From assembly GCA_013368515.1 (NCBI GenBank), contig JABWCI010000004.1, positions 1 through 64,000 of the forward strand: a DNA stretch of 64,000 nt. Reading direction: 5' to 3'. The notes below the pieces were generated by a model that worked only from the letters and a program-made list of their open reading frames with translations, had not been told where the DNA came from and did no database searches. This document shows, piece after piece, positions 1 to 64,000 of this stretch. Source of the DNA: Candidatus Altimarinota bacterium. GTDB taxonomy: Bacteria > Patescibacteriota > Gracilibacteria > BD1-5 > UBA6164. Made by a program: the position numbers and the translations under genes. Positions within the stretch are counted from its first letter, which is position 1. Each line of letters begins with the position of its first letter.

Positions 1-62
1 TCACACTTACAGAAAAACCAGAAACATATTCTTGAAAAATAAGTTGATATATATCATGATAA
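1..62 (+). CDS. 3' end of an unidentified gene (partial)
   Basis: Reading frame 3 is open from the window edge and ends in TAA at 60-62, giving roughly TLTEKPETYSGKISGYISG with three in-frame TGA(Gly) codons. It is followed by a terminator, which fits a gene end. It is too short to identify; rpsO often precedes pnp, but this tail does not look like S15. Confidence 0.3.
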
Positions 63-83
63 TTAAAGCCAATAAATAATTTT

Positions 84-113
84 AAAAAAAGAGTTTTTAA
101 ACTCTTTTTTTTG
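84..113 (+). terminator. Rho-independent terminator
   Basis: An A-tract and GAGTTT pair with AAACTC and a T8 tract. It sits just after the partial gene at the window start. Confidence 0.6.
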
Positions 114-277
114 TGTTTTAAAAGTTTTGTTTTATAATTGTTTTAATATTTTCTAATAGAATATCTAAATGATGAAATGTTTAAGTAAATCTTTTGTTTT
201 TTATAAAATATTTATTTAGATATTTCATTATTTGTTCTTTTAGAAGATATTTTTTTTATATTTTTTATTTTGTTTTT

Positions 278-2578
278 ATGCACAATTTATCAGATAAAAA
301 TGCTACAAAGATAATTCCTTTGAAAAAAACTTATGATATAGAAGGAAGTAAAATAACTCTTGAGACAGGGAAATTATGACTTTTAATAAATGCTGCTGTT
401 ACTATCAGTGATGACAATGATAATATCTTGTTTGTAACAACTTGATTTAAACAAGAATGATTAAATGAAAAAGCAGATTTTTTCCCTCTTATAGTAGAGT
501 GGCAAGAAAAATTTTATGCAACTTGAAAAATCGGTTGAAATAGATTTCAAAGAAGAGAATGAAAACCAACAGATGATGCTACATTGACAGCTAGAATTGT
601 TGATAGGCCAATCAGACCAATGTTTCCAAAAGGTATAGTAAATGATACACAAATAATAGCTACTGTTTTATCTGCTAGCTGAGAAAAAAATCTATGATTT
701 TGGTGAATAGTTTGAGCTAGTTTATGATTGACAATGGCTTGAACTCCTTTTGAGTGACCAGTTTCATGATGTAGGCTTGTTTTAACTAAATCTTGAGAAT
801 ATATTTTTAATCCAACTCAAGAACAAGAAAATGATGCAAAATTAAATCTTCTTACGGCGGGAACTCTTGATGCTATTACTATGGTAGAAGCATGAGCTTT
901 TGAAGTAAGTGATGAAGAAATGGTAAGTGCTTTAGAAAAATCTCATGAAATTATCAAAAAAATTTGTGAAGCACAAAATGATTTTATAAATGATTATAAA
1001 AAATTATTTTGAATACCTGAAGTAAAAGTTGTTTATAATAAACCAGATGAAACTTTATATGAGGAAGTAAAACAATTTTTAACAGAAGAAAAAATGGAAG
1101 TTCTTTATAATAAAGCAAAAAAAGAATTTCAAAGTGAACTTGATAAATTAGATGTTGAAGTAAGAGAATATCTAGTTTCAAAATGATGTATTATTTGAGA
1201 TTCTGAAAGTATTGTTACTTGAACTTGTAGTGTAGATGAAGTTAAAAAAATTGATGAATCATCTGTTTGAGCTCTTGTTTATAAAAGAGTTAAAGAAATA
1301 ATGAGAAAAAATATCTTAAAAAATGATAAAAGACTTGATGGTAGAGCTTTAGATGAAGTAAGAGAAGTTATTTGAGAAGTATGATTATTACCTAGAACAC
1401 ATGGTTCAGCCTTGTTTCAAAGAGGTATGACACAAGCTCTTAGTATAACTACACTTTGAGGTCCTGATGATGTTCAAACTCTTGATGGTATGATGCCAGA
1501 AGATGAAAAAAGATATATTCATCATTATAACTTTCCTCCATATTCAGTTTGAGAAGTGAGAATGATGAGATGAGTTGGTAGAAGAGAAATAGGGCATTGA
1601 GCATTGGCAGAAAGAGCTTTGATTGCTGTTTTACCAGATGAAAGTGAATTTCCATATACTATTAGAGTAGTTTCTGAAATTACTACTTGTAATGGTTCTA
1701 GTTCTATGGCATCTGTTTGTGGTTCTACAATGAGTCTTATGCATGCTTGAGTTCCTATAAAAAATCCAGTTGCATGAGTTGCAATGTGAATGATATATGA
1801 TGAAGAAACTCATGAATATAAAATACTTAGTGACATACAAGCTCAAGAAGACTTTTTATGAGATATGGATTTTAAAGTTGCTAGAACTAAAAATGGTATT
1901 ACAGCTATGCAACTTGATGTTAAAATCAAATGATTAAAAATGGATGTATTTAGAAAAGCATTTTTTCAATCTCAAAGTGCTATCTCTTATATACTTGATA
2001 GAATGCTTAGCGTTATTCCTAAGCCAAATGAAAAACTTTCTCCATATGCACCACTTATAATGACTATAAGTGTACCAGTTGATAAAATAAGTCCAATTAT
2101 TTGAAAATGATGAGAAAATGTTCAAAGAATGGAAAAAGAATATGGTGTAAAAATATCTATTGCTGATGATTGAGTTACTACTATAACTGCATTAAATCAA
2201 GAATGATGAGAAAAGGTAATTGCTGAAATAAAAGCTATATTATGGACTCCTGAAGTGTGATATAAATGAACATGATTTGTTTCAAAAATAATTGATTGAA
2301 CATGAGCAATTGTTGAATTTAAAGGTAAATCATGAATGATTCATATTTCAAAACTTACTTATAAAAGAATAGAAAAAGTTGAAGATGTTGTAAAAGTTTG
2401 AGATATTGTAAATTTTGAAATAGTTGAAATAAATCTTGAAAAATGAAGAATTGGTTTAAAAAGAGAATTAAGTGAAAAAGAATTAAAAGAATTAGAAGAA
2501 ATCAAAGCTAAAAAAGATGCTGAATTAAAATCTAAACATGATGCTCTAATAACAAAAAATGAAACTGAACAAAAATAA
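278..2578 (+). CDS. pnp: Polyribonucleotide nucleotidyltransferase (PNPase)
   Basis: A 766-residue protein, somewhat longer than the usual ~710. It degrades RNA 3'-5' by phosphorolysis in the cytoplasm. The first RNase PH domain carries [15 protein letters not shown] near residue 104, and the second carries [13 protein letters not shown] near 370 and [18 protein letters not shown] domain follows (IIGKGGENVQ near 606), then an S1 domain (about 659-725). Many conserved glycines, including that of SVCGSTM and others around it, are a mix of GGT and TGA codons. The ATG at 278 gives the natural N-terminus; the longer open frame upstream is hydrophobic and unlike PNPase. There is no Shine-Dalgarno sequence. 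A hairpin terminator follows directly. Confidence 0.97.
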
Positions 2579-2579
2579 T

Positions 2580-2612
2580 AAAAACTGCTTTTAAAAGCAG
2601 TTTTTATTATTG
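2580..2612 (+). terminator. Terminator after pnp
   Basis: AAAACTGCTTTT pairs with AAAAGCAGTTTT and a T-tract, starting right after the pnp stop. Confidence 0.8.
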
Positions 2613-2669
2613 ACTTAGTATATTTTTTATATATTATATATTTGTTTTAGAAAAGTAATATTAAATTAT

Positions 2670-3071
2670 ATGTTTTGATGACTTATAAGAAAATATTGAA
2701 TTAGTTGACTTAAAAGAGATATAAAAAAGATATGAGTTAGTGAAACCTATTTTATAGAGTGTTTGAATCTATCAACAAATGATGATATAGTCGACCTTGA
2801 TACTGTTCCAATTGATAAACTTGAAAAAATATCATCTTTAGTTAAAGATATAGTTTTTCATTTAGTAGCTTTAAATACAGTCGTAAAATCTATTTGAGAA
2901 GAAAATATTTGAGATGACTTTGATTTCTCTTGAGCTAATCTTTCAAAAAAAGTTACTAGAATAGCAGGTTCTAATGATTTATCATCTTCTCAAGTTAGAG
3001 AATATGTAAGAGATAGAAATTTGTATGTTAAAAGATTATTAGATCCAAGATTAAAAAATAAAATATCCTAA
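2670..3071 (+). CDS. Hypothetical protein, 133 aa
   Basis: An open frame in code 25 from ATG 2670 to TAA 3071, with typical local codon use (seven or eight TGA-Gly). The sequence starts MFGGLIRKYGISGLKRDIKK and is mostly helical and charged, with a segment VHFHLVAL-like near the middle and a basic C-terminus (REYVRDRNLYVKRLLDPRLKNK). No signal peptide or membrane segment is visible. I do not recognise the family. It stands alone between two terminators, the second of which overlaps its stop and probably serves both strands. Confidence 0.65.
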
Positions 3072-3090
3072 TTTAGGATATTTTATTTTT
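3060..3090. terminator. Bidirectional terminator
   Basis: AAAATATCCTAA pairs with TTTAGGATATTTT, flanked by A- and T-tracts. It lies between convergent genes and overlaps both stops. Confidence 0.65.
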
Positions 3091-3761
3091 TAATCTTTTA
3101 ATATGAATCATTCTCATATAATAGTTTCTATATTCATATATTTAGATATTTTATTTCTAAGATTATATAGTGTAACATTTAGATTATTATCTGAAACTCA
3201 GGTTCAGTCAAAATCTCACCATATCGATTTTACAAGCTTTGCTCTAGGAATAACTTTGTTTATATTAAGTAAAAATAACTCTATAAGCATAAGTTCTTTT
3301 TTTGAGAAATTTATTTCTTTGTTTACTCAATAAATAAAATTTTTTGATTTTATATCAAATTGTATTCTTTTGTATGTTATTATATTATTTTTTAAATTTG
3401 ATTCTCTTCTGGTAACTGACCTTATTCTTGCTATAAGTTCAGTAATAGAATATGGTTTTTGTAAATAATCATCAGCTCATAAATCAAGTCAATATACTTT
3501 TTTTTCTATATTGTTATATCAAGATGTTATTATTATAGGACTAGATATATTTTTATTATTCCTTAACCATTTTATGATTTTAAATCATTCATTTTTTCAC
3601 TCTAAATTTATATCAACTATAAATATATCGCTATTATCCTGAAAGTTATCTATAAATTTCTTACTATTTGTATAAATAGAAACCAAGTACGATTCTTTTT
3701 TTAATCTTTTAGCTAAATTTTCGGCTAACTTATAATCGTCTTCTATAATTGTTATTTTCAT
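3090..3761 (-). CDS. OmpR/PhoB-type response regulator (1)
   Basis: 223 residues. The receiver domain has acidic residues D8/D9, phospho-acceptor D50 (IFIVDINLEG), T79 and K102 (LQKPYS). A winged-helix effector fills residues ~130-223 (FSKKELMLIELFL, NNLNVTLYNLRNK, GEGFIL). This is the layout of a transcription factor switched by phosphotransfer from a histidine kinase. It is the last gene of a minus-strand operon after an EAL protein (4479-5519) and a second regulator (3801-4466), 39 nt downstream of the latter. The two regulators are clear paralogues. A cognate kinase could be the one at 6543-8648. Confidence 0.93.
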
Positions 3762-3800
3762 TTTTTGTTATAAATTAAGATCCAGGAGAGACTTTAATTA

Positions 3801-4466
3801 TTATTTTAGCATATATCATCTATTAACCATAGTTTTTAAATTAAATGATTTACCTAATTTTTTTCTTATTTTTGATATTGTAACATTTATTGTATTATCA
3901 GTAACATCAATTTCATCAAATTTTCACCATACAGAGTTTATTATATCAATCTTTTTAACAGGTTTTCAAATATTTAATATCATATATTCTACAAATTGAA
4001 TTTCTTTTGATGTTAAATCAATTATGACTCAGTTTTTTTTAATAATCTTCTCATTAAAATTAAAGATTAAGTCATTGTATTTTATTTCTGAATTATTTGT
4101 TTTTTCATAGCTTCTTCTTATCAGTGCTCTTATTCTTGCCTCTAGTTCTTCTATTGAATATGGTTTAGCTAAATAATCATCTGCTCACAAATCAAGTCAA
4201 TAAATTTTTTTCTCTAAATCCCAATATCAAGATGTAATAATTATTGGAGTTTTACTATCCCTTTTTGACCTTATATGTTTTATTATATCAAATCAATTTC
4301 AATCATTTAAAGAGATATCAATTATATATAAATCTGAATTTAGATTATTTTCATTTATGAATTCATTATATGAATTAAATATTTTTGTATTGTATCAATT
4401 TCTATTTAATTTTTTAGCTATATTGTTTGATAAAATCTTTTCATCTTCTATTATTGTTATATGCAT
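3801..4466 (-). CDS. OmpR/PhoB-type response regulator (2)
   Basis: 221 residues. The receiver has phospho-acceptor D50 (LYIIDISLND), switch T79 (ITSGY) and the lysine of LAKPYSIEELEARI. The C-terminal winged helix includes LTSKEIQFVEYM and DNTINVTISKIRKKLG, the latter being the usual recognition helix. It starts only 12 nt after the stop of the EAL gene, so the two are almost certainly co-transcribed and may be translationally coupled. It is a paralogue of the regulator just downstream, suggesting a local duplication. Target genes are unknown; the 11-bp repeats at 5601-5622 are a plausible binding site. Confidence 0.93.
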
Positions 4467-4478
4467 TTTCTTTTTTTA

Positions 4479-5519
4479 TTATTTAGAGTTTTTTATTATA
4501 TTAAGAATTTTTTCATCTTTACTATAAAATCATTGGAATAATTCTATTCATAAAATATTTTTTACAAAATTATATAATTCTAAGTTTTCAATCCATTCTG
4601 CTACTACTTTAACTCATTTTTTATATAAATTTCTTATCTCTGTAACTATATTATTTATTATAGATTCAAAAAGTTTTTTATTTTCTTTATATAATTTATA
4701 AATTGATTGAATAGTTTTTCAATCTAATTTTATTATATCTACGCTATCTCATAATAAAATTATATTTTTAATGCTATCTTTTATTTTTTCTACATTTGTT
4801 TCTATATCATCTAGTGCAATTTTTACTCAAATTAATTTTAATTTTTTTATTTTGTCTTTAAAATCTTGCGTATTTGGAATTTCTTCATTTTCAAGAATCT
4901 CAATTATTATTAATTCATTTTTTAATTTTACAGAATACTTTACGCTTAATTCATATATTATATTTAAAAAATTATCATTGATTATGTCAGATACTTCTGC
5001 ATTTATAGATGTAGGACTTGCAACTTTTCATTCACTTATATCTTTAAATATTTTTTCAGCTACTAAATAAAATGTATTTATTCATGCTCATATTCATTTA
5101 TGGATTTCTATAAAATCAAAATGATTAAAATCTCATTTTTCTGACTTTACTCTTAAAAGTCACTCATTAAAAACTACTTCATAATTTCAAGATAATATAT
5201 TTTGATATTCAATTGATATTTCTGTATTTTGATAAAGTATATTTAAAAAATCAGATTTAAGTTCCATATATGTTTTAGCAGAAAAATTCATATTTTTATA
5301 TTTTTCAGCTTTAACTAAAAATCACTTAAATATATGACTAAATTTTTCACAAAAATTTAGTATAATTAAGAATTCTTTTTTAAGTATTTCTATATTTATT
5401 AAGTCATCAACATTATTTTTTGTTTTATCTATAAATTTTAAAACATCTCATGAAAATAAATGAGATATAGAATTCTCACTTTGATTTTTTTTATTTAAAT
5501 TTTCTGTATTATTATACAT
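4479..5519 (-). CDS. EAL-domain protein (c-di-GMP phosphodiesterase or receptor)
   Basis: 346 residues with no membrane segment. The first ~100 residues are helical and unrecognised. Residues ~105-340 match an EAL domain: YQNIL...EGLLRV (EAL becomes EGL), SINAEVSD (metal-binding Asn), IIEILENE (Glu), IALDDIET (the Asp-Asp pair), VDIIKLDG (Lys), VVAEWIE (Glu) and QGFYSK (Gln). Nearly all catalytic and metal-ligand positions are kept, although the loop after DD lacks the usual FGTG. The family hydrolyses c-di-GMP, and inactive members bind it. It is the first gene of an operon with two response regulators. No GGDEF cyclase is visible in the window. Confidence 0.8.
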
Positions 5520-5595
5520 TTTAAGTCAATTATAAAAATAATTACATTTATTATATTCATACCATATTAACACAACCTTAATTTTTTGATATAAA

Positions 5596-5637
5596 ATTAT
5601 ATTTTGTAACTATTTTGTAACTTTATTTATGTATAAA
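5596..5637. promoter_or_regulatory. Divergent promoter region with tandem 11-bp operator
   Basis: ATTTTGTAACT occurs twice head-to-tail at 5601-5611 and 5612-5622, exactly 11 bp apart. That is the geometry of OmpR/PhoB-family direct-repeat sites. A TATAAT-like -10 (minus strand, 5601-5596) faces the EAL operon. A TATAAA (plus strand, 5632-5637) lies about 9 nt after the repeats, as in a Pho-box-activated promoter, facing the gene at 5669. Binding by a neighbouring regulator is inferred. Confidence 0.55.
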
Positions 5638-5668
5638 AGTTATATTTATTATTTAAATATATATATAT

Positions 5669-6487
5669 ATGACTTTAATTAAAGAGGTAAATACAAAAAT
5701 ACTATCTGAAAATGAATTATCTGAAATGTGAAAAATTCAAAAAGATATGTGGGCATATTGATTATGAGAATATGTAAGATGTAATTGTTGTAATAAAATT
5801 CATTCTAAAAATGATATTTTTTGACATCTATCTTATGAAATCAAGAGGGAGTCAGTTACAAAATTGGAAGAAATATTTTTATGAGACTCAATTCGTTGTA
5901 AAAAATGTGATTCTACAAATACTGATTTTATTTACGATGTTTCAACTAATATAGAAATTTTTAGAGATAGGTATAAACAAAAGTCATTTTTAATTTTATC
6001 TTATAGTCAATCATGAGATATAGTTTGATTCTGTGACTGATATATAGATAGTTTAGAAAATATTTATAAAAAAGATTTGAAACAACATTATCCAAATTTA
6101 GATCTAAATTTATTATCATGAAAAATACAGGATAAATTATTATTAGATTCTATTGAAGATATATTGTTTTTTTCTTCTTTATGAACTTATGAAAAAAATT
6201 CATCATTGAAATTGGCTTTTGATTTGTTTAAAAATTTTTTAAAAACAATTAAGTTATCTGATGAAAAAATATGATTTACAGAGTTAGATAGAAATAACCC
6301 ATTATATTTTATATATCAAGTTATTTGAAGATTATCACTAGGTATATCTAGTGATAATGTTTTTAATACAAGTGCTTGTTATGATTCAGATTTATGTGTT
6401 TTCCCAAGAGAAAGCTTAGATTTTTTTAGGAATAACTGAGATTATTCTTTAAAAGATTTTTTAAGATTGATTAAATCAAAAAATTAA
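5669..6487 (+). CDS. Zinc-ribbon protein of unknown function, possibly GNAT-like
   Basis: 272 residues. Two CxxC pairs (CNCC near residue 38 and CKKC near 76, with a His in between) suggest a zinc ribbon. The following segment SFLILSYSQSGDIVGFCDGYI resembles the beta-strand core of a GNAT acetyltransferase, but I cannot find a convincing acetyl-CoA loop. The remaining ~150 residues are helical and unrecognised. There is no signal peptide. It is transcribed divergently from the EAL/regulator operon, across the tandem repeats, and precedes a kinase/regulator pair, so it may belong to the same signalling regulon. Confidence 0.6.
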
Positions 6488-6542
6488 AATCTTTTTGATT
6501 AATTTAAAATTTTCTTATAAATTAATTATTAATACATTATTT

Positions 6543-8648
6543 ATGGTAATTATGAGTTCTTATGTAATTATATATTTTATAATTTTATTACTAATATTAT
6601 ATTTATGATTGTTGACTAAAAAAAATTATAAAAATATTAGTTGAGATTATTACTTCATTTTTAGTTATTTGTGAGCATTTTGGGTTCTTTTATATTTTAT
6701 TTTCTACATTATTGATAATATTTTTTATTTATTGATTATATCTAAAACAACTTTTTTATTATCAATTTTATCATTATATTTTTTTATTAAATTTATATTT
6801 AGTATAGGAGATTTTACTTATACTAAAATAATTAAAAAACATGAACTAATCATTATTATTTTCTTGATTATCTTATATTTATTTACAGATCTAATTATAA
6901 ATGATATTTGATATAGTAAAGATTCTAGTATATATTATGAAATATATTGAAAATTTATTTATTTTCATTATTTTATAACTATTTTATTATTTTTTTGAAT
7001 AATATATTCATTTTATTTTAAGTTTAAAACATTGGAATATATAAACAAAATTAGATTAAAAATAATATTTTATTCATTTTTGTTTTTCTTGTTTTTTTGA
7101 ATTTTATTTCAAACCATATTACCATACTTTTGATTATATTTTTTTTATAAAGAACTTATATATTTTTTGTTTCCTTTCATAATATTATCTTGGTACTCTT
7201 CAACTAGATATCATTTTTCTGATATAGTTCTTAAATATAACCAAATATTTTCTTTTATACTTTCTACTTTAATCACAATAATTATTATATTTTATGGGAA
7301 AAGTATAAATTTAAATAATCCAACTATAAATGATTTTTGGTGAATCAGTAATAATTTCACATATTCAGATGTTATATTTTCTATAATTTTCTTTTCTATA
7401 TTTTATAAAACATTTATATCTTTATTACCATTAAATAAAGATTATTATAATTTTTCAAAACTATTAAATAAATTAAAAGAACAAATACCATTTTTGATTG
7501 ATTTTGATTGATTACAAGAACATTTAAGGAAATTTATATCTGATAACTTTAAAGTTAATTATACAAATATTAATTTAAATATAGATAAAAATATCCAAAT
7601 CTATGAATTTTTTGATAATAAAAAAAATAATGATATTTTTATTAATGATATTGTTTTTTTGTCAGAAAATAAATATAGATTTGATTTAGAAAAATTAAAA
7701 AATGAATTAAATCCTGAAATTTATTTAATTATTCCTATGAGGGATAATTCACAAAAAATTATATGATTTTTTGAATTGTGAAAAAAACCTTTTAGAGAGC
7801 ACTATTTCACAGATGAAATAAGTATAATAAAAGATTTTTCTAATTTTTTATCATGACATTTAAAATATATTGAAATATATTCAAAGATTAATTATTTAAC
7901 TATAAATTTAGATACTGAAGTTGATAAGAAAACAATAGAATATAACAATTTAATAAATAAGCTTAAAGAGTTTATTTCTATTAGTTCACATGAAATTAAA
8001 ACTCCTATTATGTCTATTTCATTGCAGGTTGAAAGTATAGTTGATGATATAAATGATGGAAATACTGATATAGATTATATTAAAAATGAACTTAATTTAT
8101 TACAATCGCAAGTTTATAAAATTTCTGATTTAGTTAAAGTATTGTTTAATATTGAAAGATATGATATATGAAAAGTTTCACTTTATATAGAGAAAATAAA
8201 TTTAGAAAATTTATTTTTAGAAGAAATAGAATCTTTATATAGACTAAGTTCAGATTTAAAAATAGATTTTATATTCAATTGTGATATAGATTATATAGAT
8301 TTGGATAAAATACAATTTTCACAAGTAATTTCAAATTTATTACATAATGCACTTAAGTTTTGTTCTAAAGAAAAACCTATTATAAGTATTGATGTTAAAC
8401 AAATAAAAAATAATATAAGTATTAAAATTGAAGATAATTGAAATTGATTTAAAAAAAGAGAACAAGAATTTATTTTTGATAAATATTCTACTTGATATTG
8501 AAAATCAATATGACTTTGATTATGATTATATCTTTGTAAAAAAATAGTAGAATTTCATAATTGATTTATTAAAGCTTGAAACTCAAAAAAACTTTGATGA
8601 GCTATGATAACTATAAATATTCCGATATATCAAAAAAAAGAGAATTAA
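6543..8648 (+). CDS. Membrane sensor histidine kinase
   Basis: 701 residues. The first ~310 are very hydrophobic with about eight to nine predicted membrane spans, like a 7TM-type sensor. A cytoplasmic linker follows, possibly GAF-like (IYLIIPMRDNSQKIIGFFEL). The DHp H-box is ISSHEIKTP with His483, and the ATPase domain has an N-box NLLHNALKF near 598, a G1 box EDNGNGF and a G2 box GLGLGLYLCKKIVE. It should autophosphorylate on His483 and pass phosphate to a receiver. The regulator at 8716 is 67 nt downstream and is the likely partner. ATG 6543 is chosen; ATG 6552 is a close in-frame alternative. Confidence 0.93.
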
Positions 8649-8668
8649 TTCTCTTTTTTTTGATATAT
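8625..8668. terminator. Terminator (44-bp near-perfect palindrome)
   Basis: A palindrome centred on GAATTAATTC with A8/T8 arms and ATATATC/GATATAT ends. It overlaps the last codons and stop of the kinase gene and can act in both directions. Confidence 0.75.
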
Positions 8669-8715
8669 ATTTATTAATCTATAAAATAAAATTATTATTT
8701 ATATATAAAAATTAT

Positions 8716-9414
8716 ATGAATTTTTTAATAATTGAGGATGACGTATTTTTGGCTACTAAATTAAAATATTTATTTGATAAAAGAGATGCAACAAATATCG
8801 TAACTGTTGTAAATAATTATTTGGATTTTTTGGATGAAATATCAATTATTAAAATATATGATGTTATATTGCTTGATATAAATCTATGAGATAAAGTAAA
8901 ATCATGATATGATGTTTTAAAAATAATTAGAGAAAAGTCATCTCATATTCCAGTTATAATTGTCAGTTGAATTGATGATATAATGAATATGTCAAAATTT
9001 TTTAGCCTTGGAGCAAGTGATTATATAATAAAACCTTTTAGATTTGAAGAATTAGAAATTAGGGTATTAAAGTGGTTTAAAAATAATTTTTTGAAATTAG
9101 ACAATTTAAATAATAACAATATTTTTTATAATTGATTATTATATGATATTGATAAAAATGAATTTTATTTTAATTGAAAAAATATTGTTTTAACAAAGAA
9201 AAATAAATATTTATTATATATTTTCATTACAAATAAAGAGATTTTTTTATCTATGAATTTTATTGATAATAAATTATTTTGAAATAATGATGATTTTAAA
9301 ATTAAAAATATAAGAGTTTATATTTTTAGACTTAGAAAAATTCTTAAAATTTTATGAATAGATAATCGGATAAAAAACATAAGATGAGAGTGATATATTT
9401 TTAAAAAAAGATAA
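8716..9414 (+). CDS. Response regulator with degenerate winged-helix C-terminus (3)
   Basis: 232 residues. The receiver has EDD near residues 7-9, phospho-acceptor D54 (VILLDINLGD), an SG switch and the lysine of IIKPFRFEEL. The C-terminal ~100 residues look like a reduced OmpR effector (LTKKNKYLLYIFITN, KIKNIRVYIFRLRKIL, RGEGYIFKK). It probably pairs with the membrane kinase just upstream, although the terminator between them suggests its own promoter. It is more divergent than the two minus-strand regulators. Confidence 0.88.
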
Positions 9415-9456
9415 AATATGTTATAATGAATTATATTATTATTTATAATAAAAATA

Positions 9457-10008
9457 ATGTTAGAAAAAGAAATAAAAATACTTGAAATAAATAAAGAAGA
9501 AGTCATAAATAAGCTAGAAGCTCTTTGAGCAGTTAAATCATTTGATTGATTTATTCATGATATATATTATGATTTTATAGATTGAGATTGTAATAAATTA
9601 CAAGATAATAAAAGACTTTTTAGAGTGAGACAAAAATGAGAAGTACATCTTTATACTATTAAAAGAAAAAGAAATAAAATTTGTGAAGGTTGAGAAAAAT
9701 GATTGAAAGTAGCCGATGAATGAGAAAATACTATAACTGATGTTGATAGTTTTAAAAAAGTTTTAGAAAAATATGGTATGACTCAAACTAGAGAAAAGAA
9801 AAAACATAGAACTTCTTATAAACTAAATGAAGTTGAATTTGATATAGATGAATATGATTCAATTCCTCCACTTTTAGAAATAGAAGCTAAAACAAAAAAA
9901 GAAATAAAGCAATATATAAAGGAACTTTGATTAGAAAATCATATACAAAAAGATTTTGGTTCGAGAAAATTATTTGAGTATTATTGATTAGATTACTCTT
10001 ATTTATAA
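9457..10008 (+). CDS. CYTH-domain protein (class IV adenylate cyclase-like / triphosphatase)
   Basis: 183 residues, the full length of a single CYTH domain. It has the N-terminal ExExK signature (EKEIK, residues 3-7), tunnel basic residues in LFRVRQKG and YTIKRKR, the acidic strand VEFDIDEY, LLEIEAK, and the C-terminal KDFGSRKLFEYYGLDYS, which is typical of CyaB/ThTPase-type members. Family members use Mg2+ to act on triphosphates such as ATP, thiamine triphosphate or inorganic triphosphate; which one cannot be told here. A VTC polymerase of the same fold superfamily is encoded next door on the other strand. Confidence 0.88.
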
Positions 10009-10043
10009 AAAAATTAAGCAAACTTGTTTGCTTAATTTTTTTA
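10007..10043 (+). terminator. Terminator after the CYTH gene
   Basis: AAAAAATTAAGCAAAC pairs with GTTTGCTTAATTTTTT. Confidence 0.8.
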
Positions 10044-10052
10044 TAAATAAAC

Positions 10053-10092
10053 AAAAGAAAAAGTTAATGCTTAAGCATTAACTTTTTCTTTT
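10053..10092 (-). terminator. Terminator after the VTC gene
   Basis: A 19-bp perfect inverted repeat (AAAAGAAAAAGTTAATGCT and its complement) spanning the stop of the minus-strand gene. Confidence 0.75.
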
Positions 10093-10940
10093 GTAATATC
10101 TTTTGTAATATTTTTTGTTACATTATTTAAAGAAGTAATTCTATGAGTTGATTTTACAGTCTCCATTCTTATTTCTTTAATTTTTTCCATTGTTTCTCTA
10201 AAAGTATCATATTTTTGTGCTATACCAGAATAAACTACTCAAAGAGAATATTTACTACAGCTATTAGCTTTTTCGATTTTATTTTTATTCATTATCTTAG
10301 AAATATCTGATTCTTGTTTCATTGATTTACTTTCTATGATAACTAGGTTTTTTAAATCAATAGTTTCAGCATTTTTCTTTCTTAAATCAAGAGCTTTGAT
10401 ATCAAAATCAATAGTTAATCTCTCATCTCCAGATTTGCTTACCATAGTAATTCTTTTATATGTTGTTCTTATAGCTGGAGATATTTCAGGAGCTTTTTCT
10501 CATGAGTAGACACTTTGCCAAACTCAATCAAAAAATCTTTTTTTACCTCTAGTCATAAAACCATGTTCTCAAGCAGGAAATTCATATCTGTATTTATTTG
10601 TAACTCATGCATTTTTTTGTTTATATTCAAAAAATGCAATATTTGAATCTACATAATATCTAGTTCTTACTTTTGTTCTTGATTCTAATTTATTTTGATG
10701 TTGATTGTAAAATAGATAGTCAGAAGTATCCATATATACATTATCATAATTAAATACTTTTTTGCCATCAATTTCAAGTACATTAAATTTGTCTTTCAAT
10801 TCTTCTAATATAGAAGAAAATTGTTTTCAATTTAATAAAAATTTCACATCTATTCTTTTTAAAAAACTAGCTGTTGCATTTAATTCTTTCAAGCTTATTG
10901 CTTTAAAACTTTTTAATTTTGTACTATAATTAACTGGCAT
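10071..10940 (-). CDS. VTC-domain polyphosphate polymerase-like protein
   Basis: 289 residues. It begins with a VTC-type N-terminus (FLKRIDVKFLL). Tunnel strands follow: YDNVYMDTSDYLFYNQHQN, KVRTRYYVDS, AFFEYKQKN, then a basic patch TRGKKRFF, RLTIDFDI and VIIESKS. The acidic and basic residues pointing into a triphosphate tunnel are present. VTC proteins make inorganic polyphosphate from ATP, and bacterial stand-alone VTC proteins are soluble. It lies 89 nt downstream of a PiT phosphate transporter on the same strand, which supports a phosphate-uptake and polyphosphate-storage role. It lacks the usual vacuolar SPX and membrane domains. Confidence 0.85.
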
Positions 10941-11029
10941 ATTGTAATAATTAATAATTAATTTTGTTTTTGTTTTTTTGTTATAAATTTATTTTATCAC
11001 AATTTTTTTTATAGGTCAAAAAAATGACA

Positions 11030-12286
11030 TTAAAATTGCATTAAAATTATATAAGTTATTGCAGATATTGTTCAAGCTATAGGAAGAGTAACTATCCAAG
11101 ATAATAATATTCCTTTCATCATTGATTTATCGATAACTTCTTTTTCTTCTCATTTTTTATTACTTAGATATTGTCTAAATAATCAGATACCAAATATAGC
11201 TCATAATGCTATTTGAGTTGAAGATACAGGTAATCATAAAGCAGATGCTAATAATACTGTTACTGCTGCAGATAATGCAACACAAAAAGCTATTATTTGA
11301 TCTAGTTTAGTTATTTCATTTCATACTGTTTTTATAAGTCTTGCACCAAATATAGCAAGTCACATAGATAATCAAAGTGCTCATAATAACATTATCCAAA
11401 ATGGTACTCATGCGGCTTTTGCTATTTCAGCTCATCCATTTTTAATAGTTTCATTTATAGCTGCAAGTGGTCCTATTGCATTTGCAACATCATTTGAACC
11501 GTGTGCAAATGATAGAAGAGCTACAGCAAAAATTAGAGGGATATTAAATAAAGTATTTATAAACTTTTTATCATCTTTAAAAAATGATTTTTTATGTTTT
11601 TTATAGATGACAACTAATATCATGTAAGAAGCTACTCATATAATAAATCATAAAAATACAGCATTAGTAGGGTTAACTAGGTCATGTAAAAATTCGTTTG
11701 AATTTAATATTGGTTTTAATCATTTTAATAGTAGATATATAGAAAATATCATCATCATTATTCAAACATATATTGGTACCCAATGTTTTGCAGCTTCTCA
11801 TCTTTCATCTCTTTTTAAAATTGTTTTTCTTATAGAAATAAATATTAAAACAGAAATTATTCATCACATTATAAGTGATATTACCCAACTTGAAGCTATT
11901 TCTCATATCTTTGCCCATTTTACTATTGATGGTCCAGCTGAAGCAAGTCATGCTCAGATTAAACCTCAAACTATAGAATTAGTTGTTGATATAGGTGCTT
12001 TAAAAAAAGTCGCTACATTTATCCATAAAGCTGCTCAAAGAATAGTAGCTAGCATTATATTTATAAATTCTCTTGGATCTGTAATCATATCTTTATTAAT
12101 GATACCAGATTTTATAGTATCAACTACATCTCAACCAGCAATAAGTGCTCAAGCTGCTTCAAATATTGCAGCTATTAATAATGCTCATCAAATAGTTAAA
12201 GCTTTTGATCAAACTGCAGGTCACATATTGTTTGCTATATCGTTTGCTCATAGATTTATAGCCATATATATAGCAAAGATTGTCAC
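11030..12286 (-). CDS. Inorganic phosphate transporter, PiT family
   Basis: 418 residues from the GTG at 12286, with about ten membrane spans. The duplicated Pho4 signature is present: NLGANDIANNMGP near the N-terminus and FAHGSNDVANAIGP in the second half, separated by a basic cytoplasmic loop. It symports phosphate with H+ or Na+. The start is uncertain. The frame is open upstream to about residue -20 without an ATG. An ATG at 12324 (MKK...) lies one base out of frame next to a five-A run; one more A would give a natural start. GTG 12286 or ATG 12265 would shorten the first membrane helix. It precedes the VTC gene. Confidence 0.88.
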
Positions 12287-12386
12287 TAATAATAAATATA
12301 TACTATTATTTCATCCTTTTTCATAATTTATAATAATTAAAGTAATAACTATATAATTCTAGCATTTAATTTTTTTTAAAACAAAA

Positions 12387-12425
12387 AAAAATGTCTTTAA
12401 GTAAAAATTTTTACTAGACATTTTT
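12387..12425 (-). terminator. Terminator after murG
   Basis: AAAAATGTCT/AGACATTTTT with an inner AGTAAAAA/TTTTTACT stem. It lies just past the end of the minus-strand murG. Confidence 0.7.
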
Positions 12426-12438
12426 ATAAAATATTTTT

Positions 12439-13536
12439 TTATTCAACTTCATCATCAATAGGGGCATCTATATCTATACTTATTTCTTTTTCTATTATTT
12501 GTAGTGGTTTAAAAAAGCTATTCAAGTTTAGAAATGATTTCTCTAAATTTTTATATTTTTGTAGTTTTTTATATATTTGTACTTCCAAATCTTCATTTTC
12601 TTCTAAAACATCACTTCAAAATTTTTCTTTAAAATACATTGCATTTTTATATTGATGATTTCAAGCACTTCATTCTAGGGGTATAATTATTGAATGAATT
12701 CAAAAAACATTTAATTCCCATAGACTAGTTGCTCAGGCTCTCGTTATTGCAATATCAACTTGTTTAAGTATTTTCCCAAGTCTTTTTTGAGTAACAAAGT
12801 CGTGAACCATTATATTTTTATATTTTTTAAAATCTTCTCTAAAGTGCATATTTTTTTCTCAAAGTATTATTTGAAAATCTACATCATCAACATGATTTAA
12901 TACATTTAGCATAGCTTCAAAAATAGTAGTTGATCATTGAGAACCTCACATTATTATAACAGATAATCTAGGATTTTGTTTTACCTCTAAATCTTCTATA
13001 TTATCAAGTAATTCTGGATTTAATATTTGTCATGAAAGTATATGTTTATGTCAGTTATTTTCAGTTTTTTCATTTGGAAATGTATAAAAAACCTTGTCTG
13101 CTATAAGTCATATAAATTTATTTGCCAATCCAGAAACAGTATCAGATTCATGTATATAAATCTTTTTTCTCAATATAAATGCTGCTATACATAGTGGTAA
13201 AGCTACATATCATCATTTACTGAAAACCACATCTATTTTATATTTTTTTATATAATAGATACCAAAAAATATTCAGCTTAGATTTTTCAATGGTTCATAA
13301 AAGTTTTTTATATCAAAATATCTTCTTACTTTTCAAGCAGGTATATCAACAAAAGGAATCTTATTTTTATCTGCAGTTTCTTCTTCTAATGAATCTCTTT
13401 CTCAAAACCAAAAAAAATCATATTTTTTTTCTTCTTTGAAGTAATTATATATTGATAATAAAGGAAATATATGTCATCATGTAGATCCTCAAGTCAATGC
13501 TATAACTTTTTTTTCTTTATGTTTTAAATGAGTCAT
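12439..13536 (-). CDS. murG: MurG-like UDP-GlcNAc:lipid I N-acetylglucosaminyltransferase
   Basis: 365 residues, normal for the family. It has the glycine loop TGGSTGGHIFP (residues 15-25), SKGGYVALP, the HESDTVSGLANK acceptor-side motif (HEQNxxPGxxN in others), MGGSQGS, and the donor-binding RAGATSLWELNVFGI followed by IPLEGSAGNHQ. MurG adds GlcNAc to lipid I at the inner face of the membrane to make lipid II. It is 54 nt downstream of a PAP2 phosphatase that could recycle undecaprenyl pyrophosphate, so the two form a small cell-wall operon. The C-terminus has a short acidic tail (IDIDAPIDDEVE). Confidence 0.92.
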
Positions 13537-13590
13537 CTTAATTTTTTAGTATTAATAATTAAATTATATTTAAATTGTTTAAAATTAAAA

Positions 13591-14178
13591 CTACATTTTT
13601 AAAAAATTCATAACTTTAATTATAAAATAATTTACACTATCAATTTTTTTGCATTTTTTTAATAATTTAAAACTTATAAACGCAGCTGTTAATCAAGTTA
13701 TAGTTCAAGCTATTATATCAAATGGCCAATGAACTCAAACTATGACTCTAGATATAAGCATAATTATAGCTGGTATTAAAAATAATAATCCAATTTTTTT
13801 ATATCAAGCTAGAAAAAGAGATGTCAAAAATGCTATTCAGACTCAAGCATGATCAGATGGGAATGATGCATCCGGTATATGATCAAGAAGTAATTTTCAA
13901 ACTCACTCTAAAACAGTTTCTGGTCTATCAATATCCACAAAAGCTTTTATTATATAATTTATAATTATTACTATTATTGCTGAATAAAATATAAAAAGTA
14001 AATCTTTTTTCTTTTCGTTATCATTTTTTTTATATGTATAATAAAACCACATAAAAACAAGAAAAATAGGTATAAAAAAAATAGGAGTATCAGAAAAAAT
14101 CAATGCTATTTTTTCTATTATATTATTTTCCATTAATGAGTTTAGGTAAATTAGTAATTCTTTGTTTATTTCTTGCAT
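13591..14178 (-). CDS. PAP2-family membrane phosphatase (possible undecaprenyl-pyrophosphatase)
   Basis: 195 residues with five or six membrane segments. The three PAP2 catalytic motifs are present: KAFVDIDRPE (KxxxxxxRP), PSDHA and SRVIVGVHWPFD (SRxxxxxHxxxD). The BcrC/YbjG branch removes a phosphate from undecaprenyl pyrophosphate outside the membrane. The adjacent murG makes that the most likely job, though phosphatidic acid phosphatase activity cannot be excluded. It is the first gene of the two-gene operon and ends in TAG. Confidence 0.88.
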
Positions 14179-14307
14179 ACTTAAAATTAAAAATTAATTA
14201 TTAATCTTAATTAATATAATTAAAATTAAAAAATAACAAAAAAATTTTTCTTTTTAAGTAAAATCATTTATAATGAAAATCTAGATATTAAAATAATAAT
14301 TTTTTAT

Positions 14308-15582
14308 ATGAATTTATATAGCCCAATTGAATGAACTTTTGATATTTTCCCTGAACAGCACAAGTATCTTACATTTTTAAAAAAAGTATTTCGTTATGAG
14401 TTTAGAAAAAATTGATTTAGAAGAATAACTCCTCCTCTTTTAGAAAAAAAAGAACTTATAGAAAAATCTCAACTTAACACTCCATTTATAATTGAAAATG
14501 GAGATTTTGATTTATGCCAAAGTCCTTCTTTGTCTATTTTGAGAGCATATTTAGAAAATGATATGAAAGAACAAATACAACCTGTTTATTATTATTATAT
14601 GTCTCAATATTATAAAAAAACTAAAGAAAATATAAGAGCAATGCAAGTTTTTGGTTGAGAAATAATTTGAGAAAATGATCCTATCTTAGATGCTATATCT
14701 ATATATGTTGTTTACACATCATTAAATAAAATATGATTAAAAGATAAATTTTTTATAAGAATAAATTCTATTTGAATAGAAAAAGAAAAAGTAAAATATA
14801 GAGAAGAATTACTTAGTTTTTATGAAAATAAAAAACATATATTATCTCAAGATTCTATTGATTTATTAGACATAGATCCTATGCTTGTTTTGAGTTCTAA
14901 AAATGAAGATGAAATTATTTTAAATAGTAGTGCTCCTTCTTTAAGTGCAAAATTTTTGAAAAAAGATAGCAAAGAACATTATTCTAAATTTAAATCATAT
15001 TTAGACATACTTAAAGTTCCATATAAAGAAGATCATAGTTTAGTTTGAGAGCATAATTTTCAAACAAATTCAATATGGCAATTTGTATCTCTTGATTCAA
15101 GGGTTATATGAAATGGATCTAGATATAATTCATTATCAAAAAATATATGAGAACCAAAAGAGATACCTGCTACATGATTTTATGTTGATACAAGTATAAT
15201 TATTGATTTGCTTATAGAGAATAATATTAAAATAAAAAATAAAGATAAGATAGATTTATTTTTTGTACAATTATGAGATGAAGCCAAAAGTGTTGTTCTA
15301 CCATTATCTCTTGCAGCAAGGGAAGCAGGTATAAATACTGTAGTCTCTCTTTGAACTCCTTCTATGAAAGAACAAATGTTAAAAGCAGGGAGGTCATGAG
15401 CAAGATATGTAGTTATGGTTTGAATAATGGAGGCTAGAAATGGTATATTTCAGGTCAGAGATATGAATAATTGAACTCAAAGTGAAGTTAAAAAAGAAAA
15501 TCTTATAGATTTTATGACTGAAAAAATTGGTAAAGAAAATCTAGATTTTTACTCTCCTGAAAGAGATTTAATGATTAATTAA
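14308..15582 (+). CDS. hisS: Histidyl-tRNA synthetase family protein (divergent)
   Basis: 424 residues. The class II core starts GTFDIFPEQ (HisRS usually RGTxDxxP), with motif 1 ITPPLLEKKEL, and FGGEIIGENDPILDA matches the HisRS QxGxExIGxxxPxxDAE region. A C-terminal anticodon-binding domain (~315-415; VVLPLSLAAREAGI, GARYVVMVG) is present. Key residues are altered. The motif 2 FRxE arginine is replaced (QYYKKTKENIRAMQ, ~100-115). The histidine-binding RGLDYY loop reads GEHNFQ near 245. So it is either a very divergent HisRS or a HisZ-like paralogue. No histidine-biosynthesis gene is near. bolA follows 7 nt downstream. Confidence 0.65.
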
Positions 15583-15589
15583 TATATTT

Positions 15590-15841
15590 ATGAATAACTT
15601 ATATATTGAAGTAGAAAAAAGATTGAGAAATGTTTTTTGAGAAAATGTAAATATTGATTTTCATGATGAAAAGTGAGATTGAAAGCATTTTTATTTATAT
15701 ATAGTATCAGATATTTTTGAATGAAAATCTAGAGTTGAAAGGTCTAAAGTCGTATATAGTTTATTAGATGATTTATTAAAAACAGATTATATTCATGCTC
15801 TTAGATTAAAGTTAAAAACAAATAGTGAAATTATTAATTAA
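15590..15841 (+). CDS. bolA: BolA-like protein
   Basis: 83 residues. It has the BolA core SDIFEGKSRVERSKVVYSLL and the C-terminal IHALRLKLKTNSE (consensus HALxLxxxTxxE). BolA proteins bind a [2Fe-2S] cluster together with a monothiol glutaredoxin and help deliver or sense iron-sulfur clusters. Such a glutaredoxin is encoded 11 nt downstream. The conserved HAL histidine is present. It sits 7 nt after the HisRS-like gene, in one transcription unit. Confidence 0.9.
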
Positions 15842-15852
15842 TATATTTTTTT

Positions 15853-16167
15853 ATGAATGAAGAATTAAAAATAAAATTGGATAATTTAATAAACCAGTAT
15901 AAGGTTATGTTATTTATGAAATGAACTCCTGAAAAACCATCTTGTTGATTTTCAGCTAAAGCTGTTCAGATATTATTAGATTCAGATATATATTTTGAAA
16001 GTTTTGATATATATAGTGACGAAGAAATTAGACAATGATTAAAAGTTTATAAGTCATGGCCAACTTACCCTCAGTTGTATATTAATTGAGAATTAATTTG
16101 ATGAGTTGATATAATGACAGAAATGTATGATGAATGAGAGTTTGAAGAAATAAAAAAATCACTTTAA
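15853..16167 (+). CDS. grxD: Monothiol glutaredoxin, Grx4/GrxD type
   Basis: 104 residues. It has the KGTPEKPSCGFS signature, with the CGFS site at 31-34 and its Gly encoded by TGA. [20 protein letters not shown] carries the TYP cis-proline and the GG glutathione-binding motif. Monothiol Grx4 proteins carry a bridging [2Fe-2S] cluster and transfer it to partners such as BolA. The adjacency to bolA reproduces a well-known partnership. No other Fe-S assembly genes are in the window. Confidence 0.95.
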
Positions 16168-16200
16168 TTAAAAGAGATTTTTTATCATTAAAAAATTATA

Positions 16201-16278
16201 TGGTGCTCCCAGCAGGATTCGAACCCACGGCAGACCTAGGTTCGCGGCCTAGCGCTCTTCCAACTGAGCTATGGGAGC
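16201..16278 (-). tRNA. tRNA-Arg (anticodon GCG), CCA encoded
   Basis: The acceptor GCTCCCA/TGGGAGC pairs, followed by A73 and encoded CCA. The D-arm is GCTC-GAGC, the anticodon stem CTAGG/CCTAG, and the T-loop TTCGAAT. The loop CCGCGAA gives anticodon GCG (Arg CGC/CGU) and, unusually, C rather than U at position 33. The variable region looks long (about 7 nt). Confidence 0.88.
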
Positions 16279-16384
16279 ATTCCATATCTTTATATCAATA
16301 AATATTTTTAAGTCAAAGAAATATATTTTTTTGTTTTATAATATTTTTTCTATATGTATATTATAGTAATAATAACTTAATATA

Positions 16385-17176
16385 ATGGATTTTAATTTTA
16401 GAACTGATTTTAAGGATTTATATAAACCAGATGATAGATTTTATGCAAAATACGAACCTATAGTTTCTAGTACTTTAGATGTTTTTTCACATGAAATATT
16501 GTTTAGATTAAATAATAAAGATAATTCTCATGTTGCATATTTGGAAAAGCTTAGGAATATAGATAAAACTTTTTTTGTTTTTTGTATGATTTGTAGGAGA
16601 GCTTTTGAAGATCAACTTTTTACATGAAATCAAATAAATATAAATTTAGATTTACAGGATTTATTGAACCCAAATTTTTTTACTTTTTTAGATTGACTTC
16701 ATTCTGAAATTTTGATTGATCCTACAAAAATTAATTTTGAGATTTTAGAAAATTATGAAATTAATGAAGATAATATGTTTCATATTGTTTCTAGAATAAA
16801 TTCATTGAGTAGGAGAGGTTTTAATATATCTATTGATGACTTATTTTCTTGATATTCTAGTAAACAAAGGATAGATTTTTTATTGTGAAAAAAAGTTAAT
16901 TTATCAATGGTAAAAATTGATTGAAAGTTTCTACAAAAATTATATTTAGGCTATAAATATGGATATAGGTTTACTAATCAATCAAAAGATTTACCTGATT
17001 TTAGAGATTTAGAGAATTATATTTCAGAATGGAAAAGCAGTGGAATAATTATTGTTTGAGAATGGATAGAAACAGATGAAATGTTGGATTTTGTTAAGAA
17101 ATTATGAATTGAATATTTTCAATGATACTTGTTTCAAAATTTTAAAAGTGAGAAAATATATAGGTTAGAAATTTAA
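16385..17176 (+). CDS. EAL-domain protein (second copy)
   Basis: 263 residues, essentially a lone EAL domain. Visible motifs are YEPIVSS (YQPIV), SHEILFRL (EAL-like, Glu kept), ININLDL (Asn), NFEILEN (Glu), SIDDLFSGYSS (the DD pair, close to DDFGTGYSS), VKIDGKF (Lys), IVGEWIETDE (Glu) and FQGYLFQNF (Gln). All metal and catalytic positions appear kept, so phosphodiesterase activity is plausible. Like the first EAL protein it has Trp in place of Gly in the EGVE motif. It is monocistronic behind a tRNA gene and converges with a methyltransferase-like gene, overlapping its end by 4 nt. Confidence 0.85.
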
Positions 17177-18273
17177 TAATTTATATTATTCCAACGCTTT
17201 CTCCAGTCCGGTAATTGTTTTATTTTTCATGACTCTATTAATCTTTTTCATATATCATCTTGTCTATTTATTTTTCATCAAATTTCTATTCAAGTAGGAA
17301 AAATAAATGGATTTATTGAAAAAACATCATTTCATTTTTCTTTTTTAATTTTATCTTCTAAATCTTTAAATACAGCTATTCAAAATTCATTTCATTTTTC
17401 TATTATCATTTTATTTGAATTATCTATAACATCTTTCGGATTTCCTGATAAAACAACCCTGATTTTTTCAGGAAAGAATCTCGTAGCATCAGTTATATTT
17501 CATTTACAGGCACTGAAAAGTGCTTTATTATTTTCTATAAATGGATCAGGATTATGTGGTGCTTTGTTTACTAAATAATGTCAAAAACTTATTCATACTG
17601 TTGGTATTGTTTCATTTGATACATGAGTTATTTGTCAATCACTATATTTTAAGAAATTATATGTTTCTTCTCTTGTCGTATTTCATGATCTTATTTCTCA
17701 AAATAATAAACAATCTACTAAATTTTTTGTTCTAAAAGATGATAAAGATATCTCTATTCAATAATTTGATATGCATTCAAATCAATTTCTATTTGCCTGT
17801 ATATATTGAGCAAGCAATAGTATTCAACTTCAAGTTCATAGGTCTAATCATAAGTATTCATAGTTAAATCAAATAGGACTAATCTCTTTGTTTACTATTT
17901 CTTTAAATAGTTCAACAGTAGCAGCTATATCTCATAGCATTGATAATGAGTATCAATTTTTTTGTATAAAATCTAGTAAACTTATCTCTTCTTTTGTTAA
18001 ATTTTCTATTACAATTCAACTATTTTTTGATATTTTAAAGAAAAAATTAGTTAATGAATATAAGTAATTTATATCTATTTCAGATATTTGTTGATTTATC
18101 TTATCTGGATATAAGTATGATACAAAATATTTTACTACTATATTTATAATTTCATTGTCTGTTAATGGACTATTTTTTCTAATTGCATTTATTATATCTT
18201 CTTTTAGAGTTGTTTTTTTTGATATTATTCAATCTTCAATCACTTGGAAAATTTCTATTTTTTGACTTAACAT
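17173..18273 (-). CDS. Class I SAM-dependent methyltransferase-like protein
   Basis: 366 residues. The N-terminal ~130 are helical. The centre carries motif I LGLDLGTGSGILLLAQYI followed by an acidic strand end (YGIEIS), the mark of a Rossmann methyltransferase binding S-adenosylmethionine. The C-terminal part is unrecognised, with VVLSGNPKDV, and ends in the basic tail DWRKRW. No NPPY-type motif was found, so I cannot name the substrate. It is divergent from recJ and convergent with the EAL gene. The N-terminal helical part may bind a partner or the substrate. Confidence 0.6.
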
Positions 18274-18396
18274 TTTTAAAATTTATAAATTATTATTTAT
18301 ACTATAAATAATAATTTATAAATGTCAATATTTTTTACTTTTTGAAAAATATACTAAATTTATATAATTAAATAAATTTTAGAAAATACAACAAAT

Positions 18397-20052
18397 ATGA
18401 TGCAAGAAAAATTAAGCCTAAAATGAAATATAATTAGATACGATAGAAATACACTAGAAAAAAATATAGAAGAGGTAATTGATTCTAGATTTGAAAATTG
18501 AGAATTTATGCTTGATTCTAGTATAGATGATTTACATGATCCATATTTACTTATAGATATGGATAAAGCAGTTGCTAGGATAAAAAAAGCTCATGATAAT
18601 AATGAAAAAGTAATTATATTTTGAGATTATGACGTAGATTGAGTAACTTCTACTAGTATTTTGATGCATTTTTTCAAAAAAATATGATTACAAGCAAGTT
18701 ATAGGATTCCACACAGAGTAAAAGATGGTTATGGTATGAAGAGTTATTTTATGGATGAATTATCTCAATTATGAGTTTCTTTAATTATAACAGTAGATTG
18801 TTGAACTCGTGATATAGAAGTTGTTAAATATGCAAAAACTCTGTGAATTGATATAATTATAACTGATCATCATGCTGTTCCTGATATAATTCCTGAAGAG
18901 TCAATTGCAGTTATAAATCCAAAAAGACCAGATTGTAATTATCTATACAAAAATCTTGCTTGAGCTTGAGTTGCTTTTAAACTTATGCAAGCTTTAGCAT
19001 ATGAATATATGTCAAAAGAAGAAGCAAGGGCTTATATAATTGAATCAATAGATATTGCAGCAATTTGAACAGTTGCTGATTGTATGAGATTGACTTGAGA
19101 AAATAGGATAATAGTTATGGAATGATTGAAACAAATCAAAAAAACTAGAAGTTTATGACTTAGAAAACTTTTAGAAGATAAATTAAATGATGATTTAGAT
19201 TGAGATTTATTTTGATTTTTAATTTGACCTAGAATAAATGCAGCAGGTAGAATGGATAGTGCTTATAAAGCTGTGAATTTAATATTAAATAATACAGATA
19301 GTGTATATCAAACATTGAGTGAAATTGAAAAGTTAAATGAAGAGAGAAAATATTTAACAAAAGAATTTAGCAATGATGCTATAAATAAAGTAAACAAAAA
19401 TGATAATTTACTTTTTTATATATCACCAGCAATAGAGCATGGTATTATTTGAATTGTAGCAGGGAGAATAACTGAACAATTTTATAAGCCTTGTATTTGT
19501 CTAAAAGATGAATGAGATACTCTTGTCGCTAGTTGTAGAAGTCCAGAATATCATTCTATAATTGAAACTCTTGATAATTATAAAGATTATTTTCTTCGTT
19601 TTGGTTGACATAAACAAGCTGCTGGTTTTTCAATAAGTAAAGAAAAATTTAGTGAATTTAAAACAAAGATTATAAATGAACTAAATAAAAAAGATTTTAG
19701 TAAATATAAAAAAGAGCTTAAAATCGATAAAGTTGTTAGATTGGAGGAATTGTGATTTAATTTTTTAAGTAAAGTAAATAAATATAAACCATTTGGTATT
19801 TGAAATGAAAAACCATTATTTCTAGTTGAAAATTTGTCTCCTGAAAAAATTGATTTTATATGAAATTGAAGAGATCATTTGAGATTTACAACAAAACATT
19901 GATTTAAGATTTTTGCTTTTTATATGTGAGATTATTATGAAGAAATAAAAAGAAGTAAAAAAAATGTGAGTTTGATTTTTGATTTGAGTGAAGATACTTG
20001 GAATAGAAATAAAAATCTTATGTTAAAAGTAGTTGATATTATTTTAGAATAA
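18397..20052 (+). CDS. recJ: Single-stranded-DNA exonuclease RecJ
   Basis: 551 residues. The DHH phosphoesterase motifs are GDYDVDGVTS (~75-84), VDCGTRD, ITDHHAV (~153-159) and AAIGTVADCM. The DHHA1 domain has FGGHKQAAGFS near 401, followed by an OB-like C-terminal domain. RecJ degrades single-stranded DNA 5'-3' with Mn2+/Mg2+ in recombination and repair. Two ATG codons stand in tandem at 18397 and 18400. recX follows 7 nt downstream, so the pair forms a recombination operon. Confidence 0.96.
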
Positions 20053-20059
20053 AATTATT

Positions 20060-20515
20060 ATGCAAGATGTCTCTCAAAAAATTATTGATTATGCAATTTG
20101 GTATTATTTAAAATATTATCCAAGTCCTAAAAAGTTTGCATCAAAATTGAAACAAAGATATGGTCCTCAAAGTGAACTTTGAGAAAAATATGGATGAATA
20201 ACTGATGAACAAATAGATTTTATAATAAAAGAAAAACTTTCTAGTATAGTTTTGGAAGATGAAGTTATAAAGTCAAAAATAAGAAGTTATATAGAGAAAT
20301 GAAAATCTAAACTTTATATAAAACAAAAATTATATGAAAGAATGGAGCAAAAAGACTTAATTGAAACTTATCTAGAAGAAGCTTTTCTAGATTGAGAACA
20401 AGAAAATTTGATTAGAGAATATAAGAAACTTGAAGGTAAATTTGAAAAACATAAAATAATAGAAAAATTATTTAGAAAATGATTTAATTATGATGATATA
20501 AAAAGATTATTTTAA
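20060..20515 (+). CDS. recX: RecX-family regulator
   Basis: 151 residues, all-helical, made of the three-helix repeats of RecX: DYAIWYYLKYYPSPKKFASKLKQRYG, then IRSYIEKGKSKLYIKQKLYER and LIREYKKLEGKFEKHKIIEKLFRKGFNYDDIKRLF. RecX modulates RecA filaments. No recA is nearby; the partner gene here is recJ. The assignment rests on repeat pattern and the short basic character. Confidence 0.8.
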
Positions 20516-20549
20516 AAAAAGAATATAAACTAAAGTTTATATTCTTTTC
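20514..20549. terminator. Bidirectional terminator
   Basis: AAAAGAATATAAAC/GTTTATATTCTTTT between the convergent recX and MFS genes, overlapping the 3' end of the MFS gene. Confidence 0.75.
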
Positions 20550-22053
20550 ATTTTAAAATTCATATTAAGAAAATTGCAATCATTATTCATCAGAAAACAA
20601 TAAATGTTCATTTATATCAAAATATTTGTATAAGAACTCATCATAAAATTAGTCATCATACATTTGCTAAATTTGCTAACATTTTTATCGGTGCACTAGA
20701 AGCATTAGCATCTATTTGTTTTAGATTTTTCTTTAGAGCATATGTATTGTTATATTCAGTAGAAAATTCTCATTGAGATATAGGCATTCATGCTGCATAA
20801 CCCAGACTATTTACTAATCATAAAATTAGTATAAACACTAAAGATTCAAAGAATCAGAATAAAAATATAGATACTCATGATACTAAAACTCATAATAATA
20901 ATATTTTAGTCATTCAAACTTTGTTTCATAATTTAATTAAATATTCTTGTGCTCAGTAAGCAGGTATTGCCAATAATGCTATAAATACATATGCTGTAAA
21001 AATACTTTGTAATTTAAATTTTGCGAGGTCATCTGCATTTTTTGTTAAAATTTGATCTATAAAATCTATTAAAAATGATACTATAAATGTATCCCAAAAT
21101 CAAAATAGCATAAATATTCATCATATTATTAATAACCTGTAGTTATATGGTGATTTTAATAATATTTCAAAGAAATTTTTTAAGTCTTCTTTTGTTGTTT
21201 CATATACATCTTTAAAATTTATTTTATTTTTTAGTTCAACTGGTTTCAAAAACAATACTTTTAGATTTTTAGTTTTTTCTATTAACTCAGATTTATTATT
21301 TATAATATTTGTTTTGTATTCTTTTATAGAATCAACTATTTCTTCTTTAGTTATAACTTTTATATTTTTAAAATCTTCAAATTTAAATTCTTTTTCAGAT
21401 TGATCAAAATATTTTTTTATAAAAAATATGAATCATATTATAACTAAAACAAGTGTTATTACTGCAGCAAGTGTATTAAATGCAAGTATAATTCAAGCTC
21501 ATATTAATCAAACAAGACTTCATACACCATAATAAACATTTCTTTTTGAGAATAACAATGAGTATTCACTTGGATCTGAATTATTCATTATATATGAATA
21601 ACTAGTAACATCTGCAATTTCTTTAATTATTCAGTATAGTGCTACTGCTAATAGTAAAAGTGAAATATTTAGGAATGATCAAAATAAATTTTTAAGTGCT
21701 TCTACAGATAAATCAAGAGATAAATCTTTTATAGTTATAGAGTTTGTTTGATATATAAAATATACAAATATTAATGCTACTACTAGCTTTAAATATGCTC
21801 AAAATAAAAAAATTTTTTTAGGTGTAAAATATTTTTGAAATACTCATATAGGACTATCTACAAAAAATGATATCAGATTTCACAATCATAAAAATATTCA
21901 TACTAAAAGAGGACTTTTTAATTGTATTAAAAAGAAAAAAACAAGAGTAAAGTGAAAACACATCCAAACGAATGCTGAAATAAAAGAAAACATATAAAAA
22001 TTTTTTCTTTTTACTTCATCAAATTTATTATCAATAGTAATATAATTTTCCAT
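20530..22053 (-). CDS. MFS-type membrane transporter
   Basis: 507 residues with about twelve membrane spans in two halves, split by a long charged cytoplasmic loop (~215-285). The second half includes GYAAGMPISQGEFSTEY and a GGLILGGVLIQIFGYKGTF helix pair typical of MFS carriers. The N-terminal half has SPIGVFQKYFTPKKIF, resembling the loop 2-3 region. The substrate cannot be inferred. It ends in TAG and is divergent from the DUF2130 gene. Confidence 0.75.
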
Positions 22054-22207
22054 TTAAATATTATAATAATTTAATATAAATATATAATATCATTTTTTTA
22101 TTTTATATGCAAAAAACAAGCTAATAATTACTTTTTATATTCTTTTTTTATTTTGTAATTTAAGTTTTTTTGTTAAAATTGAAATTAATAATTTTTAATT
22201 ACTTTTT

Positions 22208-23458
22208 ATGTCACAAAAAATAACTTGTCCTCATTGTCATAATTTTATTGATTTAGATAAATTAGCAGATGAAAAATATAATCAAATATTAAAAGAACAA
22301 GAAGAAAAACTTAAACAAGAACAAGAAGCTCAAAGAGAAATTTTTGCAAAAGAATTGGAAGAAAAAACCATAGAAATGAGAAAAAAAGCACAAGAATTTG
22401 CTGAAAAAAAAGCTTTTGAAGAAAGACAAAAAGTAGAACTTGAGATGAAAGATATGGCTTTTAGATTACAAAAAGCAGAAGAAGAACAAATGCAGGCAAA
22501 AAAAATGGAGCTTGAATTTATGAAAAAACAAAGAGAATTAGAAGATAAAGAAAAAAACTTTGAGCTTGAAATTGAGAAAAAACTTTTTGAAGAAAGAAAA
22601 GTTATAGAAAAAAATTTAGAAGAAAGATTGAAAGAAAATTCTAAAAAAGAAATGGATGAAAAAATGCAATCTATTCAAGAAGAATTTAGAAAAAAAGAAC
22701 TTGAATATCAAAAACAACAAGAACAGTTAAAAAGATCTCTTGATGATGCAAAAAGAAAAGCAGAACAAGCAAGTCAACAAATACAATGAGATATTCAGGA
22801 AGAAGATTTAAAAAATATTATAACTCAAGCTTTTCCAATTGATAAAATTGATGATGTTGCAACTTGAGTAAAATGAGCAGATTTAATACAAACTGTAAAA
22901 AATAATTTTGGTCAAAGTATTTGAATTATAGTTTGGGAAAGTAAAAATACTAAATCTTGGCAGGATGCTTGGGTTATGAAACTTAAAGATGATAAATTAA
23001 AATCAAATTGAAATATAGCTATCTTGGTAACTAGTGTATTACCAAAAGAAATAAAACATTTTTGAATGGTAGAAGATGTAATGGTTTGTAGTCCTGAATA
23101 TGCTATAGCTGTTGCAACTATGCTTCGTGATAAATTACTTTCTATTTCAAAAGTAGAAAAATCTCTAGAATGAAAAGATATAAAAATGGAAATGCTTTAC
23201 AAATATCTATCTAGTCAAGAATTTTCATGAAAAATTTCTATGATGGTTGATGTTTTTTCAAATTTAAAATCAGGTATTGATGCTGAAAGAAGAGCTATGG
23301 AAAAAAATTGGAAAAGAAGAGAAAAAGATTTAGAAAGAGCAACTTTTGCAATTACTGGTATGTATTGAGAACTAGAAAGTCTTATGTGACAAGCACTACC
23401 TTGAGCAGAAAGATTAGAATTATGAGCTTGAAATGATGATTATGATTTAGAAGATTAA
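22208..23458 (+). CDS. DUF2130-family protein
   Basis: 416 residues. A short N-terminal CPHCH zinc-knuckle-like motif comes first, then a ~170-residue Glu/Lys/Gln-rich coiled coil (25-195). The globular DUF2130 domain includes GIIVWESKNTKSWQDAWVMKLKDD and AILVTSVLPKE and resembles a restriction-endonuclease-like fold (E-x-K in WESKN). The function in the family is unknown. It heads a four-gene operon with MazG, IMPACT and YgjP-like genes. The coiled coil has almost no TGA codons, simply because it has little glycine. Confidence 0.88.
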
Positions 23459-23466
23459 AAATATTT

Positions 23467-23853
23467 ATGCATACAAAGATAAAAGAATTATCGGCAAAGA
23501 GGATTAAGTATTTGATTGAAAAACAAATACCTTTTTATGAGTGAAATAAAACATATTTAAAATGACTTAGAGAAGAGTTAAAAGAAGTAGAAGAGGAAAT
23601 AAAAGAAAATAATAGTGTGTATTTAGAAGATGAACTTTGAGATGTATTTTGGGATTATTTATGTTTTTTGCATAGTCTTGAAAATGAATGAAAAATAACA
23701 AGTGCAGATAGTGTATTTAAAAGATGCTATAAAAAGTTTGGTGAAAGAGTATGATTTGATTGAAATTGATGACATAATTGGCAAGAAGTTAAAGATAAGC
23801 AAAAACAAGAATTAAAAATAGAACATAATAAATTGTATAATAATGACAGATAA
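23467..23853 (+). CDS. MazG-like nucleotide pyrophosphohydrolase
   Basis: 128 residues, one MazG fold. The metal-binding pattern EELKEVEEEI...YLEDELGDVFWD (EExxE then ExxD) is clear, followed by RCYKKFGERV. MazG enzymes hydrolyse NTPs or dNTPs to monophosphates for house-cleaning or to tune ppGpp. It starts 8 nt after DUF2130 and overlaps the next gene by 11 nt, indicating translational coupling. Confidence 0.88.
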
Positions 23854-24265
23854 ATTATCACTTGATTTCTTTTGAAAAACTCCAAGTTTTAAAAGAAAAA
23901 TTATGCAAAATATAATTATAGATAGAAAAAGTAAATACACTGCTGTTTTATGATTTGTAACTTCAAAAGAAGAAGTAGATATTTTTATGAAAGAAATTTT
24001 AAGTGATTCTTATTTTAAAAAAGCAACTCATAACACTTTTGCATATAGAATAAAACTAGAAAATTGAAGTATTTTAGAATGAAAAAACGATGACTGAGAA
24101 ACTTGAGCTTGAATGTGTATTTTGAGAGAAATACAAAGGGAGGACTTTGTAAATACATTGGTCATTGTAACTAGATATTTTGGTTGAGTTCATTTGCAGT
24201 CTGATAGATTTAAAAATGTAATTGATGCTACAAAGATAATATTAAAGGAAAATGAAAATAGTTAA
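23843..24265 (+). CDS. IMPACT/UPF0029-family protein (YigZ-like)
   Basis: 140 residues, corresponding to the N-terminal domain of YigZ/IMPACT. Visible motifs are HNTFAYRI, NDDGETGAG (DDGEPxGTAG in others) and VIVTRYFGGVHLQSD (VVTRYFGGxxLG). The second ferredoxin-like domain of bacterial YigZ is missing. In eukaryotes IMPACT tunes Gcn2; the bacterial role is unclear. It overlaps mazG by 11 nt and the next gene by 14 nt. Confidence 0.9.
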
Positions 24266-24911
24266 AAGTTTTAGAAAATCTATGAGTATGAGTTTTGATA
24301 AAGATTGAGTTTTAATTGTTAAAGCTCCATTTTTTGTTACACAAAAAACAATATTGGATTTTGTAGAAAAAAATAAATCTTGGATAGAAAAAACAAAGAC
24401 AAAGATTTCTCTAAAAAACTTATCTTTTGATTTTTGAGAGAGTTATTATCTTTTTTGAGAAAGCTATAAACTTTTGAGTGATTCTATGAGTGAAAAAATA
24501 ATTTTTGATTGAACTAATTTTTATTTAAATATAAAATACAAAAATAAAATAAAAGAAAAACTACTAGAATTTTATAAATTAAAAGCTCAAGATTATATAA
24601 AAAATAGAGCGAGAGAATTATCTATTTTAAATAATTTAGAATTTTCTCAAGTAAAAATCACAAGTGCAAAAACTAGATGGGGTAGTTGTACAAGCAAAAA
24701 AAATATAAATTTTTCTTTTAGACTTATTATGTCTCCAAAACAAACTATAGATTATGTGATAATTCATGAATTATCACACTTACTTGAAATGAATCATAGT
24801 CCTAAGTTTTGGAAAAATGTAGATATATTTTTTCAGAAATTATGACATTGAAATTATAAACATCATCAAAATTGGTTAAAAATAAATTGAAATAAACTTA
24901 TGTATGTGTAA
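24252..24911 (+). CDS. YgjP-like (M48-related, DUF45) metallopeptidase
   Basis: 219 residues, typical family length. The zinc site is HELSHLLEMNH (HExxH plus a downstream His) with the upstream signature TRWGSCTSKKNINFSFRLI. There is no membrane segment. Family members are cytoplasmic metalloproteins of poorly known substrate, sometimes linked to restriction systems. It is the last gene of the DUF2130 operon and overlaps the preceding gene by 14 nt. Confidence 0.92.
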
Positions 24912-25001
24912 AATCTTTTTAACAATTACTTAACAAAAATACCTAGTTTTTAACAATTTTGTAAAAAATTAGAACAAACTTATAATTTATAAATAATACT
25001 C

Positions 25002-25631
25002 ATGAAAATAAATACTCAAATATTAGAAAAAATTAAAGACTCAGATTCAAGAATACTTGTAGTTACAAAATATCTAAATAAAGAAGATACTTTGGAAACT
25101 ATAAATTTTATGGAAGAAAACTACATAGAGATACTTGAATGATTTTGAGAAAATAGAATTGAAGGACTTTATGAAAAAGAACTAGATAGAGAAATAACTC
25201 ATTTTATTTGAAATATACAAACAAAACAGATAAAAGATATAGTTAAGTTAGCTTCTATAATTCATAGTGTAGATGATGTAAAGCAAATATTAAAAATGGA
25301 AGAAATTTGTTCTAAAGCTGATTTATGGGTACAAATATTTTTACAAATAAATGTAGATCCTACTAAACCAGGTGGTATAAAACCAGAAAAAATTCCAGAA
25401 TTTTTAAAACTTATTTGAGAGATGGAAAATGTAAGTTTGATTTGATTTTCTGCAATTTGAAAAAGTGAATTTACAAGAGAAGAAAAAGAGGCAGAATTTG
25501 ATTTACTTATTTCTCTTAGAAATAAATATTTACAAAATTGATTTGTTTCAGCAGGAACTTCTCTTGATTATGAAATAGCATTAGAAAAGTGAATTGATAT
25601 AGTTAGAATAGGTAGTGCATTATATAACTAA
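25002..25631 (+). CDS. YggS/PLPBP-type pyridoxal phosphate homeostasis protein
   Basis: 209 residues. The PLP lysine lies in VVTKYL (residues ~20-25). FGENRIEGLYEK, HFIGNIQTKQI, IHSVDD, INVDPTKPGG and GTSLDYEIALEKGIDIVRIGSALY follow the family one by one. It is a TIM-barrel PLP carrier that keeps free PLP in balance and has no known catalytic reaction. It is slightly short (usual ~225). nif3 follows 9 nt later, so they are co-transcribed. Confidence 0.94.
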
Positions 25632-25640
25632 AACTAAATT

Positions 25641-26417
25641 ATGAACAAAAAAGAATTAGTAGCTTATTTAGATGAATATTTGAAAATATCTGATTTTAAA
25701 GATACATCTAAAAATGGTTTGCAAGTTGATAGTGAAAAAATTGATATCAAAAAAATAGGTTATGCAGTTGATGCTAATACTTATATTTTTGATAAAGCAA
25801 TAGATGAAGGTGTTGATATGGTTTTGACACATCATGGTATTTTTTGGTGATTTGAACAATCTCTTGTTTGAATTCCATATGAGAGAGCTAAAAAACTTAT
25901 TAAAAATAATATTTCTCTTTATTCTTGTCATTTGCCTCTTGATGCACATAGGGAAGTATGAAATAATATAGGTTTAACTCATGCTTTTATAAATATGTTT
26001 TGATTACAAGAATGAGAATATGAAATAGAAGATTTTTGAATGTATCATTGAGTAAGTATTTGATATGGAATTAGATTTAAACATAAAGTTCATATTTCAA
26101 ATTTAGTAACTCCATATGCTGAAATGATGCAATTAACAAAAAGACTTTATAATTTTTGAAAAAAAGATTACATAACTAGTGTTGCATTTGTATCTGGATG
26201 AGCATTGAGTAATGTTAAAGAGGCATTTGATAAAAATTATGATGTTTTTGTTACATGAGAATGAGCACATTATGAAATGACTTTTGCAAAAGAGTTATGA
26301 CAAAGTGTACTTATTTGAGGTCATTATGAAACTGAAAAAATATGACCAAAATTACTTGCTTATCACTTAAGAGATAAATTTGATTTAGAAATAGTTTATT
26401 TAGATGAAAAATATTAA
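25641..26417 (+). CDS. Nif3-like dinuclear metal-centre protein
   Basis: 258 residues. The metal ligands are seen in MVLTHHGIFWG and the C-terminal GEGAHYEMTFAKE with GGHYETE; SCHLPLDAHREVGNNIGL is the third conserved block. The family includes GTP cyclohydrolase 1 type 2-like proteins, but the function is generally unknown. It has no PII-like insert, so it is the short form. It is co-directional with the YggS-like gene. Confidence 0.93.
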
Positions 26418-26449
26418 AAAAAGATTAACTTTTAAGTTAATCTTTTTTT
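26416..26449. terminator. Bidirectional terminator
   Basis: AAAAAAAGATTAACTT/AAGTTAATCTTTTTT between convergent genes. Confidence 0.8.
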
Positions 26450-26993
26450 ATATATCTTTCCATGACTTGAATTCTCATTTTCAAGAAATAACTAGATATA
26501 TATGATATGGAGTTTTTATAATTCAAGCTCAGATTTGATATACTAAATCTATTATAGCTATAATAGAATTTGTTGTTCATAAACTTATTCATAAAATATG
26601 TTCATGTATGTGATTTGGATTTTTTGCTTTTTCTATAAGTTTCTTTGGTAATTTTTTTTCTAATATATTTTTATCTTCATAAATCTCAAGCTTTTTTTCT
26701 ATATCCTCTTTTAAAATTTTTATTTCTATTTTAGATAGATTTCCAACCAATTCTTTTGCTCATTTCAATATTAGAAATAGTTCTTCTAGTTGTTTATTGT
26801 TTAAATTTTCAATTTTTAATTCTTTTTTTAAACTATCTATTCACTCTAAAGTTTCGCTTTTTATTAGATATATAGCTTTTGATTTTTCTATTTTAAATTT
26901 CTTTGAAATTTCTTCAGCTATATTATTAAGTACTATCCTTTTTTCTGATTTTTCTTTTTCATTAAGAATTCAAGCATTTATTTTTTCATTCAT
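26448..26993 (-). CDS. Hypothetical helical protein, 181 aa
   Basis: The frame runs from ATG 26993 to TAA 26448 and translates to a charged, helical protein (IAEEISKKFKIEKSKAIYLI, LSKIEIKILKEDIEKKLEIY) with a more hydrophobic middle (HEHILGISLGTTNSIIAIIDLVYQIGAGI). It may be a membrane-associated or coiled-coil protein. No family was recognised. It starts 4 nt after the stop of the TPR gene and is surely co-transcribed with it. Confidence 0.6.
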
Positions 26994-26997
26994 ATTA

Positions 26998-28476
26998 TTA
27001 TTTTTTAGGAATTTTATCTAGAAAATATTTAGTAGTTTCACTATATTCTTTATTTCTATCTAGGCTTATTGCTTTTTTAAAATATATAAATGCTTCATCA
27101 TAATTTTCTTTTTTTAATTCATAAATTCATTTTACCATAACTATCATAGGACTTTTATCATTTATTTCAAGTGCTTTATTAATGTTATTTTCAACTATTT
27201 TTAATTTTATTTCATCAATGTTTTCATTTTGTAACATTATCCATCAAGTATATCAATAAAACAATTCAGATTCACTATATTTTGCTTTTCATAAATCACT
27301 ATATTTTAAAGCATTTTCTAAATCATCATTTAATATATGATAATAAACAGCAAGATTATAATCATTTATTGTAAGATTTTTATCTTTAGAATCTATTAGT
27401 TCTTTAAATGTTTCTAGCATTTTATTAGTATCATTTAGTGCATAATAAATAAATATTAATCTTCTTCTTATATCATTAACATCATTATATCATATTTTTA
27501 GAGCCTTATTATAATGGATAACACTTAATAGTTTTTCATTCAATTTTTCATAAACTCTTGCAAGAAAATAACTTGCTTCTGCATCATCTGATTCTATTTT
27601 ATTATACTCAATTAAATAATCTTTAGATTCCTTATATAGTCACAATTCATATGCACTTTTTGCAGCTATCTTAAGTATAGGTTTATAATTTGAGTTTTCT
27701 TTTAGTATATTTTTAGATGTCTCAAAACTTATAAAATAACTTCAGTTTTGATAAAATGCTCATGTTACAAGAGCTGCTTTATATGTCAAATCATCTATTT
27801 GAAAATTTTTATAATTTATAAATGCATTTCTTATGTTTTCTATATTTTTTTGTGATTCATTTATTTCTCATGTTCAAGTTTGATTTTTTTCAAAATATTG
27901 TTCAAAATTTAATCTACATTTTGAGAAGTCTTCTATACATGTCATTGAATTTTTATAATAAAAATTATCTTCTTTTGATAGTCATAGAGTATCTATTTCT
28001 TTAGCTATTTCTTCATAACTTCAACTTCATGAATAATTTCAACTAATTAAACTTAGAACAGCTTTTGACTTATCTAGGTTTTGATAATTTTTTATATTAC
28101 TATAGTACTTATATGCTTCATCAAATTTAAATAAATCATAGTATATATTACCTATTTTTAAATTTATTTCTCTATCATTTGGTACTTGTTCATATACTTT
28201 TAAATATTCATTTAAAGCATTTGTATATTCTAAATTTTCAAAATACATATCTGCTTTTGTTATAAGTCACTTTAAAGATATTTTCTTTTTAAGAACTTCT
28301 AATCTTTCGTTTGCTTTTTCTACTCATTCACTTGAATTAAGTTCATCTGTAGTATATTCTTGTTTTAGTAATTCTTCTAATTTTTTATTTTTTCATATAG
28401 TTAGGTTATATCAATACCAAATTGATAATAATACTAAAATCGTTAAAAATAAACTTATCCATATTTTAGATTTCAT
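26998..28476 (-). CDS. Membrane-anchored TPR-repeat protein
   Basis: 492 residues. An N-terminal uncleaved anchor or signal (IWISLFLTILVLLSIWYGY) is followed by a coiled region and many 34-residue TPR units, e.g. LITKADMYFENLEYTNALNEYLKVY and INLKIGNIYYDLFKFDEAYKYY. A second TPR array fills the C-terminal half. TPRs mediate protein contacts; the partner is unknown. It is the first gene of a two-gene minus-strand operon and is divergent from the flippase. Confidence 0.82.
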
Positions 28477-28609
28477 TTTTTATAATTTTAAAAATAATTA
28501 ATTTGATTTTATATCATAGGCTATATTTGTAAAGGAAAATTTATTTATTTCCTGTTTACAAAGAATTAAATTACATTAAACTATAAAAAATATTTATTAA
28601 TTTTTATGT

Positions 28610-30088
28610 GTGTTTAAAAAAATTGCTACTAATACTTTTTCACAAATATTATCTAAAGTAGTTACTGCTATTATTGCTATATTTTTGATAAGTTTACTTA
28701 CAAATTACTTATCACTTGAGATGTACTGACTTTATTCAAAAATATATAATTATACTTGAATATTTGTTTTTTTGGCAGATTTATGACTTTATGCTATATC
28801 AATTAGAGAGATTTCAAATAATCCAAAAGACTCATCGAAAATAGTTTGAAATGTAATGACTTTGAGACTTATTTTAGGGGTTATTATTTTATTCTTATCA
28901 ACTTTTATAGCTTTTTTCATACCAGGTTATGACTCTAGTTTAGCTATTTTATCTATAATAATTGCTTCTTTTTTTACCATATTACAACTTATAAATTCTT
29001 CTATATTGTCTTTGATGCAAGCAAATATGAAGATAGAGTTTTCAGCTATTAGCCTCATTATTGCAAAGATATTAAATGTTTTATTTATATGATTTATAGC
29101 TTATTTTTTATATCCAAAAGAATTAATAGCTTGAGATTATTATGCTTCTTTTTTATTTATAATGTGAGCTTGAGTTATATCTGTATTTATTAATACACTT
29201 CTTAATTATTTTTATGCAAGTAAAATTACTCCTATCAAATTTGAAGCAGATTTTTCTTATATGAAACATCTTTTTAAGATATCACTACCTTATGGTATAG
29301 CATTATTTTTAAGTGTAGTTTATTTTAAAGTAGATGTTATACTTTTGTCTATTATTGAGTGACCAAAACTTTGAGATTTGAGTATAGCGCTTTATAGTTT
29401 ACCAATGAAAATAGTTGAAGTTTTAATGGTTATATGATGATTTTATATGACATCTATGCTTCCAAGTTTGAGTTCTTGATTTAAAGAGAAAAATTATGAA
29501 AAATTATCTAGTTTAGTTTCATTATCTTTTAAAATTTTATTTTGATTTTCAGCACTTTTATTTGTTTGGTGAATACTTTTTAGAGATTATATAATCAAAA
29601 TAATTGCAAATGAAAACTATATAAATACTACTCACATGTATAATTCTAGTGATGCTTTTTTAATAGTATTTTTTGTTATACTTTTTTATTTTATATCACT
29701 TGTTTTTATATATGTTTTAGTCGCTGCAGAAAAACAATCAAAACTTTTAAAAATAAATATATTTATAACTATTTTTAATATAGTTTGAAATATAATTTTG
29801 ATACCAAAATATAGTTTTATGTGAGCTTGAATAACTACACTTTTGTCTCAAATTTTATTGTTTATTTTTTGATATTATCATACAAAAAAATTAATTGATT
29901 TTAGATTTCCATTATTTTTTATAATAAGAATAATACTATTTTCTACTTTTATTTTTTTAGTTTGAACTTATATATTAGATAATCTATCAAGATGATTATA
30001 TTTTGATTTTATAATATATTCATGACTTATAACTATTTTATATTTTTCTTATTATTATTTTGAGTATAGAAAAATCATAAAAATATAA
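28610..30088 (+). CDS. Polysaccharide flippase (Wzx/MATE-like)
   Basis: 492 residues with about twelve to fourteen membrane spans. The pattern of the MVF superfamily is recognisable: an N-terminal MFKKIATNTFSQILSKVVTAIIAI and a mid-protein KISLPYGIALFLSVVYFKVDVILLS (two-helix motif with an Asp, as in Wzx). Such proteins flip lipid-linked sugars across the membrane. The start is GTG 28610; the ATG at 28606 is out of frame and meets a stop after three codons. No glycosyltransferases are adjacent. Confidence 0.8.
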
Positions 30089-30152
30089 TTTGCATATTTT
30101 TGTAAAATAAATATAAATGAGAATTTTTTCAAAAAAACTTGCATAAATAAAA

Positions 30153-30187
30153 AAAAATTTTAGACTTTGGTTCTAAAATTTATTTTT
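30153..30187 (+). terminator. Terminator after the flippase
   Basis: AAATTTTAGA/TCTAAAATTT with flanking A and T tracts. Confidence 0.65.
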
Positions 30188-30199
30188 ATTTATAAAAAT

Positions 30200-32332
30200 A
30201 TGGAAGCAGTTAGCTTTTTATCGCAAACTTTGTCAGTACTTACTTTGCTTATTATTTGTAGTTTTACATATTTAGCAAGTAAAAAAATTAATTTCCCTTA
30301 TACTGTACTATTGGTTTTAGTTTGACTTTTATTAGTTCCAATATCACAAATTTCATTTTTTTCATTTATTGATGACTTTAAATTAACTCCTGATTTATTA
30401 TTTTTTGTTTTTTTACCAGTTTTACTTTTTGAAGCTGCTTACAATATAAATTATAGACAGTTAATTTTAAATTGGAAAGCTATAACATGACTTGCTGTTT
30501 TTTGATTATTGATATCAGCAATAATTATAGCATTATGATTATTTTTTCTATTTCCATTTGTTTGACTTGAAATACCTTTTCTTGTTTGTTTACTTTTCTG
30601 AGTTTTAATATCATCAACAGATCCAGTTGCAGTTTTAGCCATCTTTAAATCTCTTTGAGCACCAAGAAGATTAACAATTCTTTTTGAATGAGAGAGTCTT
30701 TTTAATGACTGAACAGCTGTTGCTTTATTTTTAGTAATTCTATGAGTTATTTTAGAATGATGAGTAGTTACTTCTAGTACTTATATTACTTGAACATTCA
30801 ATTTTCTTTCAATGGTTATTGGTTGAATAATTTTTGGTTCTATAACTTGATTATTGTTTAGTAAAACTATAGGTTATATAAAAAATAATGAAGAAGTAGA
30901 AATAGTTTTGACTATGCTTTTGGCTCATATAACTTTTATATTTGCTGAGCTTATAACTCATCATTTCCCATTTTTACCAATTTCTTGAGTTATATCTACA
31001 GTTATCGCATCAATAATAATTTGAAATTATGGTAGATATAAAATCACACCTAGAGTAGAAGCACATATGCACAAATTTTGGGAATTTTTTGCTTTTATAT
31101 CAAACTCTATAGTTTTTATACTTATGTGATTGATATTGAGTAGTATAAAAATAAATTTCTTTGATTTTTTAGTTCCATTATTATTTGCGATAGTTGTTGT
31201 AATGATTGCTAGAACTATATCTGTAAATATACCTATTAGTATAATAAATCTTTTAAAATTAGAAGAACACATACCAAAAAATTGGATCACCTTATTGTCT
31301 TGGTGAAGTTTGAGATGAGCACTTGCACTTATGATGGTTTTACTTATTCCAGATGTTTGAGACCCAGATTTTGCAAAAATATTGGCATTTCAAGAAATGG
31401 TATGATGGACTTATGATTTTTCTATTAGAGATTTTTTACTTGTTTTAACTATATGAAGTATAATGTTTACTTTATTTGTTAAAGCTCCAACTACTCCTAT
31501 TATTATGAGGAGATTAAAAATTGATAAACTTCATAGATTAGAAGAATTTGAATATGAAGAATGAAGAATACTTTCAAATCTAAAAATAATTCAAAAACTT
31601 AATTTATCATTTAAAAAGGCTTATTTAACTCAAGTAGAATACGATGAACTTTTAGTAAAATATAGTGAAAAGTTAAATGATGCTGTTAAAAAGATGAAAA
31701 AAATTCTTGAAGAAAAATGAGATGATCCAAAAACACTTATAAGAAGAGCTTTATCACTTCATGCACTTTGAATAGAAAAACAATATCTTAAAGAATTATT
31801 TTTCTATAATGAAATAGATGAAAAAAACTTTAAATATATACTTAGAAAAATAGAAAAACAAATAGAAAGATTGGAGCTTTCTCATGAACAACTTAGGATT
31901 ATATCAAATAAAAAAAATGATTATGATTTCTTTTCTAGGATTATAGTAAATATTTATCAAAAAACTTCTACAGATTTAGATTCTTATATCAGAAATAGAA
32001 CTAGATTGATTATAACAAGAAAAGTTATAAAAGAACTTAAGATATTATCTGAAATAGATTTTTGATTTGATAAACATTTGTTTGATGAGATAATAGAACT
32101 TTATGCTATGTTTAATAAACAAGCAGATGAAAAGAGAATAAAGATTTTTTCAAATCATAAAGCTACTATAAATGCTATAGAATCTAGATTGGTAAATAAA
32201 TCTCTTTTGAAATTAGAGGAAAAAACTATAAAGGATTTATATCATAAAGAAATAATTACTCCAAAATTATATATTAGATTCATGGATGAAATAGAAAAGG
32301 AAATGTATAGTGATGTAAAAAAAATGTCTTAA
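30200..32332 (+). CDS. Na+/H+ antiporter, CPA1/NhaP type, with long cytoplasmic tail
   Basis: 710 residues. About twelve membrane spans occupy residues 1-410 and include FLPVLLFEAAYNI, SSTDPVAVLAIFKSLG and LFEGESLFNDGTAVALF (the conserved acidic ND region of CPA1 exchangers), and GSLRGALALMM. The tail from ~430 to 710 is helical and highly charged, longer than in most NhaP proteins, and could sense pH or nucleotides. It exchanges Na+ or K+ for H+ at the cytoplasmic membrane. A terminator lies on each side, so it is monocistronic. Confidence 0.92.
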
Positions 32333-32361
32333 AAAGATAAGTTTATACTTATCTTTTTTAT
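32331..32361 (+). terminator. Terminator after the antiporter
   Basis: AAAAAGATAAGT/ACTTATCTTTTTT, overlapping the stop. Confidence 0.8.
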
Positions 32362-32412
32362 TTTTTGAAAAAATGATTATTATTTATAATAATTAATATT
32401 AATTTAGAAAAT

Positions 32413-32961
32413 ATGAAAACAGCATTTGATACAAGACCTGGAAGTGTCGTTGATATAGAAGGAGATTTATATTTTGTTACAAAATGGGAATCTCATAGAT
32501 GAGGTAGATGAGCTACTACAGTAAAAATGAGATTGAAAAATATAGCAAATTGATCTATGACTGACAAAGTTTTTAGTAGTGATGATAAATTAAATGATGT
32601 TATTTTAGATAGAACAGTTTTTGAATATCTTTATAATTCTTCTGGGGTTTATGTTTTTATGAATAGTGAAAATTATGAACAAATTGAACTATGAGAAGAT
32701 GATGTAGGGGATATGAAGTATTTTTTATCTGAGTGAGCAACTATAGATATACAACAACATAATTGAAACTTTGTATGAATCATACTTGCAACATATATGA
32801 AATTAAGAGTTGTAGAAACTCTTCCTCTTGTTTGAAGTAATGAAAATATAGAAGTAATAACAAATACTTGATTAAAACTAGAAGTTCCACCATCTATTCA
32901 AGAATGAGATGAAATAATAGTAAATACTTCTACTTTTGAATTTGTAGAAAAAGCAAAATAA
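32413..32961 (+). CDS. efp: Elongation factor P
   Basis: 182 residues in three beta domains, as usual. The N-terminal KOW-like domain runs VDIEGDLYFVTKWESHRGGRG-ATTVKMRLKN; the middle OB has LDRTVFEYLYNSSGVYVFMN; the C-terminal OB has VETLPLVGSNENIEVITNTGLKLEVPP. EF-P relieves ribosome stalling at polyproline. The tip residue that is modified lysine in E. coli is Arg32 here, as in species whose EF-P is rhamnosylated by EarP; no earP was seen in the window. ftsE follows 22 nt downstream. Confidence 0.93.
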
Positions 32962-32983
32962 TTTAAAAATATAAAAATAAATA

Positions 32984-33667
32984 ATGAAAATAGATAATAT
33001 TACACTTTCTTTTAGAAATAAAGTTATTTTAAAGGATATAGATATAGAAATAAAAAAGGGAGAATTTGTATTTTTTATAGGTTATTCTGGTAGTTGAAAA
33101 ACTTCTGTTATCAGATCTATTATTTGAGATTTTCGTCCTGAAAGATGAGATATTATTTTAGATAGTAATCTAGCTCTTTATAGATGAATGACTGAAGAAA
33201 CTATATTGAATTATAGAAGGGAAGTAGGAGTTATTTTCCAAGATTATAAACTTCTTGAATCAAAAAAAGTTTATGAAAATGTTGCTTTTGCTATGGAAGT
33301 ATGTGGTTATAGTGATACATTGATAAGAAAAAAAGTGCCTGAGGCACTTGAAAAAGTATGACTTTTGATAAAAAAAGATAAGTTTGTTTATGAATTGTCA
33401 GGTTGAGAAAAACAAAGAGTAGCTATAGCAAGAGCTTTGGTTCATGATCCGAAAATAATCATTTGAGATGAGCCAACTTGAAACTTAGATCCAGAAACAG
33501 CAAAAGAAATAATGGATATATTTCTTGATTTAAATGCAGAATGAAAAACTATAATTATGGCAACTCATGACTCTACAATTGTAAATGCTCTAAATAAAAG
33601 AGTTATAACTTTTCATGATAGAAAAGTTATGAGTGATGTTTCTAATTGAAAATATAATTTAAAATAA
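32984..33667 (+). CDS. ftsE: FtsE-like ABC ATPase
   Basis: 227 residues. Walker A GYSGSGKT (33-40), Q-loop VIFQDYKLL, signature LSGGEKQR (~140), Walker B IIIGDEPTGNLD and H-loop ATHD are all present. The sequence style ([42 protein letters not shown]) matches FtsE, which with FtsX controls peptidoglycan hydrolases at division. No ftsX lies downstream; a terminator follows at once. It could therefore be an unlinked FtsE or a related MacB/LolD-type ATPase. Confidence 0.85.
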
Positions 33668-33698
33668 AAAAAATAAGACTTAAGTCTTATTTTTTTTA
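33666..33698. terminator. Bidirectional terminator
   Basis: AAAAAAATAAGACTT/AAGTCTTATTTTTTT between convergent ftsE and cspA. Confidence 0.8.
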
Positions 33699-33887
33699 TT
33701 TTAAATTTACATTTACTGCATTTAAACCTCTTCTACCATTTTCAACTTCGAACTCAACAGCATCACCTTCATTAATTTTTCAATTAACACCAGTTATGTG
33801 TACAAATATTTCTTCTCCTGAATTATCATCAATTATAAACCCAAAACCTTTAGTTTCATTAAAAAACTTTACTTTTCCAGTACTCAT
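33696..33887 (-). CDS. Cold-shock protein (CspA family)
   Basis: 63 residues, a single cold-shock OB domain. RNP1 is KGFGFI and RNP2 is EIFVHI; the start [16 protein letters not shown] is canonical. It binds single-stranded RNA/DNA and acts as an RNA chaperone. Glycines are mostly GGT/GGA with one TGA, fitting a well-expressed gene. It lies downstream of nth on the same strand. Confidence 0.96.
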
Positions 33888-33951
33888 TTTACTAAATTAT
33901 TATTATTAAGAACCTTATTATACTTATATATTTTTAAAAAGCTAATTTAAA

Positions 33952-34587
33952 TTAAATTTTGTTTTTCTTGAAAAAATTACATTTCCCACTAAATGGACAA
34001 GTCTCACATTTTGGCTTCCTAGCTATACAATGGTATCTACCAAATAAAACTAAAGTATTATGAAGCATAGCATGATTATCTTTTGTAAATCCAGAGCTTA
34101 TTTTTTTATCAGTTTCTAAAGGCGTTTTAGTTTTCACAATTCATAATCTATTTAAAACTCTATGTACATGTGTATCTACTCCTATATATGGAGCATCTTC
34201 TACAACTGCTAGAAAAACTTTAGCTGTTTTTATACCAACTCAAGGTAGAGTTACAAGTTCATTAATTGTTTTCGGTATTTTATTGTTGTATTTTTCGCTT
34301 AAGATTACAGAAGTTTTTTTTATATTTTCTGCTTTATTATTATAAAATGAAATACTATTTATAAAGTCTTTTATATAATCTACTTCCATTTTTGCTCCAT
34401 CATTAGGTTCCTTTAAAAATTTAAAAAAATTTCTATTTACTATATTTACTTGTTTATCAGTTGCTTGAGCTGACATTAGTATTGCTATAAGTAATTGAAA
34501 TTCATTTGTATAATAAAGTTCAGTCTTAGCATCAGGAAACATCTCATTTAATTTTTGTGCAAATATAGGAATATCTTTTTTGTTCAT
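33952..34587 (-). CDS. nth: Endonuclease III (DNA glycosylase/AP lyase)
   Basis: 211 residues. It has the helix-hairpin-helix LPGVGIKTAKVFL with its catalytic Lys, GVDTHVHRV with the catalytic Asp, and four [4Fe-4S] cysteines at 187, 194, 197 and 203 (C-x6-C-x2-C-x5-C). It removes oxidised pyrimidines in base excision repair. Normal length. The start MNKKDIPIFAQKL aligns with the family. Confidence 0.97.
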
Positions 34588-34652
34588 TATTTATTTACTT
34601 ATTTTTTTATTTTTTATATAATAATGATAATTAATTAATTTAAAAGAAGAAA

Positions 34653-35420
34653 ATGTTTTATAAAAAATGATTTTTTATTGATAAGCCAATTTGAAATAAT
34701 GAGTTTTCATTTGAAAAAAGAACAAATAAAAGATTATATGTTCCTGAAATAATTGATTTAGATATAAATGATTTAGATCAAATTAGATTACAAGATGATA
34801 AAGAAAAAATAGCTTTTGAGGATTTTTGATTTGATGATAAACTTAGTACAAATTATGGTCTTAAAAATTTTTATAGGATAAAATTTAATTGAAAAGAAAT
34901 AGTTCTTTTTGATAATCATAATCATGCATTTTATTTTTGGTATGAAGCTAGAAATAGATGAATAATAGGTGACAATAATACTTTGATTCATATAGATGAA
35001 CATGCTGATACAAGAGATAATAATAAGATAATTCTAAAGCCAGATAGTTTTGATTTAGAAAAAATATTTACTTTCACAAATGAAGTTTTAAATGTAGGAG
35101 ATTATATAATTCCAGCACAAAAAGAAGGTCTTATTTGAGATATAATTCAAATAAGAAATACTATTAATTTAGAAGATTATGTAGAAAGGTATTATTGAAA
35201 TTCTAAAACATTATATAAAAACTGAGTAATTCTTAATCTTGATTTAGACTTTTTTCAAAAAGAACTTGATTTTATAGATTATGATTTAAAGAAAAAAGTT
35301 GTACTTGATGCTTTTGAAAAAGCAGATTTTATAACAGTTTGTACTTCTCCATTTTTTATTGAGCAGGACCTTGCAATAAAGGTTTTTAAAGATTTATTTT
35401 GAGTCTTTGGTAAAAAATAA
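34653..35420 (+). CDS. UPF0489-like protein (arginase/deacetylase-like metal site)
   Basis: 255 residues. The pattern DNHNHAFYFWY, then LIHIDEHADTRDN, then a late NLDLDFF is that of UPF0489 proteins and recalls the DAHxD and SxDxDxxDP metal ligands of the arginase/histone-deacetylase fold. The binding of two divalent metals is therefore plausible, but the substrate is unknown. There is no signal peptide. It is monocistronic between nth (divergent) and trxA. Confidence 0.7.
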
Positions 35421-35504
35421 AATTTGATAAAACAAAAAAAATATATAAAATAAATCTTGTTATTTATAATTTGACTTAATAAAAATTATAAATAAGATTA
35501 TTTT

Positions 35505-35521
35505 ATGAGAATAATTCTCAT
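35505..35521. promoter_or_regulatory. 17-bp palindrome resembling a Fur/PerR box
   Basis: ATGAGAATAATTCTCAT is a perfect 8-1-8 palindrome and contains the 7-1-7 core TGAGAAT-A-ATTCTCA typical of Fur-family operators. It lies 30 nt upstream of the trxA start. A second inverted repeat (TTATTTATAATTT...AAATTATAAATAA) lies just before it. No fur or perR gene is in the window. Confidence 0.45.
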
Positions 35522-35551
35522 TATTTTTAATTACTTTATAATAATCTGATT

Positions 35552-35863
35552 ATGACATTAGTATTAAATGCACAAAATTTTAGTGAAACTATAAAAGAAG
35601 GTGTGACTTTAGTTGATTTTTGGGCTGAATGGTGTGGGCCATGTCAAATGATGTTACCAATTTTAGATCAATTTTCTTCTGCTATGGACTGAAAAATGAA
35701 AGTTGCTAAAGTAAATGTAGATGAAGCTCCTGAAATTGCAGGGCAATTTAGAGTTATGTCTATTCCTACTTTAATAGTTTTTAAAGATTGAGTTCCAGTT
35801 GAAACTATGGTTTGAGTTCAACAATTAGTTAAACTAGAGGAAGTTTGTGGTAAATATTTATAA
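35552..35863 (+). CDS. trxA: Thioredoxin
   Basis: 103 residues. The active site is WCGPC (27-31) in [11 protein letters not shown], with [27 protein letters not shown] containing the cis-proline (SIPT) near 72. It reduces protein disulfides in the cytoplasm. A Fur/PerR-like palindrome upstream suggests control by iron or peroxide. A terminator follows. No thioredoxin reductase is in the window. Confidence 0.97.
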
Positions 35864-35896
35864 TAAAAAGCTTAGATTAATCTAAGCTTTTTTTAT
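35864..35896. terminator. Bidirectional terminator
   Basis: AAAAAGCTTAGATT/AATCTAAGCTTTTT between convergent trxA and the pilC-like gene. Confidence 0.8.
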
Positions 35897-37029
35897 ATTA
35901 CATTTACCATGTTGAAAAATGGTAGCATTATAGCCATTATAAGAGTTCATATTATTCAACCAACTCAAACTATAACTAGAGGTTCTATTGCTGTTTGTAT
36001 ATTTTTTACTATTTCATCAATTTCTTTATTTGTTTTTATACTATATTTTATAAGTAGGTTTGATAAGTTTCAAGTTTCTTCTCATATTTTCACTACACTT
36101 GCAAGTTCTATAGGAAATAATGTATTTTCTTTTCAACTTTGAATTTCGTTTATTCACATTAGAACACTAAGTTCTATTCATTTACTTACTCTTGAAGTTA
36201 TTTCTTTTAATTCTTTTTCATAATAGTCATTTTCAAGTGCCTTTGAACTTATTTCTAAAGATTTATTAATTATTACTCAATTTTTTAATAATATTCATAA
36301 TCAAGAAGTAAATAATGCAAGTATTTTTTTTCTTATCAGTGGTCAGAAAATAGGTAATTTTATAATCATAATATCCCAATATATTTTTGTCTTTGGATTA
36401 GTTTTGAAAACTATAATTCAAAATATTAATATTATAATTCAAAAAACTATAATAATTATATTTTCTTGTAAAAATTTTGATGTATCAATTACATTTTGTG
36501 TTAAACTTGGTAGATTTACTTTAGAATCTTTATACATTTGCTCTATTTTTGGTATAACATATATCATAAAAACTCAAATCATGGCTATTGATAGAGTTAT
36601 TATAACCATAGGATAAATAAGTGCTCAAATTATTTTTGTTTTTAGTTCTCTAGCTTTCTCTTCTTTTAATTTTATAGTTTCTATTGAGTCACCAAGTTTT
36701 CAAGTAACTTCTCACATTTCAATTATTGATAAGTCAAAAGTATTAAATATATTTGGGAATAACTGAAAAGATTCTTTAAGATTATTTCAAGAATTTAGTC
36801 ATTCTATTATAGAATTTAATAATTTTTTATTATTTTTATTTCTAGTTTGGTACATTATTATTCTCAAACTATTTATAAGAGGTATTCAAGATTGTAATAA
36901 ATTAGATAATTGCTCTAAAAGATTTATTTTATCTTTTGAGCTTATTTTCATATTTAAAGTTTTTTCTCATTTTTTATCTGATTTAAACTTAAGTAAAATT
37001 AATTTTATTTTATCTAATAGATTATTCAT
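35893..37029 (-). CDS. Type IV pilus / type II secretion inner-membrane protein (PilC/GspF)
   Basis: 378 residues. Two copies of the GspF domain are seen. The first is LLEQLSNLLQSGIPLINSLRII...GNNLKESFQLFPNIFN...MIEMGEVTGKLGDSIETI; the second is LFTSGLGILLKNGVIINKSLEI...VVKIGEETGNLSNLL. Three membrane segments are present, and the end EPLVIVGVGGIIGTLIMAIMLPFF is characteristic. It forms the platform that works with PilB/PilT ATPases. No other pilus gene is in the window. It is divergent from the hsp20 gene. Confidence 0.93.
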
Positions 37030-37128
37030 TATATGTTTTTTATATTAATCATTTAAATTTTATCATTTATCTTGAATTTTTTCAAATAAACATATAATAA
37101 ATTCAGTTATAATTACTAAAAAAGTATT

Positions 37129-37554
37129 ATGTTTAAATTTTTTGGTGTAAGTAAACAAGAAGAGTTCGAAGATATATTAGAAGATGATGAACAAACATCA
37201 GATTCTTCTTTGATTGACGATGAAGTTTGACAAATTGCTGTTGATATTTTAGAAACAAAATTTGAGATTATTATTTTAGCTCCAGTTGCTTGAATAGATC
37301 TTGATGATATTGATATTTCATATCATAATAATATTCTTACTATAAAATGAGATAGAGAAAGACCTGAAATATACAATAAAGATTTAATAGTAAGAAATAG
37401 CGAATGTTTTTGGGGAGAATTCAGAAGAAATATAATATTACCAGAAAACTTAGATTTTGATAGTATAAAAGCAACATTAGATAATAATTTGCTTATAGTT
37501 ACTATTGATAAACTTAAATTTTCAAATCATAGTATAAAAATAGAAAAAATTTAA
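37129..37554 (+). CDS. Small heat-shock protein (Hsp20 family)
   Basis: 141 residues. An acidic N-terminus (EEFEDILEDDEQTSDSSLIDDE) precedes the alpha-crystallin domain: VDILETKFEIIILAPVAGIDLDDIDI, NNILTIKGDRERP, CFWGEFRRNIILPENLD and ATLDNNLLIVTI. The C-terminal IxI is replaced by IKIEKI. It is an ATP-independent chaperone holdase. Two small genes follow at 15 and 1 nt. Confidence 0.92.
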
Positions 37555-37569
37555 TATTAATAAAAATTC

Positions 37570-37800
37570 ATGTTTTTTAAAAGAGATAATGTAAAAAATA
37601 GTGCTAGAAAGGTAGATAAAGTTATTACTTGACTTATTATTTGAACTGCTGTTGCATCAATGATATGATTATCTAAAACAAATAAAGGAAAAAAGGTTTC
37701 AAGTGATATAAAAAATCAATCTGTAGAAGTATGTAAAAAGTGATATAGTATTTTTTGAAAGGTATTAATTTGAGTAATTAAATTTTTTAATAAAAAATAA
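37570..37800 (+). CDS. Small membrane protein, 76 aa
   Basis: It begins MFFKRDNVKNSARKVDKVI, followed by one membrane segment (ITGLIIGTAVASMIGLS) and a basic tail, then a second moderately hydrophobic stretch (YSIFGKVLIGVIKFF). The layout resembles YtxH-type stress proteins, but the homology is not certain. It is 15 nt downstream of hsp20. Confidence 0.65.
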
Positions 37801-37801
37801 T

Positions 37802-38521
37802 ATGAAGATATTTTTAATTTTTGTTTTTTCATTTTTCTTTTATTGATCAGTATATTCTTGTAATGTTACTTCAAAAATAAATGAATGTAATGAGGCTTTA
37901 GCTCCTTTTAAAACAAAAGATTGATTTGTTTCACCTTGAGCTTCTATAAGAACTATACAAGATTTTGTTTGTTTACAAGATGTCCCAGAAGCTAGGATAT
38001 TTCAGATAATATTGGATGAAGAATTTAGAAAAATAGATGATGAAATGGATATTTATTTTGATAGTTTAACTAATTCTAAAAATTTTTATTTTTGAAAAGA
38101 AGCTCAATTTTCGTATTTTGATTGAATTAATCATATATGGGATAAATCTAGATATTTTAAAAATAAATTTACAAGTTCTTGTTGAGAAATAGTATCAAAA
38201 GTTGGTGCTTGTACTATAAATGATTCATATTTATTACCTTTAGAAAAACCAAGTGTATCAAATAATTTTGCTTTGGATTATTTAGAGTGATCTAAATGAG
38301 ATTGTTATAAATTAGTTGATATAAAAATGCAAATTTTTAATGATGTAGCTTTTAATATACTTCAATTAAATAAATCACAAGTTTCTAAAGATCAAAAGAA
38401 ATTATATGATCAAGAACAAAGAACAAAATATAATAAAGTAACTGATTTAATGATGATTAATTTATCTTATATAGAAAGGATTTGGATGAAATGGCCTAGT
38501 AAGATAAAAAATGCTTATTAA
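37802..38521 (+). CDS. Secreted hypothetical protein, 239 aa
   Basis: A signal peptide is clear (MKIFLIFVFSFFFYGSVYSC, cleavage near VYS-C; a lipobox is weak). The mature part has six or seven cysteines (CNVTSKINEC, DFVCLQD, SSCGEIVSKVGACT, GDCYKL), which suggests disulfides outside the cytoplasm. The C-terminal ~80 residues are helical with basic ends. I do not recognise it. It starts 1 nt after the small membrane protein, so it is in the hsp20 transcription unit, and a terminator follows. Confidence 0.68.
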
Positions 38522-38550
38522 AAAAGAAGAAGTTTTACTTCTTCTTTTCT
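38521..38550. terminator. Bidirectional terminator
   Basis: AAAAGAAGAAGT/ACTTCTTCTTTT between convergent genes. Confidence 0.75.
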
Positions 38551-39998
38551 TTTTGTTTTTCTCAGCAATAAGGACATATTTTCATATCTTTCTTTATGTA
38601 TTTTCCACAGTTATCACACTTTTTCTTTCTTTTTTTCTTAATTATAAAAAGTATAAACCATAATAATCAAAGTGATAGAATTAATCATAAGAAGAAATAT
38701 GGGTTGTATCATACATATTCAGTTTTATAATCTACATAAAAATCTTTTGCAGAATTAAATTCTATTTCTTCTCATTTGTAGTTTTTGTATGCAAGCTCTA
38801 TAATAGCATTAACTTTTTTTTGTTCTAGTTTTTCATTTACTCTTTGCCAAGGGAATAAAAAAGTTTTACTTTCTATATTTTTCTTAGTGTAATACTCAGA
38901 TGGAGTCCAGTATTTAATTATTTTTTTACCAGCTTCATCATAATCCTCATAAGGAAATCATTTCCATTCAGATTTAAATATTCTAGTTGTATTTGGTAAT
39001 ACATTTCATCCGTTATCATTTATAGGTATATAATCTACTATTTTTTCTCATATAGTTGTTCAAACTTCATTTTTAATAAGTTCTTTTCCAACTCATTTTA
39101 TTATTTCTCAGTTTTCATCAACTAAAGTTATCTTTCAATCAGGTTTAATATGTGTATTTCATTCATTATTAAATGGTATTTCAAATTCTATATTGAAGTC
39201 TAAATCAGTGCTTCAGCTTCAATTATTATTTCATTCTCAACTATTTCATTCTCAACTATTTCATTCTCAACTATTTCATTCATTATCATTATTATCATTT
39301 GTACTTCAAGTTCAGACTAAATTATCAATTATATTTCATAATCAGAAGTCATCTATACATTTTCAATCTATATTACTTTTTGTAAAATCTCATAATGGAC
39401 AACTATCTATTTTAATACCTCATCATGCATATGAAGTACTTCATCAACTAGAACTTCAAGGATTGATATTTGGTTCTCAAGGATTTCAATTATCTATAAC
39501 ATCTCAATCAACAGTTATAAGTAATAATACTCAGTAATCTACATTTATTTTTACTTGTCATCCTGCATTTACATTATCTTCTCAATAATTTTTGAAAAAA
39601 ACTGCTCAATAATGTCATCCAGGAGTAGCATCAACAGGCACATTTATAGTAAACTCTATATCTTTTTCTTCTAATGCTGCTAAACTTATAGTATTTGTAC
39701 TTATACTTATCCAACTAGCTAACTCTTGGTCTGGATTTACTAATTCACTTTTCCTAACAAATACTGGATTTCATGTAGTATCATTTGACATAAAATCAGA
39801 AACTCAAGTATGTAAAATCATAGGATTACTACTTTTGTTTATAAGTTTTGCGGTTCTTGTTGTAGTTGCTCAAGGGTTTAATTGTAACTCATATTTTATA
39901 GGAGACACTATTAAATCTACATCTACAGCACTAGTTTTAGTATTGTAAAATGAAATAAATAAAACAAAAACCATAATTAATTTTAAATATTTTCCCAT
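38535..39998 (-). CDS. DUF916-like (WxL-interacting protein-like) surface protein with zinc-ribbon tail
   Basis: 487 residues. A signal peptide (MGKYLKLIMVFVLFISFYNT) comes first. Next is an Ig-like domain, SPIKYELQLNPGATTTRTAKLINKSSNP...EKDIEFTINVPVDATPGGHYGAVFF, which follows the DUF916/WxLIP pattern. A Gly/Asn/Ser-rich low-complexity linker with NSGEG repeats (39231-39285) comes next, then another beta domain. A membrane helix near 445 (PYFFLGLILSLGLLWFILFII) precedes a cytoplasmic basic stretch and a CxxC...CxxC zinc ribbon (CDNCGKY, CPYCGEK). It is the last of three consecutive minus-strand surface genes. Confidence 0.65.
39231..39285 (-). repeat. Tandem 15-bp coding repeat (NSGEG)n
   Basis: Three full copies and part of a fourth of TCATTCTCAACTATT on the plus strand encode Asn-Ser-Gly-Glu-Gly on the minus strand, with both glycines as TGA. 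They are identical copies within a low-complexity linker, so copy number may vary. Confidence 0.85.
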
Positions 39999-40053
39999 TT
40001 TTTAATTTTTATTTTTTAAACAAAATCATTTTATTAAAAAATACTATAAAATC

Positions 40054-40085
40054 AAAAAAAAGACTAAAAACTAGTCTTTTTTTAT
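40054..40085 (-). terminator. Terminator after the 225-aa surface protein gene
   Basis: AAAAAGACTA/TAGTCTTTTT with long A and T tracts. Confidence 0.75.
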
Positions 40086-40096
40086 TTTACTTTTTA

Positions 40097-40774
40097 TTAG
40101 AAGTTACCAGTAACTGTAAATGTAATTACGTCTTGGTAAGATCCAGCTTGAGTTTGAGCATCTGATGTAGCAGCAACTGTAAAAGTAACGTCTGCAGCAG
40201 CACCATCAAATCTTTCTGGTTTATTTGTAGTATAAATTACATGTTCAGTACTATTACTATTTACTTGAGTAGTAGCTAAATCACCAGTAGTTGTAAATCC
40301 TGAAACAGTTGAGTCAATAGCATTAGCTGTTGAAGCAAAAGTATAAGATTCAGCAATACCATCAGTAGTTAAGTTATTGATTTGTATAGCATTGTCATCA
40401 ACATTAGTTAATCATCCACTTCCTGATCTAGCTGTAATAGTAACACCATCAGCAGCATTTGTTCCAACTTCAATATTTACTGTTCCTGAAGCAGGAGTAC
40501 CAGCAATTAATGTTCCTAAGTTAATAGTAGAAGTAGATAAAGTCATATTTAAACTTGGTAGAACTTGTGCAGTTACAGTAACACCTGTAACAGAACCACT
40601 AGCTGTACCAGGGAAATTGTTATCCCAAACGATATTTTGAGTTAACCCAGGAGCACCAGTAACAGTTGCAGTACCAATATTAGTAGCATAAACTGAACTT
40701 AAATTTGTTGCAGCAATACCTGCAATAGAAGCTAAAGCAATAGCTTTTTTTATTTTTGTTTTTAACATAAACAC
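40097..40774 (-). CDS. Abundant secreted surface protein (small WxL-like)
   Basis: 225 residues from ATG 40774 (ATG 40768 is also possible). A signal peptide (KKAIALASIAGIAATNLSSVYA) precedes an all-beta Ala/Thr/Val/Gly-rich protein: INLGTLIAGTPASGTVNIEV, then DGVTITARSGSG, ending AGSYQDVITFTVTGNF. The same pattern (INIGNIS...AGSYLGNIKFSLELDY) forms the C-terminal domain of the 963-residue protein just upstream, so they share a domain. Only one of its ~19 glycines is TGA, against most in neighbouring genes, pointing to very high expression. It has its own strong promoter and terminator. It may form a surface layer or bind the wall. Confidence 0.75.
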
Positions 40775-40849
40775 AAATTATGAAATAATAAAATATTTTT
40801 TGCTAGCAAATATAAAAAGTTTGTTTTTAACTTTCTATCAAGCATTATT

Positions 40850-40879
40850 ATTGTAACATATTTAAAAAACTTTTGTCAA
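40850..40879 (-). promoter_or_regulatory. Strong sigma70-type promoter for the 225-aa surface protein
   Basis: On the minus strand TTGACA (40879-40874) and TACAAT (40855-40850) are separated by 18 nt, 76 nt upstream of the start codon. The -35 abuts the terminator of the upstream gene. Confidence 0.7.
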
Positions 40880-40912
40880 AAAAATAAGCACTTTTTTTGT
40901 GCTTATTTTTTA
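40878..40912 (-). terminator. Terminator after the CBM2-domain surface gene
   Basis: AAAAATAAGCAC/GTGCTTATTTTT with a T7 loop. It overlaps the gene's TAA. Confidence 0.8.
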
Positions 40913-43801
40913 ATAATCTAATTCTAAACTAAATTTTATATTTCATAAATAGCTTCCTGCTACCTGTTCTTGGGTTATATTCGTTCATAATCTTATAGTA
41001 TAAATATATGTATTTTTTTCTCAAGAAGTATTTAGATTTGTAGCTTGAGTAGCAATTATTTCATTATTATTTATCAAATTTATATTATTTGTAAATGGAG
41101 TTTTTTCATATCAAACTCAATTTACTCAATTCCAATTTTGTATTTGTATAGAATTATGTGTTAGATTTCAATCTTTATTTAATATTAAATTAAAAGGAGT
41201 TCAAACTGTTCTAACGGTTAATATTACATTTGGGCTAAAATTATTTACTCAAGGGGTTGAGATATTTCATATATTTATATTTCAAGTAGATACATTTAGT
41301 TCAGGCTCATCTATATAAAACTCTCTTTCTCTGAAATTACCATTTCAAGCATTATCTTGTATATAAAAATATATTTTGTATCTTCAATATCATAAAGCAT
41401 TTAAATTATAATTTGCTGTTGTTAGATTTGCAGTATTTGAATTTATAAAACTAGAAGCTATATTTGGTCACCATGAGCTTCAGTTCCATTTTCTTAGTTC
41501 AAAAACTCTACTAGAAGAATTTATTCAAGAATCACTATCATTATAATTTATAGTTACATTTAAACTTGCATTTGGATATATTATATTATTTCAAGGAAAT
41601 ACTATGTTTATATTTGGTGTAGTAGAGTCTGAAGGACCAGTTCAAATATTAAATATTACTGTTATAGATCACATATTTCAACTACTATCAGAAATATTAA
41701 ATACAACTTTATATCTTCATATTGTAATATTATTAGATGGATACAATGCTTGAGTTTGGCTAATAACTTTAGATGTTTTAAATATTTTTGAGTTAGATAT
41801 ATCACTTCACCAGTTAAATCAATCCCATTTATATAGATAAATATTATCAGAATTTGTATTTATTCATATATTGTCTGAATAATTAAATATAAAATTGAAA
41901 TTTCAATTTGTTATATATTGTTCATTTGTAGGAGTATTTGAATTTATAATTGGAGGATTACTATCAGAACTTCATATATTTATTGTTCAGAAACTCCATT
42001 GATTATCTACATTTACTCAATTAGTACAAAATCATACATTTGTTGTTGCTCATGGTAGTAGTTGCTGATTCCAAGATAGCGGATTTATGGTAAAGGTTAC
42101 TCAATTCTTATTAAAAGTTGCTGAACTAGTAGAGTTTATCTCTTGATCCAATTCAAAAAATAGTTGCCAATTATTTATTGTAGAACTTCATATATTTGTT
42201 AGTAATATATTTCTACAATATCATCAATTCCATTCTGAACTTGTTGTAATATTTGCTCTCAATCAATTTTGCTCTATTGTATAGTTTTGCAAATTTCATC
42301 AAGATACTGGTGTAAAGCTTTTTAAATGCAAATTTGATACTATTCAATTTCAGCTTCAGCAAAATCATATTTCTATATTTTCTCAAGGTGATAGTTTGTC
42401 TGTTGATATTGAGTTTGATCTTACTTCATATTGATTTGATACATTTGAAAAATTTCAGTTCCAACTGCTAGTTATAATTCAGTTATCTAGTTGAAATCAT
42501 ATAACCCGATTAGTTATATCATTTGTTGATGTATTTTGAATATTAAAACTATAACAGAATCAAGTTCCCCAATTGTTATTTGTTATAGTTGTAATAGTTA
42601 TAGGAGCAGGAGCAACAGCAACTTGTTGAGATATGGTTGCTGAATTATTTGTTGTATTACTATCTCAAGAATTACTTAAGCTCGTTGAGAAATTTACTGT
42701 TGTTCATCAAGCTGCAGATAATGGCTTTAATGGTATTTGTAAAGTATCAACTCATCATAAAGAAGATATATTTATAGTCTTTGTACAAGTAACAGTAGTT
42801 CAAACTACTGCACCACAATTCCATCAATTTGTAGTAAAGGTACTTGTAGGTCAAGTAAAATTATTAGGTATTGTGAAGTTTACAGTCGTATTTCAAGTAG
42901 CATTTATAGTTCAAGCATTTATTATATTTATAGTAATTAGTGAGTTTTGTCATACAGTTAGAGTTGGTTCTGGTTGTCAAATACTAGGATATATATCGTA
43001 AGTAGGAGTGTTTACAAAAGGAAGCATTCTCCATTCATTTGCTCATTCATAAACTATTCATCAAGCAGTTCAAAAATTCCGATTTATACCATATCATAAA
43101 TCTCAAGCAGTTGATTGAATTGTTCAATTATAATTTTGATTATTATTTATTCTTGTAAGCATATTTCAATATGCGGAAGCCTCATATCATGACCAAATTG
43201 GTCAATTTATATATCTTTGAGCAGATAATACATTTGCATTATTGTCGTATATTCATGCCGTTTGGCTAGGGTTATTATTGTAATATCAAACATCTCAAGA
43301 ATCTCATCAAGCAACATATGAGTCCATTGAAAAATAAAACCTTATGTTCCTAGTATTTCAATTAGGTATTTCAACTCTATATCTCCAAGTAAAGTAAGCA
43401 TTTGGAGCTGTATATTCCCGGTCTATTATAACTCTATATGTTCTTCATCAAGTATTATATGTTAGAGTTGTTGTTGCATTATATGTATTACCATTTTGAC
43501 TTCAAGATGTCGTTGCACTTGTCCAGTTAGTTCATCATTTTCATACTCTAGTATTTCATATGCTTAATCTTACATAATGGTTTGGTCATGAATTTCAAGT
43601 TGCTCAAGGATTTCATCCATAGTTTTGGGCAAGTCATTTATAGTAAACTTGTGTTTGTCACCAATCTCATATTATTATTCTTAAATCATTTGAATTAGCT
43701 GTTCATCATACTGGATTCATAGTATAAAAAGCAGCATCTGTTTTTGTTATAAATGTTATCAAAAATGATAATAAAATTAAGATTTTTATTACATATTTCA
43801 T
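40910..43801 (-). CDS. Large secreted adhesin-like protein with two CBM2-like domains and a WxL-like C-terminus
   Basis: 963 residues. The signal peptide is MKYVIKILILLSFLITFITK. Domains by approximate residue: an aromatic, Gly/Asn-rich N-module (26-270); a DUF11-like Ig domain (274-390; PTLTVGQNSLITINIINAG); CBM2-like 1 (409-505; WGTGFCYSFNIQNTS, ending IEIGFCGSG); CBM2-like 2 (521-612; WNGGYCRNILLTNIGSS, ending TNVGFCTNG); two Ig-like repeats (615-720, 725-825; GRYKVVFNISDSSGN and GRYKIYFYIQDNAGN); and a C-terminal domain (830-963) matching the 225-residue neighbour. Each CBM2 has the terminal Cys pair and surface Trp. CBM2 binds cellulose or chitin, which suggests adhesion to a glycan. No catalytic domain is seen. 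Confidence 0.75.
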
Positions 43802-43873
43802 AAAACTCTTGTATTTATTATTTTATAAATTATATTAAGTATAATAAAAATCTATTAAATTAAAAATCTTTTT

Positions 43874-44689
43874 ATGAGTTTAGAAATACTTAAAAAATAC
43901 AATATAAAAGCTAAAAAATCTCTAGGTCAAAATTTCTTAGTTAATGATAAAATAGTAAAAGATATCTCAGATGTTATAGAAGTTTTATCAAAAAATATAG
44001 TTGAAGTAGGGCCAGGTTATGGTGCTTTGACTGAAAAACTTTTGTTAAAAAAACCAAAAAGTCTTAATTTAGTCGAGCTTGATTTAGATATGATTGATAT
44101 ATTAAATAAAAGAATCAATTCTTGAGACTTTAATTTAAATTGAATTGATTTTAAAATAAATAATTGTGATGTTTTAAAATATATACCTGAAAATAAAGAT
44201 TATAGTGTTATAGCAAATATACCTTATTATATTACAAGTCCTATTTTGAGACATTTTTTATATGATGTAGAAAATAAACCTGAGTCTATGGTTATACTTA
44301 TGCAAAAAGATGTTTGAGATAAGATATTGTGAAAAGGTAAAGAAAAAACATCAGTTTTATCACTTTTTGTTTCTAAAAAATGTATAGTTAGAGAGGTTTT
44401 ATTTGTTTGAAAAGAAAATTTTATCCCAGCTCCAAAAGTAGAGTCTAGTGTTTTACTTTTTGAAAGTCATCATTTATACAATGATATAGATGATAATTTA
44501 TTTATGGATTTTATAAAAAAATCTTTTAGAGAACCAAGAAAAAAATTATCTAAAAATCTTGTAAATGCTTGATATGATAAAAACTTAATTATGCAAATTT
44601 TTTCTAAACTTTCAATACAAGATTTAGTAAGATGAGAAGATTTAAATATGACAATTTGGAGCCAATTATTTTTAGAATTTAACAAATAG
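43874..44689 (+). CDS. ksgA: 16S rRNA adenine dimethyltransferase KsgA
   Basis: 271 residues. The start KKSLGQNFLVNDKIV is diagnostic. It has motif I VEVGPGYGALT (~44-54), the acidic VELD and the catalytic NIPYYITSPIL. The C-terminal helical domain ends FREPRKKLSKNL. It dimethylates two adjacent adenines in helix 45 of 16S rRNA. Divergent from the surface locus. Ends in TAG. Confidence 0.97.
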
Positions 44690-44703
44690 TTAACTAGAAA
44701 AAC

Positions 44704-44731
44704 TTGTACATTATTTATTTTTTTTTATAAT
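44704..44731 (+). promoter_or_regulatory. Likely promoter for the ATP-grasp gene
   Basis: TTGTAC (44704-44709) and TATAAT (44726-44731) are 16 nt apart, 77 nt upstream of the next start. Confidence 0.5.
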
Positions 44732-44807
44732 CTGGGCCTTGTTATAAAATAGAAAAAAAATTGTTTTATAAATAATTTGTTTTTAATTATAAACTAAAAA
44801 ATAAGAC

Positions 44808-46154
44808 ATGAATAAAAAAGCTATAATCCATTTGATGACTAAATCTAGGATGAAAAGCGAGGTGTTTTCTGCAGATATAGATGCAATGGAGGAAATATCT
44901 GAAAAACACCCTATAAAAAATGTTATTTTTTATAAATGAGAAAAAATAGAATATGTAGATCTAATGTCAAAGCTTGAAAAGCTTTGAATAATTCTTCATA
45001 ATTATTCAAATAGAGATGATTTAAAACAAAAAGTTTTAGATTTTTCAAAAGAATATGAGATTTTGTATGTTAATACAGCACTTGAATTACTTATAAATTC
45101 TACAAATACATTAAAAAAAGCACTTTGACAAAAAACTACTCAAAATACTAAAATTTTTAGAAATAAATATTTACAAAGAGAAATAATCCAAAATCATAAC
45201 TCAAACTTATGAGTTAAATTTTTAAAATGAACAATTGAAAATTTAGATATATCTGATATAGAAAAAACACTAGGTTATCCTTTTATAATTAAGCCTATTG
45301 ATTGAGTTCAAAGTTCATGAGTTGCAAAAATAAAAAATAAAAAAGATTTTGAAAAATATGTAAAAACTTATAAAGACTTTCATGATAGATTAGAGGCTAG
45401 AGGTATAGATAATAAAGAATTACTTTTAGAGGAATTTATTGATTGAACTTTATATTCTATAGATTATTTTGTTAATCAAGAATGAGAAATATTTTCATCA
45501 AAACCAGTTAAACAAAGACTTCTTTCAGATATAAAAATAGATGATTATTGAGTTTTAGCTAGGATTTCATCTAAAAAAACAGAAGGGGAATTTAAATGAA
45601 AGAAACTTTTATCTTTTATAAGTGATACAGTAAAGGCTACTTCTATAAGAAATACTTATGTTCATCATGAATTTAAAATAAATAGTAAATGAGAACTTAA
45701 AACTATAGAATTAAATGGTAGAATAGGTTGATGAAGATTGGAATTACTTAAAAAATCATATTGATTAAATATATATGAACTTATACTTTGAGAAAATTAT
45801 AAATCTTCTAAACTAAAAGAAAATAACATAGTTGTAAATATATATGCTACAAGTAGATGAATCCTTAGAGACTTTAATCATAAACTTTTAGAAAAAATCA
45901 AAAATAGAGATTCAGTTTATTCTATAGAAACTGAATATAGTGCAGTTTGAAAAGAAATTGGTCCTACAAAAGATGGGTTTATAAAAATCTGAGCAATTAA
46001 ACTTTCAAATAAAAATTATAATTATCTAGCATCGGATTTTGATTTTATAAAAAAACATTATTCTAAATTGCTAATAATTGATGAATTTGATGAAAATATG
46101 AAAATAAAAAAGAAAAATATTTTTAAGTTATTTAGAGAATATTTTAACACATAA
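44808..46154 (+). CDS. ATP-grasp ligase of unknown substrate
   Basis: 448 residues. A Rossmann-like N-terminal part (~1-110) is followed by an ATP-grasp fold: LGYPFIIKPIDGVQSSGVAKIKN (ATP-binding lysine and Gly-rich loop), ELLLEEFIDGTLYSIDYFV, then the metal-binding end KTIELNGRIGGGRLELLKKSYG (E-x-N-x-R). These enzymes join a carboxylate to an amine or thiol using ATP, as in carbamoyl-phosphate synthase-like and BtrJ/PurK-like ligases. The substrate is not evident. It stands alone between a promoter and a terminator. Confidence 0.85.
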
Positions 46155-46183
46155 AAAATGAAACCGCAGGTTTCATTTTTTAT
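46153..46183 (+). terminator. Terminator after the ATP-grasp gene
   Basis: AAAAATGAAACC/GGTTTCATTTTT with a GCA loop. Confidence 0.85.
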
Positions 46184-46249
46184 GTCTTTACTTTTTACTT
46201 TTTATTTATAAAATGCTGACCGATAAATAATAAATATTTGTAAAATTAT

Positions 46250-48163
46250 ATGGAATTAAATAAAATTAGAAATTTTTGTATCATAGCACATATTGATCAT
46301 GGTAAATCTACTCTTGCTGATAGATTACTTGAAATCACTTGAACTATAGATAAAAGAGATATGAAAAATGGTCAGATGCTTGATACTATGGAACTTGAAC
46401 AAGAAAGAGGTATAACTATAAAACTTACTCCTGTTCGTATGAATTGGAAAGGTTATCAAATGAATATAATAGATACTCCTGGTCATGTGGATTTTCAATA
46501 TGAAGTAAGTAGAAGTTTGGCATCTGTTGAAGGTGCTCTTTTGATAGTTGATGCAACTCAATGAATAGAAGCTCAAACTTTGAGTAATGTATATATGGCA
46601 ATAGAAAATGATTTAGATATCATTCCTGTTATAAATAAGATAGATTTACCAGCAGCTGATGTTGATAAGGTAAGTGAAGAAATTATAAATTTACTTGGTT
46701 GTAAAAAAGAAGAAATAATACCAATTTCAGCTAAAACATGATTAAATGTAGAAACAGTTTTAGATGCTGTTATAGAAAGAATAGGTCAACCAAAAGTATA
46801 CAATACTCAAAATGATCATAGTAAAGAAGAACTTAAAGCTTTAGTTTTTGATAGTCAATATGATACTTATAGATGAGTAGTTTCTTATGTAAAAGTATTT
46901 TCTTGAGAAATTAAAAAAGGTGATAGTTTGACATTTCTACATTCAAAGAAAAAAATTGAGGCACTTGATGTAGGTTATTTTTCACCAAAATATGTAAGTG
47001 ATAAAAAAATAGAAAATGGTACTATTTGATATGTAGTTACTTGACTTAAAACTATTAGAGATGCAAAAGTTTGAGATACTTTATGGAAACCAGAGATGGT
47101 AGAATGACCAAAGGCAAAACCAGAAGATGCATCTGCTATTGAATGATTTTGAGAAGCAAAACCATTTATCTATGCTGGTATTTATCCTATGGATTCTGCT
47201 GAATATCCACAACTTAAAGATGCTATTGAAAAACTTGTATTAAACGATTCAGCTCTTAGTGTTGAATCTAGTGTTTCACAAGCATTATGACATGGTTATA
47301 GATGTTGATTTTTGTGATTGTTACATTTAGATATAGTTAAAGAAAGACTTTTTAGAGAATTTGATATGGATGTTATAATGACATCTCCACAAGTTACATA
47401 TAGAGTAAAAATGTATTGAGATAAAACAAGTGAATATTCTAGATTCTTTCCAGAACTTATAAATCAAAGTTGAGAAAAAATATCTAGAGCGATTTCTTGA
47501 GAGATTGTAAATACTTATGTTTATATTTCTAATCCTGAAGAACTTCCAGATAGAGAAAAATATCTAACTATAGAAGAACCGATAGCAAAAGTAGAAATAA
47601 TAACTCCACTTAGTTATGTTGGTAATTTGATGCAACTTAGTCAAGATAGAAGATGAAAATTTATCAATCAACAATTTATAGATAGAGATAGAGTAATGCT
47701 TACTTACGAATTACCTATGAATGAGTTAATTTGAGATTTTTATGATGAAATAAAATCACTTTCTAGTTGATATGCCTCTCTTAATTATGAATTTATAAAA
47801 TTCAAAGAAGATGATATGGTAAAACTTGATATAGTTATTGCTGATGAGAAAGTGGAAGCATTGTCTTTTATTTGTCATAGAGATCAAGCTCATTATATAT
47901 GATGAAAAATCTGTGCAAAACTAAAAGAAACTATTCCAAGAGCTCTTTTTGCAATAAAAATTCAAGCAGCTGTTTGAGCTAAAATTGTTGCTCGTGAAGA
48001 TCTTTCAGCTATGAGAAAAGATGTAACAGCAAAACTTTATGGTTGAGATATAACAAGAAAAAAGAAACTTCTTGAAAATCAAAAAAAATGAAAGAAAAAA
48101 ATGAAACAATTTGGTAAAGTAAGTCTTCCAAGTGAAGCATTTGTTAATTTATTAAAAAAATAG
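46250..48163 (+). CDS. lepA: Elongation factor 4 (LepA)
   Basis: 637 residues (usual ~600). The GTPase G1 is AHIDHGKST (12-20), switch II is [12 protein letters not shown] is G4 and SAK is G5. It has no EF-G domain IV, and its C-terminal domain CTD has [45 protein letters not shown], the LepA signature. It acts on the ribosome in elongation or biogenesis. ATG 46250. Many glycines here are TGA, yet G-domain motifs such as DHGKS keep GGT. Ends in TAG with an overlapping terminator. Confidence 0.97.
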
Positions 48164-48187
48164 TAGACAAACTCTACTATTTTTTTA
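48155..48187 (+). terminator. Terminator after lepA
   Basis: AAAAATAGTAGA/TCTACTATTTTT, spanning the stop codon. Confidence 0.8.
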
Positions 48188-48218
48188 TATTTAAAATAAT
48201 ATATAATTATTTTAAATT

Positions 48219-49355
48219 ATGTTTACAAAATATTTAAAAGAGATTTCAAAGAATAATGTTGTCTTATTAAAGCCAATTATGAAAAATAATATTATTCAAA
48301 ATCCTGTTATTTTTTGATATAAGAAGATTGAAAATCTAAAAGAATATAGATTTATTTATCTTTGAAAATTATATGAACAAAAGCTTAAGTTACAAAAAAT
48401 ATTAAATAAAATAGAAAAAAATAAATCAAAATTAGGTGATATTTATTATTCTCTTTTAAAAAAAGAAATAAATTTTGTCTATAAAAAAATAGATTTTTTA
48501 AAAAATGTATATGATTTTGAAGCAAATAAGATAGATTCAAAGTATGAAATTTCTTACCCAGAGTTTGATTATGATTTTTATAATAAGAAATTTTTTTGAG
48601 TAACTAAATTTTCTATATTAAATGATGTAGAAATAACTCCATTGGAAGAAAATAATCAATTTATTTCAAAAAATGATTTACTAGATTTACTTAAATTTTC
48701 TAAAAATAATATACCAGAATTAAAATATAAATTTTGAGCGTATGCTTTTATGTCTCATTCTTCTTGAACACTTGTAATTCCAAATAAAAAAAACTATAGT
48801 TTAAGAGAGCTTATTACATTGTTTTTTCATGAGATGACTCATTTTCTTAGGAGATACAATAATAAAAGGAATTTTGGTACTAGTTATTGATTTTCTGATT
48901 ATATGAAATATGAAGAATGATTTGCATTATATAATGAATATTATTATTGAGAAAAACTTATTCCAGGTTTAAAATATAATCCTTATTATGATGCATGTTA
49001 TAGTGTTTTATTGAATGAAAAACTATCTCAAAAGCAAAAACAAGATAAAATATATAATATACTTAAAATTAAGTGATTTACTAGGGAAAAGGCAATACAT
49101 TATTATTATCGTTTTCATCGTTATGCTAGTTTATGATGAAATAATTTTTTTTTAAAAGATTTAGTTTATACTAGTTGATACAATAAGGTTTTGAAATTAC
49201 TTTCAAAAAAACAAAAAAATTATGATATAATTTTTTCATGAAGGATTTGACCTAGTATATATAAAGCAAAATTATACAATATAGAAAATAATTTTGATTC
49301 GAAAACATATTTTGAACAAATATATTTAGAAATAGAAAAAAAGATATGAGATTAA
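48219..49355 (+). CDS. DUF1704 (MATCAP/QEGLA-motif) metallopeptidase-like protein
   Basis: 378 residues. The N-terminal half is helical and lysine-rich. The catalytic part has AYAFMSHSSGTLVIPNKKNYS, ITLFFHEMTHFLRRYN (HExxH zinc site) and YMKYEEGFALYNEYYYG, which fits the QEGLA motif carrying the third zinc ligand. The family includes eukaryotic tubulin carboxypeptidases; bacterial members are poorly characterised. There is no signal peptide. It is monocistronic between terminators. Confidence 0.75.
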
Positions 49356-49368
49356 TCATATCTTTTAT
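49339..49368. terminator. Bidirectional terminator
   Basis: AAAAGATATGA/TCATATCTTTT, overlapping the ends of two convergent genes. Confidence 0.75.
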
Positions 49369-49844
49369 ATTTTTATATTTATACTTATTTCAATATCTTC
49401 ATTTTCATTTAGAGGATTTTTCATTTTAAATAAATTTAATCCAGGTTTTATATATATTGCTTCTGGTAATATCTGAGGTTTTTTATTTAACAATTCATTT
49501 ATTTTATCAATTACATCACTAGGATTTGTATTTGCTTTAATCAAATAATCATCAGCTCAAACCTCCATAGCTTTCTCTATTTTATCTTTATCTACTATAT
49601 TTGTAAACATTACTATCTTACTTCTAGATGATGTTTGATGTTTAATTGCTTCAAGTGTTTCAAATCAGTTCATTGTAGGCATCATTATATCAAGAAGTAT
49701 AATGTCTGGGTTAAATTCTCAGATGTGAGTTAATCAATCAAGTCAATTAATACATTGTTCAACTTCAAATCATGCTTTTTTAAGTTTTAAAGTATACATA
49801 TCACTTAAAACTATATCGTCTTCTATAATTAATACTTTTTTCAT
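49365..49844 (-). CDS. Single-domain response regulator with C-terminal extension
   Basis: 159 residues. A CheY-like receiver has EDD (8-10), phospho-acceptor D52 (IILLDIMMP), T in VMFTNI and lysine in YLIKAN. The last ~35 residues (AIYIKPGLNLFKMKNP...) are not a DNA-binding domain. It probably controls a partner by protein contact. It is 18 nt downstream of the kinase gene, which is likely its phosphodonor. Confidence 0.93.
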
Positions 49845-49862
49845 ATTTTGATAATTAGGGAA

Positions 49863-50564
49863 TTAAATTAAATCAATTTCAAAATTAAAATTACTTCATT
49901 TTCAAACTTCAGATTTAACATTTATTTTACTTCAAAAATCTTTTATAAAACTTTTACATAGAGCAAGTCATATTCAAAGTCAACTTGTATTTTGTCTTTG
50001 TAAACTAGATTCTATTTGACTAAATTTTTCAAAAATTATTTCTAATTTACTTTCATCAATTCATATACCATCATCTATTACTTCAAATTTCACTTTTGAT
50101 TTTATTTTGCTTGCTTTTACTATAACTTTTCATCAAATATCAGTAAATTTAATAGCGTTGTTTATTAGATTTATAAATACTTGTCTTAATTTATCAGAGT
50201 CTATGTATATGAATTTATCTTTTAAGTTTTTATCTATTTCTATTTCAAAATTTACTTTTTTGTGCTCTGCTTCTAAAAATACATCATTGTAAACTAATTT
50301 CATTAGTGATGTAATATCAATCTCTCTTTTATAATATTCCATTTTTCCAGACTCTATTTTTGATATTGCTAAAACATCATTTACTAGATTTATAAGTCTA
50401 ACAGAACTATCATAACAATGATTTAATGCTTTTCTAGCTTCTGGAGTTATATCTCACATATCTCACTCTAAAATCATTGAAATGTATCATCTTATTGATG
50501 TCATTGGAGTTCTCAGTTCATGTCATATTATAGATATAAATTCATCATTTTTATGTTTGCTCAT
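49863..50564 (-). CDS. Soluble histidine kinase core (no sensor domain)
   Basis: 233 residues. The H-box IIGHELRTP (His15) is at the very N-terminus. The ATPase domain has N-box NLINNAIKF (~133), G1 DDGIGI, F-box FEKFSQ and G2 GLGIGLALCKSFIKDFG. There is no sensor or membrane segment, so input must come from a partner protein. The sequence resembles the catalytic half of PAS-containing kinases. It forms an operon with the receiver protein. Confidence 0.93.
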
Positions 50565-50638
50565 ATTTGTTTTTTACTTATATAATTATATTTTATTACT
50601 CTTTTTTAAAAAAAGCTAAAAAAAGGCCTATTTTTGTT

Positions 50639-50666
50639 TTGACAAATAGAGCTTTTTTAATATAAT
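50639..50666 (+). promoter_or_regulatory. Consensus sigma70 promoter for tRNA-His
   Basis: TTGACA (50639-50644) and TATAAT (50661-50666) with 16-nt spacing, 30 nt before the mature tRNA 5' end. Confidence 0.8.
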
Positions 50667-50695
50667 AACCGGGCTTTTTTCAAGGAAAGCTATAT

Positions 50696-50773
50696 GGTGC
50701 TCGTAGTTCAGTTGGTTAGAATGCCAGATTGTGACTCTGGAGGTCGAGGGTTCGAACCCCTTCGAGCACCCCA
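50696..50773 (+). tRNA. tRNA-His (anticodon GTG), with G-1 and encoded CCA
   Basis: The acceptor GTGCTCG/CGAGCAC pairs, with an extra 5' G opposite discriminator C, the identity mark of tRNA-His. The anticodon stem is CCAGA/TCTGG and the loop TTGTGAC gives GTG. CCA is encoded. It is followed by a structured repeat element. Confidence 0.97.
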
Positions 50774-50824
50774 TATATAAAATAAAAAATGCTTATAATT
50801 TTTCGTATTTAGTTAACTTATAGT

Positions 50825-50934
50825 TGCTAGGTTCGAAAGGAGGTTTTTTCGAAGAAAAATTTTATTGTGACGAATAGGAACAATAAAAACGGATGCCCGA
50901 CCTGAAAGGCGGCGAACCCCTCCCTAGCACCCCA
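50825..50934 (+). repeat. tRNA-trailing structured element, copy 1 (behind tRNA-His)
   Basis: The ends TGCTAGG and CCTAGCA are inverted repeats, and just inside GGTTCG pairs with CGAACC. The 3' part (CGAACCCCTCCCTAGCACCC-CA) imitates the T-arm-to-CCA end of the upstream tRNA-His. An inner block shares TGxGAxGAATAxGAxCAAxA and GATGCCCGACCTG...GCGGCGA with copy 2 at 54846-54975. GC content is well above the flanks. No ORF. It may be a structured RNA or a small mobile element. Confidence 0.55.
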
Positions 50935-51181
50935 TTAAGTTTCTCTTGAGATGATTGACAGCAGTCAAGAATCACAAGGAAAGTTACATCGAGCTTAAGC
51001 GAGATGAAAAACTTATTTTTAATTAAAAGTTTTTAAGTAGAAAGTTTTTAAGTCCTAAGCTTACTTTTTACTACATAGATTTTTAATTATTTCTTTTTTT
51101 AAAGCCTTATAAAATTAAAAGAATAATCTTTAAATTTATAGCTATCTAGTTTTAGATGGTATTATTTTATTTTTTTAACAT
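50935..51181 (+). other. Long leader before rpsA, no gene seen
   Basis: A 247-nt gap with no protein frame. The first ~70 nt are relatively GC-rich and could fold (GACAGCAGTC near the start). It is probably the rpsA leader and promoter. No RNase P, SRP or tmRNA signature was found. Confidence 0.4.
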
Positions 51182-52348
51182 ATGTTTGCCATGGTTGCAA
51201 AAAAACAAGATGTAACTCTGTTTGAAGAGTTATTTGCTGCATCTCCTGAGATTAAATATCCAAAACAAGGAGAAGTTATTTCTGGTTCAATTATTAAAAT
51301 TGAAAAGAAAAATATTTTAGTAAATGTAAATAATCAATTTACTGGTTTAGTAGTTTCAAAAGAAGTAGGTAACACTATTGATTTAAATGAATTACAACCA
51401 GGACAATCAATTGAAGTTATGGTTTTATGAGATTCTGTAGAAAGAGGTTTATTAATTCTTTCATTAAAAAGAGCTAATCAAATTAAAAATCTTTCAAATC
51501 TTACAAAATATAATACTTCAAATGAAATTATTACTGTTAGACCTACAGAAGCTAATAAATGAGGTTTACTTGTTGATATTGATGGTTTAAAATGATTTAT
51601 ACCTGTATCACAATTAACTCCATTACATTATCCAAGAGTTGAATGAGCTGATCCTGAAAAAATTCTTGCTCACTTAGATTCTTTAGTTGGTGTTCCATTT
51701 AAAGTTAGAGTTATAAATGTAGATGAAGCTGGTAAAAAAATCATCTTCTCTGAAAAAGCTGCTATTGAAGAAAATAGAGGTGAAGCATTAAAAAACTTAA
51801 AAGAAGGAGATATCGTTGAAGGTACTATTTCAGGTATTTTATCATACGGTTTATTCGTTACTTTTGATGGTTTAGAAGGTTTAGTTCACGTTTCTGAAAT
51901 TGATTGGGGACATGTTACAGATCCTTCAAAATTTGCTAAAGTTTGAATGAAAGTTAAAGTTAAAGTTATAGGACTTGATAGTGAAAAAATTTCATTATCT
52001 ATTAAAAGACTTAAAGAAAATCCTTGGGATGTTCTTGCTAAAAAATACAAACTTAATGACACAATTACAGCTCCTATTTCTAGAATTTCTAAATTTGGTG
52101 CGTTTATGGATCTTGAAGGTGGAATACAAGGTTTAATCCACTTATCAGAAATATCTCATGGTGTTGTTAAAGATATAAGAGATCATATTAAAGTTGGAGA
52201 AGAAGTTGTTGCAAAAATTATTAACTTCGAACCTGAGAAAAAAAGAATTGGTTTATCATTAAAAGCTTTACAAGAAGCTCCTGCTGATTTGCCTAAAGCT
52301 GAAGAAACTGCTGAAGTTAAAGCTGAAGAAGAAGCTAAAGCTGAATAA
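51182..52348 (+). CDS. rpsA: 30S ribosomal protein S1 (four S1 domains)
   Basis: 388 residues with four S1 motifs: GEVISGSIIKIEKKNILVNV; a degenerate second; GDIVEGTISGILSYGLFVTFDGLEGLVH with SEIDW; and APISRISKFGAFMDLEGGIQGLIHLSEIS. An acidic Ala/Glu/Lys tail ends the protein. S1 recruits mRNA to the 30S subunit. Four domains instead of six is common outside Proteobacteria. ATG 51182 or 51191 may be used. Only about five glycines are TGA and GGT/GGA dominate, as expected for a highly expressed gene. Confidence 0.95.
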
Positions 52349-52361
52349 TTTAAAATTTAAA

Positions 52362-52450
52362 CTTAAGATATTTTTGGGAAATAGAAATTATTTTCTATAC
52401 AAAAATATTATTTAAAGACTACCTGTTTGAGTATTCTCAAAAAAGTCTTG
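52362..52450 (+). promoter_or_regulatory. Structured leader of rpsB (two stable hairpins)
   Basis: Hairpin 1 (52368-52408) pairs ATATTTTTG with CAAAAATAT and, inside, ATAGAA with TTCTAT. Hairpin 2 (52415-52449) pairs AAGACT with AGTCTT and TTTGAG with CTCAAA. Neither ends in a proper T-tract. They lie 28 nt before the rpsB start. An autoregulatory S2-binding leader is inferred; a weak terminator is the alternative. Confidence 0.45.
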
Positions 52451-52477
52451 ATTTAACAATTAATAAAAAAGGTAAAA

Positions 52478-53302
52478 ATGGAAAAAACTACATTAAATTC
52501 AATGTTTGAAAATTTATTACATATTGGTAATAAAGCAAATTACTGGAATCCAAGAATGAAAAGATATATTTACGGTTCTGTAAATGGTATTCATGTAATC
52601 AACTTAACTAAAACTGTTGAAAAAATAGAAGAAGTTAAAGCTGAATTAAAAGAATTACATACAAGTGGTAAAAAAATTCTTTTTGTTGGTACGAAATTAC
52701 AAGCTAGAGATGCTATTGCAAAAATGGCTTCAGAAAGTGGACATTTTTATGTTACTGAAAAATGGGTGCCAGGGTTATTAACAAACTTTAAAACTATTAA
52801 AAAAAGAATTGCAACTTATATGCAATTAGATAAAGATTTAAATAGTGGTGCTTTTGATATGTTAACAAAAAAAGAAAAAGCATCTAAAATGCTTGAACTT
52901 GATAAATTAACTAGAGCATTTGCTTGAGTTAAAGATATGAAAAAAATTCCAGATGTTGTTTTTGTTATTGATGGTGTTTTTGAAGCACAAGCAATTAGAG
53001 AAGCAAATCAATTAAAATTATTATCATATGCTGTTTTAAATACAAATGGTGATGATACATTTTTAACTAATTGTATTCCTGCTAATACAAACTCAGTAAA
53101 ATCTATTGATTATATTACTGAAGCATTAAAAGAATCTCTATCTGGAAAAGCAAAAGTTATTTCTGCTGAAGGAACTGAAGCTCCAGTTAAAAAAGTAAGA
53201 AAAGTTTCTGAAACTAAAGTAAGCTGAGAAAAAAAAGCTCCAGCAAAAAGATCTCCTAAAAAAGCAGTAGAATCTGAAGTTGAAACAAGTGAACAAAAAT
53301 AA
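52478..53302 (+). CDS. rpsB: 30S ribosomal protein S2
   Basis: 274 residues. It has the HIGNKANYWNPRMKRYIYGSVNGIHVINLTKT start (usually HxGHxxxxWNPKMxxYI, so H becomes N), FVGTKLQARD, RWxPG-like KWVPGLLTNFKTIKKRI, and PDVVFVIDGVFEAQAIREA. The C-terminal ~45 residues are a basic/acidic extension. It assembles late on the 30S subunit. Only two glycines are TGA. tsf follows after a small membrane gene. Confidence 0.97.
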
Positions 53303-53313
53303 TTTTGAATTTA

Positions 53314-53347
53314 TTAAGGAATAATTAATATATAGTTATTCCTTATT
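53314..53347 (+). terminator. Hairpin after rpsB
   Basis: AAGGAATAA/TTATTCCTT with an 11-nt loop. The T-run is weak, so it may attenuate rather than stop transcription. Confidence 0.5.
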
Positions 53348-53362
53348 CTTAAATAATATATT

Positions 53363-53662
53363 ATGGAAAGAAATACACAAAATAAAGAGTGAATGAAAAA
53401 CGCTATAAGTTATCTTCCTCTTGTTGCATTTGTTTTATTTTTTATAGGAAAAAGTAAAAATGAACCTCAAAATAAGCATGTTATTTATGGTATGTTATTG
53501 TTTTGAGTATATTTAATATTATCTATAATTTTTTCTTGATTGATAGATGTATTATTATTTTTGTTATATATTTGAGTTTCTTGATACTTCTGATATATGG
53601 CATACTTATGAGAAGATGTTGAAGTTAAATTTGTTGATGATTATGTTGATAAATTTAAATAA
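53363..53662 (+). CDS. Small membrane protein, 99 aa (DUF4870-like topology)
   Basis: Short N-terminal cytoplasmic stretch, then three hydrophobic segments (ISYLPLVAFVLFFIG, HVIYGMLLFGVYLILSIIFSGLIDVLLFLLYIGVSGYFGYMAYLG) and an acidic tail. The SYLPLVAFVLFFIGK start resembles DUF4870/TM2-type small proteins, which is only a likeness. It is inserted between rpsB and tsf and transcribed with them. Confidence 0.6.
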
Positions 53663-53686
53663 ATTTATTTTTTAAATTGTTAAATT

Positions 53687-54472
53687 ATGGCAATTACTCC
53701 TGCTCAAATTAAAGAATTAAGAGAAATTACATGAATCGGTATGATGGAATGTAAAAAAGCATTAGAAGAAACTAATGGTGATATGGATTTAGCTATAGAA
53801 GAACTTAGAAAAAAAGGTTTAGCTAAAGCTGCTAAAAAAGCTGATAGAGAAACTTTAGAATGAGGAATCAGAATATTAACAGAAGGTGGTAAAGCTTATG
53901 TTGTATCTGTTTCTTGTGAAACTGATTTCCTTGCAAATTCTGATAGATTTAAAACTATGCTTGATGATGTTGTTAACTTCTTAAAAGATAATGGTGCTGA
54001 TTCTAAAGAAGCTGCTCAAGAATTTATAAATAAAAACTATGCATTAGAAATGGGTGAAAACTTACAAGTTTCTAATTATAGTATTTATGAAGGATGAGTT
54101 GCATCTGCATATGTTCATTCAAATGGTAAATTAGCAGCATTGATTGTTGCAAATGCTTGAACTGATGCTGAAAAAGCAAAACAAGTTGCTATGCATGTTA
54201 CAGCTACAAATCCAGATTTCTTAAGTGCTGATGACATCAGTGATGAAGTAGTTGAAAAAGAAAAATCAATTCAATTAGAAATGATGAAAAATGATCCAAA
54301 AATGGCTGGTAAACCAGACGAAGTTTTACTTAAAATTATTGAAGGTAAAATGGGAAAATTTAAATCTGAAATTTCTTTATTAGAACAAGATTTTGTTATG
54401 GATCCAAATGTTAAAGTTAAAAACTTTATTGGTGAAAAATCAATTACTGCATTTTATAGATTCAGTATATAA
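53687..54472 (+). CDS. tsf: Elongation factor Ts
   Basis: 261 residues. It opens with the UBA-like helix [46 protein letters not shown], diagnostic for EF-Ts. The core contains [12 protein letters not shown] and [15 protein letters not shown]. It exchanges GDP for GTP on EF-Tu. About four of 17 glycines are TGA. A tiny membrane gene follows 3 nt after the stop. Confidence 0.97.
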
Positions 54473-54475
54473 TTT

Positions 54476-54667
54476 ATGGAACTAGTATGATTTTTTTCAT
54501 TATTATTTTGTTTTATATGTTTTTTAAATTATTTTAGAATAACTAAAAAATTAGATAATGAAAATTTAACAGAAGAATCAAAAAATGTTTTCTCAATAAT
54601 TATGACATTATATTTTTTGTTTTGACTTTTATTTTTAATAATTTGATTAGCTATTATATTAAGTTAA
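54476..54667 (+). CDS. Small two-span membrane protein, 63 aa
   Basis: Starts MELVGFFSLLFCFICFLNYF (membrane helix), a charged linker RITKKLDNENLTEESKN, then a second helix (MTLYFLFGLLFLIIGLAIIL). It is 3 nt after tsf, so likely translated. The family is not recognised. Confidence 0.55.
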
Positions 54668-54671
54668 ATTA

Positions 54672-54699
54672 AAATATTCCTATTAATTTAGGAATATTA
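54672..54699 (+). terminator. Hairpin before tRNA-Trp
   Basis: AATATTCCTA/TAGGAATATT at the end of the tsf unit, 4 nt before the tRNA. The tRNA may be processed from read-through. Confidence 0.5.
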
Positions 54700-54702
54700 T
54701 AT

Positions 54703-54777
54703 ACCTCCATAGTTAAGCGGCTATAATGCAGGACTCCAAATCCTGCGTGCTAGGTTCGATTCCTAGTGGGGGTGCCA
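54703..54777 (+). tRNA. tRNA-Trp (anticodon CCA), CCA end encoded
   Basis: The acceptor ACCTCCA/TGGGGGT pairs, the discriminator is G (as in bacterial tRNA-Trp) and CCA is encoded. The anticodon stem CAGGA/TCCTG with loop CTCCAAA gives CCA. It reads UGG only, so it does not compete for UGA, consistent with UGA being glycine. Confidence 0.95.
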
Positions 54778-54786
54778 TTGAAAAAA

Positions 54787-54826
54787 ATAAAAATACTCTA
54801 AGCAATAGCTAAGGGTATTTTTTGTT
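54787..54826 (+). terminator. Terminator after tRNA-Trp
   Basis: AAAATACTC pairs with GGGTATTTT around an inner AGC/GCT stem, followed by a T-run. Confidence 0.65.
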
Positions 54827-54845
54827 TTTTTAATGATATTTTATT

Positions 54846-54975
54846 GGAATCGAATAGGAGAAAAGGAAACTATAAAAATCATTATTTTTTGCGATGAATA
54901 AGAGCAAAATAATAATAGATTTTTAAGTTTATCTTTCGGGTGCCCGACTTGCGGCGATTCCTAGTGGGGGTGCCA
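54846..54975 (+). repeat. tRNA-trailing structured element, copy 2 (behind tRNA-Trp)
   Basis: GGAATCG at the left end and CGATTCC at the right end are inverted repeats. The right end repeats exactly 23 bp of tRNA-Trp (54757-54779 = 54955-54977), covering the T-loop to CCA. The inner blocks match copy 1 (GCGATGAATAAGAGCAA and GGGTGCCCGACTTGCGGCGA). The element is not a full tRNA and has no ORF. Confidence 0.6.
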
Positions 54976-54987
54976 TTTAGAATTTAA

Positions 54988-55017
54988 ACAAAATTCATCT
55001 TCGGATGGATTTTTTTG
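54988..55017 (+). terminator. UUCG-tetraloop terminator
   Basis: AAATTCATC-TTCG-GATGGATTT plus T6, directly after element copy 2. It suggests that the element is transcribed from the plus strand. Confidence 0.7.
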
Positions 55018-55227
55018 TTGGCTTAAATTAGGAGAAATACTACTAAAAAAATGTGTGTGAGAATATTTTTTATATATTTCTAAATTATTTATTTTATTTT
55101 TTATTCCATTTCATTATAAGTTTCATACCGCACTCTTAAATCCTATTATTTTTAATATTAAATAACCAGTTCCTCATACTTAAAAATTATATATCAATTT
55201 TAAAGAAAAATTCAGAAAATTATACTT
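55018..55227. other. Intergenic stretch with no clear gene
   Basis: About 210 nt with no convincing frame. On the minus strand a short run (GTGYLILKIIGFKSAVG) looks like a decayed gene fragment but is interrupted by stops. Confidence 0.3.
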
Positions 55228-55506
55228 TTATCTACTCAAATATAATGTTACAAGTACCATATCTCAAGCTTTTTTATTTATAGCATATCTTATTTCTTTA
55301 TTTATTGAAATTATTTTATCTTCATTTTTTCTTGGAGCTAGGTTTATACTTTTTATCTTATAATTATCTATATATCAAGATACTTTTAATTCTCACCATT
55401 TTCATGATATTTTAGATGTATTTGGAATTACTAAATGGTATGTCCATGCTCAAAATCAGTATTTATATTTTAATTCCAGTTTTTCATTTTCTATTAATGG
55501 TATCAT
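55228..55506 (-). CDS. DUF1905-domain protein
   Basis: 92 residues, the full size of the domain. Typical blocks are GAWTYHLVIP, GKWGELKVSGYIDNYKIKS and LAPRKNEDKIISINKEIRYAINKKAGDMVLVTLYL. The domain is a small beta-barrel, often fused to YdeI-like modules; function unknown. It is divergent from the restriction operon at 55650. Confidence 0.85.
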
Positions 55507-55649
55507 TTTTATAAAAGTTAAATAATAATATTAATTATAAACAATAACCTTAATATAGAATATACAAAATATATACTTTGTAAAATTTTATTTTGAAAAG
55601 GTAAATAAATAATTATAATAAATTATAAATATCTATTTACCTTTTTGTT

Positions 55650-58631
55650 ATGGCTCAATTATTCAAAAAAAATGTTTTAAAAGACAAATTACAAAATTAT
55701 GAAATTCAAAATTTTGAAGAAAAAATTAAAATAATAGAGAATTGGAATAATTTATATGTTTCTTGAAACCTACAAAATAAAAAAGAAGAAGAACTTGAAG
55801 CACCATTTTGAGATGATTTTTTTTGAAAGATTTTATGATATGATTCATTGACTCAAAATGAACTATATAATAGAAAATTTCAACCAAAAGTACCTGAATG
55901 ATGACAAAAAGCAGATTTATGACTTGGATTTTTTTCTAGTGTAGAAGATACTATGAAAGTAGTTATAGAACTAAAAGATGCTAAAACTTCTCTTGATAAA
56001 CCTCAACAAAGAGCCTGAAATCTTACACCAATACAACAAGCTTTTAAGTATAAACCTTATTTTAAAGAGGTTGATTTTATAATTGTTTCAAATTTTTATG
56101 AAACAAGACTTTATATAGATAGTTATTATGACTATGAAAGTTTTACTCTACCCGATTTAGTAAATCCAACTGATAATTATTTCAATTTTAGGAAATTTTA
56201 TTATCTACTTTGCAAAGATAATCTTATCTCTAAAAAAGGTGAGAGTAATACAAAATCACTTCTTTCTCTTATAAGAATAAAAGAAAAAGAAATTACAAAA
56301 CAATTTTATAAAGAATATACAATTTTAAGAAAAGAACTTTTTAAAGATATAGTTGTAAATAATCCTTGATTTAAGAAAACTGAACTTGATTTTTTATTAA
56401 ACAAAACTCAAAAAATAATTGATAGAATTATTTTTGTGCATTTTTGTGAAGATCTATGACTTCTTCCACAATGAAAATTAAAGGAAAATATACTTAGAGC
56501 CGAAGAACTTGATTTTACTCCTTGGGAAGTATTAAAAAAATTCTTTAAATGAGTTGATTCTTGAAGTGAAAAATTGGGAATTCCAGATTGATATAATTGA
56601 TGATTATTTCATGAAGATATAGAATTAAACAACTTAAAAGTTTGAAATGAAATTTGTAAAAAGTTTGTTGATTTGTGAGAATATAATTTTTCAGATGACT
56701 TAACTGTAAATATTTTATGACATATTTTTGAACAATCTATAAGCGATATAGAAGAACTTAAAGACAAGATAAACAAACAAGAAGAAGCAACACTTTCAAA
56801 AAGAAAGAAAGACTGAGTTTTTTATACTCCAGAATATATAGTTGATTATATAGTTAAAAATAGTGTTGGTAAAAAAATAGACGAATGGGAAGAAGAATTA
56901 AAAGAAAAACACTTTTTGAAAGATGATATAAATGACAAAAACTATACAAAAAGAGCTATTTCAGTTTACCAAGATTTACAAATAAAAGTTCAAGAAATAA
57001 AAGTTTTGGATCCCGCTTGTTGAAGTGGTGCTTTTTTGGTGAAAGTTTTTGATTTTTTACTTGAAAAGAATAAGGAAATTTCAAAAAAGCTAGAAGATTT
57101 ATGAGTAAATCAAGGTTTATTTTCTAGTGATAGTTATTTTAAATCTATCTTACAAAACAATATTTATTGAGTGGATTTAAACGAAGAAAGTGTTGAAATA
57201 ACTAAATTATCACTTTGGTTAAAAACAGCTTCAAAAGGTAAAAAACTAGCAAATCTTGATAAAAATATCAAATGTTGAAATAGTTTAATTGATGATAAGG
57301 AAATAGCAGGAGATAAAGCTTTTGTTTGGGAAACAGAATTTGGTGAGATTTTTGCTAATTGAGGTTTTGATGTGATTGTTGGGAATCCGCCTTATGTTGT
57401 TGTTAATAAAAATGATGAAATTTCTAAATTATACGAATGGAATGAAGATTTATATTTGATGTTTTTTGAAAGATGACTTAAAAAATTAATAAAAAAGGAA
57501 TGATACTTTGGTTTTATAACCCCAAGATTTTTCTTAGTAAATAAATCAAATTCTAATTTTAGAAAATTTTTATTAAATAATATAAATTTAGTAAAATTAG
57601 TTGAAACATCTCCTTTTGAAGATGCTAACACAGAATGTGTAATTTCAATTATTAATTTTAATAAAATAGATGATATTATTGAGGTTTTTAAAGATTTAGA
57701 CTGAAATATTTTATATATTAGTTCAATATCAAAAGAAATTATAAATAAAAATTTAGATTTTTTAATTAATACAAGTTTAACTTGAATTCAAAATGATTTG
57801 AATATAAAAATAGAACAAAATACTAAAAAAATATCGGAGATATCTATATCAAAAAGATGAATGGAAGTGTGAAAGCCCTTTTTAAGAGAACTTTCATATT
57901 GAATTGAATCTTTAATATGACAAGATATTAATAAATATACTTTATCTTTTGAAAATACTTTTATTTCAGAAAATCATAATGAATATGTAAGATTAAAAGA
58001 ATTTTTTATTTGAGAAAATATATATTTAAGAAGAGTGGCAAAAGAATTAATTGCCTATTTATGAAATAGTTTTGCTTACAATAAGAATATTTATTGATTA
58101 AAAATAAATGATGTAAATTTTTCATCTAAATTTATCTTAACTTTATTAAATTCATCTTTACTTACATATTATTATAAAAGTAAATTTTCTACTAAAAAAT
58201 GAGATTTGTTTCCAGAAATACAAACATATCTTTATAATCAATTACCAATAAAAAATATTCCACTTTCAGAACAACAACCTTTCATAGAAAAAGCAGACTT
58301 TATGCTTGAAAACAATAAAATCTTACAAGAAAAAACAAACAAATTTTTAAATAGATTAAAAACTAGTTTTTGAATAGAAAAACTTTCTTGAAAACTTGAA
58401 AAGTTTTATGATTTAGATTTTGGTGGTTTTGTAAATGAACTTAAGAAAAATAAAATAAATCTTAGTTTAAAAGACCAAGATGAGTGGGAAGATTATTTTA
58501 ATAGTTATAAAAATGAGATTTTAGAGATAAAAAATGAAATAGAAAAATGTGATAGGGAAATAGATGAAATGGTTTTTGATTTGTATGAATTAGATGAAGA
58601 GGAGAGAAGAGTGGTTTTAGGAATTAATTAA
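55650..58631 (+). CDS. Type IIG restriction-modification enzyme (Eco57I-like)
   Basis: 993 residues. The N-terminal nuclease domain has a PD-(D/E)xK-like site (ADLGLG... VVIELKDAKT, ~104-112). The helical connector precedes the N6-adenine methyltransferase, with motif I DPACGSGAFLVK (~453), the GVDLNEES acidic loop and catalytic NPPY (~579). The C-terminal ~350 residues are the target-recognition region ending in a coiled coil. Both activities reside on one chain, so no separate methylase is needed. It heads an operon with three small genes (gaps 5, 8 and 1 nt). Confidence 0.9.
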
Positions 58632-58636
58632 AAAAT

Positions 58637-59188
58637 ATGGAAATAAAAGATAAAATTGAACTAAGAAAACAAATATTAAAAGAATTGTATATTAGTTGGG
58701 AAAAATGAGAAGATTTTATTAATAAATTAGATGAAAAATTTGATAAAATTAATGAATTAGATTTAGATTTACAAATTTTATATCTTAGTGATAAATGATA
58801 TCTAACAATTTATTGACGTTGTACATGACCAAGATACTTAAATTGTGCTTGAATTAGAATTTCAGAACACTGAATTGATTTAATAGAGAATAAAGAAGAA
58901 TTTAATCATTTATTTAAAATTGAAGTTAATAATGTATCTGATATTAATAATTCTGTTATTTCAATTTGAAATAATAATAAAATAGAAAATATTAATAATG
59001 AAATTGATAAAATTTTAGAAATAATAGAAAAAAATAATCTTGATAGAAAAGATGATATAAAAGCTTTATTAAATGAATTTAAAAGTACAAATGACAAGAA
59101 TAAATTAGTTGATGTTTTTAGTATCTTATGAAGTTGAGCAAGTATTAATAGTATGATAATTGCTTTAAGTAGTTTAATTAATCCATAA
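58637..59188 (+). CDS. Unknown protein in restriction operon, 183 aa
   Basis: The N-terminal ~95 residues are mixed alpha/beta (LDLQILYLSDKGYLTIYGRC, GIRISEHGIDLIE). An Asn-rich linker (ISIGNNNKIENINNEID) follows, then helices (IDKILEIIEKNNLDRKDDIKALLNEF) and a hydrophobic end SILGSGASINSMIIALSSLI. That tail recalls C-terminal modules of several small proteins of unknown function linked to mobile or defence loci, but I cannot name a family. It is 5 nt after the restriction enzyme gene. Confidence 0.65.
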
Positions 59189-59196
59189 AATAACCT

Positions 59197-59886
59197 ATGA
59201 AAAAATACAACATTTACTGTGATGAAAGTAGTATAAATAATAAAAATTTGTTATTTATGTGAATTTGAGCAATTCAAATCGAGAGAGAATATAAAAATAT
59301 TGTTATAAAAAAACTGAAAGAATTGAAATATCGATATAATTATAATCTTGAAATAAAATGGAGAAAAGTATCTCCTAAAACTAAGGATTTTTATATAGCT
59401 TTGGTTGATTTTTTCTTTGAAAATAATTTTAATTTTTATTCAATTATAATTGATAAAGAAAAATTGAAATTAAAAGATTATCATAATGATGATGAAGAAT
59501 TAGCTTTTTATAAATATTATTATTTTTTATTAAAAAATAGGTTTCAAGATTGAAATGAATATTATTTATATTTAGATCAAAGAATTAAAAAAGATAAAGA
59601 TAGAGTTAGAAAAATATCTGAATTTTTTGATTATGAATCACAATCGAGACAAGAAAGTTTTAATATAAAACATATTTGAGAATATGATTCAAATATTCAC
59701 TTATTAATTCAATTAGCAGATTTTTTTATTTGAGCTGTTTGTTATAACTATAATGATATAAACAGTTCAGAAGTAAAAAGAGAAATTATTAATCTTATGT
59801 CTAATAAATTAAATAAAGATAATTTAAAATTTTCATCTCAATTATATGATGAAAAATTCAATATATTTAAAATAAAAATGAAATAA
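59197..59886 (+). CDS. DUF3800 protein (RNase H-like fold)
   Basis: 229 residues. The hallmark acidic motifs are YCDES (7-11), YLYLDQRIKKDKDR (LDxR) and LLIQLADFFIGAV (QxADxxxG). DUF3800 proteins have a predicted RNase H-like nuclease fold and often occur in defence and mobile regions. It is 8 nt downstream of the unknown gene, in the restriction operon. Confidence 0.85.
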
Positions 59887-59887
59887 T

Positions 59888-60322
59888 ATGTGATGAAAAT
59901 TTCCAAATTTAATTGAATTTGAAACAGAACAAGAATACAAAGAACTATTTATTTCTGAATATATAGAAAAAGAATTCAAGACTCATGATTGAATTATTAT
60001 TAAAGTTCAGGAATGACATTTTGAACATATATTTTATAGAGATAAATGAACTCCTAATGTTTATTTTGATAAATGGTTAGCTAGAAGAATTCTTTTTTTA
60101 AGACCAATTGTTGAAAATGTAACTTGAAATATTGAAATATATGATTGACCAAATTTTAAAAGTAAAAGAGATGAAAGGTCATATATTTATGTTTATTGAA
60201 AAATTTGTATTTTTTTATGAAAAATGTGAAATTGAAATTTTTTTCCAATAACTGCATATCAAAAAAATAATAAAGAATTAGAAAGAATTAGAAAAAGTAA
60301 GAATATAAAAAGGATTGTTTAA
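59888..60322 (+). CDS. RelE/BECR-fold-like protein, 144 aa
   Basis: It starts MGGKFPNLIEFETEQEYKELF. The centre FEHIFYRD and ARRILFLRPIVENVTG precede SKRDERSYIYVYGKICIFLGKMGNGNFFPITAY. This order of helix, His and beta strands recalls BECR (barnase-EndoU-colicin-RelE) nucleases such as PBECR toxins, but catalytic residues are not certain. It is the last gene of the operon, 1 nt after DUF3800. A terminator overlaps its end. Confidence 0.55.
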
Positions 60323-60342
60323 TAAGTCTAAACAATCCTAAA
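60311..60342 (+). terminator. Terminator of the restriction operon
   Basis: AGGATTGTTTA/TAAACAATCCT overlapping the last stop codon. Confidence 0.65.
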
Positions 60343-60523
60343 AGAAAAACTCTGGCAACAGATAAGCCTATGGCAAATCTCCCTGTTTCAGTATTCCATA
60401 ATTGGAAACATAAGTATTATATTACTTTTATTTATAAAATCAAAACTTTTCTATTTACTTTTATTAAAAGTATTGTAAAATATAATTAATTAAAAAATCT
60501 TAATTTTCTAATACATTATCTAT
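60343..60523. other. Non-coding stretch with a GC-richer patch
   Basis: 60350-60410 (CTCTGGCAACAGATAAGCCT...) is clearly richer in G and C than the surroundings and contains short complementary runs. No known riboswitch was matched. The minus strand reads a short TGRFAIGLSVARVFL-like string, perhaps a gene remnant. The rest is AT-rich and likely holds the next promoter. Confidence 0.3.
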
Positions 60524-61074
60524 ATGAAAAAACTAAAAATCACTGATAAAATAGAAACTGATAGATTAATTATGGAAATTCCAAATATAAATGATGCTAA
60601 AGAATTATACTCTTTAATAGATGATGATGTTGTAGAATTTATGTATTGTGGTCTAAATCAAAAGATTATAAAGAACTAGAAAATCATATAAATAATACAA
60701 TTATTTCTTGTAATGATTGAAAATCTTGGGATTGTATCATAAGATTAAAAGAAAATAATAAAATCATTTGAAAAGTTTGAATTATAAAATATGAAGAAGA
60801 TATTGATTCAATGGAACTTTGATATTGGATATGAAAAGAATTTTGGTGAAAATGATATATACCAGAATGTGTTGAAAAAATTAAAGATTTTTGATTTTCT
60901 CAATTATGAATAAATAGAATTGTATTAATTGCTACAAAAGAAAACCTTAAATCAAGAAGAGTTGCGGAAAAATGTTGATTTAAACTTGATTGAATAATAA
61001 GATGAAATGCTTTAGTAAAATGAAAAATTGTTGATAAAGCAATTTATACATTTTTGAAAGATGATTTAGAATAA
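60524..61074 (+). pseudogene. GNAT acetyltransferase (RimJ/RimL-like), frameshifted
   Basis: ATG 60524 opens MKKLKITDKIETDRLIMEIPNINDAKELYSLIDDDVVEFMY, then meets TAG near 60675. Another frame resumes at WSKSKDYKELENHI and runs to TAA 61074 with the GNAT core: LGYWIGKEFWGKGYIPE (acetyl-CoA loop) and RIVLIATKENLKSRRVAEKCGFKLDG. Removing two bases near TATTGTGGTCT restores one frame of ~182 residues. So this is either a decayed gene, a sequencing error, or a real frameshift. It resembles RimJ-type N-acetyltransferases. Confidence 0.75.
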
Positions 61075-61172
61075 AAAATCTTGGGATTAAAAGATATTTT
61101 TAAAAATATGTTTTATTGTTATTTACAAATAAAATCATATAATAAACAAAATTATAAAATAATACTAGTTAA

Positions 61173-62543
61173 ATGAAATTTAGTGATTTAAAATTGATAA
61201 ACCCTTTATTAAAAGCTTTGGAAAAAGCAGGTTTTGATACACCTACTCAGGTGCAAGAAAAAGTTATTCCTCTAGCATTGGAATGAAATGATATATTGGC
61301 AACAGCTCAAACTTGAAGTGGTAAAACACTTGCTTTTTGTTTGCCTATGCTTCAAAGATTTTGTTTAGCAAATGTAGAGAGAGAACAAGCTTGAGAAAAA
61401 CCTAAAAGACTTATAAAAGCTTTGATCATTGCTCCAACTAGAGAACTTTGTGTACAAATTTGAGAAACTTTTGCTCCATATTGTACAAATACAAACTTAA
61501 AATATAGTGTTATTTTTGGTTGAGTAAATGATTTTCATCAAAAGAAAGCAATTGAAAAATGACTTGATATTTTGATTGCAACTCCTTGAAGATTGGAAGA
61601 TTTGATTAGTCAATGAGTGATTAAATTGTCATATGTTGAGGTTTTGGTTTTGGATGAAGCAGATCGTATGCTTGATTTATGATTTTTGAGTGATGTTAAA
61701 AAAATAGTAAAGAGAATTTGAAAAGCTAGACAGTCTATGCTTTTTTCAGCAACTATGCCATCTGAAATTAGAAAATTAGCTAATGATATATTAAATAATC
61801 CAAAAGAGATAAGTGTAGATAAAGTAAATACACCAACAAATAATATAACTCAAGAATTATTTAATGTAAAAAATAGTTTTAAAAGACATGTTTTACAATA
61901 TCTTGTTAAGAAAAAAGAATTTGATTCTATAATAGTTTTTGTTAGGACATGAGAAGATACTCAATTTGTAACAGAATATGTAAAAAGTGTTTGAGTAAAA
62001 GCTGAAAATATATTTAAATGAAAATCTCAAAATGCTAGACAAAAAGCTATTAAATCATTGAAATCTTGAGAAATAAAAGTACTTGTTGCAACTGATATAG
62101 CTTCTAGATGATTGGATATAAGTGATTTATCATGTGTTATAAATTACAATATTCCAAATGTGAGTGAAGATTATATTCATCGTATTTGAAGGACTGCAAG
62201 AGCAGGAAAAAAGGGTATAGCATATAGTATTTGTAATGAAACAGATAAAGCAAATTTAGAAAAAATAGAAAAATTGATTTGATATAAAATTCCAGTTTCA
62301 ACTGATGAAAATTATAAAAATGAAGTTATTCCAACTGTAAAGATATTAGGTTATTCTGATTTTAAAGAAGATTTTAAAAAAGAAACAAAAACAAAGAAAA
62401 AAGTTTTTAAACATGATTATGATAAAATAGATACTAAAACTAAAAAAGTTGAATTAAAAGATAAAAAACAAAAACTTTCATCAAAAGAAGTTTATACTAA
62501 ATTTAAGGCATCAAAACCAAGAGGTAAAACAAAAAAAAGATAG
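61173..62543 (+). CDS. DEAD-box RNA helicase
   Basis: 456 residues. Q motif is FDTPTQVQEKVIP; P-loop AQTGSGKT (43-50, first Gly TGA); PTREL; TPGRLEDL; DEAD at ~161 (LVLDEADRMLDLGF); SATMP ~191; IVFVRTGE; ATDIASRGLDI; HRIGRTARAGKKG ~335-347. The C-terminal ~90 residues are lysine-rich, typical of RhlE/CsdA-type tails that bind RNA. It unwinds RNA in ribosome assembly or decay. Confidence 0.96.
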
Positions 62544-62563
62544 TTTAATCACTATCTTTTTTA
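62535..62563. terminator. Bidirectional terminator
   Basis: AAAAGATAGT/ACTATCTTTT between the helicase and mscS-like genes. Confidence 0.7.
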
Positions 62564-63408
62564 TATGATTCAACAAATAAGGCTATTTTATTTTGCATAT
62601 CTAAAATTGCTTTTTGTTTTTCAACCATAAATATCTTTATTATTAGATACTCTTTATCATATTTAAATCTAAGCTTATATTTGTAGCCTATAAAAGTTTT
62701 ATAATTTCAAACATTATTTATATTTTTCTTTACTAGGTTTTCATCTAAAAATTCTTTTAATTTTTCCAGAAACTCATCATAACTTATTTTAAATAATTTA
62801 TTATAAAAATATATTTCAAATTCATCTTTTCTATATTTTCAAATTCATATTTCTTCTCTTTTTACATTATCTACTATTACTTTAAAATTTGGAACAGTAT
62901 AAAATTGTCAATTGTGTTCTCAATTTTCGTTTTTTCAAATCAGACCTATGTTAAGTATATTTATATATATTATTTCTCATCTTATAGCATTGTTTTGATC
63001 TCAAAAAACTATATTTTCTCATATTCTAAAATGAGCTGAAATATAAAAAAATCAAAAAAATGATAAAATGGCTTCTTTAAATGTTATTATTATCGCTCAA
63101 ACAGCTATGGCTAAGAAGCTAAATACTCAAGGTATCTTAAATAATATAAATGATCAAATTCAAGTAAAAACCAAAGCAAGTCTTAAAAATTTTATTATAT
63201 TTTTTCATTTATAATATTCTATGTATAAATCCTGGTCTAATGAATCTATATTTTCTATATTTTCTAGTTCTTCCTCACTATATTTTTTATTGATTTCATT
63301 TTTTAATTTCTTAATTTTACTTTTTAGAATTAATTCTATTATTATATATAAAACAATTATAAGAACTATCATTATCGTATTAATATTTTCTTTTATTATA
63401 TCTATCAT
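62545..63408 (-). CDS. MscS-family small-conductance mechanosensitive channel
   Basis: 287 residues. A first membrane helix (TIMIVLIIVLYIIIELIL), a charged linker (NKKYSEEELENIENIDSLDQ), then a pair of helices (LRLALVFTGIGSFILF, VFSFLAIAVGAIIITFKEAILSFFGFFYI) precede the MscS beta domain RIGENIVFGDQNNAIRGEIIYINILNIGLIG...YTVPNFKV. An in-frame TGA joins the N-terminal helix to the rest. It relieves turgor on osmotic downshift. The TM3 helix is less Gly/Ala-rich than E. coli MscS. Confidence 0.85.
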
Positions 63409-63557
63409 AATTACTCATTTTTTTATTTTTAATAGTGTCATATAATTATAAAGATATTTTATTTTTGTCTAATTTTAATATTTTTATTTTTTAAATTTTA
63501 CTCTTGATTTATATTGTTTTTTATTTATATTTAAAATAATATTTTTAAATTTTTTTT

Positions 63558-64000
63558 ATGGCAAAAGTAGATTCTTCTCAAAAGTTAGATGATAAGGTTT
63601 ATTCTAGATTTGTAGAGTGATTATTAATTGAGCAACCAACAGATATAGTTGAGTTATCAGATATTACAAAAAGAGAAATGGTAAATATATTGTGACAAAA
63701 TAAACTTTTTGAACTTTTGAAAAGAGCACATGCAGATTGATTTATAGTAGAAAGTGATAATATAATAAATTGATTTGAACAAGAAAGAGAAATAAAAATA
63801 CTCGAAATTGATAAAGTTCAATTAATTTCAGATTTAGAAGAAAAAGTATGAGCAGAAAAAGTTTTTGAGTGACTAATTATAGATACTTATTTTGATTTTG
63901 ATAGTGATCATATAGAGAAAATAGATTGAAAAGTAAGTTTCAGAATAAGGGAAAAAAGAGATATAAAATGACATTCTAGTTTTTATTATACTATAAAAAG
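63558..64000 (+). CDS. CYTH-domain protein with N-terminal extension (cut by window end)
   Basis: At least 147 residues. The first ~75 are helical (KVDSSQKLDDKVYSRFVEGLL, TKREMVNILGQNKLFELLKRAH) and unlike known CYTH partners. Then the CYTH signature EREIKILEIDK (ExExK) follows, with DTYFDFD, GKVSFRIREKRD and YYTIK (tunnel basic residues) before the window ends. A triphosphate-acting or nucleotide-binding role is likely. It is the second CYTH gene in the window. Confidence 0.8.

Follow-up and report, generated by a model that had tools for sequence, protein, structure and literature searches.

The question raised by three neighbouring genes in the 64,000-nucleotide stretch analysed here (the window) is what a tiny and probably host-dependent bacterium builds from a large secreted protein, a small secreted protein and a membrane protein encoded side by side. 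A reading made from the sequence alone had placed the organism in the Absconditabacteria and likened the locus to the WxL surface-protein clusters of Firmicutes, with a carbohydrate-binding adhesin held to the wall through a shared domain. The placement was wrong, the closest named relatives being Candidatus Gracilibacteria.

Gene structure and domains

The locus and its coding features are as follows.

43801-38535, (-) strand: locus of three neighbouring genes, read with code 25 (TGA = Gly)
40910..43801, (-) strand: large secreted protein, 963 aa, code-25 ORF with signal peptide; proposed tip adhesin
Large protein, N-terminal region of about 380 aa: no Pfam family
Large protein, residues about 402-494 and 516-598: CBM2 domains
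Large protein, residues about 617-815: Ig-type repeats
Large protein, residues about 830-963: C-terminal pilin-like domain (predicted)
40913..41359, (-) strand: folded stretch of the large gene, residues 815-963, holding the C-terminal domain without an N-terminal extension
40097..40768, (-) strand: small secreted protein, 223 aa, with signal peptide; proposed major rod subunit
Small protein, residues about 30-61: conserved N-terminal extension
Small protein, residues 62-223: pilin-like domain (predicted)
38535..39998, (-) strand: DUF916 / WxLIP_PGBD membrane protein, 487 aa; proposed strand-donating chaperone and base anchor
DUF916 protein, residues 36-136: secreted Ig-type domain, followed by a low-complexity linker
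DUF916 protein, residues about 265-430: second domain
DUF916 protein, near residues 433-452: single TM helix, then KKKRKKK (positive-inside)
DUF916 protein, residues 458-481: cytoplasmic zinc ribbon (Zn_ribbon_3, 30.2 bits)

Only code 25 keeps the three reading frames open; table 11 fragments them. The code-25 ORFs confirm the organisation first described for the locus: large secreted, small secreted and DUF916-like membrane protein in adjacent genes. The small gene runs from an ATG at 40768 to a stop at 40097 on the (-) strand; the listed GTG start at 40774 lies two codons upstream. The domain content proposed for the large protein, two CBM2-like and several Ig domains, also holds. CBM_2 is the sole Pfam family above cut-off (78.4 bits vs 24, in two stretches, 5.6e-22), Ig-type repeats follow it, and the PDB matches include the ChiC chitin-binding domain 2rtt (4.8e-7) and the Cellulomonas-type CBM2 1exg. 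Since the large protein is made up of secreted CBM2 and Ig domains and differs from species to species, a role for it in attachment is plausible.

The membrane protein passes the WxLIP_PGBD (DUF916) Pfam cut-off (30.9 bits vs 27.3) and has homologues in 77 of 118 related genomes. Its second domain gave no Pfam match up to E 1, with DUF3324 (HBD) not detected, and may have some job other than the proposed one. Sortase anchoring of the subunits was ruled out because sorting signals are absent: in a sequence scan, the final 60 residues of the subunit proteins showed no LPxTG-like motif. A sortase gene is present elsewhere in the genome.

Kinship and predicted fold of the C-terminal domains

The claim that the large and small proteins share a C-terminal domain fails by BLASTP, which gave no match between them, and stands by profile, C-terminal signature and predicted fold. 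Compared directly, the two profiles give a weak match (3e-4 over 26 residues, 8e-4 global). The profile bridge between them is the pilin domain of the NCBIfam CPR 'Pam pilus'. The small family matches the Pam_pilin_C profile with E 5e-6 local and 1.5e-7 global, against 0.0023 or worse for the controls, and the large family with 1.9e-5 global, against 0.006 for the best control, where all controls are reversed or block-shuffled. This homology is remote: with 13.3 bits the small protein stays far under the curated cut-off of 55 of the Pam_pilin_C model, and an HMM search with NF058581 found no match in the bacterium's own genome. A simple signature, Gly 14 residues ahead of a terminal aromatic residue, occurs in 37 of 44 small homologues, 35 of 36 large homologues and all 20 members of the Pam family, as compared with 6 of 658 ORFs in the genome background. 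Searches of the PDB with the small and large profiles returned chance matches only, and none of the three proteins matched PapD or fimbrial Pfam families. The small protein's match to PF07479 (16.6 bits vs a cut-off of 25) was taken as chance.

Structure prediction gives the large and small C-terminal regions the same kind of fold rather than unrelated ones. The AlphaFold2 model of the large domain (residues 815-963) has a pLDDT of 90.5; its best Foldseek match is FimG (3jwn_G, 5.4e-4), and chaperone-usher pilins fill 48 of the top 50 rows. VIA aligns it with CsuA/B (6fqa_D) at Z 8.5; values of Z 7-8.5 can also arise from a common Ig-type arrangement. For the small protein, pLDDT is about 90-98 across most of residues 61-223 and <70 before them, and the fold matches are Csu, Fim, Pap and CfaE/CfaB pilins together with TasA, whose fibre structure 8aur is Foldseek rank 3; cannulae appear among the VIA rows. 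Although modelled independently, both domains thus have donor-strand pilins (FimG, CsuA/B, PapG, CfaE) as their best matches. A WxL or DUF916 fold was not among the matches, which is no evidence of its absence.

Expression signs and a proposed fibre

The regulatory features between the genes are listed below.

40880..40912, (-) strand: terminator hairpin 3' of the large gene, AATAAGCAC-loop-GTGCTTATT followed by a T-run, -9.0 kcal/mol
40850..40879, (-) strand: extended -10 promoter of the small gene, TTGACA-18-TACAAT with TG
40055..40086, (-) strand: terminator hairpin between the small and DUF916 genes, AAAAAGACTA-loop-TAGTCTTTTT, -9.8 kcal/mol

Given these terminators and the promoter, an operon model was dropped in favour of separate transcription units, and separate transcription signals seem to serve each of the three genes. 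The small-gene promoter, with 11 of 12 matches, is the best on both strands within 38300-44000. Promoter-like sites overall are at chance in the scanned region (38 found vs 46.5 expected), so we accept this one on the strength of its conservation: TTGACA or TTGACT, a 17-18 bp spacer and a TG-extended -10 recur at 19 of 22 homologous loci. Most homologous loci also carry a strong hairpin with a T-run between the small and DUF916 genes.

Codon usage of the small gene carries a further sign of high expression, for which TGA avoidance serves as a proxy. TGA encodes just 1 of its 21 glycines, the lowest among 54 window ORFs; this share of 0.05 compares with a median of 0.84 and lies under those of rpsB, rpsA and tsf too. 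In the genus-mate G005, for which 800 kb of one contig were compared, the small gene ranks third of 574 genes by TGA-Gly avoidance and a type IV pilin-like gene sixth. Residues 30-61, which lie ahead of the confidently modelled fold, are conserved at least as well as the fold itself (entropy 1.21 vs 1.36), and the large protein's domain has no counterpart of them. On the basis of the codon bias, the gene's own promoter and terminator, and this conserved, unfolded extension missing from the large protein, the small protein is a likely major subunit.

The predicted very high expression of the small protein would also suit a surface coat, a two-dimensional layer into which large proteins are inserted, as would the presence of one or two small genes per locus with additional large-type genes elsewhere in the genomes. 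We regard such a coat as improbable, however, considering that the small protein's single domain is akin to fibre subunits and that an extension conserved in the small protein and missing from the large one suits a linear chain.

We lean instead, with somewhat better than even confidence, toward an usher-less donor-strand adhesive pilus, in which the small protein would form the rod, the CBM2 protein a FimH-like tip, and the DUF916 protein the chaperone and anchor. A thin adhesive fibre would be built by donor-strand exchange in a bacterium without an outer-membrane usher; no usher family (PF00577) was found in any of 21 genomes, with a positive E. coli control. Each small protein would form an incomplete sandwich of Ig type and, with its conserved N-terminal extension, complete the subunit that follows. 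The large protein would present its N-terminal, CBM2 and Ig head, which may bind a glycan, on a C-terminal subunit domain that accepts a strand and, as in FimH, has no extension to donate. The DUF916/WxLIP protein, seated in the cytoplasmic membrane, would lend a strand to fresh subunits and hold the base. Two published cases speak for this reading: in AlphaFold2 complexes a DUF916 strand completes the WxL sandwich (PMC10599100), and TapA primes TasA fibres through strand complementation (PMC10151520).

The wall attachment first proposed for the shared domain was not supported by the WxL tests. PF13731 (WxL) has no match in the bacterium's own genome, with a positive Lactococcus control, nor in the three proteins by hmmscan up to E 1. 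A sequence scan of the three proteins confirmed that the W-x-L motif is absent from the shared domain, as had been noted; the sole such string, WQL, lies within a CBM2 of the large protein (residue 545). A WxL-type platform, on which the shared domain ties the small and large proteins to peptidoglycan, DUF916 stabilises them and the CBM2 part points outward without any polymer, is less likely than the pilus, and we consider it unlikely in itself. It shares its gene content with the Firmicutes clusters (PMC10599100) and includes a DUF916 protein above the WxLIP_PGBD cut-off, and Pam pilins are related by profile to weak WxL matches of Patescibacteria (2.9e-5). Against it, the small family shows weak profile similarity to WxL-type sequences (0.002 local), and codon bias, promoter and terminator together suggest that the product of the small gene far outnumbers its partners. 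The predicted fold, the N-terminal extension and the predicted abundance make a polymerising pilin a better match for the shared domain than a wall anchor working one-to-one. The fibre and wall-platform readings are not fully exclusive, since the fibre model may apply to WxL itself.

Known systems and recurrence in relatives

The likeness to large-WxL, small-WxL and WxLIP clusters was upheld for gene organisation. As in those clusters of Lactobacillales and Bacillales, large, small and DUF916 membrane proteins are encoded together and a C-terminal domain is shared. The locus differs in lacking the dual W-x-L motif, a PF13731 match, a detectable DUF3324 and, in its sequence, the NQIDKxxxYFDLK motif, and in a small gene that is separately and, by sequence signs, strongly expressed. 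It is akin to a cluster of surface-protein genes known from gut bacteria, but its predicted folds resemble E. coli fimbriae. With chaperone-usher pili (type 1, P, CFA/I, archaic Csu) it has in common the predicted fold of both subunit domains, a putative adhesin head on a C-terminal pilin-like domain without extension, and an N-terminal extension on the proposed rod subunit; unlike them it is usher-less, and its chaperone candidate is the membrane-anchored DUF916 protein. The proposed fibre can also be likened to the TasA/TapA fibres of Bacillus, donor-strand fibres that a monoderm builds with an Ig-fold partner which donates a strand (PMC10151520), but Pfam and PDB searches show no sequence relation and the gene content is different.

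Another close system is the Pam pilus of Patescibacteria/CPR (NF058578 PamR, NF058579 PamT, NF058581 Pam_pilin_C), for which a literature search found no describing paper. Its pilin-like C-terminal domain is related by profile over the full length, has the same Gly/aromatic signature and often has a DUF916-type gene directly downstream. The locus departs from it in the small protein's score far under cut-off, in the absence of PamR and PamT matches among its three proteins, and in its own proposed CBM2 tip. We hold it possible, though on balance doubtful, that WxL domains, Pam pilins and the present family form one donor-strand subunit superfamily with DUF916/WxLIP as its membrane-anchored chaperone, that is, an usher-less pilus class with exchangeable tip adhesins across Patescibacteria and Firmicutes WxL clusters.

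Work on host recognition and holding by Patescibacteria has concentrated mostly on type IV pili. If real, a further fibre that does without an usher and combines an abundant rod with a changeable tip would be a direct candidate for both. Such a fibre would also give DUF916/WxLIP, presently described as peptidoglycan- and host-binding, another job and account for the strand with which it completes the WxL sandwich in published models (PMC10599100).

A synteny search showed that the order large, small, DUF916 recurs among relatives: at 35 relative loci the DUF916 gene lies downstream of the small gene in 30 and the large gene upstream in 17. This recurrence, with the C-terminal signature common to the small and large proteins, makes it very improbable that three independent surface proteins with a generic Ig-type C-terminal domain are adjacent by chance, even though four genomes of the same genus lack the large gene at the syntenic locus and each gene has apparently separate transcription signals. 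Pam-pilin-type genes in Patescibacteria likewise frequently lie directly upstream of DUF916-type genes, with a WxLIP_PGBD match <=1.5 kb downstream in 37 of the 94 Pam-pilin matches among those listed. In one genome of the same class (G109), a Pam pilin over cut-off adjoins a P0003 homologue.

Gene content and variation of the locus

The genome uses genetic code 25, under which the three genes of the locus are open, whereas under table 11 they are fragmented. The coordinates in the sequence-only reading, which had described a WxL-like surface locus with a CBM2 adhesin, match the code-25 open frames exactly. All three genes are read leftward and encode, in that order, proteins of 963, 223 and 487 aa.

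40910-43801 (-): large protein, 963 aa
40097-40768 (-): small protein, 223 aa
38535-39998 (-): DUF916 protein, 487 aa
37802-38521 (+): secreted 239-aa protein, function unassigned, convergent with the DUF916 gene
35893-37029 (-): PilC-like type IV pilus protein

As Pfam shows, the large protein carries two CBM_2 stretches (78.4 bits) and the DUF916 protein carries WxLIP_PGBD and a zinc ribbon, both over cut-off, while no Pfam family over cut-off is found in the small protein. The CBM2 domains match one chitin-binding and one cellulose-type CBM2 and retain some tryptophans, e.g. W411 and W447 in the first and W524 and W577 in the second; our guess at the ligand is a beta-1,4-glycan. In the DUF916 protein a single TM helix is followed by KKKRKKK and then the ribbon, so by the positive-inside rule the ribbon is predicted to be cytoplasmic and the DUF916 part external, with the anchor in the bacterium's own membrane. 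For the published WxLIP, in contrast, the helix was proposed to enter the host membrane (PMC10599100). A gene similar to the convergent one lies at the same site in many relatives (226-253 aa, often ending ...WPSKIKNAY/AL). From the PilC-like gene, the cell probably has a second, type IV, kind of pilus.

Of 118 related genomes, 77 have a homologue of the DUF916 protein and 56 one of the small protein; the carriers in named records are Candidatus Gracilibacteria. The DUF916 gene is directly downstream of the small gene at 30 of 35 loci; none was seen after it at the other five (L148, L154, L155, L161, L163), some of which are truncated by the edge of a contig. At 17 of the 35, the gene directly upstream of the small gene is a large one that has the shared C-terminus; it encodes 785-2535 aa when only reading frames uncut by a contig end are counted. 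In four genus-mates (G001, G002, G003, G005) the small-DUF916 pair occupies the same site, but the large gene is missing there and the small gene adjoins rsmA. A second large-type protein (1145 aa), whose C-terminus is of the same kind, is encoded on another contig of the genome, C27 (L114:6467-9904 (-)), with neither a small nor a DUF916 gene beside it, and is a possible alternative tip; G001 has a similar protein, and large-type matches outnumber small genes in many relatives. On this distribution, the pair is the core of the locus and the large protein its variable part. Over its first 400 residues the window's large protein is 45-54% identical to large proteins from a different family of the order, and genus-mates match it in its C-terminal part only, a pattern which suggests that heads are exchanged.

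The shared C-terminal domain

The proposal that the large and small proteins have a common C-terminal domain is borne out by profile comparison, a glycine/aromatic signature and predicted fold, although BLASTP detects no similarity of the two C-termini. The profiles connect the two partly via a third family, the Pam pilins (NCBIfam NF058581, Pam_pilin_C). Against these the small protein gives E-values of 5e-6 in local and 1.5e-7 in global comparison, and the large protein 1.9e-5 in global comparison; the reversed and block-shuffled controls of the two global comparisons reach 0.0023 and 0.006, respectively. Small against large gives 3e-4 over 26 residues and 8e-4 globally, with controls reaching 0.0014 locally and 0.031 globally, so the local value is just modestly better than its controls. 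The locus is remotely related to the Pam pilus and falls under the cut-off of the Pam_pilin_C model. A glycine exactly 14 residues ahead of the terminal aromatic is present in 37/44 small, 35/36 large and 20/20 Pam proteins, against 6/658 background genome ORFs. Chaperone-usher pilins are also described with a C-terminal glycine and a penultimate tyrosine.

AlphaFold2 models the large-protein domain at pLDDT 90.5 and the whole small protein at 81.8; in the latter, residues 1-60 score low and most of 61-223 exceed 90. FimG, FimF, FimA, CsuA/B, PapA and PapG chains make up 48 of 50 Foldseek rows for the large domain; the top rows for the small protein are a CLIPPER domain, Csu and Fim pilins, and TasA. 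VIA Z reaches 8.4 for the small protein and 8.5 for the large domain, which according to the tool's note is near the reach of a common arrangement. The best structural matches are mostly common to both models. Several of them (chaperone-usher pilins, TasA) are donor-strand assemblies, which suggests that one strand may be missing in the modelled domains.

Expression signs of the small gene

TGA accounts for 1 of 21 glycine codons in the small gene, the lowest share of any of the 54 window ORFs that have enough glycines (median 0.84) and lower than in rpsB, rpsA and tsf; the genes on either side use it in 91/99 and 44/52. Wherever both genes were counted (17 loci), the small gene contrasts in this way with the DUF916 gene, and the G005 homologue ranks 3 of 574 for TGA avoidance, amid rpsB, tsf, rpsA and a type IV pilin-like gene that likewise avoids TGA. 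Across window ORFs of 100 aa or more and G005 contig C3, TGA share appears to separate translation genes (rpsB, rpsA, tsf low) from the rest, and it may be usable in code-25 genomes as an index of expression. The small gene is also served by a promoter of its own, an extended -10 type (TTGACA-18-TACAAT) preceded by a terminator, with a second terminator behind the gene; such a promoter is found in 19 of 22 homologous loci and the hairpin in most. By these signs the small protein looks like a major subunit. Conservation across its residues 30-61 equals or exceeds that of the fold, yet this stretch is unfolded in the model of the monomer and is without a counterpart in the large protein. Such a pattern would be expected of rods that donate a strand together with tips that donate none.

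The DUF916 partner and proposed assembly

In published AlphaFold2 complexes from Firmicutes, a DUF916 strand fills a gap in WxL and completes the sandwich (PMC10599100), as a donor-strand chaperone does; in Bacillus, TapA performs strand completion for TasA (PMC10151520). Of 240 Patescibacteria genomes sampled, 74 have WxLIP_PGBD and 61 Pam_pilin_C, but a WxL match occurs in only 9. Among the Pam matches listed, 37 of 94 are followed downstream on their own strand by a WxLIP_PGBD match at no more than 1.5 kb, mostly at 116-330 bp, in a count that omits the weakest matches. The locus most likely encodes an usher-less donor-strand fibre; the gene facts, the homology, the fold and the signs of expression are computed, and we infer strand exchange, fibre formation, a chaperone role and glycan binding. 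The main rival is a WxL wall platform. The locus shares the organisation of WxL clusters but not their defining motif. The small protein would form the rod, the large CBM2 protein the tip, and the DUF916 protein would act as chaperone and anchor. No usher family was detected in 21 genomes, and by the tests made the locus belongs to neither the chaperone-usher nor the TasA-type fibres, though it is proposed to work like one or the other. Finally, some Patescibacteria encode, close to a DUF916-type gene, a protein that comes near the Pfam model for WxL (L170, L172 and more of L165-L172), a possible link between the WxL and Pam families.
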